Assembly (NCBI GenBank): GCA_900095095.1
Contig: FMBT01000490.1
Coordinates: forward strand, 1-64,000
DNA length: 64,000 nucleotides
Source of the DNA: Fragilariopsis cylindrus CCMP1102
Taxonomy: Eukaryota; Bacillariophyta; Bacillariophyceae; Bacillariales; Bacillariaceae
Direction: 5' to 3'
Both the position numbers and the translations under genes were made by a program. This document shows positions 1-64,000 of this stretch, piece after piece. The notes under the pieces were generated by a model. That model made no database searches. It was not told where the DNA came from and was given only the letters and a program-made list of their open reading frames with translations. The number at the start of each line of letters is the position of its first letter. Position 1 is the stretch's first letter.

Positions 1-21
1 ATGATCGGATCATTGCCTTAG

Positions 22-226
22 AAAATCAGGTTTGTTTGGAATTCACATGATGCAGTTTGGGAGGAACGTTTAAAGGAATTAAAAGAATTTAAACATGTAA
101 TCATGGTAATACGAATGTACCAAGTTTCTATCCACCAAATCCACCATTAGCAGTCTGGGTGAAAGACAAAGAAGACAATATAAACGTCTTGTGAAGGCAA
201 ATCAACAACAATCACAAAAAGTAGAG
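22..226 (+). CDS. Helicase-associated (HA) domain fragment, broken, left edge
   Basis: Read across frames, this stretch encodes one HA-domain repeat: a start resembling F-V-W-N, then W-E-E-R-L-K-E-L-K, then H-G-N-T-N-V-P, and finally L-A-V-W-V-K-R-Q-R-R-Q-Y-K. That order matches the diatom HA family (PF03457 type), usually found in multi-copy proteins thought to bind nucleic acid. Two single-base frame changes are needed, near position 107 and near 165. The frame has a TAG at 19-21, and the bases just before 22 (CCTTAG) could be an intron acceptor, so an upstream exon may lie outside the window. After the domain the frame runs into Asn-rich repeats. Function is inferred from the family only; it may be a pseudogene or carry assembly indels. 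Confidence 0.5.
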
Positions 227-235
227 TTAACATGT

Positions 236-460
236 TACGTGAAATTGATTTCTCATGGTCTGTATTTCCCTAATAATAATAATAATAAAATAATAATAAT
301 AATAATAATAGTAAAATAGAAAAATAACAATAACAATAACAATAACAATGGCAACAATATAGGCAATGACGATAATAAGGACGACAATAATATCATCATG
401 ACAACAAGCAACGAAGAAGAAGAAGAGAAGAAGAAGCAGACGAACACCCATATCTATCTT
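236..460. repeat. AAT/AAC trinucleotide-rich low-complexity stretch
   Basis: Runs of AAT, AAC and GAA triplets dominate. Open frames on the opposite strand here are only Leu/Ile/Tyr shadows of the triplets and were not called as genes. Confidence 0.6.
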
Positions 461-631
461 TATACGATTCTTTTTTACTGAAGGGATATAAAACATCATC
501 TGACGACGATGATGATGACAACGAGAAGAATGAAAATATCAACTATAACGACGACGATGCTGCAATCAAGATATCGATGACGGCGATGACGGCGATGGTG
601 ACGTCATCATAACAATGAGGATGAAAAAGAG

Positions 632-901
632 ATGAAAATACAAATGAAGATGAAGATGAAAATGAAAACGACGATGACGACGAGGACAATGGTGCCATTA
701 TTGGGAAGGGAAAATATAGACGAGATGAGGATCAAAATCAAAGCAAAAGACGATAAGGAATGGAATTGGTCCATTCAGGCATTATGGCGTTCCATCGGTA
801 CACGTATTGCCAAAAAAAGCAAGAACAAGAGCAAGAGAAACATTGGTAATAATAATGATGATGATGATGATGATTATGATAGTAAAGGCGATTATGACGA
901 C

Positions 902-934
<33 letters not shown>

Positions 935-1471
935 AACGTCCAAGGCCGAAAAGCACAACCGAAGGGGTACTACAAACGGAAATCAGGGAATTATCTTGCT
1001 CAAATAAATTTTAAAGGCAGGAGTAGATATATTGGTACATTCAAAAATGAACGTGATGCCGCTTTGGCAGTTAAAATTGCTTGGAAAAAAATTGACGATA
1101 TGAAATCCCAACAACTAGTAGACGATGATGAGAGAACATAACAAGCTAGTGACTATAAGGAGTGGAAACTGATCCGTTCAAAAGTTTTGGCTTCCATCGG
1201 CACACGTAATGCCAATAAGAATAAGGACAAGAGAAACAGTGGTAGTAATAATGATAATAATAATGATAGTTACGACAATGACGACGACAACGACGACAAT
1301 GCTGATAACGTCCTAAGCCAAAAACCAAAACCAAAACCAAAGGGATACTACAAAACACGGGCAGGAACTTTTAAGGCGCAGATAGCATTTAAAGGCAAAC
1401 TAAGATATATTGGTACATTTAAATATGAACGTGATGCCGCTTTGGCGTGTAAAATGCTATACGGCCCCTAG
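632..1471 (+). CDS. Double AP2/ERF-domain protein with an in-frame TAA between the repeats
   Basis: Two AP2-like DNA-binding modules lie in the same reading frame. The first, about residues 112-160, reads K-G-Y-Y-K-R-K-S-G-N-Y then R-Y-I-G-T-F then E-R-D-A-A-L-A. The second, about codons 230-275, repeats the same order with K-G-Y-Y-K-T-R-A-G-T-F. Each module is preceded by S-I-G-T-R and a long Asn/Asp tract, so the whole unit is a tandem duplication of about 400 bp. A single TAA at 1139-1141 separates the halves, and the frame continues without a shift to 1471. AP2 domains act in the nucleus as transcription factors, but also occur in diatom mobile-element proteins. Either the stop is real and this is two short ORFs or a pseudogene, or it is a base error. 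An in-frame stop at 599-601 limits the 5' end. Confidence 0.55.
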
Positions 1472-1603
1472 TTAATTAAGGCTGGCAGGCGAGAGATTTG
1501 ATAACATCGGTCAGTTTTGGGTTTTCATCATCCTCTCTCACTAAATCAAAAACTACTATCAAATTAAAACAGCAAGTAGCGACAACAATATAAAAATACT
1601 TAT

Positions 1604-1711
1604 ATGAAAATGGGTTTCATGAAGAAGACATTCTCTAAGTTACAAAGCAAAGCAGATGAAGCTATGCTGAGGAGGTTAAAAACCCAGACGAAAAAAGCCT
1701 TTAGAAGATAG
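1604..1711 (+). CDS. Small basic ORF, 35 aa
   Basis: An ATG frame encodes 35 residues rich in Lys and Arg, beginning M-K-M-G-F-M-K-K and ending K-A-F-R-R. It looks like a basic amphipathic helix. Nothing else supports expression, and it lies in the gap between the AP2 and succinyl-CoA ligase genes. It may be chance. Confidence 0.15.
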   Translation: MKMGFMKKTFSKLQSKADEAMLRRLKTQTKKAFRR

Positions 1712-1997
1712 TTACTATTAGTAATGAACATTAACACTTCATTTTATGTATAGTACGTAGAGCAAGTATTGTGTATTATTTATTTATTGGTAGATCGACC
1801 GATAAAGACTTCACGTACGCGATAGCATAGAAAATAAAAAAAATGACGTATCCTATAGAGTGTAAACTATTATTCTCTTCCTCTCGCTAACTCACTTATT
1901 CACTCACTCACTCACTCACACACACAAAATCAAAAAGACGCACCTGCCCGCGTCGTCGTCATTGGAGAGCCAGTCGTAGCATCACTTCGCGTTGAAA

Positions 1998-4204
1998 CTA
2001 CAATGGAAATCCTTCAAATTTTGGTATCGGATCAAGAACAACGTCAGTTGCTGATGATGATGACCGTGGTGGCGGATGAATAACAGGTTTCGCATCCGCA
2101 TTCGAATTCGTCGCTGATGGCGTTTTTGTTTTCGTTGCAGTAATTCCTTCTGCTAATTGAACAGCTTTAGTTGCAGCATCATCTAAATCATTTGCTAGTG
2201 TAATATTAACATTATTATTATCGTCGTTGTTAGTATAATTTTCTATTAAACGTTTTCCTTCTTCATAATTTGTACCCTGTAAACGAATAATAAGTGGAGT
2301 TTTAATACCAATATTAGATGCTACATTTAATATACCCTGTGCAATAACATCACATCGCATCAACCCACCAAATATATTAATTAATACAACATGACAATCA
2401 GGATCATTGTCTAAAATTTCAAATGCTTTTTGTATCTGTTCAACGTTAGCCCCGCCACCAACATCTAAAAAGTTAGCAGGTGAACCACCCTTATCATAAA
2501 TTAAATCCATTGTACTCATTGCTAATCCAGCACCATTGACCATACAACCAATATTACCATCTAAACCAATATAATTCACATCATTCTTCATTGCATCAAA
2601 CTCACGTTTGTCTTCTTGATTATAGTCTCTCATATTAAAAATTTTGGTCTGACGAAATTTAGCATAATCATCAAAATTAATTTTTGCATCACATGCTATA
2701 ACTTCGCCATCATATGTTTCAGCGAGTGGATTGATTTCAATTTGTGTACAATCGTATTTGATAAATATTGAATGATATAATTTATATATCATATTTACTG
2801 TATCCTTGTATACTGTACTATTAGTATTAGTTGGATCATCGTCCTTTTCCATACCGGTTATATTTTCAACAAAACGTTCACATTGCTCTAATTGTAGTCC
2901 GTCATCAATATCAATTTGTTCTGTAAATATAAAATTTGGATTTGATAATGCAATATCTGATATACTTGTACTAGATCCACCACCACTACCACCACTATCT
3001 GATATACGTGAACCACGTGAACAATGAAATGATGAACCAATTAATAATGGTCCTTGGCTATTACGATCCATAACAATTGATATATATAATTCACGTTTTA
3101 ATTTAAGATGTTCCACAATCCATACTTTATCACAAATAACACCATCCGGTGCTTGTTTTGTTATCAATTTATAATGTAACATATGATTTGATATATCTTT
3201 TACTTCTTTTCCTGATGTAATTGGATGTACGCCCCCAACAAAACCATTTGAAAATGTTCCTCCTGCTCGTCCACCTGACAATACTTGTGCTTTAATAACT
3301 GCATCTGTTATAGGAGTTATAGCAGACGAAAATGGAATGGAAGACGGAAGTTGAAAGACGAATGTTAGAATAAGAGTTTTTGTTGAGGACATGGAAATGG
3401 ATACGGGTATAAATAGTAACATAAAGAAACAAAGAGAACGTCCATCTCAAGAAGTAGCATCATAACAGCTGGCTCGATGCATAAGCCAGTGGTATGAGGG
3501 TTCTCCTACCTCATACCAACGACTAGAAAACTAGGCTGATGAGACTGCGTTATAGTCAACAAATATTTTTCTGGTGAATATAAACCTGCAACAGCTATAC
3601 TCGTTTCATGCGTAGTAATAAATAGATGAAAGATATCACAAGACAAGACACGGCACAATCTGAAGAAGAAGCAAAAAAATCAAACCGAAACTGCATTACA
3701 GTTGCAATGGATGGATGGATGGATGGGCCATGGATTGATTGATTGATTGATTCGCGTTATACAAGCAATTTGTGTGAAGAGACGAACGAAGCCCTCCCCG
3801 AAGTGTGTAGATGGTATGATAAAATGTCGACACAACTTTCGTTTGATTTACTCCATCTCTCCCTCTTGTCATCGCAACGCCCTGTGCACAAGCACTAAAG
3901 CAACACAACACAAAAGTACGGTACGGTACATACCTTTTTGATTCAGTTTATTAAGAAATATATCTTCTGCTTCGTCTGGTGTGGATGCAATATATCCATT
4001 TGGTACATTAATTCCATTTTCTTTTAATAATGACATTGATAAATATTCATGTACATTCAGATATCGAACATGTTGAAATTGAAAACCTTGACCTTGAAAT
4101 TGTTGTTGACCTTGTTGTTGACCATGTTGAAATAGTATTCTACTTCGTCGACCAATGATAGATCTACTACCAAGTTCTACTGCTCGCACTGCTGTTGCTA
4201 TCAT
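1998..4204 (-). CDS. Succinyl-CoA ligase beta subunit, mitochondrial
   Basis: This is the beta subunit of the TCA-cycle enzyme that interconverts succinyl-CoA and succinate with nucleotide triphosphate formation in the mitochondrial matrix. Exon 1 (3934-4204) starts M-I-A-T-A-V-R-A and is Arg/Gln-rich without acids, as expected of a mitochondrial presequence. It then enters the ATP-grasp domain at L-N-V-H-E-Y-L-S and runs through G-I-N-V-P-N-G-Y. A 629-bp intron (3305-3933, GTATGT..ACAG) follows, and exon 2 (1998-3304) resumes D-A-V-I-K-A-Q-V-L-S-G-G-R-A-G-G. Later landmarks are E-I-N-P-L-A-E (metal/nucleotide site), N-G-A-G-L-A-M-S-T-M-D, F-L-D-V-G-G-G-A and I-N-I-F-G-G-L-M-R-C-D, all classic for the family. 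Nucleotide specificity (ADP or GDP) cannot be told. There are no frameshifts. The C-terminal 60 residues are a variable Asn/Ser/Lys tail. Confidence 0.93.
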
Positions 4205-4208
4205 GATT

Positions 4209-4350
4209 TGTGGTGTTTGTGTTTGTGGTGTTGTGTTCTGTTGTGTTGTGTGGTGTGGTGTTGTGTGGTGTGGTGTTGTGTTGTGTTGTGTTGTGTTGTG
4301 TTGGTGTTGGTGTTGGTGTTGGTGTTGGTGTTGTGTTTGTGTTTGTGTTG
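4209..4350 (+). repeat. GTGTT/GTTGGT tandem repeat in the 5' region of the succinyl-CoA ligase gene
   Basis: About 140 bp of imperfect GTGTT, GTGTG and GTTGGT units begin a few bases upstream of the minus-strand ATG at 4204, so they probably lie in its 5' UTR or promoter. Long frames here on both strands are repeat shadows. Confidence 0.7.
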
Positions 4351-5727
4351 ATGTGGCGTCGTATTTTGTGTTGCTTCTCTTTTTTACTTGATTGATAAAG
4401 ATACTTTTGTTCAATCAATACTGTAATCGAATAAAACACTGTCTGCCTTATTGTTGTTTGATATATAACAGTATTGTGAGTGTTCTTCTTCTGAGTTGTT
4501 ACAGTATTGTACAGTCCTTTTACTTACGACAACCTACTTACGTTGCTTACCTTTCTTTCTTCTTTCGAGTGTATAATTTTATTGTTGATGCTTTTTAGAT
4601 AGAGGCGTTGTGGGTGTTCGTGATCATCTTCTGTTGCGTATGATCGATGTCATGTCGTGTCGTGTAATTACGTGTGCTGTGTTCAACATGCTGGGGTTTA
4701 AGTGAAGTTCAAAGTACTGTACGCAGTAACTCGACTCGTGACTCAACTATATTTTCAGTCGTGTACAGTACATGATGATCATGTATGTAATGTTTCTTCG
4801 CTGAAATGTTAAAGACCTTTCCGCCAACGCGAATAACTCCAACCCAAACCAACCGACGACACAAATTACGTACGACAGGTTAACTCTTTTTTTATTATTT
4901 GTTGATCACCTGAGATATATTTTATGCAGTATTCATTCTTGCATTGATACTTCAGAAAGCAAGAAGAAGATAACTATTTGCTCTTACAGAAGCGTAGTAT
5001 TCCAATCAATATATCGACAGGCTAGGCCGTACATCATCATCATTACTGTGATTGTCTTGTTTATAGAGTGAGAAACTGAATCGAATCATCAATCTAATAA
5101 AATCAATCAATAATTTAATTATAAATCAAAACATATATTATATACATTTTTTATCAAAGTCGAATCCAATCATCCCCTCACTCCACTCGCTCCTACAGTA
5201 TTAGTCACAGCATCTGATCGCAAAAGAGTGAGTGAGTGAGTGAGTGATACCAAGATCTTATAAAGCCCCGCCGGTCATCGAAAAAGAAAGAGGCGATTAA
5301 ACCAGAAAGACAGGAGGCGGAGAAAGAAGGAATAAGAAGAGAGAAGGAAGAGGAAAAACATTCCCAATTCAGCGCCATTGCCATCGCTATCGCTATCGCC
5401 ATCGATTGATCAATCGTCACTATCGATTGGTAATCGGTCCTATCACAACTCAAAAAAAGAGAAGAGAAAAGAAAACTGTTCTTTCCTTATCCGCCGATTC
5501 GAGTCAATCCGATCCAATCCAATCCATCGCTATTCAGTCATTGCAAGTCCTTGTCATTCCATTTTTATTCCATTCCATTCACACGATTTGTTTTACCTGA
5601 AGCGAAAACAAAAGAGGCGGGGGGGGGAGTATACTGTAGAGATTCAGCAGAAGCAGTACAGCATACACAGCCAGCAGCAAACACAGTCAGAACTAATACG
5701 ACGTCGAAAATAAATAAATAATATAAT
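4351..5727. other. Gene-free divergent spacer (probable two-sided promoter region)
   Basis: This spacer lies between two divergently transcribed genes. It holds AT-rich DNA, several GTACAGTA-type words near 4700-4770, a GAGT run at 5227-5245, a purine-rich stretch at 5280-5360, and a run of G at 5622-5629. No convincing gene or RNA was seen. Promoter function is inferred from gene orientation only. Confidence 0.4.
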
Positions 5728-8700
5728 ATGTCTCCTCCTAAGAGGCGCCGCAGCGACAGCAGTGTTGTTAATGACAATGCGAATGGCAACGCAAATGTCA
5801 ATGGCAATGGCAATGGTAGAATTTCTAATGGCAACCGATATAAAATAGCAAAAAATGCAAAAGCAAAAATACAGTCCCGTTTTTTGAAAACATTCCAATT
5901 AAGTTTGATAATGTTAGTAGGATTTGCTATTATAACAACATATAGTTTATCCAAATACGTGATGAAACAAGTTGATAATCATGAAGAAAGTTTTGGATCA
6001 GGCAATGACGGTGAACCTATTCATCTTAAACAAGATCATATTGGAACAACACCAACATCTAATAGTAATAAGGATATAGACGTAGATTTAGATGGAGGAG
6101 GAGGAAGTGCCTGTTTACTGATTAAAGATGATAATAGTCGTTTGATTGAATGGTTAGCCTATCATTATACAATGTTACCACTCCGTCATTTAATTGTGGC
6201 AGTAGATCCAGATAGTAAAACAACACCTCATTCGATATTAAAAAGATGGAATACTATAGGACTAGACGAAAATGAAAAGAAGTTAAATTATATTATCTGG
6301 GATGATAATGATTATATGGATCCATTTACAATAATGAAACGTACACAAGCCCATGAACATCAATTAGATATCACAATGGATGACACCACGAATTTAATAA
6401 CTGCTGGTGGTGTTTTAAGTCCACAAAATTTAACATCCTTATATGTGAATATACATCGTGATCGACAACGTCAATTTTTAAGTAATTGTTATCGACATCA
6501 TAAATTAATGAATCATACCTGGGTGATGCATATTGATACCGATGAATATATCGTCTTTAATACGATACCAGGTATTGATGATGCTAGTGCTATTACTAAA
6601 AATAGTATTTTAAAAAGTAATATTAAAATCGATAATGATGAACCAACCAAAGACGAATTTGGTACTAAAATATATCCAAAAGTCGGACGTATCACATTAC
6701 CAAAATTAGGTAGAGGATTAGTTGATATTGACAATAAAACAATTTTGGATGTATTAGCGAAACGTACAAAAAACATTGTCTCGCCATGTATGGGTATGAT
6801 CCGATTATTATTTGGTGATAAATTAGCATCAATACCTAGCAAGGATGATTTTTATAATAATAATAATAATAATAAAACAACTGTTGCCAAATCCATTTTT
6901 GATTTAAATTCATTTGATACACTCAAGTTTAATTATCATCATCAAAAAGGTTTATATGAACCCAAACCAAAAATTAATGGTATCGGTAAAGTCATAGTGG
7001 ATGTATCACAAATGTCCTATAAAGATATGGATGCAAAACAACTATTTTCTATCCATCGTCCATTATTACTAGAATGTCCATCTGAAATGATTGGTCCACG
7101 AGCCTATGTAGATTCCTTATTTAGAGTCAATCATTATTTAGGGAGTTGGGAAGCCTATAAAGAACGGAATGATATACGTCGATCACGCGATGTCTTTAAT
7201 TATAGAGCTAATACTGGTACTGGATTACCATCCTATGATATCCGACCATGGTTAGAAGATTTTATTAATCATGTTGGTCAAGAAAATGCTAGACGTTTAT
7301 TAAAAGGAATTGGTGAACCATTTAGTGCTAGCACTAGTACTTCTTTAACTTCCAGTAAAAGAACAAAAAAGGAAAAGAATAAATCAAAAGCAGCAACAGC
7401 AGTAGCAGCAACAAAAATAACAACTCCGATAACAACAGACATTGGATGGCCACCGAAACGAACATGTGCTCTATTATTTTTTGGTATTGGACGTAAATTT
7501 AAAGATATATCCTATCCATCCATTAAAACGAATATATTAGATATAAATCCAGATTGTGATATATTTGTTCATACCTATGATATCAAAAAAGCACACGGGT
7601 CACGTGAAGGTGAAGGTGACGGATCAGGTGAAGGATCAGGAGAATCAGTTGGTAGTGATAGTAGTAGTAGTAGTATTAATGCAGAAGAATTATTTCTACT
7701 AGTTACTAATGGTAACTATAATAGTAGTATTAATAGTACTGATAATCATATAAATGATCAACAACAAGCAATATTAGATGGTAAAATTATATTTGAAACC
7801 GAAGATGATTTTGAACGGCAACGGGATTATAAAAAATATCGTGACTATTTTCCAAATCCATCGGCATGGGAATATCCAACAAGTATGGATAATATGATTC
7901 GACAATGGCATTCTATTGCCGGCGTATGGAAATTAATGAGAATCAAAGAAACTCAAAACCATCACAGATATGATCGTGTTGGTTTATTCCGTCCAGATGT
8001 ATTATATACTCATCCAATTAATATTATGGGTGCCGACGACGAAAATGGCAAATATGAACAGGCTGTTATACCATCAATGATGTATACGTGTACTTTATGG
8101 TGTGGATATAATGATCGAATGTTTTATGGTAAGTACAGTACAGTACAGTACAGTACATTTACAGTATATTGTCCAATTTTATCACACGTCTCTTTCAAAA
8201 TTGTCGCCGTTTTTAAGTCAAGAATTATTTTCGTTTTTCGTTTGCGTACTTCCTCCAGTCAGCGCTAAAAGGTACTGCGCGCTATCGTTTGAACATTTCC
8301 AAACGACAGAAAATTAAAAAAAATAAAATTAGATTTTGAAAGTTTTCGAATCACTCTCCGTGCTTTAGCGCGTCTTAATTTTCAAGCGATAGGCCGATTC
8401 GCAAAATGCAGGAAATTTTCAACCGATAGCACGCGGTAACTTAGCGCTGACTGGAGGAAGTACATACCACCACACTTATTCATCCGCTCACAACAACCAC
8501 ACACAACCAAACACTCACCCACTCGTGCTCTTCCTCTTGCCGTACTTGCCTTTATCTCAAAATCAAATTTAAAAAAAAAACCAGGTGATAGAATGTATGC
8601 AGATATATGGTCATCAACACGTTTTGATACAGTTGATACGTATCTTAAATATCAAAAAAATCATTCTAAAATAAAGGGACATTATTATGAAGAATTGTCT

Positions 8701-10173
8701 GGTATACATAGTGAAGATTTTTTGAGATTTATATTTGAAATAAAGTATAATAATATTATACCATTAACAATAAAAGATATATGCTTTCAACGTGTTCGAT
8801 CAAATGGATTAATCAATCAAGATGATTGTGAGCTAATACAAAACATTACCTACCCGAACACGACTAAGACGATGATGATGACGACGACGACGACTGCCAA
8901 AACCATCGTCGCCGAAAACAAGAACACGGACACAGAAGAAGAAAAAGAAATTATTTTCAATATTCCAAATAATGCACCAGGTCTTATTGTTCTTGGGATG
9001 CATCGATCTGGTACATCATTACTAACAGGTGTACTATCAAAGGTTTTTCATTGGCATGTACCTGGTGAGTCTTGAATTTGATCATTCAAATCTTCTAACT
9101 TGATGGTACAGCCTTGCTTAATATAACCCTCACATTATTCTCATTCTATCGCCAAACGACCCTTTTTGTTATTTGATTGTATCGTGTTGTTAGGTGATCA
9201 CGTATTTGCTAATATAACATCCCAAAATCCAAAAGGATTCTTTGAAAATATAGATATTGCACGTCAAAATGATGCATGGTTAGAAGAACAAGATATGTCA
9301 TGGGATGAATTAGGGATGTATACGTCTAAAGATAATTCATCTATAGTATATGGTGGTTTAGATTTTAGTAAAATTGGTCCACTTAATACTAATGGTAAAG
9401 GTGCATTAATTGAATATAAGAACATTAAAAATCGACCATGGGCATTAAAAGATCCACGTTTGTGTATTATATTATCGAAATGGTTATCACTATTGAAAGA
9501 AGAAGAGAAAGATTCACCCCCACCACCCCCGATTTTGTTTACATACCGCAACCCAATGGATAGTGCACGATCATTGGGTGCACGTAAAAGGAATCCTGTA
9601 CCAATGCTAAAGGGTTTCAAACTATGGATTTGGTATAATAGAGAGGCCATACGTTTATCGAATGGTTTATGTCGCGTTATTACAAGGTAAGTATTACCAG
9701 TGAGCAGCAGCAATAGTAATAGCAATAGATATTCTCCTTCTTACATTCTTTCTTCTCTACTCGTCATACGCATAATTTTCTCTCTCTTACACACACACAC
9801 ATTACTTAGCAACGATGCATTGCTCGCGGATGCTAACAATGAAATAGCACGGATAGAAAATGAATTATCAATTTGCGGTTTAAAAGCAGTCATTAAACCA
9901 CATTATGACGAGGTTGATAAATTTATCAATCCTGATTTTCAACACGGTAGTGATAAACATAGAAACAAAAACAGAAACGTTGCTGTTGATGACAAGATGT
10001 TATGCAAAATACCTCCTTATCAGAGTCCTACTATTGATGCATCAAAACTTCTACAAAGTACGGAAAAGATATTTTATTATAAAGCTATGAATGTATTTTG
10101 TGATATGAAATCAGGTAAAGCATTCTTGAATGATTACATTTGGCCTACAATTCCAAAAGATAATACGGACTAA
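5728..10173 (+). CDS. Membrane-anchored fusion: GT92-like glycosyltransferase + second GT-like module + sulfotransferase
   Basis: Four exons (5728-8128, 8585-9064, 9194-9686, 9810-10173) join in frame to about 1,245 residues with canonical GT..AG introns. A basic, Asn-rich cytosolic tail is followed by a membrane anchor at about residues 58-78, giving a type II Golgi-style topology. Module 1 (about 120-480) has the GT92/GT-A-like series A-C-L-L-I-K-D-D, I-E-W-L-A-Y-H-Y and H-I-D-T-D-E-Y, the last being a D-x-D metal site. Module 2 (about 575-890) starts C-A-L-L-F-F-G-I-G-R and contains C-D-I-F-V-H-T-Y, R-P-D-V-L-Y and Y-G-D-R-M-Y; it looks like another nucleotide-sugar transferase. Module 3 (about 960 to the end) is a sulfotransferase with the PAPS P-loop G-M-H-R-S-G-T-S and K-D-P-R-L-C for the 3'-phosphate. 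Likely role: building and sulfating a secreted glycan. Linkers are Ser/Gly and Thr-rich. The substrate is unknown. Confidence 0.85.
8249..8460. mobile_element. Stowaway-like MITE inside intron 1 of the glycosyltransferase/sulfotransferase gene
   Basis: The element is bounded by perfect inverted ends starting CTTCCTCCAGTCAGCGC, flanked on both sides by TA (8247-8248 and 8461-8462). The inverted match continues imperfectly for about 45 bp inward (GCGCGCTATCG against GCGTGCTATCG). The body is about 212 bp, AT-rich and without an ORF. A TA target duplication and CTYCCTCC-type termini are hallmarks of Stowaway MITEs mobilised by Tc1/mariner transposases. It sits wholly in the 456-bp intron 8129-8584, so splicing could remove it. 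Confidence 0.75.
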
Positions 10174-11486
10174 GAAGAAATATAGTAACAAAACTATTTG
10201 TTTTGTGCTTTGCTTTGTTCTGATTGAACACGACGCACAAAAATATATCATCCACCGGAGACAGACAGTATCCATAGCTACACGTAGTATCTATCATGCA
10301 AGATCCCCGCATGAAAATAAGGCAAACGAGTGTTTGCGTTCAAGTTACCCAATGATATGCAACAACTGCTGCAACAACATAAAACACTGTCCTTCCTTTC
10401 AGTGTCATTATCTTAACGCCCCTTCAAAAAATCCTTTGCTAGTTGCGAGAAAATGACAGAATCAGACAACGACGATGACACAACGTATATTCATGGTGAC
10501 TAAAATAAAACTACTTTATAGTACTACTGTATAGTAAATAGCTAGCTAGCTAGCTAGCTAGCTTGCCAGGAGTAGAAGTCTTCAAGCTGGCTAGGAGTAG
10601 GAGTTTTTATTCATAAAAAGATATATTAAAATGTCCCTGTATAATGCCTCCATAATCCTATTATTATTTATTGAGTTGAATATGCCTACGGTTGTGGTAT
10701 TAATACGATCCGAACTGACTAACTGGCGCGAAGTGGTTGTGTACTGTATTGCTCTCGCTCCTTTTAACTATCGCTACCGTATCTCTTATGATTGATTATA
10801 ATACTATTATTTGCTTGTCCATTTAGACGCCAATATAGAACCACCATTCTTTTTAAGGTAATAATTGATATTCTGGAGTTGGATAAACTAAACTCCATCT
10901 CTAGCTAATAATGAACAGCTCTCGCTCCACTTTACTGTATAAGACAGAATAAGATTGTCTGTTCGTGTACGATTGGTTCATTCATTATTCATTCACCCAT
11001 AAGATATCATTACTTGCTTGCTTCCTTAGGAAGAAGTACGGAATAAGATGCCGATGATACATGGATTGTTCATTCTTGGACCCATTGTGTTGAGCAACGA
11101 TCGATTCAGTCGTGCGAAAATAGTATCTTGTGGCACGAATGGGTTGTGAAGAATCACGACTTGGTTGTGAAGAATAAAAGTGATGTCGACAGAGAACATT
11201 AAAATCCTTTCTTTGACGACGCGACGTTTTACAGCAACGTCACCTTTTTTTTCAGATTTTCGGAGAAGTGCTCTCAGGACGATGTCTCACCTCTCCTTGA
11301 TTTTGAGCAAGCAAACGCCATGGCTGCTGCTGTACCGTATGCATGAAACGGGAAATCACATTCTTGCTTTCTCAATAGTCCCACTACAGTATCAATCGTT
11401 GGTGCACTCTCTCACATAACCAATCCATGAAAAATACACGCAAGACATCATATTGAATACAAAATAGAATCGAATAAACATACGTA
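10174..11486. other. Intergenic region
   Basis: No supported gene. It holds a TAGC tetranucleotide run at about 10539-10562 and a nearby duplicated phrase (CTAGGAGTAG / CCAGGAGTAG). A 79-codon frame at 11180-11419 has no recognisable features and was not called. Confidence 0.5.
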
Positions 11487-11819
11487 ATGATTCTGCCATC
11501 CTTTTTTACCACTACTTTCGCTAACGTTACTACAACCCCTTCTGATGATGGCGTTTCTACTCCTACGTCTGCGACGACGATGAGTTCTCATCAGCGGATA
11601 CTGCTCTCATCATCATCGACATCATCACCTCCATCATCACCACTCAGTACTAGTCGACCACTAATAGTACAACACCAAATAGCAGTAACACCATTATCAA
11701 GAAGAAGCATACTGATGAAAGAAGATGACTGCCGTCACATATACTACTGCCATCACAATAATAATGATGCTGCTAATAGTAGCGCCGAAGTGTCTTCAAT
11801 TTTTTCGTCACTCGACTAA
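11487..11819 (+). CDS. Hypothetical Ser/Thr/Pro-rich protein, 110 aa
   Basis: An ATG frame opens with a short hydrophobic start (M-I-L-P-S-F-F) and is otherwise rich in Ser, Thr and Pro, ending S-S-I-F-S-S-L-D. No domain was recognised. It stands alone between two larger genes and is followed by an AC repeat (about 11863-11880). Composition resembles the low-complexity arms of neighbouring proteins, so it could be a small secreted or disordered protein, or chance. Confidence 0.25.
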   Translation: MILPSFFTTTFANVTTTPSDDGVSTPTSATTMSSHQRILLSSSSTSSPPSSPLSTSRPLIVQHQIAVTPLSRRSILMKEDDCRHIYYCHHNNNDAANSSAEVSSIFSSLD

Positions 11820-12002
11820 AGAGCTACTGTAGTAATAGCAAAAAAGAAAGGCATTAGAATACACACACACACACACACACAAACAAATATATAATTCGAT
11901 CAAGAATCTTGATAAATGAAATCAATTCAAAATAATATATATCATATAATAGCTGTCCTTTTAAACTTGACTTGAACAAAAAATATATCGACAAATGCAT
12001 AT

Positions 12003-14751
12003 TTACTTTTTTATTCTATCTATATTTACTGTACTATTACTCAGGACTTCCACATAGTAACTATTAATATCCAAATATTCCAACCACTTTGTAGGTACAT
12101 CAGGTATCAACGGATTGCATTTATTATCATTAGTAGTACTGCGTCGTGTACTACTACTACTACATGCTTCTCTGGATATACCAATTAAGTAATTACTCAT
12201 TGAATGTGCTGCAACTGATGATCTTGTATTCGAGCTGCTTGAATTGGAAGTAGTAGTAGTAGATGTGGAACTGTTAGTATTACTAGTAGTACTAGTCGTT
12301 GTTGTGTAATAGTGTTCCTGCGGATCATAATAATAATGATGATGTCGTTGATATTGATCTGGTGTCCATAAGTAATGTGGTTCAATAAAATGTGTCACGT
12401 AATGCCCTCCACGTGACACACCTCCTAAACTTCTTGCTACTTTTCCATGGAATAAATTTGTTCTCAACCATTTTTTCCTTTTACTTCTAATACTTTTTTT
12501 GGTGCTTCGTTTCTTCTTCTTATTATTATTAGTTGTTGTTGTTGTTGTTGCTGCCACATTATTGTTTTTATTATTTTGTGTGGTGTCATCATCAGTATTA
12601 TCATCAGTATTATCAGTTTTAGTATCGGTATCGGTTGCTCCTTTAGTAGTAGTAGTAGTAGTAGTACTAGTAGTAGCTTGATTATCTTCTTCTTGCAAAT
12701 AGTCAAGTTCCTTGTGTGCCGCTAATGCAGTCTTAGCTACTTCCGATACGACATCCACTTTTCCGTCATCTGAAAGGGTTACAAATCTATGAAATTGTTT
12801 TTTGTAATTATGATGCTTGCGTTGGCGTTGGCGTTGGCGACGACGACGATTACTTCTTCTATTATCCCTACCAATAATACCCAAGAAATTTCGTAATGTT
12901 TTAGAACTATTCGTAACAGATTCTAAAAATAATGAATCAGCAACTTGTGGTGCACCGTATGTCCATAAATGTAAATTTGATGTTGGTATATCAATAGGAT
13001 TATTATTGTTATTACCATTGTCATTGTCGGTGTTAACAAGAACATCCAGTACTAATAATGTAGCTAATGCACCGCCTAGTGAGTGCCCCGTAACGTGAAC
13101 AGTATATCCGTTTTTAAGAGCATTATTCACCAATTCTTTAAGAACGATCGAAAGACGGATTTCTTCACCTTTCTTCGTGAATCTACATCCACCACCACTT
13201 CCACCCTTCTTTTTGTTGCGTTGTCGTTTCTTATCAAGAGGAGGAATAGTATTACTATCCATTGTTGTCTCATCATTATCGTTATCGTCGTTATCGTCGT
13301 TGTCGTCCTTGTCGTCATCGATATAATCAGCAGTACAACGTCCAAACCTTTTATGCAACCCATCAAGAATATGAGGTAATGAAGATAATCGTCGTTTCTT
13401 TTTCTTCTTCTCCTTTCTTGTATCATAGGATGACGACGCGTTATTATAATTATTATATTTTGATTTCGATGATGATGATAGACGCAATACAGATCCACGT
13501 TCCACTCTTGAATAGGCATTCAGAAAACCACGATGTAATGATCCTTGAATCAAGGATGATGATGATGATGATGAATTGGTGTTTGTATTTGTATTTGTAT
13601 TATATCGTCGTTTTCGTTTTCGTCGTTTCCATTTATTGCGTACATCCTCATCCACATCATCATCCGATGGGTGAGGTGAAGGTCGTGGTGATGGTGATGG
13701 TCGTGGTGATGATGGTGGTGATGGTTCAAAAAATCTGGAATGATTTGCTGGTTCAAATGTTTGTATGTTTGTAAATGCATCTGCATATGAGGATGTTCCA
13801 GCGAAGGTAATAATTAATGTATTGGGTGGTGATTTTGTTGTTGTTGATGAATAATTTAGATCTGAGTCTGAATTTAAATCTGAATCGTTGTTTGACGACG
13901 ATTTCATTTTTGATCTTGATCTTGTTGATCTTGTTGTTGTTGTTGTTGTTGTGGTTGATATTAAAACATCTGTATCATGAAAGTTCACCCCCTTCACTCC
14001 AGTCGGCTCGTACCAGTTATAAAAGAAATATTCAAAGTTGTAATACGGATTGGTATTGTTATTGGTATTGTTATTGTTATTGCTAAAACTGTCATTATTT
14101 CGTTTCTTTTCTTCTTCTTCTCCATCTTCTTCGTTGATTTTTCTATTACTATAGGATTCCGAGTGCGATGATAAAGGTAAAGATAATGTGATGGGATGGC
14201 TGTTCTGAATCATCGAAGAAAGTTTATGAATCGTGGATAATAATAAGTTCGAGTTGTGATAATCATCATCACCTTCTAGTAATGAGAAGCCTGTTGCTGT
14301 TTGGAAAATGGCCGTTGTTGTATCGGCAATTCGTCTTTATGAAAATCTAAATAGGAAAGATTGGACAGTATCGCCATTTCAAAGGCAAGTTTCGGATTAT
14401 AATATTCTTCATAATAATGATCATAGATTGAGGAATGTGTATCAATGGATGAGAATCTTCTGATCAACCTTGTCATCTTTCGAAGAATTCTACCAGTCCA
14501 CGTGGATGGACGTAATTGAAGTTGACGTTGAATTGTTGGTGGTGGAAGAAGAGGATGAGGAAGACTAGTACTTTACTTGTTGTAGTATGACGAATCGTCT
14601 CAGTCTCAGTCGTCTTGCTATTAGTCCCATTCTTACTATTCTTGGCAGTAGTCATCATTGGTAGTGGTAATAACAGTAGCATCATTGATGTCATTATAAT
14701 AACCGTCAATAATGACAGCAGTAGTCTTACTGCAACAACGATAAGTCGCAT
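12003..14751 (-). CDS. Secreted class-3 lipase (alpha/beta hydrolase)
   Basis: The gene starts with a strong signal peptide (M-R-L-I-V-V-A-V-R-L-L-L-S-L-L), followed by the lipase-3 lead A-I-L-S-N-L-S-Y. The core, L-I-I-T-F-A-G-T-S-S-Y-A-D and then T-G-H-S-L-G-G-A-L-A, places the nucleophile serine near 13085-13090. L-W-T-Y-G-A-P-Q-V-A-D and a late G-G-H-Y-V-T-H-F fit the acid/His part of the triad. The family hydrolyses acylglycerols; here it would act outside the cell or in the secretory pathway. The catalytic core is spread out by large Ser/Thr/Asn/Arg inserts. Frame changes near 14470 and 14310 break the N-terminal third into three frames (14473-14751, 14276-14476, 12003-14213), while the protein sequence stays recognisable across them. 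An intron cannot explain the shifts cleanly. The 3' half is intact. Confidence 0.8.
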
Positions 14752-15493
14752 TATTATTATGACATCTATCCAAAAAAGGGGGGGGTCAGTCAGTCAGTCT
14801 AGCCGTACAGTACAGTGCATTCAATGGTATGTGTGTGGCTATTAACAATACTAGTGTACTTGCTGGTTCATGATCATGATGATGGAGAGGAATGTGGATG
14901 AATCAATCAAGGAATCTACGTTTTCTTGAGAGGGTATGCTGCATGCTCAAACTTACGGTATGCGCATCACATTAAGAATGTTCTTGCAGTTCTATTGTCG
15001 TGTTTCGATGTTTCGAGATAACTGTACTACTGGTATGTACCGTATGTGGGTTTGAAACATAATATCATATCCTTGTTTGAAGCCATGTTTAAGTCGAATG
15101 AGTCGATTGAGTCAATCACACGGCTACATGCCTAGTATGGTACTACCGTACACTACAGGAGTAGGTACAGTATGCTGTTAAGAAAAACACAAACAGCCAC
15201 TACTGTACGCCAGCCGAAACCACAAGCACAATGTGTGTCGTTATTCTTGTCTCGCAAGTTAAAACTATTAGTACGCCACGTGGAATCCTTACAGTGCTTC
15301 CATCGACGAACGTCATTGCTTGCTTCATCGCGTGATGTCCGTCCGTCCCTCGATCCCGCACATCATAAATCATAAAATAAAACATCTTGCTTGCTTGTCA
15401 AGGCAACGACACATTTTAAAATTGAAAGAAAGAAGAAAGGAATAAAGCCAGACAAATTACTGCTGTGCAAGAATATCATCGACTCAAATAAAC
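14752..15493. other. Intergenic region between divergent genes
   Basis: A short C/G run (GGGGGGG at about 14778-14784), several GTACAGTA/GGTACAG words (14805-14818, 15162-15175) and no convincing gene. The frames at 15172-15385 on either strand show no family features. Confidence 0.4.
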
Positions 15494-16832
15494 ATGACAG
15501 CAGCTGCAGCAGTAGAGCCATCTAGTACTAACCATAACAAGAAAAGCTTGACGATGAAAATGACAATGTCTGGTGTATCATTATTATTTTGACATTTTTG
15601 TCATTGACGTTGTTGTCACTACTCAGTACTAATATCATCACGCCTATCGATGCTTTCGTTCCATTGTCATCGACGTCGACGACTGCTGCCCGTCATTATA
15701 AAACATCTCACCAAGTACAAGTACAACATCATTATTTGCAGTAAGTGCATTAGTACGAAAGCAAAGGAAGCAGAACTACGGAAACAGATTAAAGATAATG
15801 GTGGTATTGATGATGCTGTTATGGAAAAATATAAATTGATTCAAACTGCATTAAAAGCAGAAGAAGCAGATGGCAGATGATGCCAAACTACTACTCCCAT
15901 AAGTAGTAAAAGTAGAATATAGGTATGGGTATATTACAAAGTAATTTAACTAGACGGAAGGGAACCATCACGGTGATTGCAGAATATAAACGTAAAATTG
16001 CTGATGGTTGAATGGATATATCCGTGTCAATTCGGGTAGTACTAGTAAAAAAAGTTTGAATGAAGATACCGGTGCAATCACTGAAGAAATTACATTAGAA
16101 GCGAATTCACCAGAATTATTAAGTAATGAATTTCGTGAATTTGGTGCCGCGGGTATTGCGGTATTAGCCGATGAACGAATGGGTGGATGTGGCTATGAAG
16201 ATATTTCTTGTTTTGTCGAAGAACAACGTCGTGCCATTCGAATGTTCCGGGTCCAGTACCCATTATTAATTCGGATGTGATTGTGGATGAAATACAAATT
16301 GCACAATCGGCAGTTATTGGTGTCAATGCGGTATTATTAGACTATGAATTACTAGGTATCGAAACATTAAAAAAATTAATTGTGCATGTCGTGCGGTGGA
16401 GTTAGAAATTATTATTGCGGTACGATCGAAAGAGGAAGCACAATCGACGATTGATGTAATTCAAGATTATACCTCATTTATGTTAAGTGTGATTAATATG
16501 GAGGTGTGACTGGTAAATTAGATATCATCTCTGAGTTACAAAATATGCCAGACGACAATTCGGAACAAAAAATCACCACTATTGCGAATATCTTACATCG
16601 AAGTGATCAAGGGTTAGCCGAAGTCGAAGAATGTTGGTCGTGTCGTGATAAAGGTTTTAATTGTGCCTGGATCTCCGATGCCTTATATAAAGCTGGTAAT
16701 TCCGCCAGTGAATATCCTGGTGCCATTATTAAAAGTATGGCCGCTAAATCATCGGTACGATGGGCCAGTCCTGTGGCTAAATCTGGTCGAGGAGAAGGTG
16801 CCAAAGAATATTTAGGTGATATTATGATGTAA
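15494..16832 (+). CDS. Plastid-targeted IGPS-like TIM-barrel protein, heavily frameshifted
   Basis: Read across frames, the product begins M-T-A-A-A-A-V, has a signal peptide (S-L-T-L-L-S-L-L), then D-A-F-V-P-L-S-S-T, the Phe-at-cleavage motif of diatom plastid bipartite targeting. The body resembles indole-3-glycerol-phosphate synthase: T-V-I-A-E-Y-K-R-K (strand 1), L-S-N-E-F-R-E-F-G-A-A-G-I-A-V-L, then P-I-I-N-S-D-V-I-V-D-E-I-Q-I and L-L-D-Y-E-L-L-G. Strand 3 has Ser-Asp where true IGPS has the catalytic Lys-Asp, so tryptophan-pathway activity is doubtful. The C-terminal third, with W-S-C-R-D-K-G-F-N-C-A-W-I-S-D-A-L-Y-K-A-G, is unlike bacterial IGPS and may define a diatom-specific paralogue. 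About seven frame changes occur (near 15590, 15730, 15875, 16010, 16250, 16385 and 16505). It is either a pseudogene or poorly polished sequence. Confidence 0.55.
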
Positions 16833-17329
16833 AACAAAAACAAACAAAACAAAAAAAAAAGATTCAACGACAATAATGAATGCAAAAAAAACTAAAGACA
16901 AAAAAAATACACAACAGAACATACCGGTTACTGTACGGTGGTGCATACATACTGTGCTGTACACATGAAACGTAAAACCGAAATAAGAATCAAAACACTC
17001 GTATTAGGTATTCATTAATATACTAATAAACTTTGCATAGAACATCACATACGAACTTTTTGTTGTCGTTGTTTTCGACGTCGTCGTCGTCATGTAATCC
17101 ATCCGTTTGTTCGTCAATATCAATATGACAATGGGAATTTTTAAGATAGTACATAAATCTTGTAGTCGAGTTGGTTGCACCCCACTGGTTCGAGTTGATG
17201 GACCTGAGTTTGAGTTGCATAGTCGTCGAAAGCTTAATCTACCTTGTCGCATCCTTCATCTTCATTCTGATCTTCATAGTTTTTCAGTTTTTTTTCTCTA
17301 CAAATTAACGCGTGTTCTTTAAATGTGGA

Positions 17330-18870
17330 AATACCACCAAATTCCTTACAACAGGAATCCTGTTAAAGATATTGTTGCTTCCTTTACTTAATAGATACTT
17401 CTTTGTGGATCACTGCAGTGATCCACTTCTAGGACTTATGTTACTTGTGGATTACTGTGGTGGATCCCCTCCTAGGACTTATGTACACTCATGTTGGTTT
17501 TGTCTATTCATGTCAACAACAACATTGAACAATGATGGGTAAGAATTTGATGTGCTTATATGTGCTGATCAAGGCGTACAGGACAGTAACAACTCTGTTT
17601 TGTATATCTCTGATGCAACCTCTCATGACACATGCTGGGTTTATCTATTCCTGTCAACCAAACAATGTTCTAGAACAACAACAACACAAATAACCCTATT
17701 TTTCAGCAAAATGCACCACAAATATCTTATTTAAAGTGGTTGCAAGGGAGAACTTTTTGTTGGTTGGGTGCGGCAGCCTTTGGATAGTGTATGAGAACCT
17801 TGTGTTACCCTCCTACCACTTTCTTGTACCTGCGGTTGAAGAGTAAACTTGATTTTGCTGTGTGGGTATGCACAAAAATAACCGTATTTTTTCCAGCAAC
17901 ATGCAACACAAAATCTCTTATATGGAGTGGTTACAAAGGAGAACTTTTTGTTGGTTGGGTGCAGTAGCTTTTGGATAGTGTAGGAGAACCTTGTGTTACC
18001 CTCCTACCACTTTTTTGTACCTGTGGTTGAAGAGTAAACTTGATTTTGCTGTGGGGTATGCACAAAAATAACCCTATTTTTCAGCAACATGCAACAAGAA
18101 ATCTCATCTTCGGAGTGGTTGCAAAGGAGAAATGTGCTTTGTAAGAACTATTTGTTGTTCACTGCCTGTAGTTTTCTGCACATGTAACAGTTGTCACAAT
18201 AATTCATTTTGGTATAACACTGGTAGAACCACTACGTGGGTTTCATTCGTTTCAATGGCATTAAATCAAATAATCAATGACAATGACTAGTGTGTAAAAA
18301 TTTGCCACACTGTACACACTTCCTGTAAACTGAGCAATGTAAAAGTTGTCCAGCAATATTTGTGTATCACTGGTGGATCCTCTCAACTTCAGCACAACCA
18401 CAAGAAGTGCTGATGTGGTGTGTGAGAATTTGCTGCGCACTTCTTGTAAACTCAACCCTGTATAAGTTATCTAACAATATTGGTATGTGACTGGTGCATC
18501 CACTCCTGGCGCATATGCTGCATTCATAAAAGATGATAGTCAACAACATTTGGTGTGAATTTTATGTTTAAAGTTTATTCATGTAAAGGTTGCACACTGA
18601 GAGAGTAAACTATATAGCATTTTATTAGTATTATATCAGTGGGTATAGATCTACTCCTGCTGCATACTGGGTTATATCTTTCCAGTCAACCAAACAATAT
18701 TATGAAACAACAGCAAGAATAAGCAATGCTCACTATTGGTTGATACACACATCAATCACCTGGTGGATCCACTCCTCTGACCCATGTAGGCATGCGGCAT
18801 GTAGGTTCCATTATTAATTTATGTCAGCCAAATTTGATACATTTTTCAAATGGGAATTCTATTGCATCCA
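17330..18870. repeat. Diverged repeat field with GGTGGATCCACTCCT-type phrases
   Basis: The phrase (T)GGTGGATCCACTCCT and relatives recur near 17405, 17457, 18365, 18490, 18645 and 18767, often followed by GCATGCTGG and GTCAACCAAACAAT. The field also contains the better-preserved tandem array at 17693-18150. No protein-coding gene was found. Confidence 0.55.
17693..18150 (+). repeat. ~189-bp tandem repeat, about 2.4 copies
   Basis: Copies start at 17693, 17881 and 18071 (the phrase ACC[CG]TATTTTT..CAGCAA), spacing 188 and 190 bp. Each carries GAACTTTTTGTTGG, CCTCCTACCACTTT and TTGATTTTGCTGTG in that order. The same ordered landmarks recur in the array at 49910-50770. Confidence 0.8.
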
Positions 18871-19435
18871 CCACCTAGTAAAAAATTGCTTGTACATACC
18901 AGCATGTACAATGAGAGACAACACTTTGCATCTCACAATATTTCATACTCTTTAAGTTTTTGAGGGAATCATGTGATATCTCTTTCTTGCCATCAGTTAT
19001 GATTTGCATTCGACAGCTGGAATGGATCCTATGGTGGTCCATGAGTTCTATCCTAGCAACTACACTTATGGTACAGTACTTCTTCTGACTATGGTGTTGT
19101 CATTTTTATATTCGTTATGCTGGTGATTAGTACCACCCTTTTGTCTCTTTTACAATTTCATCAGCTAATAGTGATTTGGGCTTTGCATTTCACACAAAAG
19201 ATGGTCATATGTTATGGTGGGTGGAGAGTTGCATTTATAAATCAAGTAACTGTTCTTCTTATCCTATCCAACAGTATCACTGAAATCATTGGCAGCAGCA
19301 GCAGCAGCATTAGCAGCAGCATTAGCAGCAGCAATACACACCTTCCTTGCCAATGTAACTAACAATGTATCCATATGCATGATAACACTTACATTTTACA
19401 CTGTGAATATGCTACACACACAATATATATTTTTC

Positions 19436-19468
<33 letters not shown>

Positions 19469-19492
19469 GTACACACACGTACACACACATGT

Positions 19493-19525
<33 letters not shown>

Positions 19526-20437
19526 AGAGAGAGGTCCTCTTCTTCTTCTGTAATCTGTCTTTAGGTTGTTCTTATTGACTGTTTTGTCTTGGCTTCCTGC
19601 ACTGTAAGTATCATCATCTCTATTCTAGAAAGTCCTCAGGTATTTGTTCGTGTTCATTTGGCTGTTGCTTTCATCATTGATGCGTTGAGAGGAGGATTGT
19701 TAAAGAAAGTATAGTGCATTTGTAGTGTGTGTGTGTGTGTGTGTGTGTGTGTCACTTATCATCGAGTCTCTTGATTGGTGGCAGGCATACGAGTTCTTTG
19801 ATGATTGGTTCGCATTCATTCGGAGTACAATTTGCAGTTCTCTTTCAGTCGTAGGATCATACCGATAATTTTCGTCGAATGTGACTGGTAATTGCTTTAG
19901 TCCCGACTAACTTTGGTAATTTTCAATCGTGGAAATATTATTTTTTAATTCGCCGAAAAAACTGTTGATGTTTTAGTCGCGCAGCTGTGCTTTTAAAAAA
20001 AGAGGGGGCCCGTTGGACTCGACTCCCTCCACTTTGCTTTCAACCGCACGTATAACACGTGCGTGCCACCTTTTCATAACGCATATTCTTTATCCGTTGT
20101 GTCAAGATATTTAAGATGAAATCAATCCAAAATTGGTACTAAAATCACATAATCCAGTAATATTCTAGCTATCTAATTACGACTGCCTTTCTAATTGTCG
20201 CCACTCTCCGCCGAACCAACAGCACGCAAACCGAAACCGATCAATCGAATCGAATCGTACATACCTATTCCCTGCCCAAGAGCTTATTACAACGTACCTC
20301 TATTGGCTGTGTTAGATATACGATAAGCAAGATACAAGAAACTCGATCAAGTTCATTCATCGCTGTGTTAGTTAGTCCGAAACACCGACAAGAAGAAGAA
20401 AGAAAGAAAGAAAGAAAGAAAGAACTTCAAAATCATC
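18871..20437. other. Gene-free region with microsatellites, upstream of the cupredoxin gene
   Basis: It contains GCA/GCAGCATTA repeats (19290-19335), CT and CA runs (19436-19525), a GT run (19728-19751) and an AAAG run (20397-20424) that ends 14 bp before the next ATG. Frames here are repeat shadows. Nothing recognisable lies in 19750-20390. Confidence 0.6.
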
Positions 20438-22290
20438 ATGATATCAAGAATGCCGTCGTCGCTGCTAGTAGGAGTACTACTGTCCGCGTTTTTACTTCTG
20501 GTATCTACTACTACTACTACACTTGTGAATGGTATTGCATTTGAAAGTCCAAATTGGATTATACCATCCAATTTTCAACCATATCCTAGTATGGCTGTGA
20601 ATGTTGGTGATACGTTAACATTTAATTGGAGTGGTGGTGTACATGATGTCTGGATCTACCCATCTGGTACTGTGACGATAGTGGTGCATACCTCATCGGT
20701 TCCTCCTCTGGAACAACCTATTCATTTACCGAAGACGATGCTGGTGAAACACTGACATTCGTATGTGCTATTGGTACTCATTGTGAGGCTGGTATGTTAA
20801 TGGATACATTTGTGGTTGGTGACGGTAGTAGTACTGACGCACCAACAGAACCGGATGAATTCCCTGGTGATGAATTTGAATCTGATGATGAAGATGAAGT
20901 GAAACATTAGTCCAGATGAAGAAGAATTGGAGGAGGAGGAGGAGGATGATGAAGAAGAACTAGAAGAAGAGATTGATGAATCATTCGCTCCGTGTTATGT
21001 ATGTGGTAATGAGATTGATCAAGTAACAAATCCAACAACAATTGTACAATTGCCTGGTGGACAACAAAATCCAGAGGGATTTTTTCCAGTAGCATGTCAA
21101 GATTTATTTAATGATGGATTAACTGGTGAAATTCCTGAATCATCATGTCCAATCATCACGAATCTTGCAATTATGCCATGTGGATGTCTAAATCCTGACG
21201 AGCCTACACCTGTATGTAATATATGTGGTAATGATCCAGTGGATATTAGTATTGATGGATCTGGTAACTTTTATAATCTAACAGTCCAATTACCAAATAA
21301 TACTGTGAGTTTACCAACCGAAGAAGAACCAAATTTTATTTGTTCCGAATTAGCGGCAGCTGGTCTCAATAGTGAATTAACACCCACACAATGTCAGGCA
21401 GCAACATTATTTGCATTTACGCCCTGTGGATGTGGTATCAATCCTGCTGATATCACCTTTGATACCTGTGATATATGTTCCAATGCCGGTAACTCCAGTG
21501 TACCATTAAATCCTGATACAGTATTAAGATTAAATGAACAAGATTCAACATCCACATGTGGTGAATTACATGATTTAGGTCTAGCAAACGGATTAGGTCA
21601 AGCACGATGTAGAGCAGCAACATTCCGTGCAACAAGAAATTGTAACTGTTCAATATCTGAAGTCGCAACAAGTGAACCAACTGTTGAACCGTCTACTGCT
21701 GATGCAGATGATGATGAGGATGAAGTATATGTATGTAATGTATGTGGTGACAGTACTACTGATGGTGTTGTAAATACAATGTCAAATCCAGAAGTTAATT
21801 TTACTGATCCAAATGGTCTATTAATTAATTGCGGTATGTTAAATGATGCTGGAATATTAGGTGGTATTATTACACCTAATGATTGTGCATTAATTTCACC
21901 ATTTGCATCAATTCCATGTGGATGTAGTACTGGTGATACTGATGAAGATACTACTGCCACTGCTACTACTGATGCACCGACTGATACTGTTACAGACGGA
22001 GCAACAACAATTGCACCTGTTGCTGTTGCTGAAGATGCTGTACGACGACGACCACTGATGCACCTGTTGTTGATGTAACGACTACTGATGCACCTGTTGC
22101 TGCTATTGTTTCTGGTGCACCTGTTTCTGTTCCAGTTCCTGCTCTTACAACACCACCTGCTCCTGGTAGTGGTACAGCTGTTGGTGTTGAAGGAACAGAA
22201 TCAACATCATCGTCATCATCATCGTCGACGAAAAGCCTAGCACTTCTCATTGTTACTGCGTTGGTTGTAGTCCCTACGTTGTTCCTCTAG
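20438..22290 (+). CDS. Secreted cupredoxin with four Cys-rich repeats and a hydrophobic C-tail
   Basis: After a signal peptide (residues 1-30) comes a plastocyanin/phytocyanin-like domain: N-V-G-D-T-L-T-F-N-W, G-G-V-H-D-V-W, and, after a one-base shift near 20668, F-V-C-A-I-G-T-H-C-E-A-G-M. These supply the His, Cys, His and Met expected for a type-1 copper site. An acidic linker follows, with a second shift near 20903. Four repeats of about 75-90 residues come next (about 20980-21190, 21205-21430, 21465-21650, 21725-21925), each with C-x-x-C-G/S-N at the start, two single Cys in the middle and a C-x-C end. A Thr/Pro/Ala stalk leads, after a third shift near 22050, to a terminal hydrophobic segment, L-A-L-L-I-V-T-A-L-V-V-V, suggesting a GPI or membrane anchor. 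Likely a surface copper or redox protein; function unproven. Confidence 0.7.
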
Positions 22291-22893
22291 TAGCAGAGTA
22301 GAGTAGTAGAGTTATAGTTCATTTCGTCTAATCAAATCTACTGTTTAGAAAGGAGAAAAAGAGATAAATAAGTAAAGTAAAGAAAATAATTGTTCAATGT
22401 CTAAAAAGTAAAATAAAGTATTGCATAGCATAAAAGGAGAACTATAGAAGTAAATGCATATGGGTAAATGCGATCGACGTCGTCGACGTCGTCGTCGCAC
22501 TAAAAGAAAAATGATATGGAGAATCAGAAAACGTATCTTCTTTAATTTCTATAGTCTAGTCTAGTCTAGTCTAGGTATGTTCGAATATAGCTGCTAAAGT
22601 AGTTATATACTGTATTTTTACAAAGCGATTTGTTAACATGTCTAACCAGATACATTCAAATGAAAAATAAACACGCTGTATATCACGAAATAACGTAGGT
22701 CAACATTCATCCTAATAATATCAGCAGTTCATCCCCCCGTTACAATAAATCTGAGACAAGTAAAAAACTGGACTTAACTTCACATAACTTTTTTTTCCGG
22801 TACTCGGGATCCTTAAACATTGCTCCACTAGCTACGGTAGCTAACATCCATTTTCAACTTGATCGTTACTACAGTATACTGTATTCATATATC
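22291..22893. other. Intergenic region between convergent genes
   Basis: Contains a GTCGAC/GTCGTC-rich stretch (22473-22498), a CTAGT run (22551-22574) and AT-rich DNA. No gene seen. Confidence 0.4.
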
Positions 22894-23309
22894 TTATAAA
22901 TTCCATACCTCAACAGATCGACATGCAGAAAATACACAATCATCATCATATTTAATATGAGGTTGTATACCAATATCACGTACATGTCTATATTGTGGAC
23001 AACATGGTAATGAAACAATTGTTGTTGGTATCAATAATGACTGTAAAAGGAGGAGGATTATTATTAGGACTAAGATTCGGAGTATTATTAATATCATTAC
23101 AGTATGGTAACGTTGCTCTTGATGACGACGACGACGAGACGACGACGACGGATTAGGATCGGGTATACAATGAACGAATATTATCAACAGTAGATTCTTC
23201 TATAAATCTTGCATGTGAATGAACACATAGTAATATTAATGTTGATAGTAGTCATTCTTATCTTCATTTTCATTATCGTTGTTGTTGTTGTTGTTGTTGT
23301 CGGTCTTGT

Positions 23310-23340
<31 letters not shown>

Positions 23341-24532
23341 GAGGATCATTATTATTACTAGCAGTACAAGTACGCTTAGTAAATGGTGGCCGATTTGAAT
23401 CCAGAACAAATTCTTTTAATGTTCCTTTATATCCATATAAACCCCGTACAACTTGTTTCTGTTTCTGTTTCTGCTTCTGTGTTTGTGTTTGTTCACTATC
23501 ACTAGTATCATTTTCACTTTTACTATTAATATTATTACTACCGTGATGAGATGATCACCACTCCATTCATTTGATAATGCTGGATCAATTGAAACACAAT
23601 CCCATAGTCCTTTTGTTAAAAATGATAATAATACAGCTGTTCGTGGTGTACATCCATCACCAATACATAAACATAAAACTTTCTTATTTTCATCTTTGTT
23701 TTATTGCCTTGTTTTATTTCCATCTGTATTGCCTTGTTTTTCGCCATTTTTCCTTTCTTGTCTCTTTTCCATCATTAACAACAACATCAACATGAGTACT
23801 ATGATGAAATATTGCATATATTGCTGCCATGGATTCAGAGATATCTTTTGCACTTTGAAAACTTTTAATTTACAATATCGGTATAACAATTCATACTAAA
23901 TAATTTGTCAAGGTAATTACAATATCCCCAATTATTGGGTCGTCGTGTTATCCACTATTCGATTTTCCGGAATCGGTTATAATTTGTATATTTTGGTGTT
24001 GGTTGTTTCATCCGTATTGCACCATTGATCTTACGACATTGATGACATACTAATACTAAAATGTATCATCATCTGTCGTTGCTATTGTTGTCTTAATCGT
24101 CTTCGTCGTTATGTTATTGGAATTGACATTCTGTTCTTCTACGTCGCTGCTTATTCTTCTACTTCTTGTTATCTTTTTAAGAATCTTTTTAGGAAAACGA
24201 TGTCGACCAAGCATAAGATTACATTTCTTACATAAATAAAGATTATCAGCATTAGCATTAGCATTAGCACCAGTATTATCTTGGTGATGGTGGTCGTGCT
24301 CGTCGTCATTGCTGTTGGCGTCTACATGACGCCGCTGTTGTTGTTGCTGTTGTTGTTGCTGTTGTTGTGGTGATGTTGGTGGTGCAAAAGTAGTGGTTGT
24401 AGCAGTGTTGTGCGACAACGACAACGCCAGTGGTAGTGATGACGATGATGGCACTACCAATGATACGTCGTGCAACTCGTCGTCTCTAATACTAATGTCA
24501 CTGTCTAAATTATTATTACTACTACTCTCCAT
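22894..24532 (-). CDS. Conserved protein of unknown function, broken
   Basis: The 5' part (24056-24532) is clean: a Ser/Gln/His-rich start, then L-C-K-K-C-N-L-M-L-G-R-H-R-F-P-K-K. Just downstream come V-C-H-Q-C-R-K-I-N-G-A-I-R-M and Y-N-R-F-R-K, so paired C-x-x-C motifs suggest a zinc ribbon. Further on, in shifting frames, are C-I-G-D-G-C-T-P-R-T-A-V-L-L-S-F, L-W-D-C-V-S-I-D-P-A-L, Y-G-Y-K-G-T-L-K-E-F-V-L-D, and finally L-P-C-C-P-Q-Y-R-H-V with D-D-D-C-V-F-S-A-C-R-S-V-E-V-W. The G-D-G..P-R-T-A..S-I-D-P arrangement loosely recalls a nucleotide- or SAM-binding Rossmann fold, but I do not recognise the family. Several frame changes and a GTT-repeat stretch (23280-23340) interrupt it. It is a pseudogene or badly affected by indels. 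Confidence 0.45.
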
Positions 24533-25432
24533 GATTGCTTTAATTTTTGTATATTTTTGTATATTTTAAAATGCTTTCTTTGTCTGATGTATCTCTAAAT
24601 CCTGGAGACTTTGAAAACGCTAACTTCCTGTACTGTAATGAAACGCAATGCAATGACGTTCAAGTACATGTCATGTAGCTTGTTCTTCTGTTTGTGTTAG
24701 TACCTAAGTATGTCGTGATGATGTGATGATGGTTAAAATCTGTAAGAATGTACAGTAGTAGAAATGGGTTGGCTGGCTGAAGGCAGGATCTTTTTGAGAT
24801 AAATCATCATCGTCATGCATTTCTTGTTATCGGTATAAGCAGTGGTCGTAGTGACGGTCTGTGCTTGCGTGATTGAATGCGCCTATGTTTTTCTAGAAGA
24901 AAAAATCACATCTGGCTGAAGTAATTTTTTTTTCTATCTTCAATTTTCTGGTTTTCAGTCGTGTTTTACCTATTTTTAAGGGAGTTCGATATAATTTTTA
25001 TATCATAAAAACGAAGAATCAAATCACAAAATCATGCCATACTGTATGAATCACGACAAACATTCCGAATACAGCTAAAACGGGATACGGTACGGCAATC
25101 TAATAATAGAAGATACGCCGAAAACACGACGAAACGACGACGACACAAATACATACTGTAGGACATACAATACAATACATACATTAGCTCCAAGTCAAGT
25201 ACCGTCCGTAGTCGCTATCTCTAGTAATAGTAGGATACAAAATCAAAAACAAACAAAATACCATATATTATCCCCATATGCCACCAAACGTTTCATTAAT
25301 GATACTAAACTAGCTAGGCTACAGTTGTATAGACAGACGAGAGAGAGAGAGAGAGAGGAATATATACAGGAAAAGTAAAGAAAACAAATAAGGAACATAA
25401 AGAAAGTAAAGTAAACAATAGTAAAAAAGAAG
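24533..25432. other. Intergenic region between divergent genes
   Basis: AT-rich with a GA run at about 25337-25358, 75 bp before the bestrophin ATG. No gene seen. Confidence 0.4.
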
Positions 25433-27950
25433 ATGATCACATATGATTCTAATTATTTTGGTGTTAAACAATTATTACAATTAAATGGTAGTGCTGTATA
25501 TCGAACATTAATACCCTCCACAATATCCACAATAATTCTGGTAGTTATTATATATACATCGGGTGATAATCAAACTGCTCAACAACGCCTTATTAAAGAC
25601 AACAACGACGACGACGACAATAATAATAAGCAAGCTGAAGCTGATGAAGGATATTATGATATCAGTAATTCAGCAACATTATCCGATCATCCATTTATCA
25701 GCATTGGTATCTATATTATGGTATTTTCATTAATATTAAATCATCGATTAAATTATTGTTATCAAAGATATTGGGAAAGTTGTGGTCATTTATTTTTAAT
25801 GACCAGTAACTGGATGGATTCTGCAACCACATTAGCATCCTTTCATTATCAATCTGTGGTGTATGAAGAATCACGTCCACAGTCATTTGGTTATGTTGAT
25901 GTTGATGATGATGATGATGATGACGAAAATGGGGAGAATAATAATTGTAAAAAGAATAGTAACAAATCGGCACCAAAGGGTGGTCATCGTCATCTACTGG
26001 CGAATCATAATCATAAACATAATCATAAAAATAAACATAATCATAATCATAAACATCGTCGTCCATCTGCATTATTAAGAAACCGTCGAATAAGTCAAAT
26101 GCATAGTCAGAGTCAAAGTCAAAGTCAAGGTGATGGTAGTGGTATTATTGGTCATCGAAGAAAACCATCGACAGATATACCAACATCGAATTGTGTTGTG
26201 AAATCCTTTACACCACATCCATGTTTAGAATGGCAAAAACAGAATCATGTGGTTATGCCAAGAAATACTGGATTACATTCCACTGCTATAAAACAATTTG
26301 ATGGTGACTTTGATGATTTATTATTATTACACAAAGAAGAAGAAAATAATAATAATGATCGTCGTTTGGGACAACAACAGCAACATCAACAAGGTGGTGG
26401 TGGTGGTTTTATTGCTGGAGTACAACATCGTCGTGTATCTTTACCAAGTATGAAATTCCCGATGCCGGAATTATTCGATCTTCCATCACTTCATAAAAAG
26501 CTACTACCACCAGTAGGAGGAAACATCCTTGATAGTTTCGTCTTGGATTCGGCAACAGCAACAGCAGCAGCATCTAACTCAAACAACAATAGCAACAACG
26601 GTGTACATTTTGCTGGAACTGATGGTCCGAAACGGAACCACCCTAATAATCGATCATCGAACCGATCGTCTTTGACATCATCATCATCATCGTCATCATC
26701 ATTATCATCATCATCTATGATTGGTTCTTCACACAATGGTACTAATACTTATACTAATACTGATACTACAGCAGGTGATAATAATAACAGAGGACAGCAA
26801 CAACTAAAAACACCGGCAGAAGATATGAACGGTCGAGCTAGTTTATTTTTACAAGAGGCAGCACATTTGTTTTCATTAATGAGTGCAGTTGCTATGGCTA
26901 GCTTACGTGCCGATATGGAAGGTTGTGCTAGTCCATTAGGTACGTACGAACATGTAGGCTGTCACCTAAGTATAACTGCAGTAAGAATATCATTTCGAGA
27001 ATTTATGGCTATTTTTTTTCTTCTCATTTTCCATGTGTTTTATTATCATAGTTGATTACGTTCCCGGGCAAAAATTTCCACCAGTCAATCCTGAAGAAAT
27101 GAAAATTAAGATATTAGTTAGAGAAGTAGAAAAAACAACAACACCAACAACAACAAAAGTTGATAAAGAAAACACATCATGCACGTCATTGAATATAGAA
27201 AGTGAACTTGATGATAATTTCAACAACACCAGTAGTAACCGAGACATAGTCTTCGAAGCACAGCATCAAGTCAGACACAACAGCTTGATTCTACTACCAT
27301 CCGTATCAAACGCAACAATGCTGTCACAAACGTCTTTTTATTTTTGTTTGGTATGTCACGAAATGCACGTCAGCGTACAATATACAACGCATCACGACCA
27401 TTTTCTGTTCTAGGTGGGGTTAGTAATCAGGAAGTTGAAATGTTACGAAAGGTTCGAGGTCATGCAGCACAACATGCGTTGTGTGCATTCTGGTTAAAAG
27501 AATTCATAATAAGAGAACACCTTAGTGGTAGTACGGGATATATCGACCCTTCCATTATGTCTCGGGTGTATCAATACATAGTGATGGGTCACAGCAGTAT
27601 CATCAATGCCGTAAGACAGCATTTACTGACTTTCCTTTCCCCCATGCACAATTGACATCCTTTTTTGTTCTTGTTAGTATCCTTGTTTTCCCATTTTATC
27701 TTACACGTACGTAACAAATGTCTGGATTGCGATGGCATTGAACTTTCTAACGACAAGCTGCTTCGTCGGGATACAGGAAGTTGCAATGGAATTAGAAGAA
27801 CCATTTATTCGATATCCAAATGATCTGCCATTAAATAATTATCAAGCCCAATTTAATGAGGCATTGATTAGCAGCTTATACGGAGGATTTCATCCAGACT
27901 CGTGGGGTCACGCCCATGATGATGGTGGTACAAGCAGTGATTATCGGTGA
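25433..27950 (+). CDS. Bestrophin-like anion channel (RFP-TM family) with a large central insert
   Basis: Bestrophins are pentameric chloride/bicarbonate channels; in algae several act in the thylakoid or plastid. Exons are 25433-26939, 27052-27610 and 27678-27950, with introns 26940-27051 and 27611-27677 (GT..AG). The first transmembrane block (about residues 25-45) is followed by I-M-V-F-S-L-I-L-N-H-R-L-N-Y-C-Y-Q-R-Y-W-E-S. An insert of about 300 residues, rich in His/Asn/Ser and Lys, then splits the protein before D-Y-V-P-G-Q-K-F-P-P. Late motifs are R-P-F-S-V-L-G-G-V-S, L-N-F-L-T-T-S-C-F-V-G-I-Q-E-V-A-M-E-L-E-E-P-F, and P-N-D-L-P-L near the end; the last two are family hallmarks. One frame change is needed between 27205 and 27340. 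No clear plastid signal is seen, so the compartment is open. Confidence 0.8.
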
Positions 27951-28339
27951 TGGCGGTCGACGCTTCCGTACTATCGGCAACCAAAGCAGTACCCGGAGCA
28001 TTCTAAGCCATTCCATAAGAAACGCAGAAGGCAATGACATATTCTTGGTAACCAATTTCCCAATTCCAGAATAATAATCTAGATGGCGAGTGAAAGATAA
28101 ACGTTACGTATAGTAAGACCTAGAATTAATTTCGTAACTTCGTGTATTTTGGTATAATTCTTACTTAGTAGTTTCGCATAGAAGTGCATTAGCTTGTAGG
28201 TTTTAGTCATATTTACTGTGTGATCGATCATTCCAATAAACGATATTTGATTGTTCAGAGCGAGTCCATGTTCCTCCTCGTTCTAAAACGAGACACTTTT
28301 TGCTTTCTCGTCTATTCAAAGTCAAAATAGTTCGAAACA
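27951..28339. other. 3' flank of the bestrophin gene
   Basis: AT-rich, with no gene. In-frame continuation past 27950 is blocked by TGA; a different frame (G-D-G-G-R-R-F-R) stays open briefly, so the true C-terminus is uncertain. Confidence 0.35.
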
Positions 28340-28600
28340 CTACGGCTCATCGTTGTCATCACCATCACCATCACCATCGCCTTCACTGTCGGCGTCGCCA
28401 AGACCACGGGTAGTTTTACTACGAGCACTATTTTCTAGGTTCTTTTGTGGCGTCCATTCGTCTAGTGACTGTGGTCGACAGTCGGGAGGGTCTAAGAATG
28501 GTTCGCAGATCATAGCAACGGTTCTTAAGTAATATTCTAGAACAAGGCCATTCTCCCAAAGACGAGTTGGTAATGGATACGTATTTAAAAAACCTAAAGG
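28340..28600 (-). CDS. Possible 3'-terminal exon of an unknown gene
   Basis: One minus-strand frame reads F-L-N-T-Y-P-L-P-T-R-L-W-E-N-G and L-V-L-E-Y-Y-L-R-T-V-A-M-I-C-E-P-F, then P-P-D-C-R-P-Q-S-L-D-E-W, ending in an acidic G-D-G-D tail. TTTCCTTTAG just upstream (about 28590-28599, read on the minus strand) would serve as an intron acceptor. The mixed amino-acid composition looks more like a real protein than the surrounding repeats. I cannot name a family, and the upstream exons are not evident before the next repeat block. Confidence 0.3.
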   Translation of the reverse strand, partial: PLGFLNTYPLPTRLWENGLVLEYYLRTVAMICEPFLDPPDCRPQSLDEWTPQKNLENSARSKTTRGLGDADSEGDGDGDGDDNDEP

Positions 28601-28688
28601 AAATACGTTGAAGGATCATCGTTATGTTGGATTAAATATACATCCACTCATCTGTTGGATAAGTGGGTTATCCATGAAGGTCGTCCCT

Positions 28689-28742
28689 TTGTTTGCTTTG
28701 CTTTGCTTTGCTTTGCTTTGCTTTGCTTTGCTTTGCTCTGCT
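28689..28742 (+). repeat. TTTGC pentanucleotide microsatellite
   Basis: About ten near-perfect TTTGC units, last unit variant CTCTG. Confidence 0.9.
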
Positions 28743-29217
28743 CATTCCTTTAGTACCGGTAGGAGGAAATAAATATTCAGTAACATAAAAAAGCACGGGT
28801 GTGTATTCTTGACAAACTGCTTATCACCACGCATTCTCATTGGCATTAATATTAATAGAATTATAACTACTTGTGGTACTACTGATTGTTCTATTGGGAC
28901 TGAACATTATTATTACTAATCTCTGTTAAATCGAAATAATTTAAATCAAATTTATTAAAATACTGGGTAGCCGCGCGAAGGGCAGAAGCGCATCAGGCGC
29001 GACTATTGGGCCCAATTCCAGTCAGTATCCAAGATCCAAGTCTTGGCCCAATTTGCACCACAAGCAAGCATAATTCATTAAAACAACAACATCACGTCTT
29101 TCCTCTTAAAGGAGTGATGGCAAAGAAAGACGAAGCACTAGTAATTTCTCATCACAATCTTAATATCAATAATAGAGAATCTAGTTATTGTTAATGCATT
29201 AGCACTTTATCAAAATT
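28743..29217. other. Intergenic region with a GC-rich island
   Basis: A short GC-rich patch at about 28968-29020 (GCCGCGCGAAGGGCAGAAGC) stands out from the AT-rich surroundings. It matched no RNA gene I could recognise. A 62-codon frame at 29006-29194 has no features. Confidence 0.3.
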
Positions 29218-29337
29218 GAATCAAATCAAACTGAATCAAATCAAATTGAATTGAATTGAATCACACCAAATCGAATCAAATCAAATCAAATCAAATCAAA
29301 TCAAATCAAATCGAATCAAATCAAATCAAATCAAAAC
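29218..29337 (+). repeat. AAATC pentanucleotide repeat abutting a start codon
   Basis: About 24 imperfect AATCA/AAATC units end 4 bp before the ATG at 29342, so they must lie in that gene's 5' UTR or core promoter. Confidence 0.9.
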
Positions 29338-29341
29338 TATC

Positions 29342-30124
29342 ATGAAGTTTGCTGCTGCTGCTGCGATTACCTTGTTAGGTCTTACTGCATTCTCCTCCTC
29401 CACCATCAATTGTGTCAAGGCAAATGAATTGAAGTTACGTGCACGAGAAAAGATGCGAAGAGATAAAGCTGAACGTCAACTTCAAGCAAACGATGCTGGT
29501 TTAGTCTTTTCACGTGGTTATATTTGTATTACTAGACAACAAGATTTTGCTTTTGTTATTCCTCAACAAAAGAGTATTGTTCCCAGATTCAGAAAGTTGC
29601 TAGATCTCAATTTGTTAGGTTCATCAACAATCCAATCAGGTGGTATTTATGATCCTGCTGATGTACAAATTGTTGATCGTTTGGGTACATCTGCAGCTGA
29701 CAATTTTGATGATTTTTTATTTGGAAGAGGACAATTTGCGGGACAACGCCAACCAAAATTCATTCCACAGAAGGATCCAGGATTCTTTTTCAATGGTGAA
29801 TGTGTTGCAACACAAGTTGCAGGACCTCAAATTTTAGGACATTCATGCTTGTTTAACTTATGTTTAGGTGGTGGTGGATATAATTGTTTAGCCATCTATG
29901 CTGGATCTAAATTTGTTTTTAATCCATTGGAGGCAGTTTCACTTTCTCGTACCACCTTCGGTTTTGAAGATAACAACAATCCAGATTCAATTGTTCCTTC
30001 ATTGCCGCCAAGCTATCCAGGAACCATCATTGGTGGTACCGGTTTGTTTGTCGGTGCTGTTGGATATGTTGATGTTACAACTATTACTGGTAGTACTTTA
30101 ACTCCAGCTCGAGTTTTTGATTGA
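29342..30124 (+). CDS. Secreted protein with putative allene-oxide-cyclase/dirigent-like barrel, 260 aa
   Basis: A single exon starts with a clear signal peptide (M-K-F-A-A-A-A-A-I-T-L-L-G-L-T-A-F). The mature part has S-S-T-I-Q-S-G-G-I-Y-D-P-A-D, F-N-G-E-C-V-A-T, then C-L-F-N-L-C-L-G-G-G-G-Y-N-C, and ends G-T-I-I-G-G-T-G-L-F-V-G-A-V-G-Y-V-D-V-T-T-I-T-G. The last block resembles the T-G-x-F-x-x-A-x-G-x-V strand pair of allene-oxide-cyclase and dirigent barrels, though the match is loose and activity should not be assumed. A paralogue on the opposite strand at 38215-39244 shares all these blocks, which supports it as a true gene family. Four cysteines are conserved between the two, suggesting disulfides in a secreted protein. 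Confidence 0.8.
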   Translation: MKFAAAAAITLLGLTAFSSSTINCVKANELKLRAREKMRRDKAERQLQANDAGLVFSRGYICITRQQDFAFVIPQQKSIVPRFRKLLDLNLLGSSTIQSGGIYDPADVQIVDRLGTSAADNFDDFLFGRGQFAGQRQPKFIPQKDPGFFFNGECVATQVAGPQILGHSCLFNLCLGGGGYNCLAIYAGSKFVFNPLEAVSLSRTTFGFEDNNNPDSIVPSLPPSYPGTIIGGTGLFVGAVGYVDVTTITGSTLTPARVFD

Positions 30125-30772
30125 TCGTGATGATGAAGATGATTTGTACTTGATGCCGACATCCCACAAACTGGATATATTACCCAAAAGATTACGTGGT
30201 AACAAATGTTCCTCTGCCTGTAGCTCCTTAAAAGAAGAAGGAAAGATTACTACAAAATAAAATATAAGACCAGCATCAATCAATCAATAAAAGCAAAGTG
30301 CACACTAAAAATGACGTTATTAACGAAGAGAGTGAGTCAGTTTACATTTAACATTTACATCAAAGGATAATCAGATCAGAAACAAGTTGCATACCACAAT
30401 ACATATAGTAAGTAAATATTATAGTAGTGCATAATATAATATTTACTTTTGATAAATTAATACTTGACATATATTATATATAATGTAGAGATTCTCTATT
30501 AATAGAACGATATCATGCCATTAAAAAAATAATAAATACATTTTTGATTTTTTTTTCTTACATTCTTTTGCTATCTATGTGTGTACTCCTGTACTGTACC
30601 CGTGACAGTATTGCTGTATTAATTATTTATTAGAATAAACAACGAACGTACGTACGAATGCGGTTACACTGGTAGTTAGCTAGTTGATTTGATTTGATTG
30701 GATTTGATTCAACTCGATTCGATTTGATTCATGCATCATTTATTCCCATCATCAAATTATTATCAATCAACC
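30125..30772. other. Intergenic, AT-rich
   Basis: Contains GATTT-type repeats (30684-30730). No gene seen. Confidence 0.4.
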
Positions 30773-31172
30773 AGAGAAAGAGAAATATATTCTAGCATCG
30801 ACAACTTTTGATGCACATGAAAAACTTGGTCATGGATGCATCAATGACGACCAGTGGAAAAGATATACAGTCATTCTAGGAACGTTAGTATATGTTGACG
30901 ACAACAACATCACCAACAACAGCAGGGATGTGGAGACAGTTGCGGATGTCATCAAAAGGACTCAACATGGTGCACAACTATGGAACAACTTGTTAAGGAC
31001 TACATATGACGAGCTTTAAACCACCTAGACAAATGCTTTATGCAAGTATACTGGACTCTACGTTTGCACTGAACGGAGGTCCAACAATATTAGCACCCGC
31101 AGATCCAGATATCAAAATTGTGATACAGGATAGACTAAACAAGCAAGACGTCGTACTCTTGGTGCCTGGCTG
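30773..31172 (+). mobile_element. Degenerate reverse-transcriptase fragment (retroelement remnant)
   Basis: One frame reads A-H-E-K-L-G-H-G-C-I-N-D-D-Q-W then L-G-T-L-V-Y-V-D-D-N-N, the Y-x-D-D box of reverse transcriptases, then A-Q-L-W-N-N-L-L-R-T-T. After a shift near 31010 it continues L-D-K-C-F-M-Q-V-Y-W and, in a third frame, P-A-D-P-D-I-K-I-V-I-Q-D-R-L. That order (YVDD, then W..LL..GG-L..K-C-F) is that of RT domains in diatom retroelements. Stops and shifts show it is dead. No LTRs were found nearby. Confidence 0.55.
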
Positions 31173-32484
31173 AATAATATCTATATCTTATGGCGGGTTA
31201 GTGTGGAGTGTAAAATATGTGTATGAATGAGTGGGTGACAAAAGCTGCAAAGCTGCTGATGCTGATTTCTGAAGCAATCGTTGCTCGTATTATACTCATA
31301 GCGCGAAAAGGTCGTGTGGCGTAAAATCAAAGTTCAGCGCGTAACGAATGAATGTTTCAAGTCTGCAGTATATAATATCTCTACACAACGAATGGACAGG
31401 TCTGGAGTAAAACGAAAACCGACCGGTCATCGTTAAAAGCTCTCTGGAGGCTACTGACCTTTCATCATTAAAAACGATACCATTATACACTTCGTGCTCT
31501 ATTGGTCCAACTTGTATTGTATGACTGGCAACTTTATTGTTCACTCTCTACATATATTGTACCCAGAAGGACGAATCGTATTCAGTTGCTCTCATAAAAC
31601 TCAAATAAAACAACGAAACAAAAAATTGAAACCAATCGAATATCAATATCAAAAGAGAAACAATTAAAATTGACGACCTCATCCTCTACTCGTCTCTATC
31701 AATCTTCGTTAAAAAAAGAAGAATACATCCACCATCACTTACTTACTTACTTGCTTGCAACTATACACTCATGCTGATCTCAATACTTAGTACTTCCCTA
31801 ATATTGCTACAGAGATGTACAGTAGAGGGCGTGCGGATCATTACGGGTAACAATGTGCAGGTCGTTGTTGGCAAAGATAAGGATATTGGGCAGATCATCT
31901 GTTGGGAACAAAAACAGTAGTTATGAATATCTAGATCCAAATAAGCACTGCTACGCTACGGTATGCTGGGAATGGGATCATACCACAATAACAGGCAAGA
32001 AAGCATCAAGAATTTCGGCATGAGCGATGTGACTGACTTGACAATATTATGCAGTATATATTGAGTCAGTCACGAGGGACGCGATCACCTTAGGGTGGTC
32101 CAGAGGATCCCTCTTTTTTATCGGAGGATGATGCATGATGTTGTGTGCTGAATGCGCTGATGCGCTGGCTAACAAAAAATGAAGATATTTAAATTTAAAA
32201 AAAATACATGGGCTGAGCATCGCTGAGGCGAATGATGGCTGTAATGAAAATTACCACCAACAACACAACTTGACAAACGACGCATCATCATCATCATCAT
32301 CATCATCATCAATAAAATAAAATAATTAAGACAAAAACAACAGTGCGGTACAGTGCAGTGCAGTGCTTTTGCGAGAACTAAATCAAACTAATCTAAACTA
32401 AATTGAATATACAATAACGGAGGACTGGAGATACTGTAGAGAGACCCCCCCCCCCCTCCCCCACACACAAAAAGAGACTATATA
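31173..32484. other. Intergenic region with a hairpin
   Basis: A 10-bp stem (GTGACTGACT at 32029-32038 with AGTCAGTCAC at 32064-32073, 25-nt loop) is present, plus an ATC run (32282-32311) and a C run (32446-32456) before the next ATG. No gene is supported. Confidence 0.4.
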
Positions 32485-35400
32485 ATGATGAGTAGAAGGA
32501 TAGCAGTATTGGTAACTGCTGCATCACGACGAAGTCAACTACGATACCAGAAGTTTCAACATTGGCGGCAACTACATTATTATGCTACATCGTCGTTGTC
32601 GTCGTTGTCATCACAATCGTCATCGTCATTGTCTTCGTGTTCGGGGAATAAACGATTAATGTCATCATCATCTTCTTCTAGTAGTAGCACTACTTCAAGT
32701 ACTGTGTCATCTATAACAGGTTATTTGAAAGATGTTATCAGAACAAAAAGTTTACAACCAATCAATCCTATAATTGAATCATTGCCATCACATGAAAATG
32801 TTATCAAGTCATTGACAAATCTCAATTCCAATGAGTCGTCAGATGATTATTCGTCACGAAATAATCAACAACTATTAGATTTACTACCAACTTTTCATAT
32901 ATGAACCACATCATATTAATGATAAGATTATTGGATCAATACGTCGACAATACAATGTTGATCTGGCACAACTTGAAGTCAAATTAGCTGCATCATTTAC
33001 AACAAGATCAGCAACAGCGGTATCAAATTATAAATCAGATGAAGACAACACGAATGGTGCAATAGACACAAATGCTTTATCTTCATCATCTATTTCATCG
33101 AATCTATTATTATTAGAATTAGATCGTTTACAAGCACCAATAATGCAATTGGAGGATATATCTGAACTTTTACATCATTGGCATCACCACCCGATCAAAT
33201 TGAGGATTGGTATAATGTAGTGATAAAGTATGGAACAAACTGGAACACTATTAGAAAATTGTATCAATCACGTATTATCTATCATGCATTAGTAGAAATA
33301 AATAAACAACAACAACAACAAAATCAATCGTCATCATCGTTTCTTGTTCCATTTTTAAAAAGAGGCTGTCATATTGAAATTGAAGATAGTGACAATGATA
33401 ATAGTAACATAGTGACAATAGTAGTAATAATTATATTGAAATCCAAAACGAATTAATGATATTAAATGAACGTTTACTTTCTATAATCAATTATGAAAAA
33501 TCATCTAAAGCAATGCGATTACAATGTATGTCAGATATGTATAATTGTATTGGTTTAACAAGATTACAATCACAAACACTATTAGATAATGGTAATGACA
33601 ACGAGGATAATGATTATAATAGTGTATGGAATTTAGCAAAATTACAACATAATCATCTGATCCATGATCCGCAAATAGAATTATTAGATACAATATATCC
33701 CGAGATTACGAAATTTCTTTTACCTCACTTACCAAAACAAACAAAATTGAATTTAGATGGTGTGGGTGCATTTCTTGACAGTAAGAACAATGATGGGAGT
33801 TTACATTCCAATAATAAATATACGATGTCCTCAATGATGACCGAAATACAACGAAAAGAATTATTAAAATCTAAATATGATTTTAAACAACGAATACGAT
33901 TGCATGGTGCTATAGCTGGTATCATTGATTTTTGTAATACAATATTAGGTATACATGTGGTACAAGAACAAGAACAGGAACAAGATGACAGTACAGCTAG
34001 TAATAAAGGATGGAATAAAAATGTACGTTTATTACATTTATACAAGAAACAAAATGAAGACAGTGATAGCGACGACAATAGTACATATTTAGGTACAATC
34101 TATTTAGATTTATTTGCAGATTCCTATTGGCGTACCGACGAAGCCAAAGAATTAGTGACTTCGAAACTATTTAATTCTTCTTTAATCACATCTCAAACCA
34201 TTGGACCTTGTGTCGTTATGTCCTTAAAGATCTATCCAATCTGGGATAATACACCAATACCTATCACATTTTCCGATTTATCACAATTATTATATCAATT
34301 TGGAAAATCAATCCAATTACTATTACAACAATCCAATATCAAAAATAACTATTATTCGAATACTACGCCCAGTAATAAGAACAATAGTGATGGTAGTATG
34401 CGATTACCAGAACCATCACCTATTGATACATCCGAAGTCATGGCTCATGTAAGTTTAGTTGATAGAATACTGCATTCATACTATTTAATAGCCGGTGTCT
34501 TTCCTTTCTCTTTTTCTTCTCGTTTTCATACATGTTATCTCTAACTCAAACTTAAATACACATAATATTTATTATACTCTCTCTCTTTCTCTCTCCCTCT
34601 CTCTAATTCTTTATATCTATTTCTCTTCCACCTTTTCCATACCACAAAACCATGCGCTACTATACTGTACTGGTTACTGTACTGTACTGTACTGTAGTTC
34701 ATGGAAATGTGGATACTAAATGATGGATTTTTAAATCGATTAGCACAATTGTCATCATCATCATCGTCATCATCTACAGAAGACAATGACGATAATGCCA
34801 ATGTCAATGATGACGACGAGCAACAACAACAACAACAACAAGACGAGGTTATGTTATTTGATGATGATACATTACAAATATTACGGAATGATTATAAAAA
34901 AGAAAAAGCCTTACATATCACAAATACCATGTTTTTATCCGCATTGCAATTCGAAGTATTTACTATATTTAATCCACGTGGTGATGAAACATTAGTTGGA
35001 CTCCAAGAACGAATTGCTAATTTATATTTACCAAAAAGTTGTCAACCCGATACATCGGACTTATCACCATTACTGGCAGTATTCCAACAAAGTAATGATT
35101 CACAGTATATGTCCATGCATGCCACACTATATTCCAATATAATCAGTGCAAATTTATATGAAAAATTTCAATTTTTATTATATGAAGTACGTCAACAAGA
35201 GGATGCATGTAAACTAGGTATTGGTATACGTGATTTATTCCTTTCTAGTGCTAATAGTAATAGTAATAGTCTACGAAAAGATATTGAAGAATTATTATTG
35301 ATAGGTGATAATAACAAAAACAGTAATAATAATAATAATAAGAGTAGTACAACAACTTTGAAGGAAGAAAAAGTAGAAGGAGAAGACGAAGGAGATAATA

Positions 35401-35507
35401 ATAATAGTAGTAGTAGTAGTAGTAGCATTATTGATGATGATGATACAACGACGAATATTATATCCTGTGCACCATTAAAAAGAGTATATCAATTCGATAA
35501 GATATGA
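32485..35507 (+). CDS. Mitochondrial intermediate peptidase homologue (M3 family), HEXXH lost
   Basis: Family members cleave octapeptides from imported mitochondrial precursors with a zinc site, HEXXH plus a later Glu. The first 80 residues are basic and Ser-rich, fitting a presequence. The region before the active site matches M3: G-A-I-A-G-I-I-D-F-C-N-T-I-L-G-I-H and G-T-I-Y-L-D-L-F-A-D-S-Y-W. At the catalytic helix, however, the sequence is L-S-Q-L-L-Y-Q-F-G-K-S-I, so His-Glu-x-x-His has become Tyr-Gln-x-x-Lys. The later S-E-V-M-A-H/F-M-E-M-W retains the Glu and spans an intron (34450-34696, GTAAGT..TGTAG). Frame changes occur near 32900, 33180 and 33440. Either a catalytically dead partner or regulatory paralogue, or a pseudogene. 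It ends in an Asn/Ser/Asp tail. Confidence 0.7.
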
Positions 35508-35768
35508 AAAAAAGCAGAAGAAATAAAGGAAAATAGATTATTATCGAAGAAAGAAGAAAAATCTCTAGCTAGAATTAAAACGTATAGAAAATACTTTATT
35601 TATTATATACATATATAGGGTTTTACCACTAATAATCTAAAGTTATACTTATTTTGAGTTCGTCTTGTTCATTGTCCTATCTTCCTGTTATATTTCAGTT
35701 ATATCTTGTTCTAATTATGTTTATTGTGGAGTACAAATTGTGTTAATCGAGCATTGTCGGACTGCAGT
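35508..35768. other. 3' flank, AT-rich
   Basis: No gene seen. Confidence 0.4.
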
Positions 35769-36271
35769 CAATGGTATTAGGAGAAACTGCGTTAGATCTA
35801 AACGAACTAGAAGCAGAAACCGACCGGTGGTACCACCAGTATAAGAGGAGAGTCAGTCGAGATACACATGAGAAAACAATATTCATCAACCTGCAAATAA
35901 TTTGAAGCCTTCATTGGCAGCAATGAAAATTGCATCAGAAGCAGAAAAGAAAAGTGCTCGTAATAGCGACAATATCGAAATTATGCAAATTCCAACTGTT
36001 CCGGTCGGTGACGACCAATGGTAAAAATACTAATAATATCTACACAAAATTCATGCACCATTGCGGAAAGCTAGTAGTAGATATTTCGGAATATGACGAT
36101 GAAACAAAGACAGTTGACATCAGGGTTCTTCTCCGCAAATTTGATAACGACGATGACGAACCAAAAGGGATGGTATTGTTGAAGGTCCTTTCTATTGCGC
36201 TTGAAGAGGAACTGTCATCATTTCCACGTGCCGGAAAGGAAAAGAAACTATTGATAAAAATACAAATCTAA
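35769..36271 (+). pseudogene. Broken ORF of unknown family
   Basis: Three frames carry protein-like sequence in order: L-G-E-T-A-L-D-L-N-E-L-E-A-E-T-D-R-W-Y, then K-I-A-S-E-A-E-K-K-S-A-R, then F-M-H-H-C-G-K-L-V-V-D-I-S-E-Y-D-D-E-T-K-T-V-D. Composition is more balanced than the repeats nearby. No family was recognised; it may be a gene relic. Confidence 0.3.
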
Positions 36272-36478
36272 TTCGGTAACGAAGATGCAAGATTGGATAA
36301 TCGGCGGTCATAAATGTGAGGCTTATAGAAGAAATAATGTTAAAGTTGGTGCTATTCGGACACAAAAGATCCTTTTTATAAAAGACATTGTACCAGATTA
36401 CGATAGATAGAAAATTGAGTGGAAGATCGTCTCCCAGGCAGACGTTCCTTTTATCGATTGGGATACGCTGCGTTACGT

Positions 36479-37348
36479 TTAGCTTGGTGGTGCCTTCTTG
36501 CACCGCGTTTCGAGCGATTGTGGAACTTTGCTGTATCGAATAGCAATGGCCTGGGTCCGAAAGGATCTTGCTTCCTCCTGAGTCTCCGCATTTTCTTCCA
36601 AATAGAATGCGAGAGATTCATAAAGAGTAGCTAGAATAACTGAGTCCCCAAGGTTCTTCTTTTCCATCTCGCATGCTTGGCGTTGCAATTTGATGCACCC
36701 CTGCCTGTCTCCTTTTGTGGCTTGCAAATTTCCCAAGTTATTAAGAAAACATACCGTAACGTCATGAGTTTTAGGGAACCGTTTGGCCGTTTCCAAATAC
36801 CCAGCAGCGACGTCAATTTGATGGGTTTGAATTGCGATGGCCGCAACACAGATGTAGCTGATTGCCAAAGTTGACGAGTTCGGTGCAATCTTCTCCTTTA
36901 TCCTCAGGGCTTGTAGAGCTTTCTCATAAGACTCCTTCACTCGATGGAGATCACCCAGGGTGAGAGAAAGGTTGGTGTAACCTATAGCTGTTTCCAATGA
37001 TTCCGGTTTTAGCCGTTCTCGAATTTCTTGAGATCCTTCCAAAAAATAGAGGGACTGTTCGTATTCTTTTCGTTCGTAGTAGATACAGCCAATGTTGGAA
37101 AGTGCCCTTGCTAGATCCATCGAGTCAGGTGCTAGCTTTTGCTTTGTAGCCAAAGACATCTGTCCGTGTTTCATAGCGTCTTCCATTCTACCCAGTCGAA
37201 AGTAAATATCAAGAAGTATGTCATGCAAGTTAGCTGCAGCAAGGCTCATTTCTTCCACCTTTGAGAGCTCACAAAAGAGTTCCTTCTCTGCTGCGTTGTA
37301 GTTATGCTGGCGTATGTAGCGGTTGATTTTGGACGTTGAGTTTCCCAT
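36479..37348 (-). CDS. TPR (kinesin-light-chain-like) protein, possibly N-myristoylated
   Basis: A single uninterrupted exon of 289 codons. It begins M-G-N-S-T-S-K, a good N-myristoylation signal (Gly2, Ser/Thr at 6). Helical repeats of about 40 residues follow: L-H-D-I-L-L-D-I-Y-F-R-L-G-R, A-R-A-L-S-N-I-G-C-I-Y-Y-E-R-K-E-Y, A-I-G-Y-T-N-L-S-L-T-L-G-D-L, and N-N-L-G-N-L-Q-A-T-K-G-D. They fit tetratricopeptide repeats of the kinesin-light-chain type, which act as protein-binding scaffolds. Partners are unknown. Unlike its neighbours it has no homopolymer runs, no introns and no frameshift, and it uses visibly more G/C-ending codons, so it may be of different age or origin. Confidence 0.8.
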   Translation of the reverse strand: MGNSTSKINRYIRQHNYNAAEKELFCELSKVEEMSLAAANLHDILLDIYFRLGRMEDAMKHGQMSLATKQKLAPDSMDLARALSNIGCIYYERKEYEQSLYFLEGSQEIRERLKPESLETAIGYTNLSLTLGDLHRVKESYEKALQALRIKEKIAPNSSTLAISYICVAAIAIQTHQIDVAAGYLETAKRFPKTHDVTVCFLNNLGNLQATKGDRQGCIKLQRQACEMEKKNLGDSVILATLYESLAFYLEENAETQEEARSFRTQAIAIRYSKVPQSLETRCKKAPPS

Positions 37349-38214
37349 TTCAGTGTAGTTTAAATCGGAAGTCTTGTTGTATTGTAATTATCAGTATGGT
37401 TAACGCGTGACCTCTTTGTGCAGTGCAATGTAACACTCTCGTTACTCACATTTGAGTGTTGTTTAGTTACTTTTGGATTACCACGACTAAGAAAAACGAG
37501 ATCATAAGGAGTTTAGTTAAGTGATTCGTGCATACGTCAGAAAGAGAACAATGCGATCAATTGTCGTACAATGAGCGATCTGATTGGATAAGACTCACCA
37601 ATAAAATAAGATGTCAAAATAACAATAGAAAATAAGGGTTTGCTCCAACCCCGCAACCTCAATACTCAACATGTAGAATACTTCTGACCACAAAACGTAT
37701 ATTTCGAGGAGCTAATATCTAATAGTTACTAGTATGAATCATGTGATTTGATATAGAAAAATCATTCAAATAGTTTGATTATTACAACAAAATTAGGAAT
37801 TTGAAATTCACTTCCCTGTACATAAATGATCATTACTAAGTAGTAAAGGGAGGAAATTCAATAGGAACTTGTCGAGAGCCTTCCTATATGAAGCGCTATG
37901 ATGGATTCGTTGATGCGTTTATATTTTTTGATAACTTATTTAAATTAAATTACTCAAAGCTGAACGGTACTATGCATTGGCTCTTGACTCTACTCGTTTT
38001 TTGTACGATCTAGATGGATATCGGAGTGCGTATTAGAAGTAAATTACTAGTACATTCAGTAGTAGTTGTTAACTGGTTTGTTATTTGCTAAGTTACAATG
38101 ATTAAGTAATTATTATATAGTATTAAGGTGCAACAGGGAGAGGCATATTTGATTTGATAGAGATAGTCTGGACGATCAAACCAAGCCGGTTTTGGTTGAA
38201 CATCATTCCCCGTC
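37349..38214. other. Intergenic, AT-rich
   Basis: No gene or notable repeat seen. Confidence 0.4.
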
Positions 38215-39244
38215 CTAGTTTTCTTCTGTTGAACCTTCTTCAACAGTAAGAATTGGACCGGTTGTACCACAGATTGTTGCAATATCTACAGTTCCCTCAA
38301 TCCCTTCGAAGCTTCCGGTGCCTCCAATAATTGTGGAAGGAAATGGTGGTGGAAGTTCAATTTCACCATTAAATGGTTCAGCATTCAATGATAAATCTCT
38401 TCCACCTCCAATTTTTTGGTTTTTATGGCTGTGGGTTAAACATCCGGTGCTACTATGTTGGACTGGTCTGGTGTGGTGTTGGGAATGGTGTTGGTACTGG
38501 TGTTGGATTTCGTGTTGGTGGTTTAGGATTGGATCTTGAAATCTGTTCTCCAACATCAAAGACAAATGACGTGCCAGAATAGAATGCAATACAATTAAAG
38601 CCACCACCACCTAAACAAATATTTAAATTACATGTATGTGATGTTATGGTAAAAGAAGCAAGAAATGCGTCTAGCCCACCCGATGCCAGCTGACGTTTGT
38701 TTTGGGGGAAAGGTGAAGGTGAATTGATAGCTGAAGTTGCAACACATTCTCCGTGATAAAAGAATGCGGAATCACCTGGGGGGACTGGTTGTTTTGGTTG
38801 GCGTCCACCACCAAATTTAAAACCACCAATTGCTTCTAAGGCATCGCCTTCATTTCCTCCGAAAGATTCAATGACTTCATCCGTTAAGTCATCCGGCCCA
38901 ACACCATTTAATTTATTAACGATCTCAATATCAGCCGGATCATAAACTCCCCCTTTCTGAATGGTGGAAGATCCTACCAAACTTGTTACACCTGTACCAA
39001 TGTTGGGTGCCCCATTTGGGAAAACGGTTACAAAGTTTTCCGGTTCAATAATAGTAAGATAGTTACGAAGATATTTATAATCTGTTGACGAGGATGATGC
39101 TAACTTTCTCTCATCAGTGTTGCCATCTTCCGTAGTAGCAGTAGCATTATTATCACCCATACCTCCTTTCGTACAGAGAACAGAAGGAACACAACAAGAG
39201 GTATGTGCCAGGATGATGAACTTTGCAGCTGTTAAGAGTTTCAT
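38215..39244 (-). CDS. Secreted protein, paralogue of the one at 29342 (putative AOC/dirigent-like barrel)
   Basis: The start M-K-L-L-T-A-A-K-F-I-I-L-A-H-T gives a signal peptide; an upstream in-frame extension to 39391 is less likely the start. Shared blocks with the paralogue are G-S-S-T-I-Q-K-G-G-V-Y-D-P-A-D, F-Y-H-G-E-C-V-A-T, N-I-C-L-G-G-G-G-F-N-C-I, and S-T-I-I-G-G-T-G-S-F-E-G-I-E-G-T-V-D-I-A-T-I. A Pro/Thr linker (N-P-T-P-V-P-T-P-F-P-T-P) separates the Cys-rich part from the barrel-like end, and one frame change near 38460-38540 falls in it. The gene is longer than its paralogue mainly because of this linker and an insert before G-G-L-D-A-F-L-A. Function is unknown; extracellular location is inferred. 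Confidence 0.7.
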
Positions 39245-40934
39245 GATGATGATGCTATGATTGATTCTTGTTGGTTGACTAATTGGTTGTGTTGTGTTGA
39301 TTGATGATATATTACGTTTGATGAGCACAGTAGTATCGCACTGTGTTCTTATTGCATGTACTTGGTGTTTTCTGTACGAAGCTATCTTCATGTAATATTG
39401 GTGTCATGTACTGGATCTCATAGCGCTTCATTAGGGCGCGATCTAAAGTGATTTGGATCTTATATGAGTCGTACGGGACTCAATGGATCTTATCACCTGA
39501 AGTATTCTCCGCAAGTTGCGCATTAGCTTTTCGAGAATTGCTCCGTATAGCTGGTGAAGAAGACTTACCAGGAGGACAGTGCTAGTTACACATATGGAAC
39601 TCAGACTGATCTACACCCGAATCTCATTGTCGAGGCATCATCGATATCTCCGACAGTTAAATGAGAAAAGCTATTTGGATATTGGGCACCCGGATGAAAG
39701 AAATGCATTGACACATGGCGGTAACGATGCTCTTAATTTTGACAGTCACCAGGAAAGCAAGAAAGAGGCTCGTAGACAAATGAAAGGAAGAGATTATGCC
39801 AACTTGTGATGCTTGCAACAAAAGTTCAATGGGGATCGTAAATTTCGAAGAAGCCTACGGTAAGTACCTTACTACGATTGTCTAACCTCCTTTCTAAAAC
39901 ATAGCTTGATTCTACTTTCTAATAATACTTTCGTCAATATATGATAATAGTAATGTAGCACTTTATTGCAACAAGGTCTGCCAGAAAGCACATCGGCGTA
40001 TTCATAGAACTGAATGCACTGCCAACCGTAAATGGATGGCATAGAACAAATTTGCTTAAATAACAACACCGTTCGACGAGAGACTCATCCACTTGATTAT
40101 CCTTCGATATGCATTTGTGAATGTTGAAGGGATTGGATTCATTCATTCAAACGACCGTACATAGAAAAACAGATATCAATAATCGCATCATCATGGTCAT
40201 TCAATCACGAAAACATTCAATACAAATAGTAATTTCCTTCCCTATTAACTGATATTTGTTTTTTTCGCGATGTTTTCAAATGACGTATTCATAAGGGGGC
40301 TTCGATTGTTTAAATATTTCGTACAAATTTTTATCTTATTCACGTAACTTACTGTAGTTGTGATTTATCGAAGGTTGTTTTTTCGAAATCGTCTTCTTTT
40401 TCATTGTGTTCGTACACCCGAATTTACAAACAAAGATACCACCATCAGCTTAAGCTTTATGTTGAGTCAACGATCGTGGTAAATTTTCTTGACACATCGA
40501 ATGCAGCCGAGTGGGTAGTTCGTAGTGACTCTCATTCATGTCCTCTCCTCAAAGAAGCATCGATGAAAATTTATGCATCCGATAATAACAGTTCCGTATT
40601 GGAATCTGAAGGGAAGATTCACATCGTCTCGTTACGGAATTACTCAAGTTCTGTGCAGACAAAACCATCTGCAGTGCCGGACAGCTATCAAACAAAGAAA
40701 GACGGTAGCAACGATGTTGTCAAGATTCTAAATGTCACGTCTTTTAAAGGCTAACCTTGGATAGATATCGATAGGAATCGCGAAATACTTGTCGAACGTT
40801 ATATTTAAAGCATCACTATTCTTCTCGAGGATAGATTGGCTTTCGATCCATCTCGAGTTCAGAAAAGAAAAAGAAGGACACTCGATATGATATCAGTACA
40901 GATTTAAAATGAAGTAAGATAAAGTAAAGGAGAG

Positions 40935-40965
<31 letters not shown>

Positions 40966-41238
40966 TAAACTGCTACGTGTACGACGAGAACATTGAACTG
41001 AACAGAATCACGGCGATGAATAGAATACGAAACAAATATCATAGATAGGTGAAGATTTGATATGCTACCAATACTAGTGCAGTAGAGCCAAATTATGCGA
41101 TTGCCTGTATAATAAATGAATAAGAAAGGAAAAAAACAGAAATAGTATTATATTATTGTTCTATATATTTTACTATTATGAATTTATCACAGATAGGCAG
41201 TGCAGTACCAAATCAATCCGTCTGATAATATATAATAT
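39245..41238. other. Gene-poor stretch with relic frames
   Basis: Frames at 39579-39809 and 40404-40754 (the latter 116 codons from a TTG, with L-K-E-A-S-M-K-I-Y-A-S-D) have ordinary composition but no family and no supporting structure, so they are listed here rather than called. A GA run lies at 40939-40964. Confidence 0.35.
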
Positions 41239-43106
41239 TTAATCACCACCAAAATAGTCACGTTGACGTTGTTCACGACGACGTTTATTTCCAGCACGTC
41301 GATCACGATTTTTATCAGTTTGAGATATAACAGGCTTATGACGTCTTGCTAAACCAAATCGATCTCTTTCTAATTTTTTCATATCAATGGAATATGGATC
41401 ACGTCCTCCACCTTCTGCACCACTTCCACCACGTATACCATCCATATTATAATTTTCTGGTACAGGATTCTTAAAACAATATTCTTCAATTTCATCATCA
41501 TCAAATGCATTCACTTTCCATAATGGATCCTTTCCGGACCATAATTCTTCTAATCGTAAATGATGACGTGTGGATGAATCCAAGACGTGTACAATATAAC
41601 TACCACAATCGACAATCATCCATTTGGAGGATAATGTATTCAATGTAGATGATCCGCCACCCATTGCTGCTTTATTTGTTGTATTTTGTTTGGCACCAGT
41701 GACACCAATTTCATGTAACTTACGTTCTTTCATATGATCAATTAATACACGTGATAATGTATATATTAAATAGGATGAGGATGAAGAAGAAGAAGAACCG
41801 ATTGTGTCACCACCAGCACTACTACCACCACCAGTACAAAAAATCATACCTTCACAACCAACACCCATTCGTGAAACATCCGGATTATCATAAACAATTT
41901 TAATATCACGCCCGCCATGTTCTTTCAGTAATAATTCAATTTCATCGGATGTTAACATAGTATGATGAATTGCTGGAACAACAACATTAATAGATTTTTG
42001 ATTATTTTGTTGTTGTTCTTGTCCATCAACATCCCCACCACCACCACCACCGAATACTGCACGTCGATTACGTAACCAATCAGTACCAACAGCAATGGTG
42101 TAGTAGTATTGTTACTATTATTATTAGGATTATGATTCTTTTCATCCTCTAATTCTTCTAATTCTAATTCTCTTTGTAATGACAATTCTAATTCTAATTC
42201 TTGTTGTTCTTTTAATTCATCCTCACGTTGTAATACAATATCTAATTTTGCTAATATTTCATCATCGGATAATGTTTCCATTTCATCTTCACTTAATACG
42301 AACAATGCTTCTGCTTCCTTTTCTACATCCTGTAATGCAATATCAAGACGTTCTTGTTGTTTCACTTGTCGTGACGATTCAATGATTGTATCATTAATAC
42401 GTGATGAGACTATTGATGGTGATGTTAATGATGTTGTTGTTTTACTATCACCTTGATCACTATTATTAGTTGTACGGATAATAGGTGGAACCCATTCTTG
42501 ATCACGTTCATCATCAATGTCCTTTTCATTTTCATCGTCGTCACTAGCAGACGCAGACGCAGTAGGAGGAAGCCATCCTTCATCATCATCATCATCATCA
42601 CTGTCATCATCGCTGGAATACTCTTCCATTATATTGTCACTGTCACTGTCACTGTCACTGTCGCTATCACTGTCGCTGTCACTGTCACTGTCGCTGTCAC
42701 TATCATTATCGTCATCACCACCGTTACCGTTACTCGATGTCGTCGTCGTTGAAAACGGAACAACAATTGAAGATCGATGCAGATAATGATTTCTCGTCTT
42801 CGACGATGTGCTGTTATTGTTCTCCCTCGTCATACTATTATTATTCGTTCTCGTTCTCGTCAAGTTAGAAAGTAGTGTCGTCGTCGTACTTGTAGTAGAA
42901 TAACAACAGCATCCGGAGGAGCCGGAGGAGGGGTTATAATAATAATTATTAATATTGGACCATGATGATGCACATGACGTCGTCGTCGTCAGATCAAATA
43001 TAAGTTGAGACGACGACGATGATGACGGTACAACTTGTACAATCCGTTGTTGTCGTGCTCGTCGTAACAATGATGATGACGATGATGTAGATGATAATCT
43101 CCACAT
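41239..43106 (-). CDS. Ribosomal silencing factor RsfS/Iojap (MALSU1-like), organellar
   Basis: RsfS binds uL14 and blocks subunit joining in bacteria and organelles. The C-terminal domain (41239-41958) has L-I-D-H-M-K-E-R-K, K-W-M-I-V-D-C-G-S-Y-I-V-H-V-L-D and L-R-L-E-E-L-W-S-G, the diagnostic Iojap core. The N-terminus (M-W-R-L-S-S-T-S-S-S-S-S-L-L-R-R-A-R-Q-Q-R) is rich in Arg and Ser and fits a mitochondrial presequence. Between them lie a long acidic region with about 14 Ser-Asp dipeptides (42640-42710) and a Glu/Leu coiled coil (about 42150-42330). One frame change near 42100 joins the halves through G-T-D-W-L-R-N-R-R-A-V-F. The long acidic insert is unusual for the family. Confidence 0.8.
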
Positions 43107-43518
43107 TATTATTATAACTCCAACTCCTTTTTGTTTGTTTTGTTTTGTTCCGATTTATATGCTTACAGGTTCAGGACTATTCCTTTTTGATTCCTCTTTC
43201 CTGTCTAGGGTACAGTACCACTCTTTTCTCTAACTCTAATAAGGTTTGCATCACTCCTGGTTTTGCATCATTACAAAGATTAAAGAGAGAAGGCAGAAAT
43301 CATCTATTTTTAATTTGATGGGGGTCGTGTTGTTGTTGCTTGCGTTGATTTTATGCGAGCTCGACGAGCGAATGGCAGACTGTGATGTTGCGTTGATTGA
43401 GCGAATGGGATGTTGTACTCGTGACTGGTTCATTCCCAAAATCGACGCACGCTACTAACCATCTTCCGTTCATACGTGGATAAAACATACATGTACTCTT
43501 CGAGGGATACCCCCCCCC
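43107..43518. other. Promoter-side spacer of the RsfS gene with a C run
   Basis: A TTTG/TTTTG run sits 20-45 bp upstream of the RsfS ATG. A C run at 43510-43523 marks the outer edge of the left inverted-repeat arm. Frames here show no family features. Confidence 0.4.
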
Positions 43519-44410
43519 CCCCCTGTCAACCAATCTCACAAATTCCACATGAAGATTTTTTACTCAGCATAGTATTGCCTTTAGTATGTTTTATACTGCC
43601 AGCAATGCAACACCACTGTACTCATATACACCAATACCATAACAATTGTATGAGGGAAGCTATTGCTTCACGCTTGCGCTACAATGCAGTACATTTTTCT
43701 CTTGATGTACCAATAGTATGGAATCAAGGCAATTCCCTTCCTGTAGCAATGATGCTAAAAGATTCTCCTCTGGCAATTAGGCTCTTATCGTGTGTCATCA
43801 ATAAAACAGGGTATGTGTACCCCTAAACCACTAGGATATACACAAAATGGCATATTTGGGCACCTTATTATGACCCATGGTATTGTTACCTTGCCATACA
43901 GCATGTCACAGTATGCTTGTATCTTTTTTTGCTACCTTCATTGGTAGTTGCTGTGGAGCAAGTGGAAGAGAGAGAGAGAGAGAGCTTCTATCTTTTTTGC
44001 ATATCTTCATTGGTGGTTGCTGTGGAGCACGTGGAAGAGAGAGAGAGAGGGAGGGGGTATGTCACTTATTAGCTGTGTATTCAAAGAGATCCGACTACAA
44101 TCACTCATTACGTTCCACCAACAGGCAGAGCAATAACAAGATAATAAGTGTTGCTGATTCTTAATTCATGTCAAGATGGTAAAACAAATCTATACCTTGC
44201 TTGCTAGCTAGGTAGCTACTATGCCAGGCTGGTGGTACAGGATCTGAAGGAAAAGAGATACTGCTCTTAGGCAGCTGGATAGGTACACTGTACTTGTAAT
44301 AGAAACATGCTGGTGTGTACTAATCATACAAGAAAATGCTTAGTGGAATCTAGGCTAGTGTAGAAATTTAACTAGTTAATTCTACTCTACAGCGTATCAA
44401 TCCTACAGAC
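43519..44410 (+). repeat. Left arm of a large inverted repeat flanking MCM6
   Basis: Starting at CCCCCTGTCAACCAATCTC, this arm matches the reverse complement of 48831-49740 nearly end to end with small indels. Shared landmarks in order include CACAAATTCCACATGAAGAT, AGGCTCTTAT..GTGTGTC/GGCATCAAT, GGGCACCTT..TATGACCCATG, the GAGA run after TGGAAGAGAGAG, TATACCTTGCTTGCTAGCTA, and TTAGGCAGCTGGATAGGTAC. A partly shared reading frame (about 43877-44160) is interrupted by the GA microsatellite and is not called as a gene. Confidence 0.85.
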
Positions 44411-44499
44411 TTTATCTTGCGATGCATTGGTCCCATTATTTTAATCTTTTCCTATACTATTAGATTAGTCTACTATGTTAGGATTTACTATTTTATTAC

Positions 44500-47400
44500 T
44501 TAATTAATTTCATAATTTGGATGGACAGCTAGTACTGTACTTTGTTCATCTTTTTTACTTTTAGGTACATCCCCAACTGTTACCAAAATACGATCAACAT
44601 CAATTAGGCGTCGGATAACTAGACTAATTTTCTTCTTCATTAACTCAAGTGTTTCTAATGAATCACCTATATCCATTCAATCTGTTCTAAGTACCAATCT
44701 AAACATTGTTTCCATGTCCAATACGTTACTTCTGTAGCCATACCACCACCATCTTCTGTTTTATTATTTGTTGTAATATCTTCTTGTTCTAATGCACGTA
44801 AATGACCAGCAATTGCATTAGTTATTGATTCATATTCTTCAAAGGAAATTTTTGTTTTCTTCTTTTTCTTCTTTTTGTTATCTCCTCCCGCGTCTGCTGC
44901 TACTACTCCTTCCGGCTTGACGTTTACGTCGCGTGTAGTACCACCACCACTACCACTAGTAGTAGCTTCATCGCCATCACCCCGATCACCACCACCACCA
45001 CTACCAGTAGCAGGATATTCTCCGGGATGGAGTACGTTTTGGGTTTCTAAACGTTGTGTTTCCGGCATTTGTGATTCAGGATTATTATTGTCATCCTCGG
45101 TCGTCGTCGTCGTCATCATCATCATCTTGAGCCATGGCAGATGTCTCTCCACCACCACCACCTCCAGATCCACCACGATAATTATCGTCGTCATCATCAT
45201 CGTCGTCGTCAACTTCAACATCTGTTGTTTCAACTTGAATGATTGATGTTTTTAGTAGACGATATGCTTCACGAACAAATCCAGGGGTGATTTCATCAGC
45301 ACAATGCAATCGTGCCAATGCTTCCGATAAACGGACCATTGATTCTAATTGACGTACTGTAATACGATATGCTGATCGTGATCGGCCCATAGTGTCACCC
45401 TGTCGTAACTTGCGATAGCATTCTACCATAACACGTTGGGATTCAACTGTAATTTTCGGATGTAATGTTTTTGCAAATTTGATGTATCGTCTCATTTGAT
45501 CAATAGTATATGGTGCCTTGGTAGTATTGGTATCTTCACAACGGTGTACTTTTAATATATGTTCAGCAACTTTACGATCAGCTTCTGGATTACAATCATC
45601 TAACACAACAAAGAATAGATCAAATCTACTCAGGATAGGTGCACTTAATGTCACATTGGCCTTTAATGTCTTGGTACGATCATATCGACCATATATTGGA
45701 TTAGCTGCAGCTAAGATCGATGCACGTGCATTTAATGTTGCTTGTATACCAGCTTTCGTGATACTAATTGTTTGTTGTTCCATTGCTTCATGAATCGCAA
45801 CTTGATCACGTTCATCCATTTTATCAAATTCATCAATACAACATATACCATTATCTGCTAACATTAATGCACCAGCCTCAACACAAAATTCACCTGTATC
45901 GGAATCGCGTTGTACAGCTGCTGTTAGTCCAGCTGCACTCGATGCCTTACCGGATGTATATACTGTTCTATTTGGTAAAAATGCATGTACGTATTTTAAA
46001 AATTGTGACTTTGCTGTTGATGGATCACCAATGATACAACAATTAATATCACCACGTAATTTAGTACCAGATGATGTTGTTTTATGTACACCACCCAAAA
46101 GCATTAATAGAATACCTTTTTTAACTTCCCTGTGTCCAAATGTATTGGGAACCATAGAATCAACCATTTGTTCATATAATTTTGGTGAATTACGCATTGC
46201 ACGTAATTCTGCTCGTTGAGATGTTGTCATTTCTAATGCAACCTGTTTCGTTGTTGGTTCGTCATCTAATGTCTTGCGGTTGGTTTCATTCATACCATAC
46301 ATAGCACCAGCCATAACTTGTTCATTTTTATTTGCTTGTATTAAACTTTCAACACTAAGAACAGAATTAGCACAAAACATGTACGGTATGTAAGTTCTTT
46401 AACGCCAAGTGCTGATAAACCACGTATACCCCCACCACCACCAGATGCTGCATCACTTGGTTTATATCCAGGTGTTTTACTAGATGTTGCAGAATCACCA
46501 GCACGTGCTAATGCTGATCCATCTGGCAAACCACTAATGAACCAGTAAAACAACTTTATCACCAGCCTTACATCGTTCCACCATTTCGTTTCTTAATATA
46601 ACATCCATTGATCTTGGCATTGATCCTGGTGGAATTTGGGAGGATGATTCTTGTACACGTAATTTTTGCCAATCCACAAATTCGGATCGTGTTGCTTCTA
46701 ATGTAAATCTCATTGGTGATCTATTCTTACAACGTGGATTTCTACACAATGTTGGTCTTGTATAATGATAATGTTGTAAAACTTTATCTGCCAATATCCA
46801 CATTTATCACATCGAAATGCAGCAACTAATAATTCAGGTCGGACATCCGATGTACGTGTAATTGTTCCTTGAAGACTAACTAATGAACCAATTAAATCGG
46901 TACGTAATGATCGTACTGATTTCATTTGTTCTGTCATACAATTAAAGAATGCAATAAAGAATACTAATGGATCTGATGGATTTGTATTACCACCACCACC
47001 TGAACCTGATCCATTAATACCACCATTATCATTATTTTGTTCCACATAACGATTTAATTCAGGATGACGATCAATCACAAATCCTGATACTGATCGTCGT
47101 AATGGTGTTTCAAATCGACAATATTCACCTTGGATTGCTTCTGCTAATTCAGGATCATCTCTAAGTAGATGTTGAAAATTAACAAATAAAGTGTTGGCAA
47201 AACCACCACTTAAATTTGCATTATCGTCATCGTCATCCTCATCGTCATCATTATCATCATTGAATGGATCACTTGCCGAATATTGACGACGGATTAATTG
47301 CCGTTTTGCTAATAAATCTGCTTGTTCTTGATATGGATAAATATATTGTGGTTCACCATCGGTAATCTCATTGTCGTCGTCGTCGTTTTGGCCTTCAGCT

Positions 47401-48209
47401 CTAGCAACTTCTTGTTTGCTGTTGTTGTCGTTGTTTCATTCATTTAGTTATTTTCGTTCGTATAACGTAGTATTGTGCGATAGCGTAATGCGGAAGACAA
47501 AAGAGAGAGAGACAGGGAGAGGGCTGTTTGTGAGTTGAAGTTCAGAATATCAGAATAAAAATATGATGTTTTTTCTTCTCTCTCCTATTTCAAATCGCAT
47601 AACGGCATAATGAAGCTCAATAATTTCTAAAACATTCGGACGCATGCATCCGAGAGAGAAATAGTGCCGATAGATTATGTTTCTTATTTGCTCGTCAATA
47701 ATCATATCAACTTTATTGCCAGCTTCCTACTGTAGCTTCATTACAGTTGTCACACCTACTACAGACAGCACTACTTACAAATTTTGTAAAAATTCTTCAA
47801 ATGCACCCCTAACTAATTCACCACTTTCATCTAATACCTCATGTGCAGCAACTATACCATCACCAACACCACCTGCATCAGCTGCACCCATTAATGCACG
47901 ATCAGCTTGTGCATCACGTCCACCACCACCTCTTCCTCCACCACCACCTGTTGGATTGCCGCTGGTACCTTCCATTGCAGCAACTTCTGCAGCAGCAGCT
48001 GCAGCTTCTGCTGCCTCTAATGGATCTTCATCATCATACTCATCCACCTCTTGCTGTTGATTATTATTATTTCCGCCACTAGTAGTAGCATTCGTACTAC
48101 GACTTTCTGGTGTAGCTGCTGTAACAGCTCGTCCTTCATCATCGTTTTGTTCACCACTCATACCGGGACGGTAATCATCATCATACATAATATCATCTTC
48201 ATCCATCAT
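44500..48209 (-). CDS. MCM6: MCM6, replicative helicase subunit
   Basis: MCM6 is one of six AAA+ subunits of the nuclear MCM2-7 helicase. Exon 1 (47779-48209) is acidic and Ala/Gly-rich; intron 47419-47778 (GTAAGT..ACAG) joins E-E-F-L-Q-N to F-K-Q-E-V-A. The zinc finger C-D-K-C-G..C-R-N-P-R-C is followed by [14 protein letters not shown]. Walker A is G-D-P-S-T-A-K-S; Walker B is C-C-I-D-E-F-D-K-M; the Arg finger is S-R-F-D-L. MCM6, not MCM2, is shown by [16 protein letters not shown] and [10 protein letters not shown], plus the C-terminal winged-helix part ending [11 protein letters not shown]. Frame changes occur near 46790, 46553, 46525, 46378, 45115 and 44672, with the last domain running past an apparent stop to 44500. 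It sits between inverted-repeat arms. Confidence 0.88.
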
Positions 48210-48830
48210 CCTTTTTTTTCTATCCCTTATACGTAGCTAGCTAGCTATTTCGTTAAACTCAAAAATTCCAATTGAGTCAGGTTCCTTTATTCTATATTTT
48301 CTTCTTCCCCTAAGTCAAGACTTGTCGCTTGTCTTCAATGCAATGAAATCAACGCTGGTGTCCACGTCCTTGTCGATGTTTGTGTTGTGTTGTGTTGTGT
48401 TTATTCTACGCTCAAAACTCTACGGTATGTAGATTTTCAATTTCGGCGCCTTAGCATTTATTTGTTTGTGTCATTGCGCATTGTCCGCGCCAACTCTCTG
48501 AAAAAAATGTGCTAAAACAGCTCGTCGGACGACGGACAGAGCCAAATAGTCTGTCATTGCTCCGATCTTTATCACATAGCATGATAGTTAGTGTTACAGT
48601 ATGTCAATACCTTTTTAACATATTACAGTAGTAGCTACTGTTCCACTCCATTTATGTACCAAGGTATTGATATACCATCAACATTCATGTATATGTGCAT
48701 AATCTTTCAAGGACAACAAAAAGAAGAGGAATGGGTGGGTCTATCATCATTCATAACATATCATCTCAAACAAGTCACTACTAGCAGCTAGATTTTGCTT
48801 GTACTACATACATGTTGCAAACTAGCTATT
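48210..48830. other. 5' flank of MCM6
   Basis: A GCTA run (48232-48245) lies just upstream of the MCM6 ATG and a GTGTT run at about 48384-48398. Frames here are unsupported. Confidence 0.4.
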
Positions 48831-49740
48831 GCCTGTAGGCTTGATTCTCTACAGAGTAGAATTGACTCAATAAATTTCTCAACTAGACTAGATTCCACCA
48901 AGCAATTTCTTGTTTGCTCTGGAGAGTACACAGAAAAAATTGAATACTCAGAGAAGCGGCATGTTTTGAATAATATTACAAGTACAGTGTACCTATCCAG
49001 CTGCCTAAGAGCATTATCTCTTCTCCTTCAGATTCTGTACCATCAGCCTGGCATAATAGCTAGCTAGCAAGCAAGGTATAGATCTATTCTACCATCTTGA
49101 TATAAACTATGAATCAGCAGCACTTATTATTCTCCCATTGTATTGGTTTCCTATACCAGCAATGTATTATTGTTCTGCCTGTTTGTGGGAGGTAATAGAG
49201 TGATTGTAGTCAGATTTCTTTGAGTACACAGCAAATAAGTGACATACCCCCTCCCTTTCCCTCTCCCTCTCTCTCTCTCTTCCACGTGCTCCACAGCAAC
49301 CACCAATGAAGGTATGCAAAAAACATACTACAAGCATATTATTGTGGCATGCTGCATGATAAGGTAACATTGTCATGGGTCATAACAAGGTGCCCAAATT
49401 TGTTATCTTAACATACCATTTAGTGTATATCCTAGTGGTTTTGGGGTACACATACCCTGTTCTATTGATGCCACACAATAAGAGCCTAATAGCCAAAGGA
49501 GAATGTTGCAGCATTATCATGACTTTTCAATGTTGCAGGGAGAGAAAGAACTTGATTTGATACTACTGGTACATCAGGAGCTAAGTTCCTATGTAGCGTA
49601 AATTGTCATGGTATTGCTCATGTGATGTACATGGGTGCAGTGTTGTTGCGTTGCTGGCAGTAAAGACATACTAAAGGCAATATTATGCTGTGTAAAAATA
49701 ATATCTTCATGTGGAATTTGTGAGATTGGTTGACAGGGGG
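48831..49740 (-). repeat. Right arm of the inverted repeat flanking MCM6
   Basis: Reverse-complement partner of 43519-44410, with the outer end GAGATTGGTTGACAGGGGG and the inner end GCCTGTAGGCTTGATTC. It also carries a CT run at 49250-49281 matching the GA run of the left arm. The outer boundary is followed at once by unrelated sequence and then the tandem array at 49910. Confidence 0.85.
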
Positions 49741-49909
49741 TGGAGGTTATTTGATCTCTGATGTTCAACTAAATGGTGGGTTGGGATGATGATGCTTCCC
49801 ATTCACAAGTAATACATCCTAGTGAGGACAGTGGATCAATTCTGCGTTCTAATTTACTTAGTGGTAGTTTAAATAATGAAATGTATGTATTTTGGACCAT
49901 ATGATTTTT

Positions 49910-50770
49910 GATCAGAAATGAACCACAAAATATCTCAAATACAAGGGTTGCACAGGACAACTCCAGATAAGTCAGGTGCACAAGCATCCACATAGTATAC
50001 TAGAATATTGTACTTGCCTTCTACACCTTTTCTGTTCCTGTGATTGCAGAATGAAATTCATTTTGCTGGTGTGGAAGGCACAAATTTTGATCAGGAATGA
50101 ACACAAGATATCTCATTTGAAAGGGTTGCACAGAACAACACCAGATGGGTCAGGTGCACTAGCATTCACATAGTGTACTAGAAGATTGTGCTTGCCTCCT
50201 ACAACTTTTCTGTCCATATGGTTGCGGAATGATATTCATTTTGCTGTTGTGGAAGGCACACAAACAACATGACTTTCGATCAGAAATGAACCACAGAATA
50301 TCTCATTTTTGAAAGGGTTCCATAGGACAACACCAGCTGGGTTGGGTGCACTAACATCCACATAGAGTACTAGACCATTGTGTTCCCCTCCTACCACTTT
50401 TCTGTTTCTGTTCCTGTGATTGCAGAATGAATTTCATTTTGCTGGTGTGGAAGGCACAAAATCAACAACATGATTTTTGAACAGAAATGAATACAAAATA
50501 TCTCATTTAAAGGGTTGCACAAGTCAACACCAGATGGGTTGTGTGCACTAGCATCTACATAGAGTACTTGAAGCTTATGTCTACCTCCTACAACCTTCCT
50601 GTTATTGTGGTTGTGGAATGAAATTCATTTTGCTACTATGGAAGGCACAAAAACAACATTATGATTTTTGAACATAAATGAACACAAAATATCTCATTTG
50701 AAAGGGTTGCACAGAACAACACCAGATGGTTTGGGTGTACTAGCATCCAGCATACCCATACCTACAAGGT
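49910..50770 (+). repeat. ~190-bp tandem repeat, about five copies
   Basis: Copies begin (GATCAGAAATGAA or GAACATAAATGAA) at 49910, 50089, 50278, 50479 and 50670, spacing 179, 189, 201 and 191 bp. Each contains AAAGGGTTGCACAG, AACACCAGATGGG, a CCTCCTAC..CTTTTCTGT block and AATTCATTTTGCTG. The order and several words match the array at 17693-18150. Confidence 0.85.
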
Positions 50771-51705
50771 CCTCATAATGCTTAGGTTCCTATGGAGGTT
50801 ATGAAGGTATAGGGCGGCATTAACCACAAAATAGGCCATTTTGGCCCAAAAACAGGGTTTTCCACTTTTCTGTGCACCTAAGCTGAATAATCAAAACAAA
50901 GCACCAAGAGTTAGTTCCCCTTTATATATATGGTGCACTCCATTCATATATTTTGGGATAATTCACCTTTTTGAGTGTACTGTATGCCCACAAAACACTG
51001 CAAATGGGCCATTTTTATTTTAGGGGTTATTTGCTGTGTGCTGTATGTGTGCCTACATTATGAGATACCAGCAGGCTTAAAAGACTAAGGAATATATCAG
51101 TTCTCCATCCAATAGGTCAATTGTAAACTTTATTGTTTGATTTTCCAAAAAAATGACGATGTAGGGGTATTTTCTTGATGCTAAAGTTGTTATTATATAC
51201 TACACTAACAAATACTAGTAAAATTTGCGCAGGATTTAGGTTTTATATTAATGGCTAATTCCACGCGGAGATTTATTCAATGCTTTCAGAACAGATCTCC
51301 CGGCGCGAAAATTCAAAAGAATATGGTACTGTACTAGTCTCGCTTGTATAACATACGTACGAATGTCACATATAGTACATACCTATTCATCCAAATCTTA
51401 GATTAGGGGGAAGTAGAAGTACTTCAAAGTACAGTACTGTATGTTTCATTGTTTCCCAAAACCTACTGGCCTTGTCATCCTCGCTCGTTATTTGAATTGA
51501 AAATTGATAAAATAAATAAATAAATCAAAAATAGGAAAAACCAAGCAGGTATCTGCTATCATCAAGATGACAAGCAAACCCACCGCTACACAAGTCAAGC
51601 ACAGCATGCGAACTACAGCCAACATGGTAATAGACGTACTGGTAACGGATTGAATCTAATAGAATTTCAAATATTATACCGTCCGAATGATATGAATGAC
51701 GATCG
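50771..51705. other. Gene-free flank of the tandem array
   Basis: Holds GGCCATTTTGGCCC (50842-50855) and a partner GGGCCATTTTTATTTT at 51006-51021, a weak inverted pair. Also GTACAGTACTGTA near 51429. No gene seen. Confidence 0.4.
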
Positions 51706-53871
51706 ATGAAGAGGATGGATATGGATTCTACAAATTCACACAACATCAACAGCAGCAGCAGCAGTAGTATGAACGCCAGTATTATCTCCCATCGTCAAGG
51801 TCATTATAATCATAACACCATCAACAACAGCAACAACAATATAGAGGAGGTAACAGTTGAGGAGGATCGGTATTGGTTTTCTTCTTCTTCTTCTTTTGCT
51901 TCTTTTTCTTGCTTATCATTATTGTTATTGGTATCAAGACTAATTAAACGATATTTTGTTGTAATAGGACGAGCAGGATCATCATCATTATTTTCTTTGT
52001 TAGCATTGATATGTGGTTTATTAACTCTTTCTAACGTACAACACTCTTTCCGAACAATTATTGAAACAGAAACACGAGTAATGGTAAATAGCATGAACGG
52101 GAACGGGAACATCGCAACAGTAGCTCAACAGGGAAGATTATTTAATCGAACCAATAATAATATAACAACAGCTCCTCCGACTCCTCCGATACTACCTAAA
52201 ACGAAGATCTTCTACCCGACGATATTGTCTACTAATAGTAATGATAGTAGTCCTGTAAATGCTGCAACGGCGGCAGCGACCACTATAGCAACTACTACCG
52301 AAAACAACAAAGACGAGAACGAATCACCACCACCATTACCATCACCATCATCAACAAGTATAATAACAATAGATCCTACATCCTTAAAACGAGGTATAGA
52401 CCTATTTCTTCGTAGTCATAATAATTATGATACAACCACCACCAATACCACCACCACCACCGATAATAAAAGTAGCAGTAACTATATTTGGGATCTATTA
52501 GAAAATTATCAAACTTATCATACCCATACCCATACCCATCATCATCGTAATCCATCTCACAATCACAGCAGCAATAATAATGATGTTGGTGATTATTATT
52601 ATTACTATTACGAACAAGATGAAATATCCTCCGAAATTATATGTGGTCTAGGTCCAGGAAGAGGAATGGAACAGGATGCTGGATATAAATTATTAGTAGA
52701 AAAAGTACGTATTATGGTTGATATTGATGAGCCTACTACTACTAATTATAATGATGATATGCCTAACGACGATAATAGTAGTGAGTCTCAACAACAACAA
52801 CCACAACAGCAACATGAACCACCCGCACCACCAAATCCAAATCCAAAGCCAAATCCAAAGATATTATGTCTTGTCTATACCTATTCACCAATGAGATATT
52901 TAGTACGGACACAGGCGATATTATGGGGAAGACAATGTGATGGTTATATTGCATTTTCAAATGAAACTATACCAGAATTGGGTATCTATAAATTACCAAA
53001 TGAATACTCAGGAGTAGAAGAAGAATCCTATAATAATATGTGGCAAAAAACACGTCGGATCTGGAAATATGTCCACGATCATTTCATGGAGGACTATGAT
53101 TATTTTTATATTTCTGGTGATGATGTCTATTTATTAGTGAATAATTTTCGTTCCTATATTCAAAATGAATTAGAATTGTTATCTGATTCTGATTCTATAG
53201 CATCAGTACCACGCCATTTTGGATCATGGCTTCCATCTAAATCAATGATAGCTGGTGGACCGGGTTATACGCTCAATAAAGCTGCACTACAACAATTCTT
53301 CGAAGCCACCATCACCACCACCACCACAGTAGACGGAAAAGGTAGTAATAGTAGTAGCAGTAGTAATACCTCAGCGATTTGGAATAATTGTTTATCTAAT
53401 AAACATGCATCGTATGAAGATCGATTTATGAGTTATTGTATGTCAACATTTTTAGGTATTAATGGTAATGATACAGATACACGTGATCCAATAACAGGGG
53501 AACAGTTATTTCATGATACAGATCCAGCAACATTATATCTATTTCGTTCTAGTAGTAATAATAAAAAAGGATCCTATTTTTCTAGAATGGCATCATCCTG
53601 GGAAGATCAACCAATGCCACAACAACAAAAACAACAACCACCACAAAATCACGACGTAGAACAAGTTGTTGTTGTTGGACCGAAACACGAACTTGATTCT
53701 GCTGCTAAGTACAGTATTTCGCTTCATCGGATATACACACCAACGTATATGGCAAGAATACATGCTATATTACATCATCATCATCCTACGACATCAACAT
53801 CGACGTCAATGGCTATATGTCCAATTGATACACCGTTAGGAAAAGGATTACAACGTCATTATCTGCATTAG
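51706..53871 (+). CDS. GT31-like glycosyltransferase (core-1 beta3-galactosyltransferase/Fringe type)
   Basis: A single exon of 721 codons encodes a type II membrane protein: a cytosolic Asn/Ser-rich tail, an anchor at about residues 91-110 (L-F-S-L-L-A-L-I-C-G-L-L), then a long disordered Asn/Thr/Pro stem to about 380. The catalytic domain has I-L-C-L-V-Y-T-Y, A-I-L-W-G-R-Q-C-D-G-Y, D-Y-D-Y-F-Y-I-S-G-D-D-V (metal-binding D-D-V near residue 472), G-G-P-G-Y-T-L-N-K-A-A-L, and Y-E-D-R-F-M-S-Y-C. That order is that of C1GALT1-type GT31 enzymes, which add galactose from UDP-Gal to O-glycans in the Golgi; the acceptor here is unknown. No introns or frameshifts. The ATG at 51706 is the first in the open frame. 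Confidence 0.85.
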   Translation: MKRMDMDSTNSHNINSSSSSSMNASIISHRQGHYNHNTINNSNNNIEEVTVEEDRYWFSSSSSFASFSCLSLLLLVSRLIKRYFVVIGRAGSSSLFSLLALICGLLTLSNVQHSFRTIIETETRVMVNSMNGNGNIATVAQQGRLFNRTNNNITTAPPTPPILPKTKIFYPTILSTNSNDSSPVNAATAAATTIATTTENNKDENESPPPLPSPSSTSIITIDPTSLKRGIDLFLRSHNNYDTTTTNTTTTTDNKSSSNYIWDLLENYQTYHTHTHTHHHRNPSHNHSSNNNDVGDYYYYYYEQDEISSEIICGLGPGRGMEQDAGYKLLVEKVRIMVDIDEPTTTNYNDDMPNDDNSSESQQQQPQQQHEPPAPPNPNPKPNPKILCLVYTYSPMRYLVRTQAILWGRQCDGYIAFSNETIPELGIYKLPNEYSGVEEESYNNMWQKTRRIWKYVHDHFMEDYDYFYISGDDVYLLVNNFRSYIQNELELLSDSDSIASVPRHFGSWLPSKSMIAGGPGYTLNKAALQQFFEATITTTTTVDGKGSNSSSSSNTSAIWNNCLSNKHASYEDRFMSYCMSTFLGINGNDTDTRDPITGEQLFHDTDPATLYLFRSSSNNKKGSYFSRMASSWEDQPMPQQQKQQPPQNHDVEQVVVVGPKHELDSAAKYSISLHRIYTPTYMARIHAILHHHHPTTSTSTSMAICPIDTPLGKGLQRHYLH

Positions 53872-54612
53872 CTTAGCTGGACATACGTTGGAATAGACAA
53901 TGCCATTGGTACGAAAGTTATACATCATCCCGCTGGTGCATGCGATTTATTCAAATCCTTTCGTTGCCACAACAGATGCGTGTGGAAGTGCTGTTATTGT
54001 AGGATTGTTTGTTATTATATGCGGTACACTGCAATAACGTGGTTCTTCTGTTACATACAAGAGTTTGCCGTCCTCTATGCGTGGAAAGTTACTCTGGATG
54101 GTTGTAAAAAGTTGACGAACGCTTCTCATCGCGAAACAATCCAGGTCTATCCTATACTGCATACCTCGTCCAGACTATAAACTACACATCTCTCAGAAGA
54201 TAATACGATCCGCAAAACGGGATATCTCTGGTGCTACTATTCAAGTTCTTCTTCGTCGCAACATCTGGTGCGTGTGTGTTTCTCTTCTTCTTCTTCTTCT
54301 TCTTCTTCTTCTTCTTCTATAAGAGCGACCTTCATCGTAAAACGATTACTGTTAGACGGTAGTAAATGGCAACGAACACTTCTCATTGGTGATAATACTA
54401 ATGCAATCAAGTGTCGATCTATACTGCAGTCCAACCTCTTTCGCAATATAGAACAGCATCTACAACTATTACTACACGAGAGTATAAACTATTGAGAAAA
54501 GGTGCTACATACGTCCTACAATATTGTGGCATAGTATAACAATATTTAACTAAAATACAAATGTAAATTAATATTACGAAGTAATCTTTCTACCAATAAG
54601 AATACAGATTAT
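53872..54612. other. Spacer with a possible diverged duplication
   Basis: On the minus strand, frames at 53947-54162 and 54237-54446 both contain L-D-C followed later by M-R-S-V-R about 270 bp apart, hinting at an old tandem duplication. A CTT run (54285-54317) lies inside. No family was recognised. Confidence 0.3.
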
Positions 54613-55119
54613 TTATCCTACCAATGTATGGTGTGTGCTGTAACCGGCAATCATAATATCTGTTAGTGCTTTATAAACCTCTAACCAACAAACTCTAGTT
54701 TTAGCATTAAATTTTAACGGTCCTAACATATCAGCCATACATTCTAATAACGCAACACCCATAATAGGGAACCATTCAGTCTTAACACCATATTTGGTTT
54801 TATGGGCTTCACCTAATTCTAGGAAGATCTCTGTTAACATATCAAGATCTGGTCCTAACATATCAACTGCCTTGTCTAAAATTAGTACAAAATGTTTTCC
54901 ATGGGCCAGAAATCTAGGACTATTAAAAAAATCATCATCTGATTTCATTGTTTTTGTATCAAAACCAAATATTTTCTTTGCTTCTGGCTCTAGAATAAAA
55001 AATTTAATAAATAGAATTTTACCTAATTCCTCTGCATAATTTGGTTTACGACGTAATGCCTCCCAACTATCCAAACAGCTTGATACTGTAGAATAACTCA
55101 TATCATCAATCATTACCAT
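54613..55119 (-). CDS. Single-domain globin
   Basis: A single exon of 168 codons. The helical pattern fits the globin fold: V-S-S-C-L-D-S-W-E-A-L (A helix), K-I-F-G-F-D near CD, then P-R-F-L-A-H-G-K-H-F with His at the distal E7 position, and L-G-E-A-H-K-T-K-Y-G-V with the proximal His F8 before W-F-P-I-M-G-V-A-L-L. Heme binding and O2/NO handling are inferred from these two His. The start M-V-M-I-D-D-M shows no targeting peptide, so it is probably cytosolic. Length is slightly above the typical 140-150 residues. Confidence 0.85.
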   Translation of the reverse strand: MVMIDDMSYSTVSSCLDSWEALRRKPNYAEELGKILFIKFFILEPEAKKIFGFDTKTMKSDDDFFNSPRFLAHGKHFVLILDKAVDMLGPDLDMLTEIFLELGEAHKTKYGVKTEWFPIMGVALLECMADMLGPLKFNAKTRVCWLEVYKALTDIMIAGYSTHHTLVG

Positions 55120-56173
55120 CTTTGTTGTTTGTTGTTTAATATCTGATATTTGTTATTGATTTATGCTGACTTTCTTTCGAGTGTTTTCTATGGAGCTTCC
55201 TTGTATTGATTTTGAATGTGAGGAAAAAGTAAACTGAACGAGGTGATCGAGTACACAATCTGATGTCTTTCGTGAAGAAGTTCAAAAATACGAACAAGAT
55301 GAGACATCGAATGCGCAAGTTTGTGAGCGATGTTATCATAGAACATGCTTCTTTGTCGCGTGTTTTATTATGTCATATAGAACATGCTTCTTTGTCGCGT
55401 GTCCGAAGGTTCAAATACGTTGAATAAATGTTCAAAGATCCATCGATTAATCGTGCGCTTAGCACAAACATGTTTTGATCGTAGAAATATATCAAGGCAA
55501 GGACCAAAAGCTTACTTAAGTGTCAACACAAAGAAAAAAAGACTTCAACAAAAATTGTAATATTTATGGAGTTATCCAAACCTGCTTCAAGTACCTATGC
55601 AAATGATGAAGTCAACTAGTAGGTATGTAAATAGCTGGGCAACAAAGCAAGCATAGATAGCCGACTTCAACGCACATTGCGAATCGAATGGGATTGAAAT
55701 ATGGACAATATCATAAATAGTAGTGAAAATTAGAGCTACCTTCACATATTATTCAGTTTCATGAGATTTGTCTGTGTCTAATTTATTGAGAGGAGATTAC
55801 ATATAAGCACGCGCTAGAATGGTCGTGATCGATCATCGATAGGAAAGACGATATATATATCCATCCACTACCAAGCCATGCCATTGTCGTCTTCTTTTTT
55901 AATACATTAGGCAGAAGAACATTGTCTGAGAAACAGATAAAATAAAGAAGCTATAATGTCTCACGCAAGACAGAAGCTTCAGAGACTACTGTACCGCGAA
56001 TGGCAACACGTAAAAACTACAGTGAGGAGCAAGTTAGAACAATAATAGAAGAAGTGAACGTAGTAGTATTACCACTGGCTATACAAAGCATTGGGAGTGT
56101 TACGCTAAAATATTGTGATCCATAATAATATCAATAGCTAGCTTGTAGTCGGTGTCCTACCGAAGTTGTTAGC
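55120..56173. other. Intergenic region with a 26-bp direct repeat
   Basis: An exact direct repeat, ATAGAACATGCTTCTTTGTC plus CGCGTGT less one base, occurs at 55338-55363 and 55377-55402 (39-bp spacing). No gene is seen in the remainder. Confidence 0.5.
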
Positions 56174-58421
56174 CTATATATCGTCGCTCACTTCTTTCAT
56201 CGCTTCTCTGAGAAACTCTACTACCTCAAAAATACTCGGCCTTTGTTCTGGTGCAAATTCGTGACATTGATCAATGATATAGACAAGTTTTGACTCTGCG
56301 AGACTTCTTTCTTTATATCTTGGATCAATGTAAGCCTTCTCGCCATCCATTACTCGCTGTTGCATTTTCGTATCGTTGTCTTCATCGTAAAATACCCACA
56401 ATCCAGTGAGTATAGAATATAGGTTGTTTCCTAACGAGAATACATCAACTTTCTCATCAAGATTATTGTTTAAATATTCTTCAGGAGATCGCCACTGGCA
56501 AGAAGGGTGAAAAGACAAAAAAAAGGTTTATTTGTATCAGTAAAAATGTATTACGGTAGGCATATATATTTTTTTCACACAGTAATATGTCCTTAACCCT
56601 GCACAAAAAAATAAAGATATATATAAATAAATAATAAACGCTTACATTTCCATTACCGCCGCCCTCTCCGTACTTGCAGTATGTTCCTTTATTGTCATCC
56701 CAGAGCATAAATTCAGCTCGATTAAAATCATTTAACTTCACCGTATTTCCATCGGAACTTAATAGATATTGTGAGAGTTGCACATCTTGATGGACAATTG
56801 CTCCATTGGGATCACCATGTAGATCGGCAAGTGCCTCTGCCATTTGGAGTGATATACGTAACTTCTCGATACTTTCGATATCATTGTAGGATGTTAACTC
56901 ATTTTCTTGTTGTTCTATTTGCTCTTTTGTAGTAAGGAGATAACCAGTACCCGGTACAGCCACATCCTCATAATCACCGAATGGAAAATATTCACTCATG
57001 ATAGCCATACCACAGAATCCATATATATCATATATTCGTGGACTGGATGTTAACCGATCCGCGACCATAGCATCCATCCGTACGTATTCAAAGTCACCTG
57101 TTTTGAAATCAATACTACAGTACACGTATGTATGTATTCATAGTATAATAAATTGAAGATGGGTTAGTTTCTCGTTCGATTAATCAACGTAAGACGGTAG
57201 TATCACAAAAAGACAAACAAAAAATAATGATATATATACAATGATGGTGCCTTTTAAACTTACCTACTAAACATTTCCTTGATGACGATTTGTTCCTGCT
57301 GCTGCTGGAATGAATGTTGTAGGCCAAATACTTGACGATAACTTCCTTCGCTGTTTGTTTAATTCAAATGAGAATGAGAATAAGAATGAGAATAATAAGT
57401 GATATTATAATAAATACAAAAAATAACAACAACCAAAACGATTGGAATTGAATATTTTAGTTTGTACAACTTACTTAATATACTGGAGATTATTTTTTAT
57501 ATCGACAAAGGATGTTTCAAACATGGTATTACAATTTTGATAATTCCGTTGATGATTACTTGTTTTACGACAGACCTGTCCGGGTATTGCATTTTGGAGC
57601 GTCTCCACATAGATACCATTGGTGCCTTTTACAAAATCATCATCGAAAGCATAATACGCATCATTGTCATCATCATCGGGTGCCAGAATTGGATCACGAT
57701 AATCTGTTTGTAATAAATAATCATTATTTGGATATATCTGTCGTGGTTTTGCTACTACTACACGTTCCTCATAATATTCTGATTCTGATTCTGATTTTAT
57801 TATATCCCGATCATAATCATCACGAGGACCTAAATTTAATATATCATCATGATGCAGATATTCTTTCATTTCCTTCTCAGTCATATTCGAATGCAATAGT
57901 TTAGTAGCCGGTTGGGAAACTGCAATTAATTTTCGTCTTCTTTTCGAAAATGATGCTGGTGCTTCATTAGTATTCTGAAATGATATATGAAAGTCTGTCA
58001 CAGTCATCATTTCAGCAGCAGTAGCTTGCTGTCGTTGTTGTTTCCGAAGAAGATTACTATTCTCCGCCACCGCCGGACTTTTAATAAATAGGAAAGAGGC
58101 AGTAACCATAGCGAGAAGGAATATAGACAACCTTCTTAAATGCTGCCAAATAAAAACTTTTGTGTAACTTTGGACGGAAGAAAAAAATGTGTGATATGAT
58201 GATGATGACATGCTACTCTTCCTTCGTTTCCTCCATAATGAAGGCTTTGCTGAGAGAGGATTTACGTCATTATTATTATTACTACTATGTCCTGAAAAAT
58301 TGTCGTCTATTGTAGTGTTGTCGACTACCGTTGTTTGGCGATTTCTTCGTCCTACTCCCGGCCCGGTCCGACGTTTTAACCTATCGTCTGTTGTCATGAC
58401 ATCCATGAATATTATGTTCAT
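56174..58421 (-). CDS. Transmembrane kinase-like protein with DFN in place of DFG
   Basis: Four exons (57475-58421, 57264-57350, 56646-57114, 56174-56494) splice in frame through GT..AG introns. The N-terminal part is basic, with a membrane anchor at about residues 92-112 (L-S-I-F-L-L-A-M-V-T-A-S-F-L-F) and a lumenal or external stretch with acidic tracts. The kinase domain has a Gly-loop-like G-S-Y-R-Q-V-F-G-L, the ATP Lys in I-V-I-K-E-M-F, then I-V-H-Q-D-V-Q-L-S-Q-Y-L-L where H-R-D-L-K-P-x-N is expected: catalytic Asp kept, Lys and Asn replaced by Gln. D-F-G is D-F-N (K-L-N-D-F-N-R-A-E-F), and the APE region is R-S-P-E-E-Y followed by D-V-F-S-L-G-N-N-L-Y. This variant set recurs in diatom kinase-like families; activity is uncertain. 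Confidence 0.8.
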
Positions 58422-59087
58422 ACATTATAAGCAGACGAACAGAGCAGGAGAGTGGATAATAAAAAGCATTGACTAGACAGGCAGAAAAGACAGTGAGAAA
58501 AAGAATTGAAGCTTCGTTACTGTAGCATTGTAGACTGATGCCTATCCTGTCTTGCTACTGTGCTACTGTGATACTCTGTACTCACTATTAATTTTATTCC
58601 AACGCGCTCGCTGAACACTTTCTCATCGCTTGAGTGTACTGTACTAACGTTACTAACGTTAGTAGCACGATCATATAATTTTATGTTTGACAATTTGAAT
58701 TTAGTCGTTTCAGTCGATTAAGTCGGCATTTCGAAGATTCTTTTTTAGTGATGATTGATCGATTGAATCTTGGCTACTAACTTCAAGCAATTTCAATTGC
58801 GCCCATTGGTGGTGTTTCAACACTTGTTCGTGATCGACATCTTGGTTGTTATGTTACCCGTATTGCTTTTTCGAATTATTATTTTATTTATTAATTATGC
58901 ATGATGAACGGTCACGTAACACCTACAAAGACTCACTCATTTCACACGACCACCGGCGAAAAGTTCGCAACAGAAAGAAGAAAAAAAAAATGCACATAAA
59001 TAAACAAACCAAGCCCAAGCAAAAGACCAGAAGACAACAATAGGATCGAATTGACTTGACTTGACTTGAACAATAATCGAATCAATC
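58422..59087. other. Divergent spacer
   Basis: Contains a duplicated ACTAACGTT (58644-58661) and a TTGAC run (59051-59067) just before the next ATG. No gene seen. Confidence 0.4.
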
Positions 59088-61979
59088 ATGGCTACTACTA
59101 CTACTAGTACTAGTGATAATAACTACGTTATCGATGTTGCTGATGACGGTGAAGAATTGTTACGAAAGGTGATGGCGGAGGCGATGACGACTATTGATAA
59201 TCATCTTTCTACTTGTAATAATAACTTCTCATCGTCATCGACTACAACTGCTGTAGATGACGCCATCGTCTCTACCGCTAATAATAATGCCTCGTCGTCG
59301 ATATCTACTGTCGACGCTGTTGTTGCTGTCAATAACAATGCCCTCCCCGCAATAACGGACCTTCCACCATTATTAGTAACAAAGAAAGAAAAACAAAAAG
59401 TATTAAAACAACAACAGGAAGAACTGCAACGACAACAAGAAATTTTAATTGGAATGTATAATACTGTTACGAATACTATACGAACACTACAAGAAAAGAA
59501 AAAGATACAAGATCAACGTGAAAATACTACTGTTACTGCTGCTAAAGTTACTACTGCTGCTATCGAGGCTACTGATGAAGACATCATAAATTTATCGAAT
59601 AGTAAAGTTCCAAAGGAATTACGTTCCCATTGTAATGACTCGAAAACAACCACTAATTATTGGTCTATAAATCGAGGAGAAGGATCATCAAGAACTGTTA
59701 CTGCTAGAAGAAGAACAAGAAGATCATTACCATCGTTATCGTCATCGTCATTACAGAAATCATGTTCATCATCATCATCATCATCATCGTACTTACCGTC
59801 GAATAATACGTCGTCCGAGCGAAAGCGACAGCAGCAGCAGAGTGGTAATACTAATAAAACAGGAACAACAACAAAAATAAAAGCTGCTGCTGATAAAGGA
59901 AATGGAACGGCGACTACGACTATTACGAAATCCGTCATTCTTCCACAACCTAGTAAGAAACGTAAACCTCATAAACAACAATATCAGTATCAATATGTGC
60001 AAGAAGGACGTAATATTGTCCTGAAGTACGATGACGATGACGACGACAATGATGATAGTAAAAATTATGAGAAGAGGCAGCCAATAAACGACATTAGTAT
60101 AGTTGTTGAAATGAAGAACATGAATAAGAATAAGAAGAGAGAAAGAACCGTCGACGCCGATGTCGACGTCAATGTAAATCCAAATAGTAAGAATATATCT
60201 TTTGTTGCACCAACATCAATAAAGGAATTAGACGAAGGGGGATACGATCACCAACAAAATGATGATTGTAAAAATAATAGTAATAATATTAATACTAATA
60301 AGCGAAGAAAACTTCAACAAGAAGACACCACTCTGCCTGAAAATAGTCAAGAAGAAGGAGAACAAGAAGAAGAACAAGATACCGATGATGCCTGCCCTCA
60401 TCCGTATATGTCTCTGTATGCGCCAGTACAATTGTACAGTACATCATCGTCATCTTCTAAAGAAGAGGAAGAATGTTATGACGAGGCTGCCAATAATACT
60501 ACTACTACCATGTCGAAAACTGAAGTTAGCATGACAGATACGACTACTAATATTGATAACAATTATAAAGAAAGGGAAGAAACAATTCATGCTATTCTCC
60601 GTGGCGGAAGAAACAACAGCAATAGCAACAATGATAATGATAGTAGTAATATTGAAGCTGACGATCATGGTGTGTATCCTATAGTAGGACCAGATGGTGA
60701 ATTTGAAAATGTTGTTGAATTGTATCACCAATATCATCCTCAACCACCACCACTACCACCACCATCACTAGATCCATCACAATGTTCATCACCATCGTCG
60801 TCGCTGGAGGAATCGACGACAGCCGTGGAAGAAGACGCGTCATCATCTCGTCCTACGACACCAATAGATGATGGAACATCAGCACAGCAACAGCTACAAC
60901 AACAGAAGATGGCGTAATTGATTTGTACCATCGTAACTATCCAGCACAATTAAAATTAGCATCAACACCACCAACAAAAATAGCAGCAGTAACAACAACA
61001 ACAAGAACAAAATTGAACAGTAAAAAAATGAAAACAAAAATCCACAAAGCAGCAACTGTGACCAAAAGGAAAGCATCAGTAAAAAGTAAAGAAGAAAAAT
61101 GGTACGTTCGATTCGATTCTGGTGTTTTAATTTTTCGACTATCTAGACTTGTTTGTTTGTTAGCATTTTGTTCTGTACTATCAATTCTTAATCTAATTTC
61201 TCACCCTTATTTTTCTTTTCTGTGGTATTTGCTTCCCACGTTTTTCGTATGAATCCGACCAAAAAAATAACAGTGCATTGATTGCACTACAAAAACGTTC
61301 GGTAGTATCAATCCATAAAGTGATAGAGCGACAAAGAGTGCAGAAGAAGATGGAAGCTGGAACAACCAAAACGGCGGTTGCTTCGTTACAACAACCGGTA
61401 TCTAATGATGTGGACAATCACGCCAACATCGACGATCCCAAAATCAGCACTGCATCATCCGACCCTCTCGTAAACACTAAAACGAACTATATCAGGAGCA
61501 CTGCTGCATCTACCCCTCCCGTAAAACCAAAATCTATTAGAGGTTGGAATGATCAATATCGAATTCTGGTTGATTTTTATAATTTGAACGGACATTCAAG
61601 TGTATTACGATCGGATACAAATAAAGCTTTATCAGGATGGGTTAAAAGACAACGTAATAATCGAAAAGATGGAAAGTTGACACAATATCAAATTGATTCT
61701 TTAGATGGACTCAATTTTGTTTGGCACCGTACAAATGATGCATGGAATATTAAATATAATATGCTTATTGATTACTATAGACAATATGGAGAAGGTGTTT
61801 CTGTTCTCTGTGGATTAAATCGCCAACTTGCAGAGTGGGTCCAACGTCAGAAGCGTGAGTATCGAGGCAATTTAAACAGTCCTAACAGAATGCAATTTAA
61901 ACAGCTTAACAGAAAGCAAAAAGGAATGGAACAAACACGTATCGATGCTCTTGAACGTCTTCCAGGATGGACATGGTAA
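59088..61979 (+). CDS. Helicase-associated (HA) domain protein with long disordered N-terminus
   Basis: The first ~600 residues are low complexity (Thr, Asn, Ser, Asp), with a Gln/Glu/Lys coiled coil at about residues 98-150 and basic patches such as K-K-R-K-P-H-K that could be nuclear signals. A frame change near 60910 leads to E-D-G-V-I-D-L-Y-H-R and a Lys-rich segment. Intron 61102-61273 (GTACGT..ACAG) then joins the last exon, which carries two HA repeats: W-N-D-Q-Y-R-I-L-V-D-F-Y..G-W-V-K-R-Q-R and W-N-I-K-Y-N-M-L-I-D-Y-Y..E-W-V-Q-R-Q-K. Ends L-P-G-W-T-W. HA domains are small helical modules common in diatoms, thought to bind nucleic acid. The N-terminal and C-terminal parts could be two genes. 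Confidence 0.65.
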
Positions 61980-62554
61980 TAATCATAGTAATAATAATAA
62001 CAATAATGATAAAATTAGCTCACAAACCTACAATGCATGTCCTAGTACTGGGTTTATTTATATCTTCTATTATATTCATAACAAAATTTCCCATGGCACC
62101 TGGAATAGGGGGATGGTGGAAATTGAATATATATCACACGATTTTTTATTTTTTTTAAATTGCTTCGCCGATCATCATTGATAAAATAAATTCAAGGCAT
62201 CCTAGTTTTTTGACACGTACGTGACGCATTCAATTCAATCGTGAGCTTTTTTTTTTTAAGTATCTTTTTTACAGGAGCATAAGTACAGTACTGGTTCCGG
62301 ATGAGCGAACAGAACCTCTTGTGCCACTTTACTGTACTACTCGTACATGTATTCTGCCTTTATTTTACTGTATGCGTTTAACGAGCGAAGCAAAGATATT
62401 CTTTTTCATCTTGGGTTTCTTACAGTTCGCATCATTAATGTTGCATGAATACGGAGATCATCAATGATAAATCGAAAGAATATGCACAGTGCATCCAAGC
62501 AAGGGATAGAAAAGAAACAAAGAAAGAAAGAAAGAAAGAAACAAACACATATCG
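61980..62554. other. Intergenic region
   Basis: AT-rich; GAAA run (62511-62541) ends 14 bp before the next ATG. GTACAGTACTGG at 62284. No gene seen. Confidence 0.4.
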
Positions 62555-64000
62555 ATGATAATGATGAACCAACACCATGATACTTACCACTATTACTGCC
62601 CGCTTCAGCGACGAACACTACGACGCTCTTCGCCTGCGTTGTTGTTCATGATGATGGTGTCAACGATTATGATATTTATTGTTAGTCATCCGTTAACAGT
62701 GATAGCGTTGGATGCTGATAATGATGGCGTGACTAATACTGTCGGCGGTAGTGCCGACAATAACGATGTTTGTGACAACTACACTGATGCCGCAAGTAGC
62801 AGTGCTTGTGATGGTAGCGTAAATAAAGATAGTAAATAAAGAAGTAGATGACGAGGATGACGATAATGATGATTTATACGAATCACCTGATATCGAATGG
62901 TGCCGTCGTCGTCCAACATGGAGGAATACTGATCATGATGAAATGATGATACGACTCTAATAATCACAAAAATGAAAATTATGTCAGAGAATATTGTTCC
63001 AAATTATTAATTATTATCCTAATTTAGAAATTCTGACAAAAGGACGGCATCCCTATTTAAGTTCCTTTTATACAACAAGATATAAATTTCATGATAATGA
63101 TATATTTGATGAAATGGAGAAACAAAATGATACGTAAATATATACCTAACATCTTGGATCGTCCATTAATAAAACAACTCTATAAATGTATGGATGCTGA
63201 TGATGAATTACAAAATGAATTATGGAAGTTTAATCATAAATCCAATTCAAAATCAAGTAGGATGGTACGTCCAAGTATCACAAAGATTCATAGACGAAGA
63301 AATGACAATAATGATGATAATAAGATCGGAGATACTAAAGATAATGGATTACTACCAATAATGATAATTGTTGAAAATTCTATTAATGAAATAGAAGCAC
63401 AATGTGTTATATCATTATCAAAATGTTTACGGTCACATCCACCACTTCAAGAATATATATTTGAAGCACGTAAATTTGAAGGAACTTCTCGTGAAGATAG
63501 TGGTAACGACGTGACTTTTCTGGCTGGTTTTTTACAGATTCTTTTACCTGGTATTGCGAATCAAATACATCAAATTGCCTATTTGGTATGGAACGAAACA
63601 AAATGGGGTGACAAGGACAGTGATGAAAATGATGATGATGAAATGATGGAATTTGTACCAATTAATACTAAATTATTATCAGTGGAAGAATCAGAGAAGT
63701 CATCAGAGTCATCGGAACAATTGTCAAAATCACAACAACAGCAGCAGCAGCAGCAGTATGACAATAAAAATAAAGTGTATACTAAGAAATGGTGGCCGGA
63801 TCCACGTCATATGGGTATCCGTACAACAGAACATTTATCATATGATAAATGGGGTGGATTAGGGTACCATGAGGATTCAGATTCTGATTATACAGTATTA
63901 GTTGCAATGAGTAATCCAAATGATTATAAAGGTGGTGAATTTACATTATTTACAGATGATATTAAGAAGAAAAATAAGAATAAAAATCATAACAATAACA
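62555..64000 (+). CDS. 2OG-Fe(II) oxygenase (prolyl-4-hydroxylase-like), partial at the right edge
   Basis: The start carries a hydrophobic signal or anchor (M-V-S-T-I-M-I-F-I-V-S-H-P-L). An acidic, Asn-rich lumenal part follows with frame changes near 62835, 62960, 63010 and 63125. From 63127 one frame is open to the end of the window. It shows N-E-I-E-A-Q-C-V-I-S-L-S-K-C-L, a Ser/Gln spacer, then G-G-L-G-Y-H-E-D-S-D-S-D-Y-T-V-L-V-A-M and G-G-E-F-T-L-F. The H-E-D supplies the His-x-Asp half of the iron site; the distal His and the 2-oxoglutarate Arg lie beyond 64000. Such enzymes hydroxylate prolines of secreted proteins in the ER. Completeness cannot be judged. Confidence 0.65.

Follow-up and report, generated by a model that had tools for sequence, protein, structure and literature searches.

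Foldback and TIR transposons with captured genes are characterized by long inverted arms that enclose a host gene, and template switching of the MMBIR type generates a local inverted copy at whose junctions short homology is possible. Besides, inverted duplications flanking inverted segments consist of originally single-copy DNA, a block of ~1 kb being among the examples, and in Drosophila such inverted duplications are left at inversion breakpoints by staggered breaks, as described in the available excerpts of three reports (PMC3355041, PMC5080602, PMC7584159). In one example, deletions reduced a duplicate copy, according to the accessible part of the source (PMC3355041). Our literature searches found no paper on diatom MCM6 and inverted repeats, no paper for the combination of terminal inverted repeat, gene capture, and Pack-TIR, and, going by titles and the beginnings of abstracts, none on the topic of inverted repeats or segmental duplication in diatom nuclear genomes.

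Here, we describe a locus at which two ~0.9 kb arms stand in inverted orientation on either side of MCM6. The window, that is, the whole stretch of DNA that was analysed (64,000 bases), corresponds to positions 1-64000 of contig C160 (78,434 bases) in an assembly of 67.9 Mb and 818 contigs. Most likely, the locus bears the scar of a local rearrangement, of an already known kind.

Limits, divergence, and content of the arms

In the initial annotation, two arms matching in reverse complement had been placed at 43519-44410 and 48831-49740. This match was recovered by three methods, and the limits of the two blocks were refined by a few bases (Table 1). Local alignment of arm against arm reaches a score of 2595. 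By comparison, the highest score among 100 shuffles is 401, and random positions outside the arms do not exceed 466 in the window; the gapped alignment of the arms continues into the flanks at low identity. When the 400-base flanks are tested apart, the outside ones score 87 (200 shuffles: mean 110, maximum 168) and the inside ones 143 (200 shuffles: mean 137, maximum 200); the homology of the arms stops at their edges, the flanks being at shuffle level. Both arms adjoin a C-run at the outer junction, which makes this junction compatible with microhomology, and the outer end of the left arm lies at the C-run that precedes TGTCAACC.

Table 1. Features of the MCM6 locus (window positions) and places of the other MCM genes (contigs)
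Feature	Position	Strand	Basis or remark
Left arm of inverted repeat	43513..44411	+	pairwise alignment, flank tests
Right arm of inverted repeat	48830..49746	-	pairwise alignment, flank tests
Core between arms	44412..48829	.	two 400-base ends alike only at shuffle level
MCM6	44500..48209	-	exon 1 ~48209-47780, intron, exon 2 ~47430-44500, several frames
RsfS-family gene and upstream ORF, left neighbour	41239..43106	-	Pfam match in ORF 41239-41958
Minisatellite, period ~192, just outside right arm	49898..50754	+	related to a minisatellite at 17684-18131
MCM2	C56		best PDB match, piece searched
MCM3	C440		best PDB match
MCM4	C178		best PDB match, piece searched
MCM5	C265		best PDB match
MCM7	C90		best PDB match, piece searched
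MCM8	C139 and C313 (99.6% identical over 3.3 kb)		best PDB match of C139
MCM9	C276		best PDB match, pieces searched

The arms are 87.3% identical over 806 aligned columns, with 102 substitutions (60 transitions and 42 transversions; K2P distance 0.14), and 74.5-76% identical with gap columns counted. They differ by 19 indels of 1-57 bases, and a 69-base tandem duplication at 43915-44053 of the left arm is missing from the right one. Divergence along the arms is roughly even: blocks of 50 aligned columns contain 37-48 matches each (p 0.027 in a chi-square test). BLAST (E <= 1e-5) found no further inverted pair of at least 100 bases in the 118 kb examined, a small sample made up of C160 (78.4 kb) and of a 40 kb portion of C265; the next best inverted pairs in C160 are 86 and 64 bases long.

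Concerning the content of the arms, a coding function was rejected since 14 of the 19 indels are not multiples of three and since the stop-free stretches that match have little length and are distributed among five of the six left-arm frames. A structured RNA was likewise rejected, Rfam giving zero matches at E <= 1 across 42800-51000. The arms behave as an old duplicate of non-coding DNA. With a divergence of 0.13-0.14, the arms differ about seven times as much as the two right-arm alleles do (0.019), and nearly as much as the full allelic blocks of highest divergence located rightward (~12%, 50952-51751).

Copies of the arms in the assembly

The left arm gave five matches at E <= 0.001 and six at E <= 10 against the whole assembly, and the right arm five; all correspond to the MCM6 locus or to contig C814, which carries an allele of the right arm. 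The copies found in 67.9 Mb thus total two arms and one allele, and the multi-copy arms that the initial annotation had led us to look for did not materialize. In the same line, the 31 bases following the outer C-run were searched with a tolerance of 3 mismatches and have three occurrences, in the left arm, the right arm, and the C814 right arm, each time with 0 mismatches, and the reversed control had 0 matches in the assembly. As a positive control, a 2 kb retroelement insert of C814 (see below) returned 21 matches, namely itself and 20 on 13 other contigs. The weakest of these have 63-64% identity, so that arm relatives of far greater divergence would escape detection; moreover, the DNA search passes over very common words, and its scoring is limited to the best candidates. 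A very old arm family is a leftover possibility at this search sensitivity.

Outside the assembly, one exact arm motif had 0 matches in viral contigs and a plasmid search gave no match. The MCM6 protein yielded 591 and 600 pattern matches in the prokaryote genome_contigs and the viral_contigs, respectively, none being confirmed. Such an absence of relatives says little, since these collections hold prokaryotes and viruses.

The enclosed gene and the MCM family

The proposal that the core holds only MCM6 with its intron was borne out: one gene is recognised there, on the minus strand, and it retains an intron, whose splice site was placed by eye. Its ATPase fragment is closest to MCM6, the six best PDB sequences all being MCM6 with a top score of 476.5 bits versus 306.3 bits for the best non-MCM6 sequence, and it possesses the MCM6_C winged helix, which together assign it to MCM6. 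MCM_OB, the ATPase, the lid, and MCM6_C score above the Pfam cut-offs, and MCM_N below (21.1 of 24.9 bits).

The 429-residue ATPase fragment is open. Exon 2 as a whole runs through successive overlapping frames from 47435 to 44500, with at least five frame changes: two lie within single domains, MCM_OB and MCM6_C each being split over two frames, and the others are deduced from overlapping ORFs. The earlier figure of about six frameshifts was therefore close, five being counted here. The idea of a decaying captured copy fared less well, given that the domains are above their cut-offs save MCM_N and that the defects seen are frame shifts.

A search for the MCM family returned 16 matches, which fall into 11 places, each on a contig of its own. 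MCM2, 3, 4, 5, 7, and 9 have one locus each and MCM8 is found on two near-identical contigs. For C276, the 121-residue piece scores 123.6 bits with MCM9 versus 112.7 with MCM6, and the 421-residue piece 143.3 versus 59.9 bits. Neither this family search nor the best PDB matches revealed a second MCM6 locus, the two weakest places, C133 and C651 (26 bits), being left unassigned. When compared with the assembly, the core has 36 matches, among which, beside itself and C814, three are 72-73% identical over 167-377 bases on contigs with other MCM genes, the remaining ones being short (<= 47 bases); no second copy of the core was found in the assembly. The additional MCM6 that had been looked for was thus not found, one MCM6 being detected in the assembly.

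Origin of the inverted repeat

At the sensitivity of the search, the arms exist as two copies and one allele, are inverted, have sharp edges, show no coding signal, and surround one MCM6. This anatomy fits a staggered-break scar in number, orientation, size, edges, and uniqueness, and it upholds the initial suggestion of an inverted segmental duplication, with a unique block present as two inverted, sharply bounded copies. We infer a single ancestral block, and an inversion of the small MCM6 segment through staggered breaks as the origin of the inverted duplication of this unique non-coding ~0.9 kb block, an explanation that we hold with about even confidence.

In such a scenario, one originally unique, non-coding block of ~0.9 kb would have been duplicated once, in inverted orientation, around the MCM6 segment. 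With staggered breaks, the small MCM6 segment would invert, and fill-in at one breakpoint would restore on both ends the stretch that lies between the staggered nicks, thereby leaving an inverted copy of it to the left and to the right of the inverted piece. The two copies would then drift apart, with no visible function, to ~13% substitutions plus indels, and MCM6 would remain a working single-copy host gene. Some points count against the inversion: both known right-arm haplotypes are oriented alike, 4 kb would be small for an inversion, and the uneven divergence (p 0.027; 48/50 matches in the outermost 50 columns, 39/50 in the innermost) is not needed by a purely neutral scar. If the inversion is true, MCM6, a core replication gene, would be surrounded in this non-model eukaryote by a microinversion scar that can be dated, and the locus would be a further case of a mechanism documented in Drosophila.

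A template-switch or break-induced replication error might instead have copied the 0.9 kb block across MCM6 in inverted orientation, MCM6 itself never being inverted, a possible but doubtful course of events. The anatomy would be the same, with a unique block, two copies, sharp edges, and a C-run at the outer junction, and the accessible part of one report adds that repair alone could also account for inverted duplications (PMC7584159). The two processes predict identical arms. However, a templated copy would require long copying into a site 4.4 kb off, and no positive evidence separates it from the inversion.

It is improbable that a mobile element of very low copy number inserted twice, or that the arms are the long terminal repeats of one foldback/TIR element enclosing MCM6. 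The sharp outer ends and the identity of the 31 bases after the C-run in all three copies would speak for an element. Nevertheless, no other arm at E <= 10 and no other terminus at <= 3 mismatches occurs in 67.9 Mb, although the same kind of search readily detects a retroelement, and neither a second MCM6 nor a target-site duplication was found. As regards the latter, sought just outside the arms as had been proposed, the 55- and 58-base stretches at the outer edges share words of at most 5 bases, out of register; such a duplication could have decayed by age. Capture of MCM6 by a TIR or foldback element, the reading first put forward in the initial annotation, is therefore not supported and was rejected: in the assembly, neither a further copy of the arms or their terminus nor a donor copy of MCM6 was found, and no target-site duplication is seen. 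A broken-looking gene that is flanked by an inverted repeat is not necessarily a captured one.

The arms run TG...CA, and a solo-LTR reading was also considered and rejected, with no flanking duplication by eye and no other copy.

The second haplotype and the quality of the assembly

Contig C814 (11,962 bases) is allelic to 47848-57583 of the window, and has the right arm in the same flank context on its inner and outer sides as well as MCM6 exon 1 in the same orientation. Without gaps, allelic identity is ~99% over 47848-49362; in 400-base blocks, it is 97.5-98.8% between 49352 and 50551 and 88-96% beyond 50551, with 84% in the last, partial block. Near 50.55 kb, within the minisatellite, identity thus declines from ~98-99% to ~92%, which may mark a boundary of recombination or of loss of heterozygosity, or else a chimeric contig.

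Between the two right-arm alleles, 916 aligned columns contain 17 substitutions (98.1% identity), to which indels of 30 and 1 bases are added. The 30 bases, opposite 43647-43673 of the left arm, are absent from the window right arm, where they were most likely deleted since C814 keeps them and the left arm nearly does so. The left arm has the C814 base at 10 of the 17 substituted sites, the window base at 3, and the base of neither at 3, and is gapped at the remaining one. Furthermore, the C814 right arm carries the 2 kb insert (L006:1528-3522), the window representing the empty site near 49352-49362. This insert is flanked by an 11-base direct duplication of CTGCATGATAA, and contains a 167-base internal tandem duplication and a 531-residue open frame with a zf-RVT domain (28.5 bits, cut-off 27.5); several of its matches elsewhere retain just one end. 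Its multiple copies, the one-ended matches, and the zf-RVT domain lead us to read it as a 5'-truncated retroelement of the non-LTR type.

Near the end of C814, its MCM6 exon 1 shows four single-base indels and one two-base indel relative to the window over ~360 bases, from which it follows that uncorrected indels probably exist in the assembly. Since the longest open frames of MCM3, MCM5, MCM7, and MCM8 reach 697, 666, 649, and 926 residues, respectively, the error rate would have to be locally high at MCM6. For MCM2, MCM4, MCM7, and MCM9 as well, the ATPase domain is broken into two or three pieces, which may be due to introns or frame shifts, and one MCM4 piece contains a stop. Assembly indels are the likely cause of the MCM6 frame shifts. 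As C814 reaches only part of exon 1, there is still room for a heterozygous decayed MCM6 allele.

That the left arm or its junctions would be a misjoin is improbable. The left flank (40200-43512) has no allelic contig in the assembly, where it gives, beside itself, 25 matches of at most 83 bases, so that the left-arm junctions are covered by C160 only, and the exon 1 indels together with the approximately five frame changes of MCM6 make indel errors likely. Yet a hairpin artefact yields near-identical arms, whereas 102 substitutions and 19 indels separate these two, and the right arm with both its flanks is present in two contigs; arms diverged by 13% with indels, one of them recurring in C814 with the same flanks, are thus unlikely to be artefactual. 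The artefact that had been envisaged at first is consequently improbable for the arms, and is retained as the likely cause of the frame shifts of MCM6. Finally, an active inverted-repeat pair between which the MCM6 segment flips in the population, so that the orientation of MCM6 and the arm serving as its upstream region would be polymorphic, is highly improbable.

Surroundings of the locus

The RsfS-family neighbour is transcribed away from MCM6. The minisatellite outside the right arm is related to another one at 17684-18131, both having a ~190-base period and being 68% alike at a distance of 32 kb. Two ORFs, 29342-30124 (+) and 38453-39391 (-), have an 86-base match in common (29839-29923 / 38639-38555) and a cysteine- and glycine-rich motif that is similar by eye; they match no Pfam family. 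Several tandem-repeat arrays occupy the contig end at C160:75531-78268 (L039), and C160 perhaps ends there because of them.

Comparison with known systems

Foldback and TIR transposons with captured genes likewise display long inverted arms around a host gene; unlike them, the arms described here come without other copies or a target-site duplication, and the enclosed MCM6 is the sole copy found. Template-switch/MMBIR inverted duplications, as known from the available portions of two reports (PMC2621351, PMC10766183), are another system of comparison, from which the present locus differs in that its junctions are too old to read and in that no further copies or complex rearrangement are seen. 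With respect to the Drosophila cases, the enclosed segment is here only 4.4 kb long with one gene, and its un-inverted order is hypothetical. Nevertheless, the arms resemble the staggered-break duplications of Drosophila, as these appear in the available excerpts, in that ~1 kb of DNA is found inverted on both sides of a segment (PMC3355041, PMC5080602, PMC7584159).
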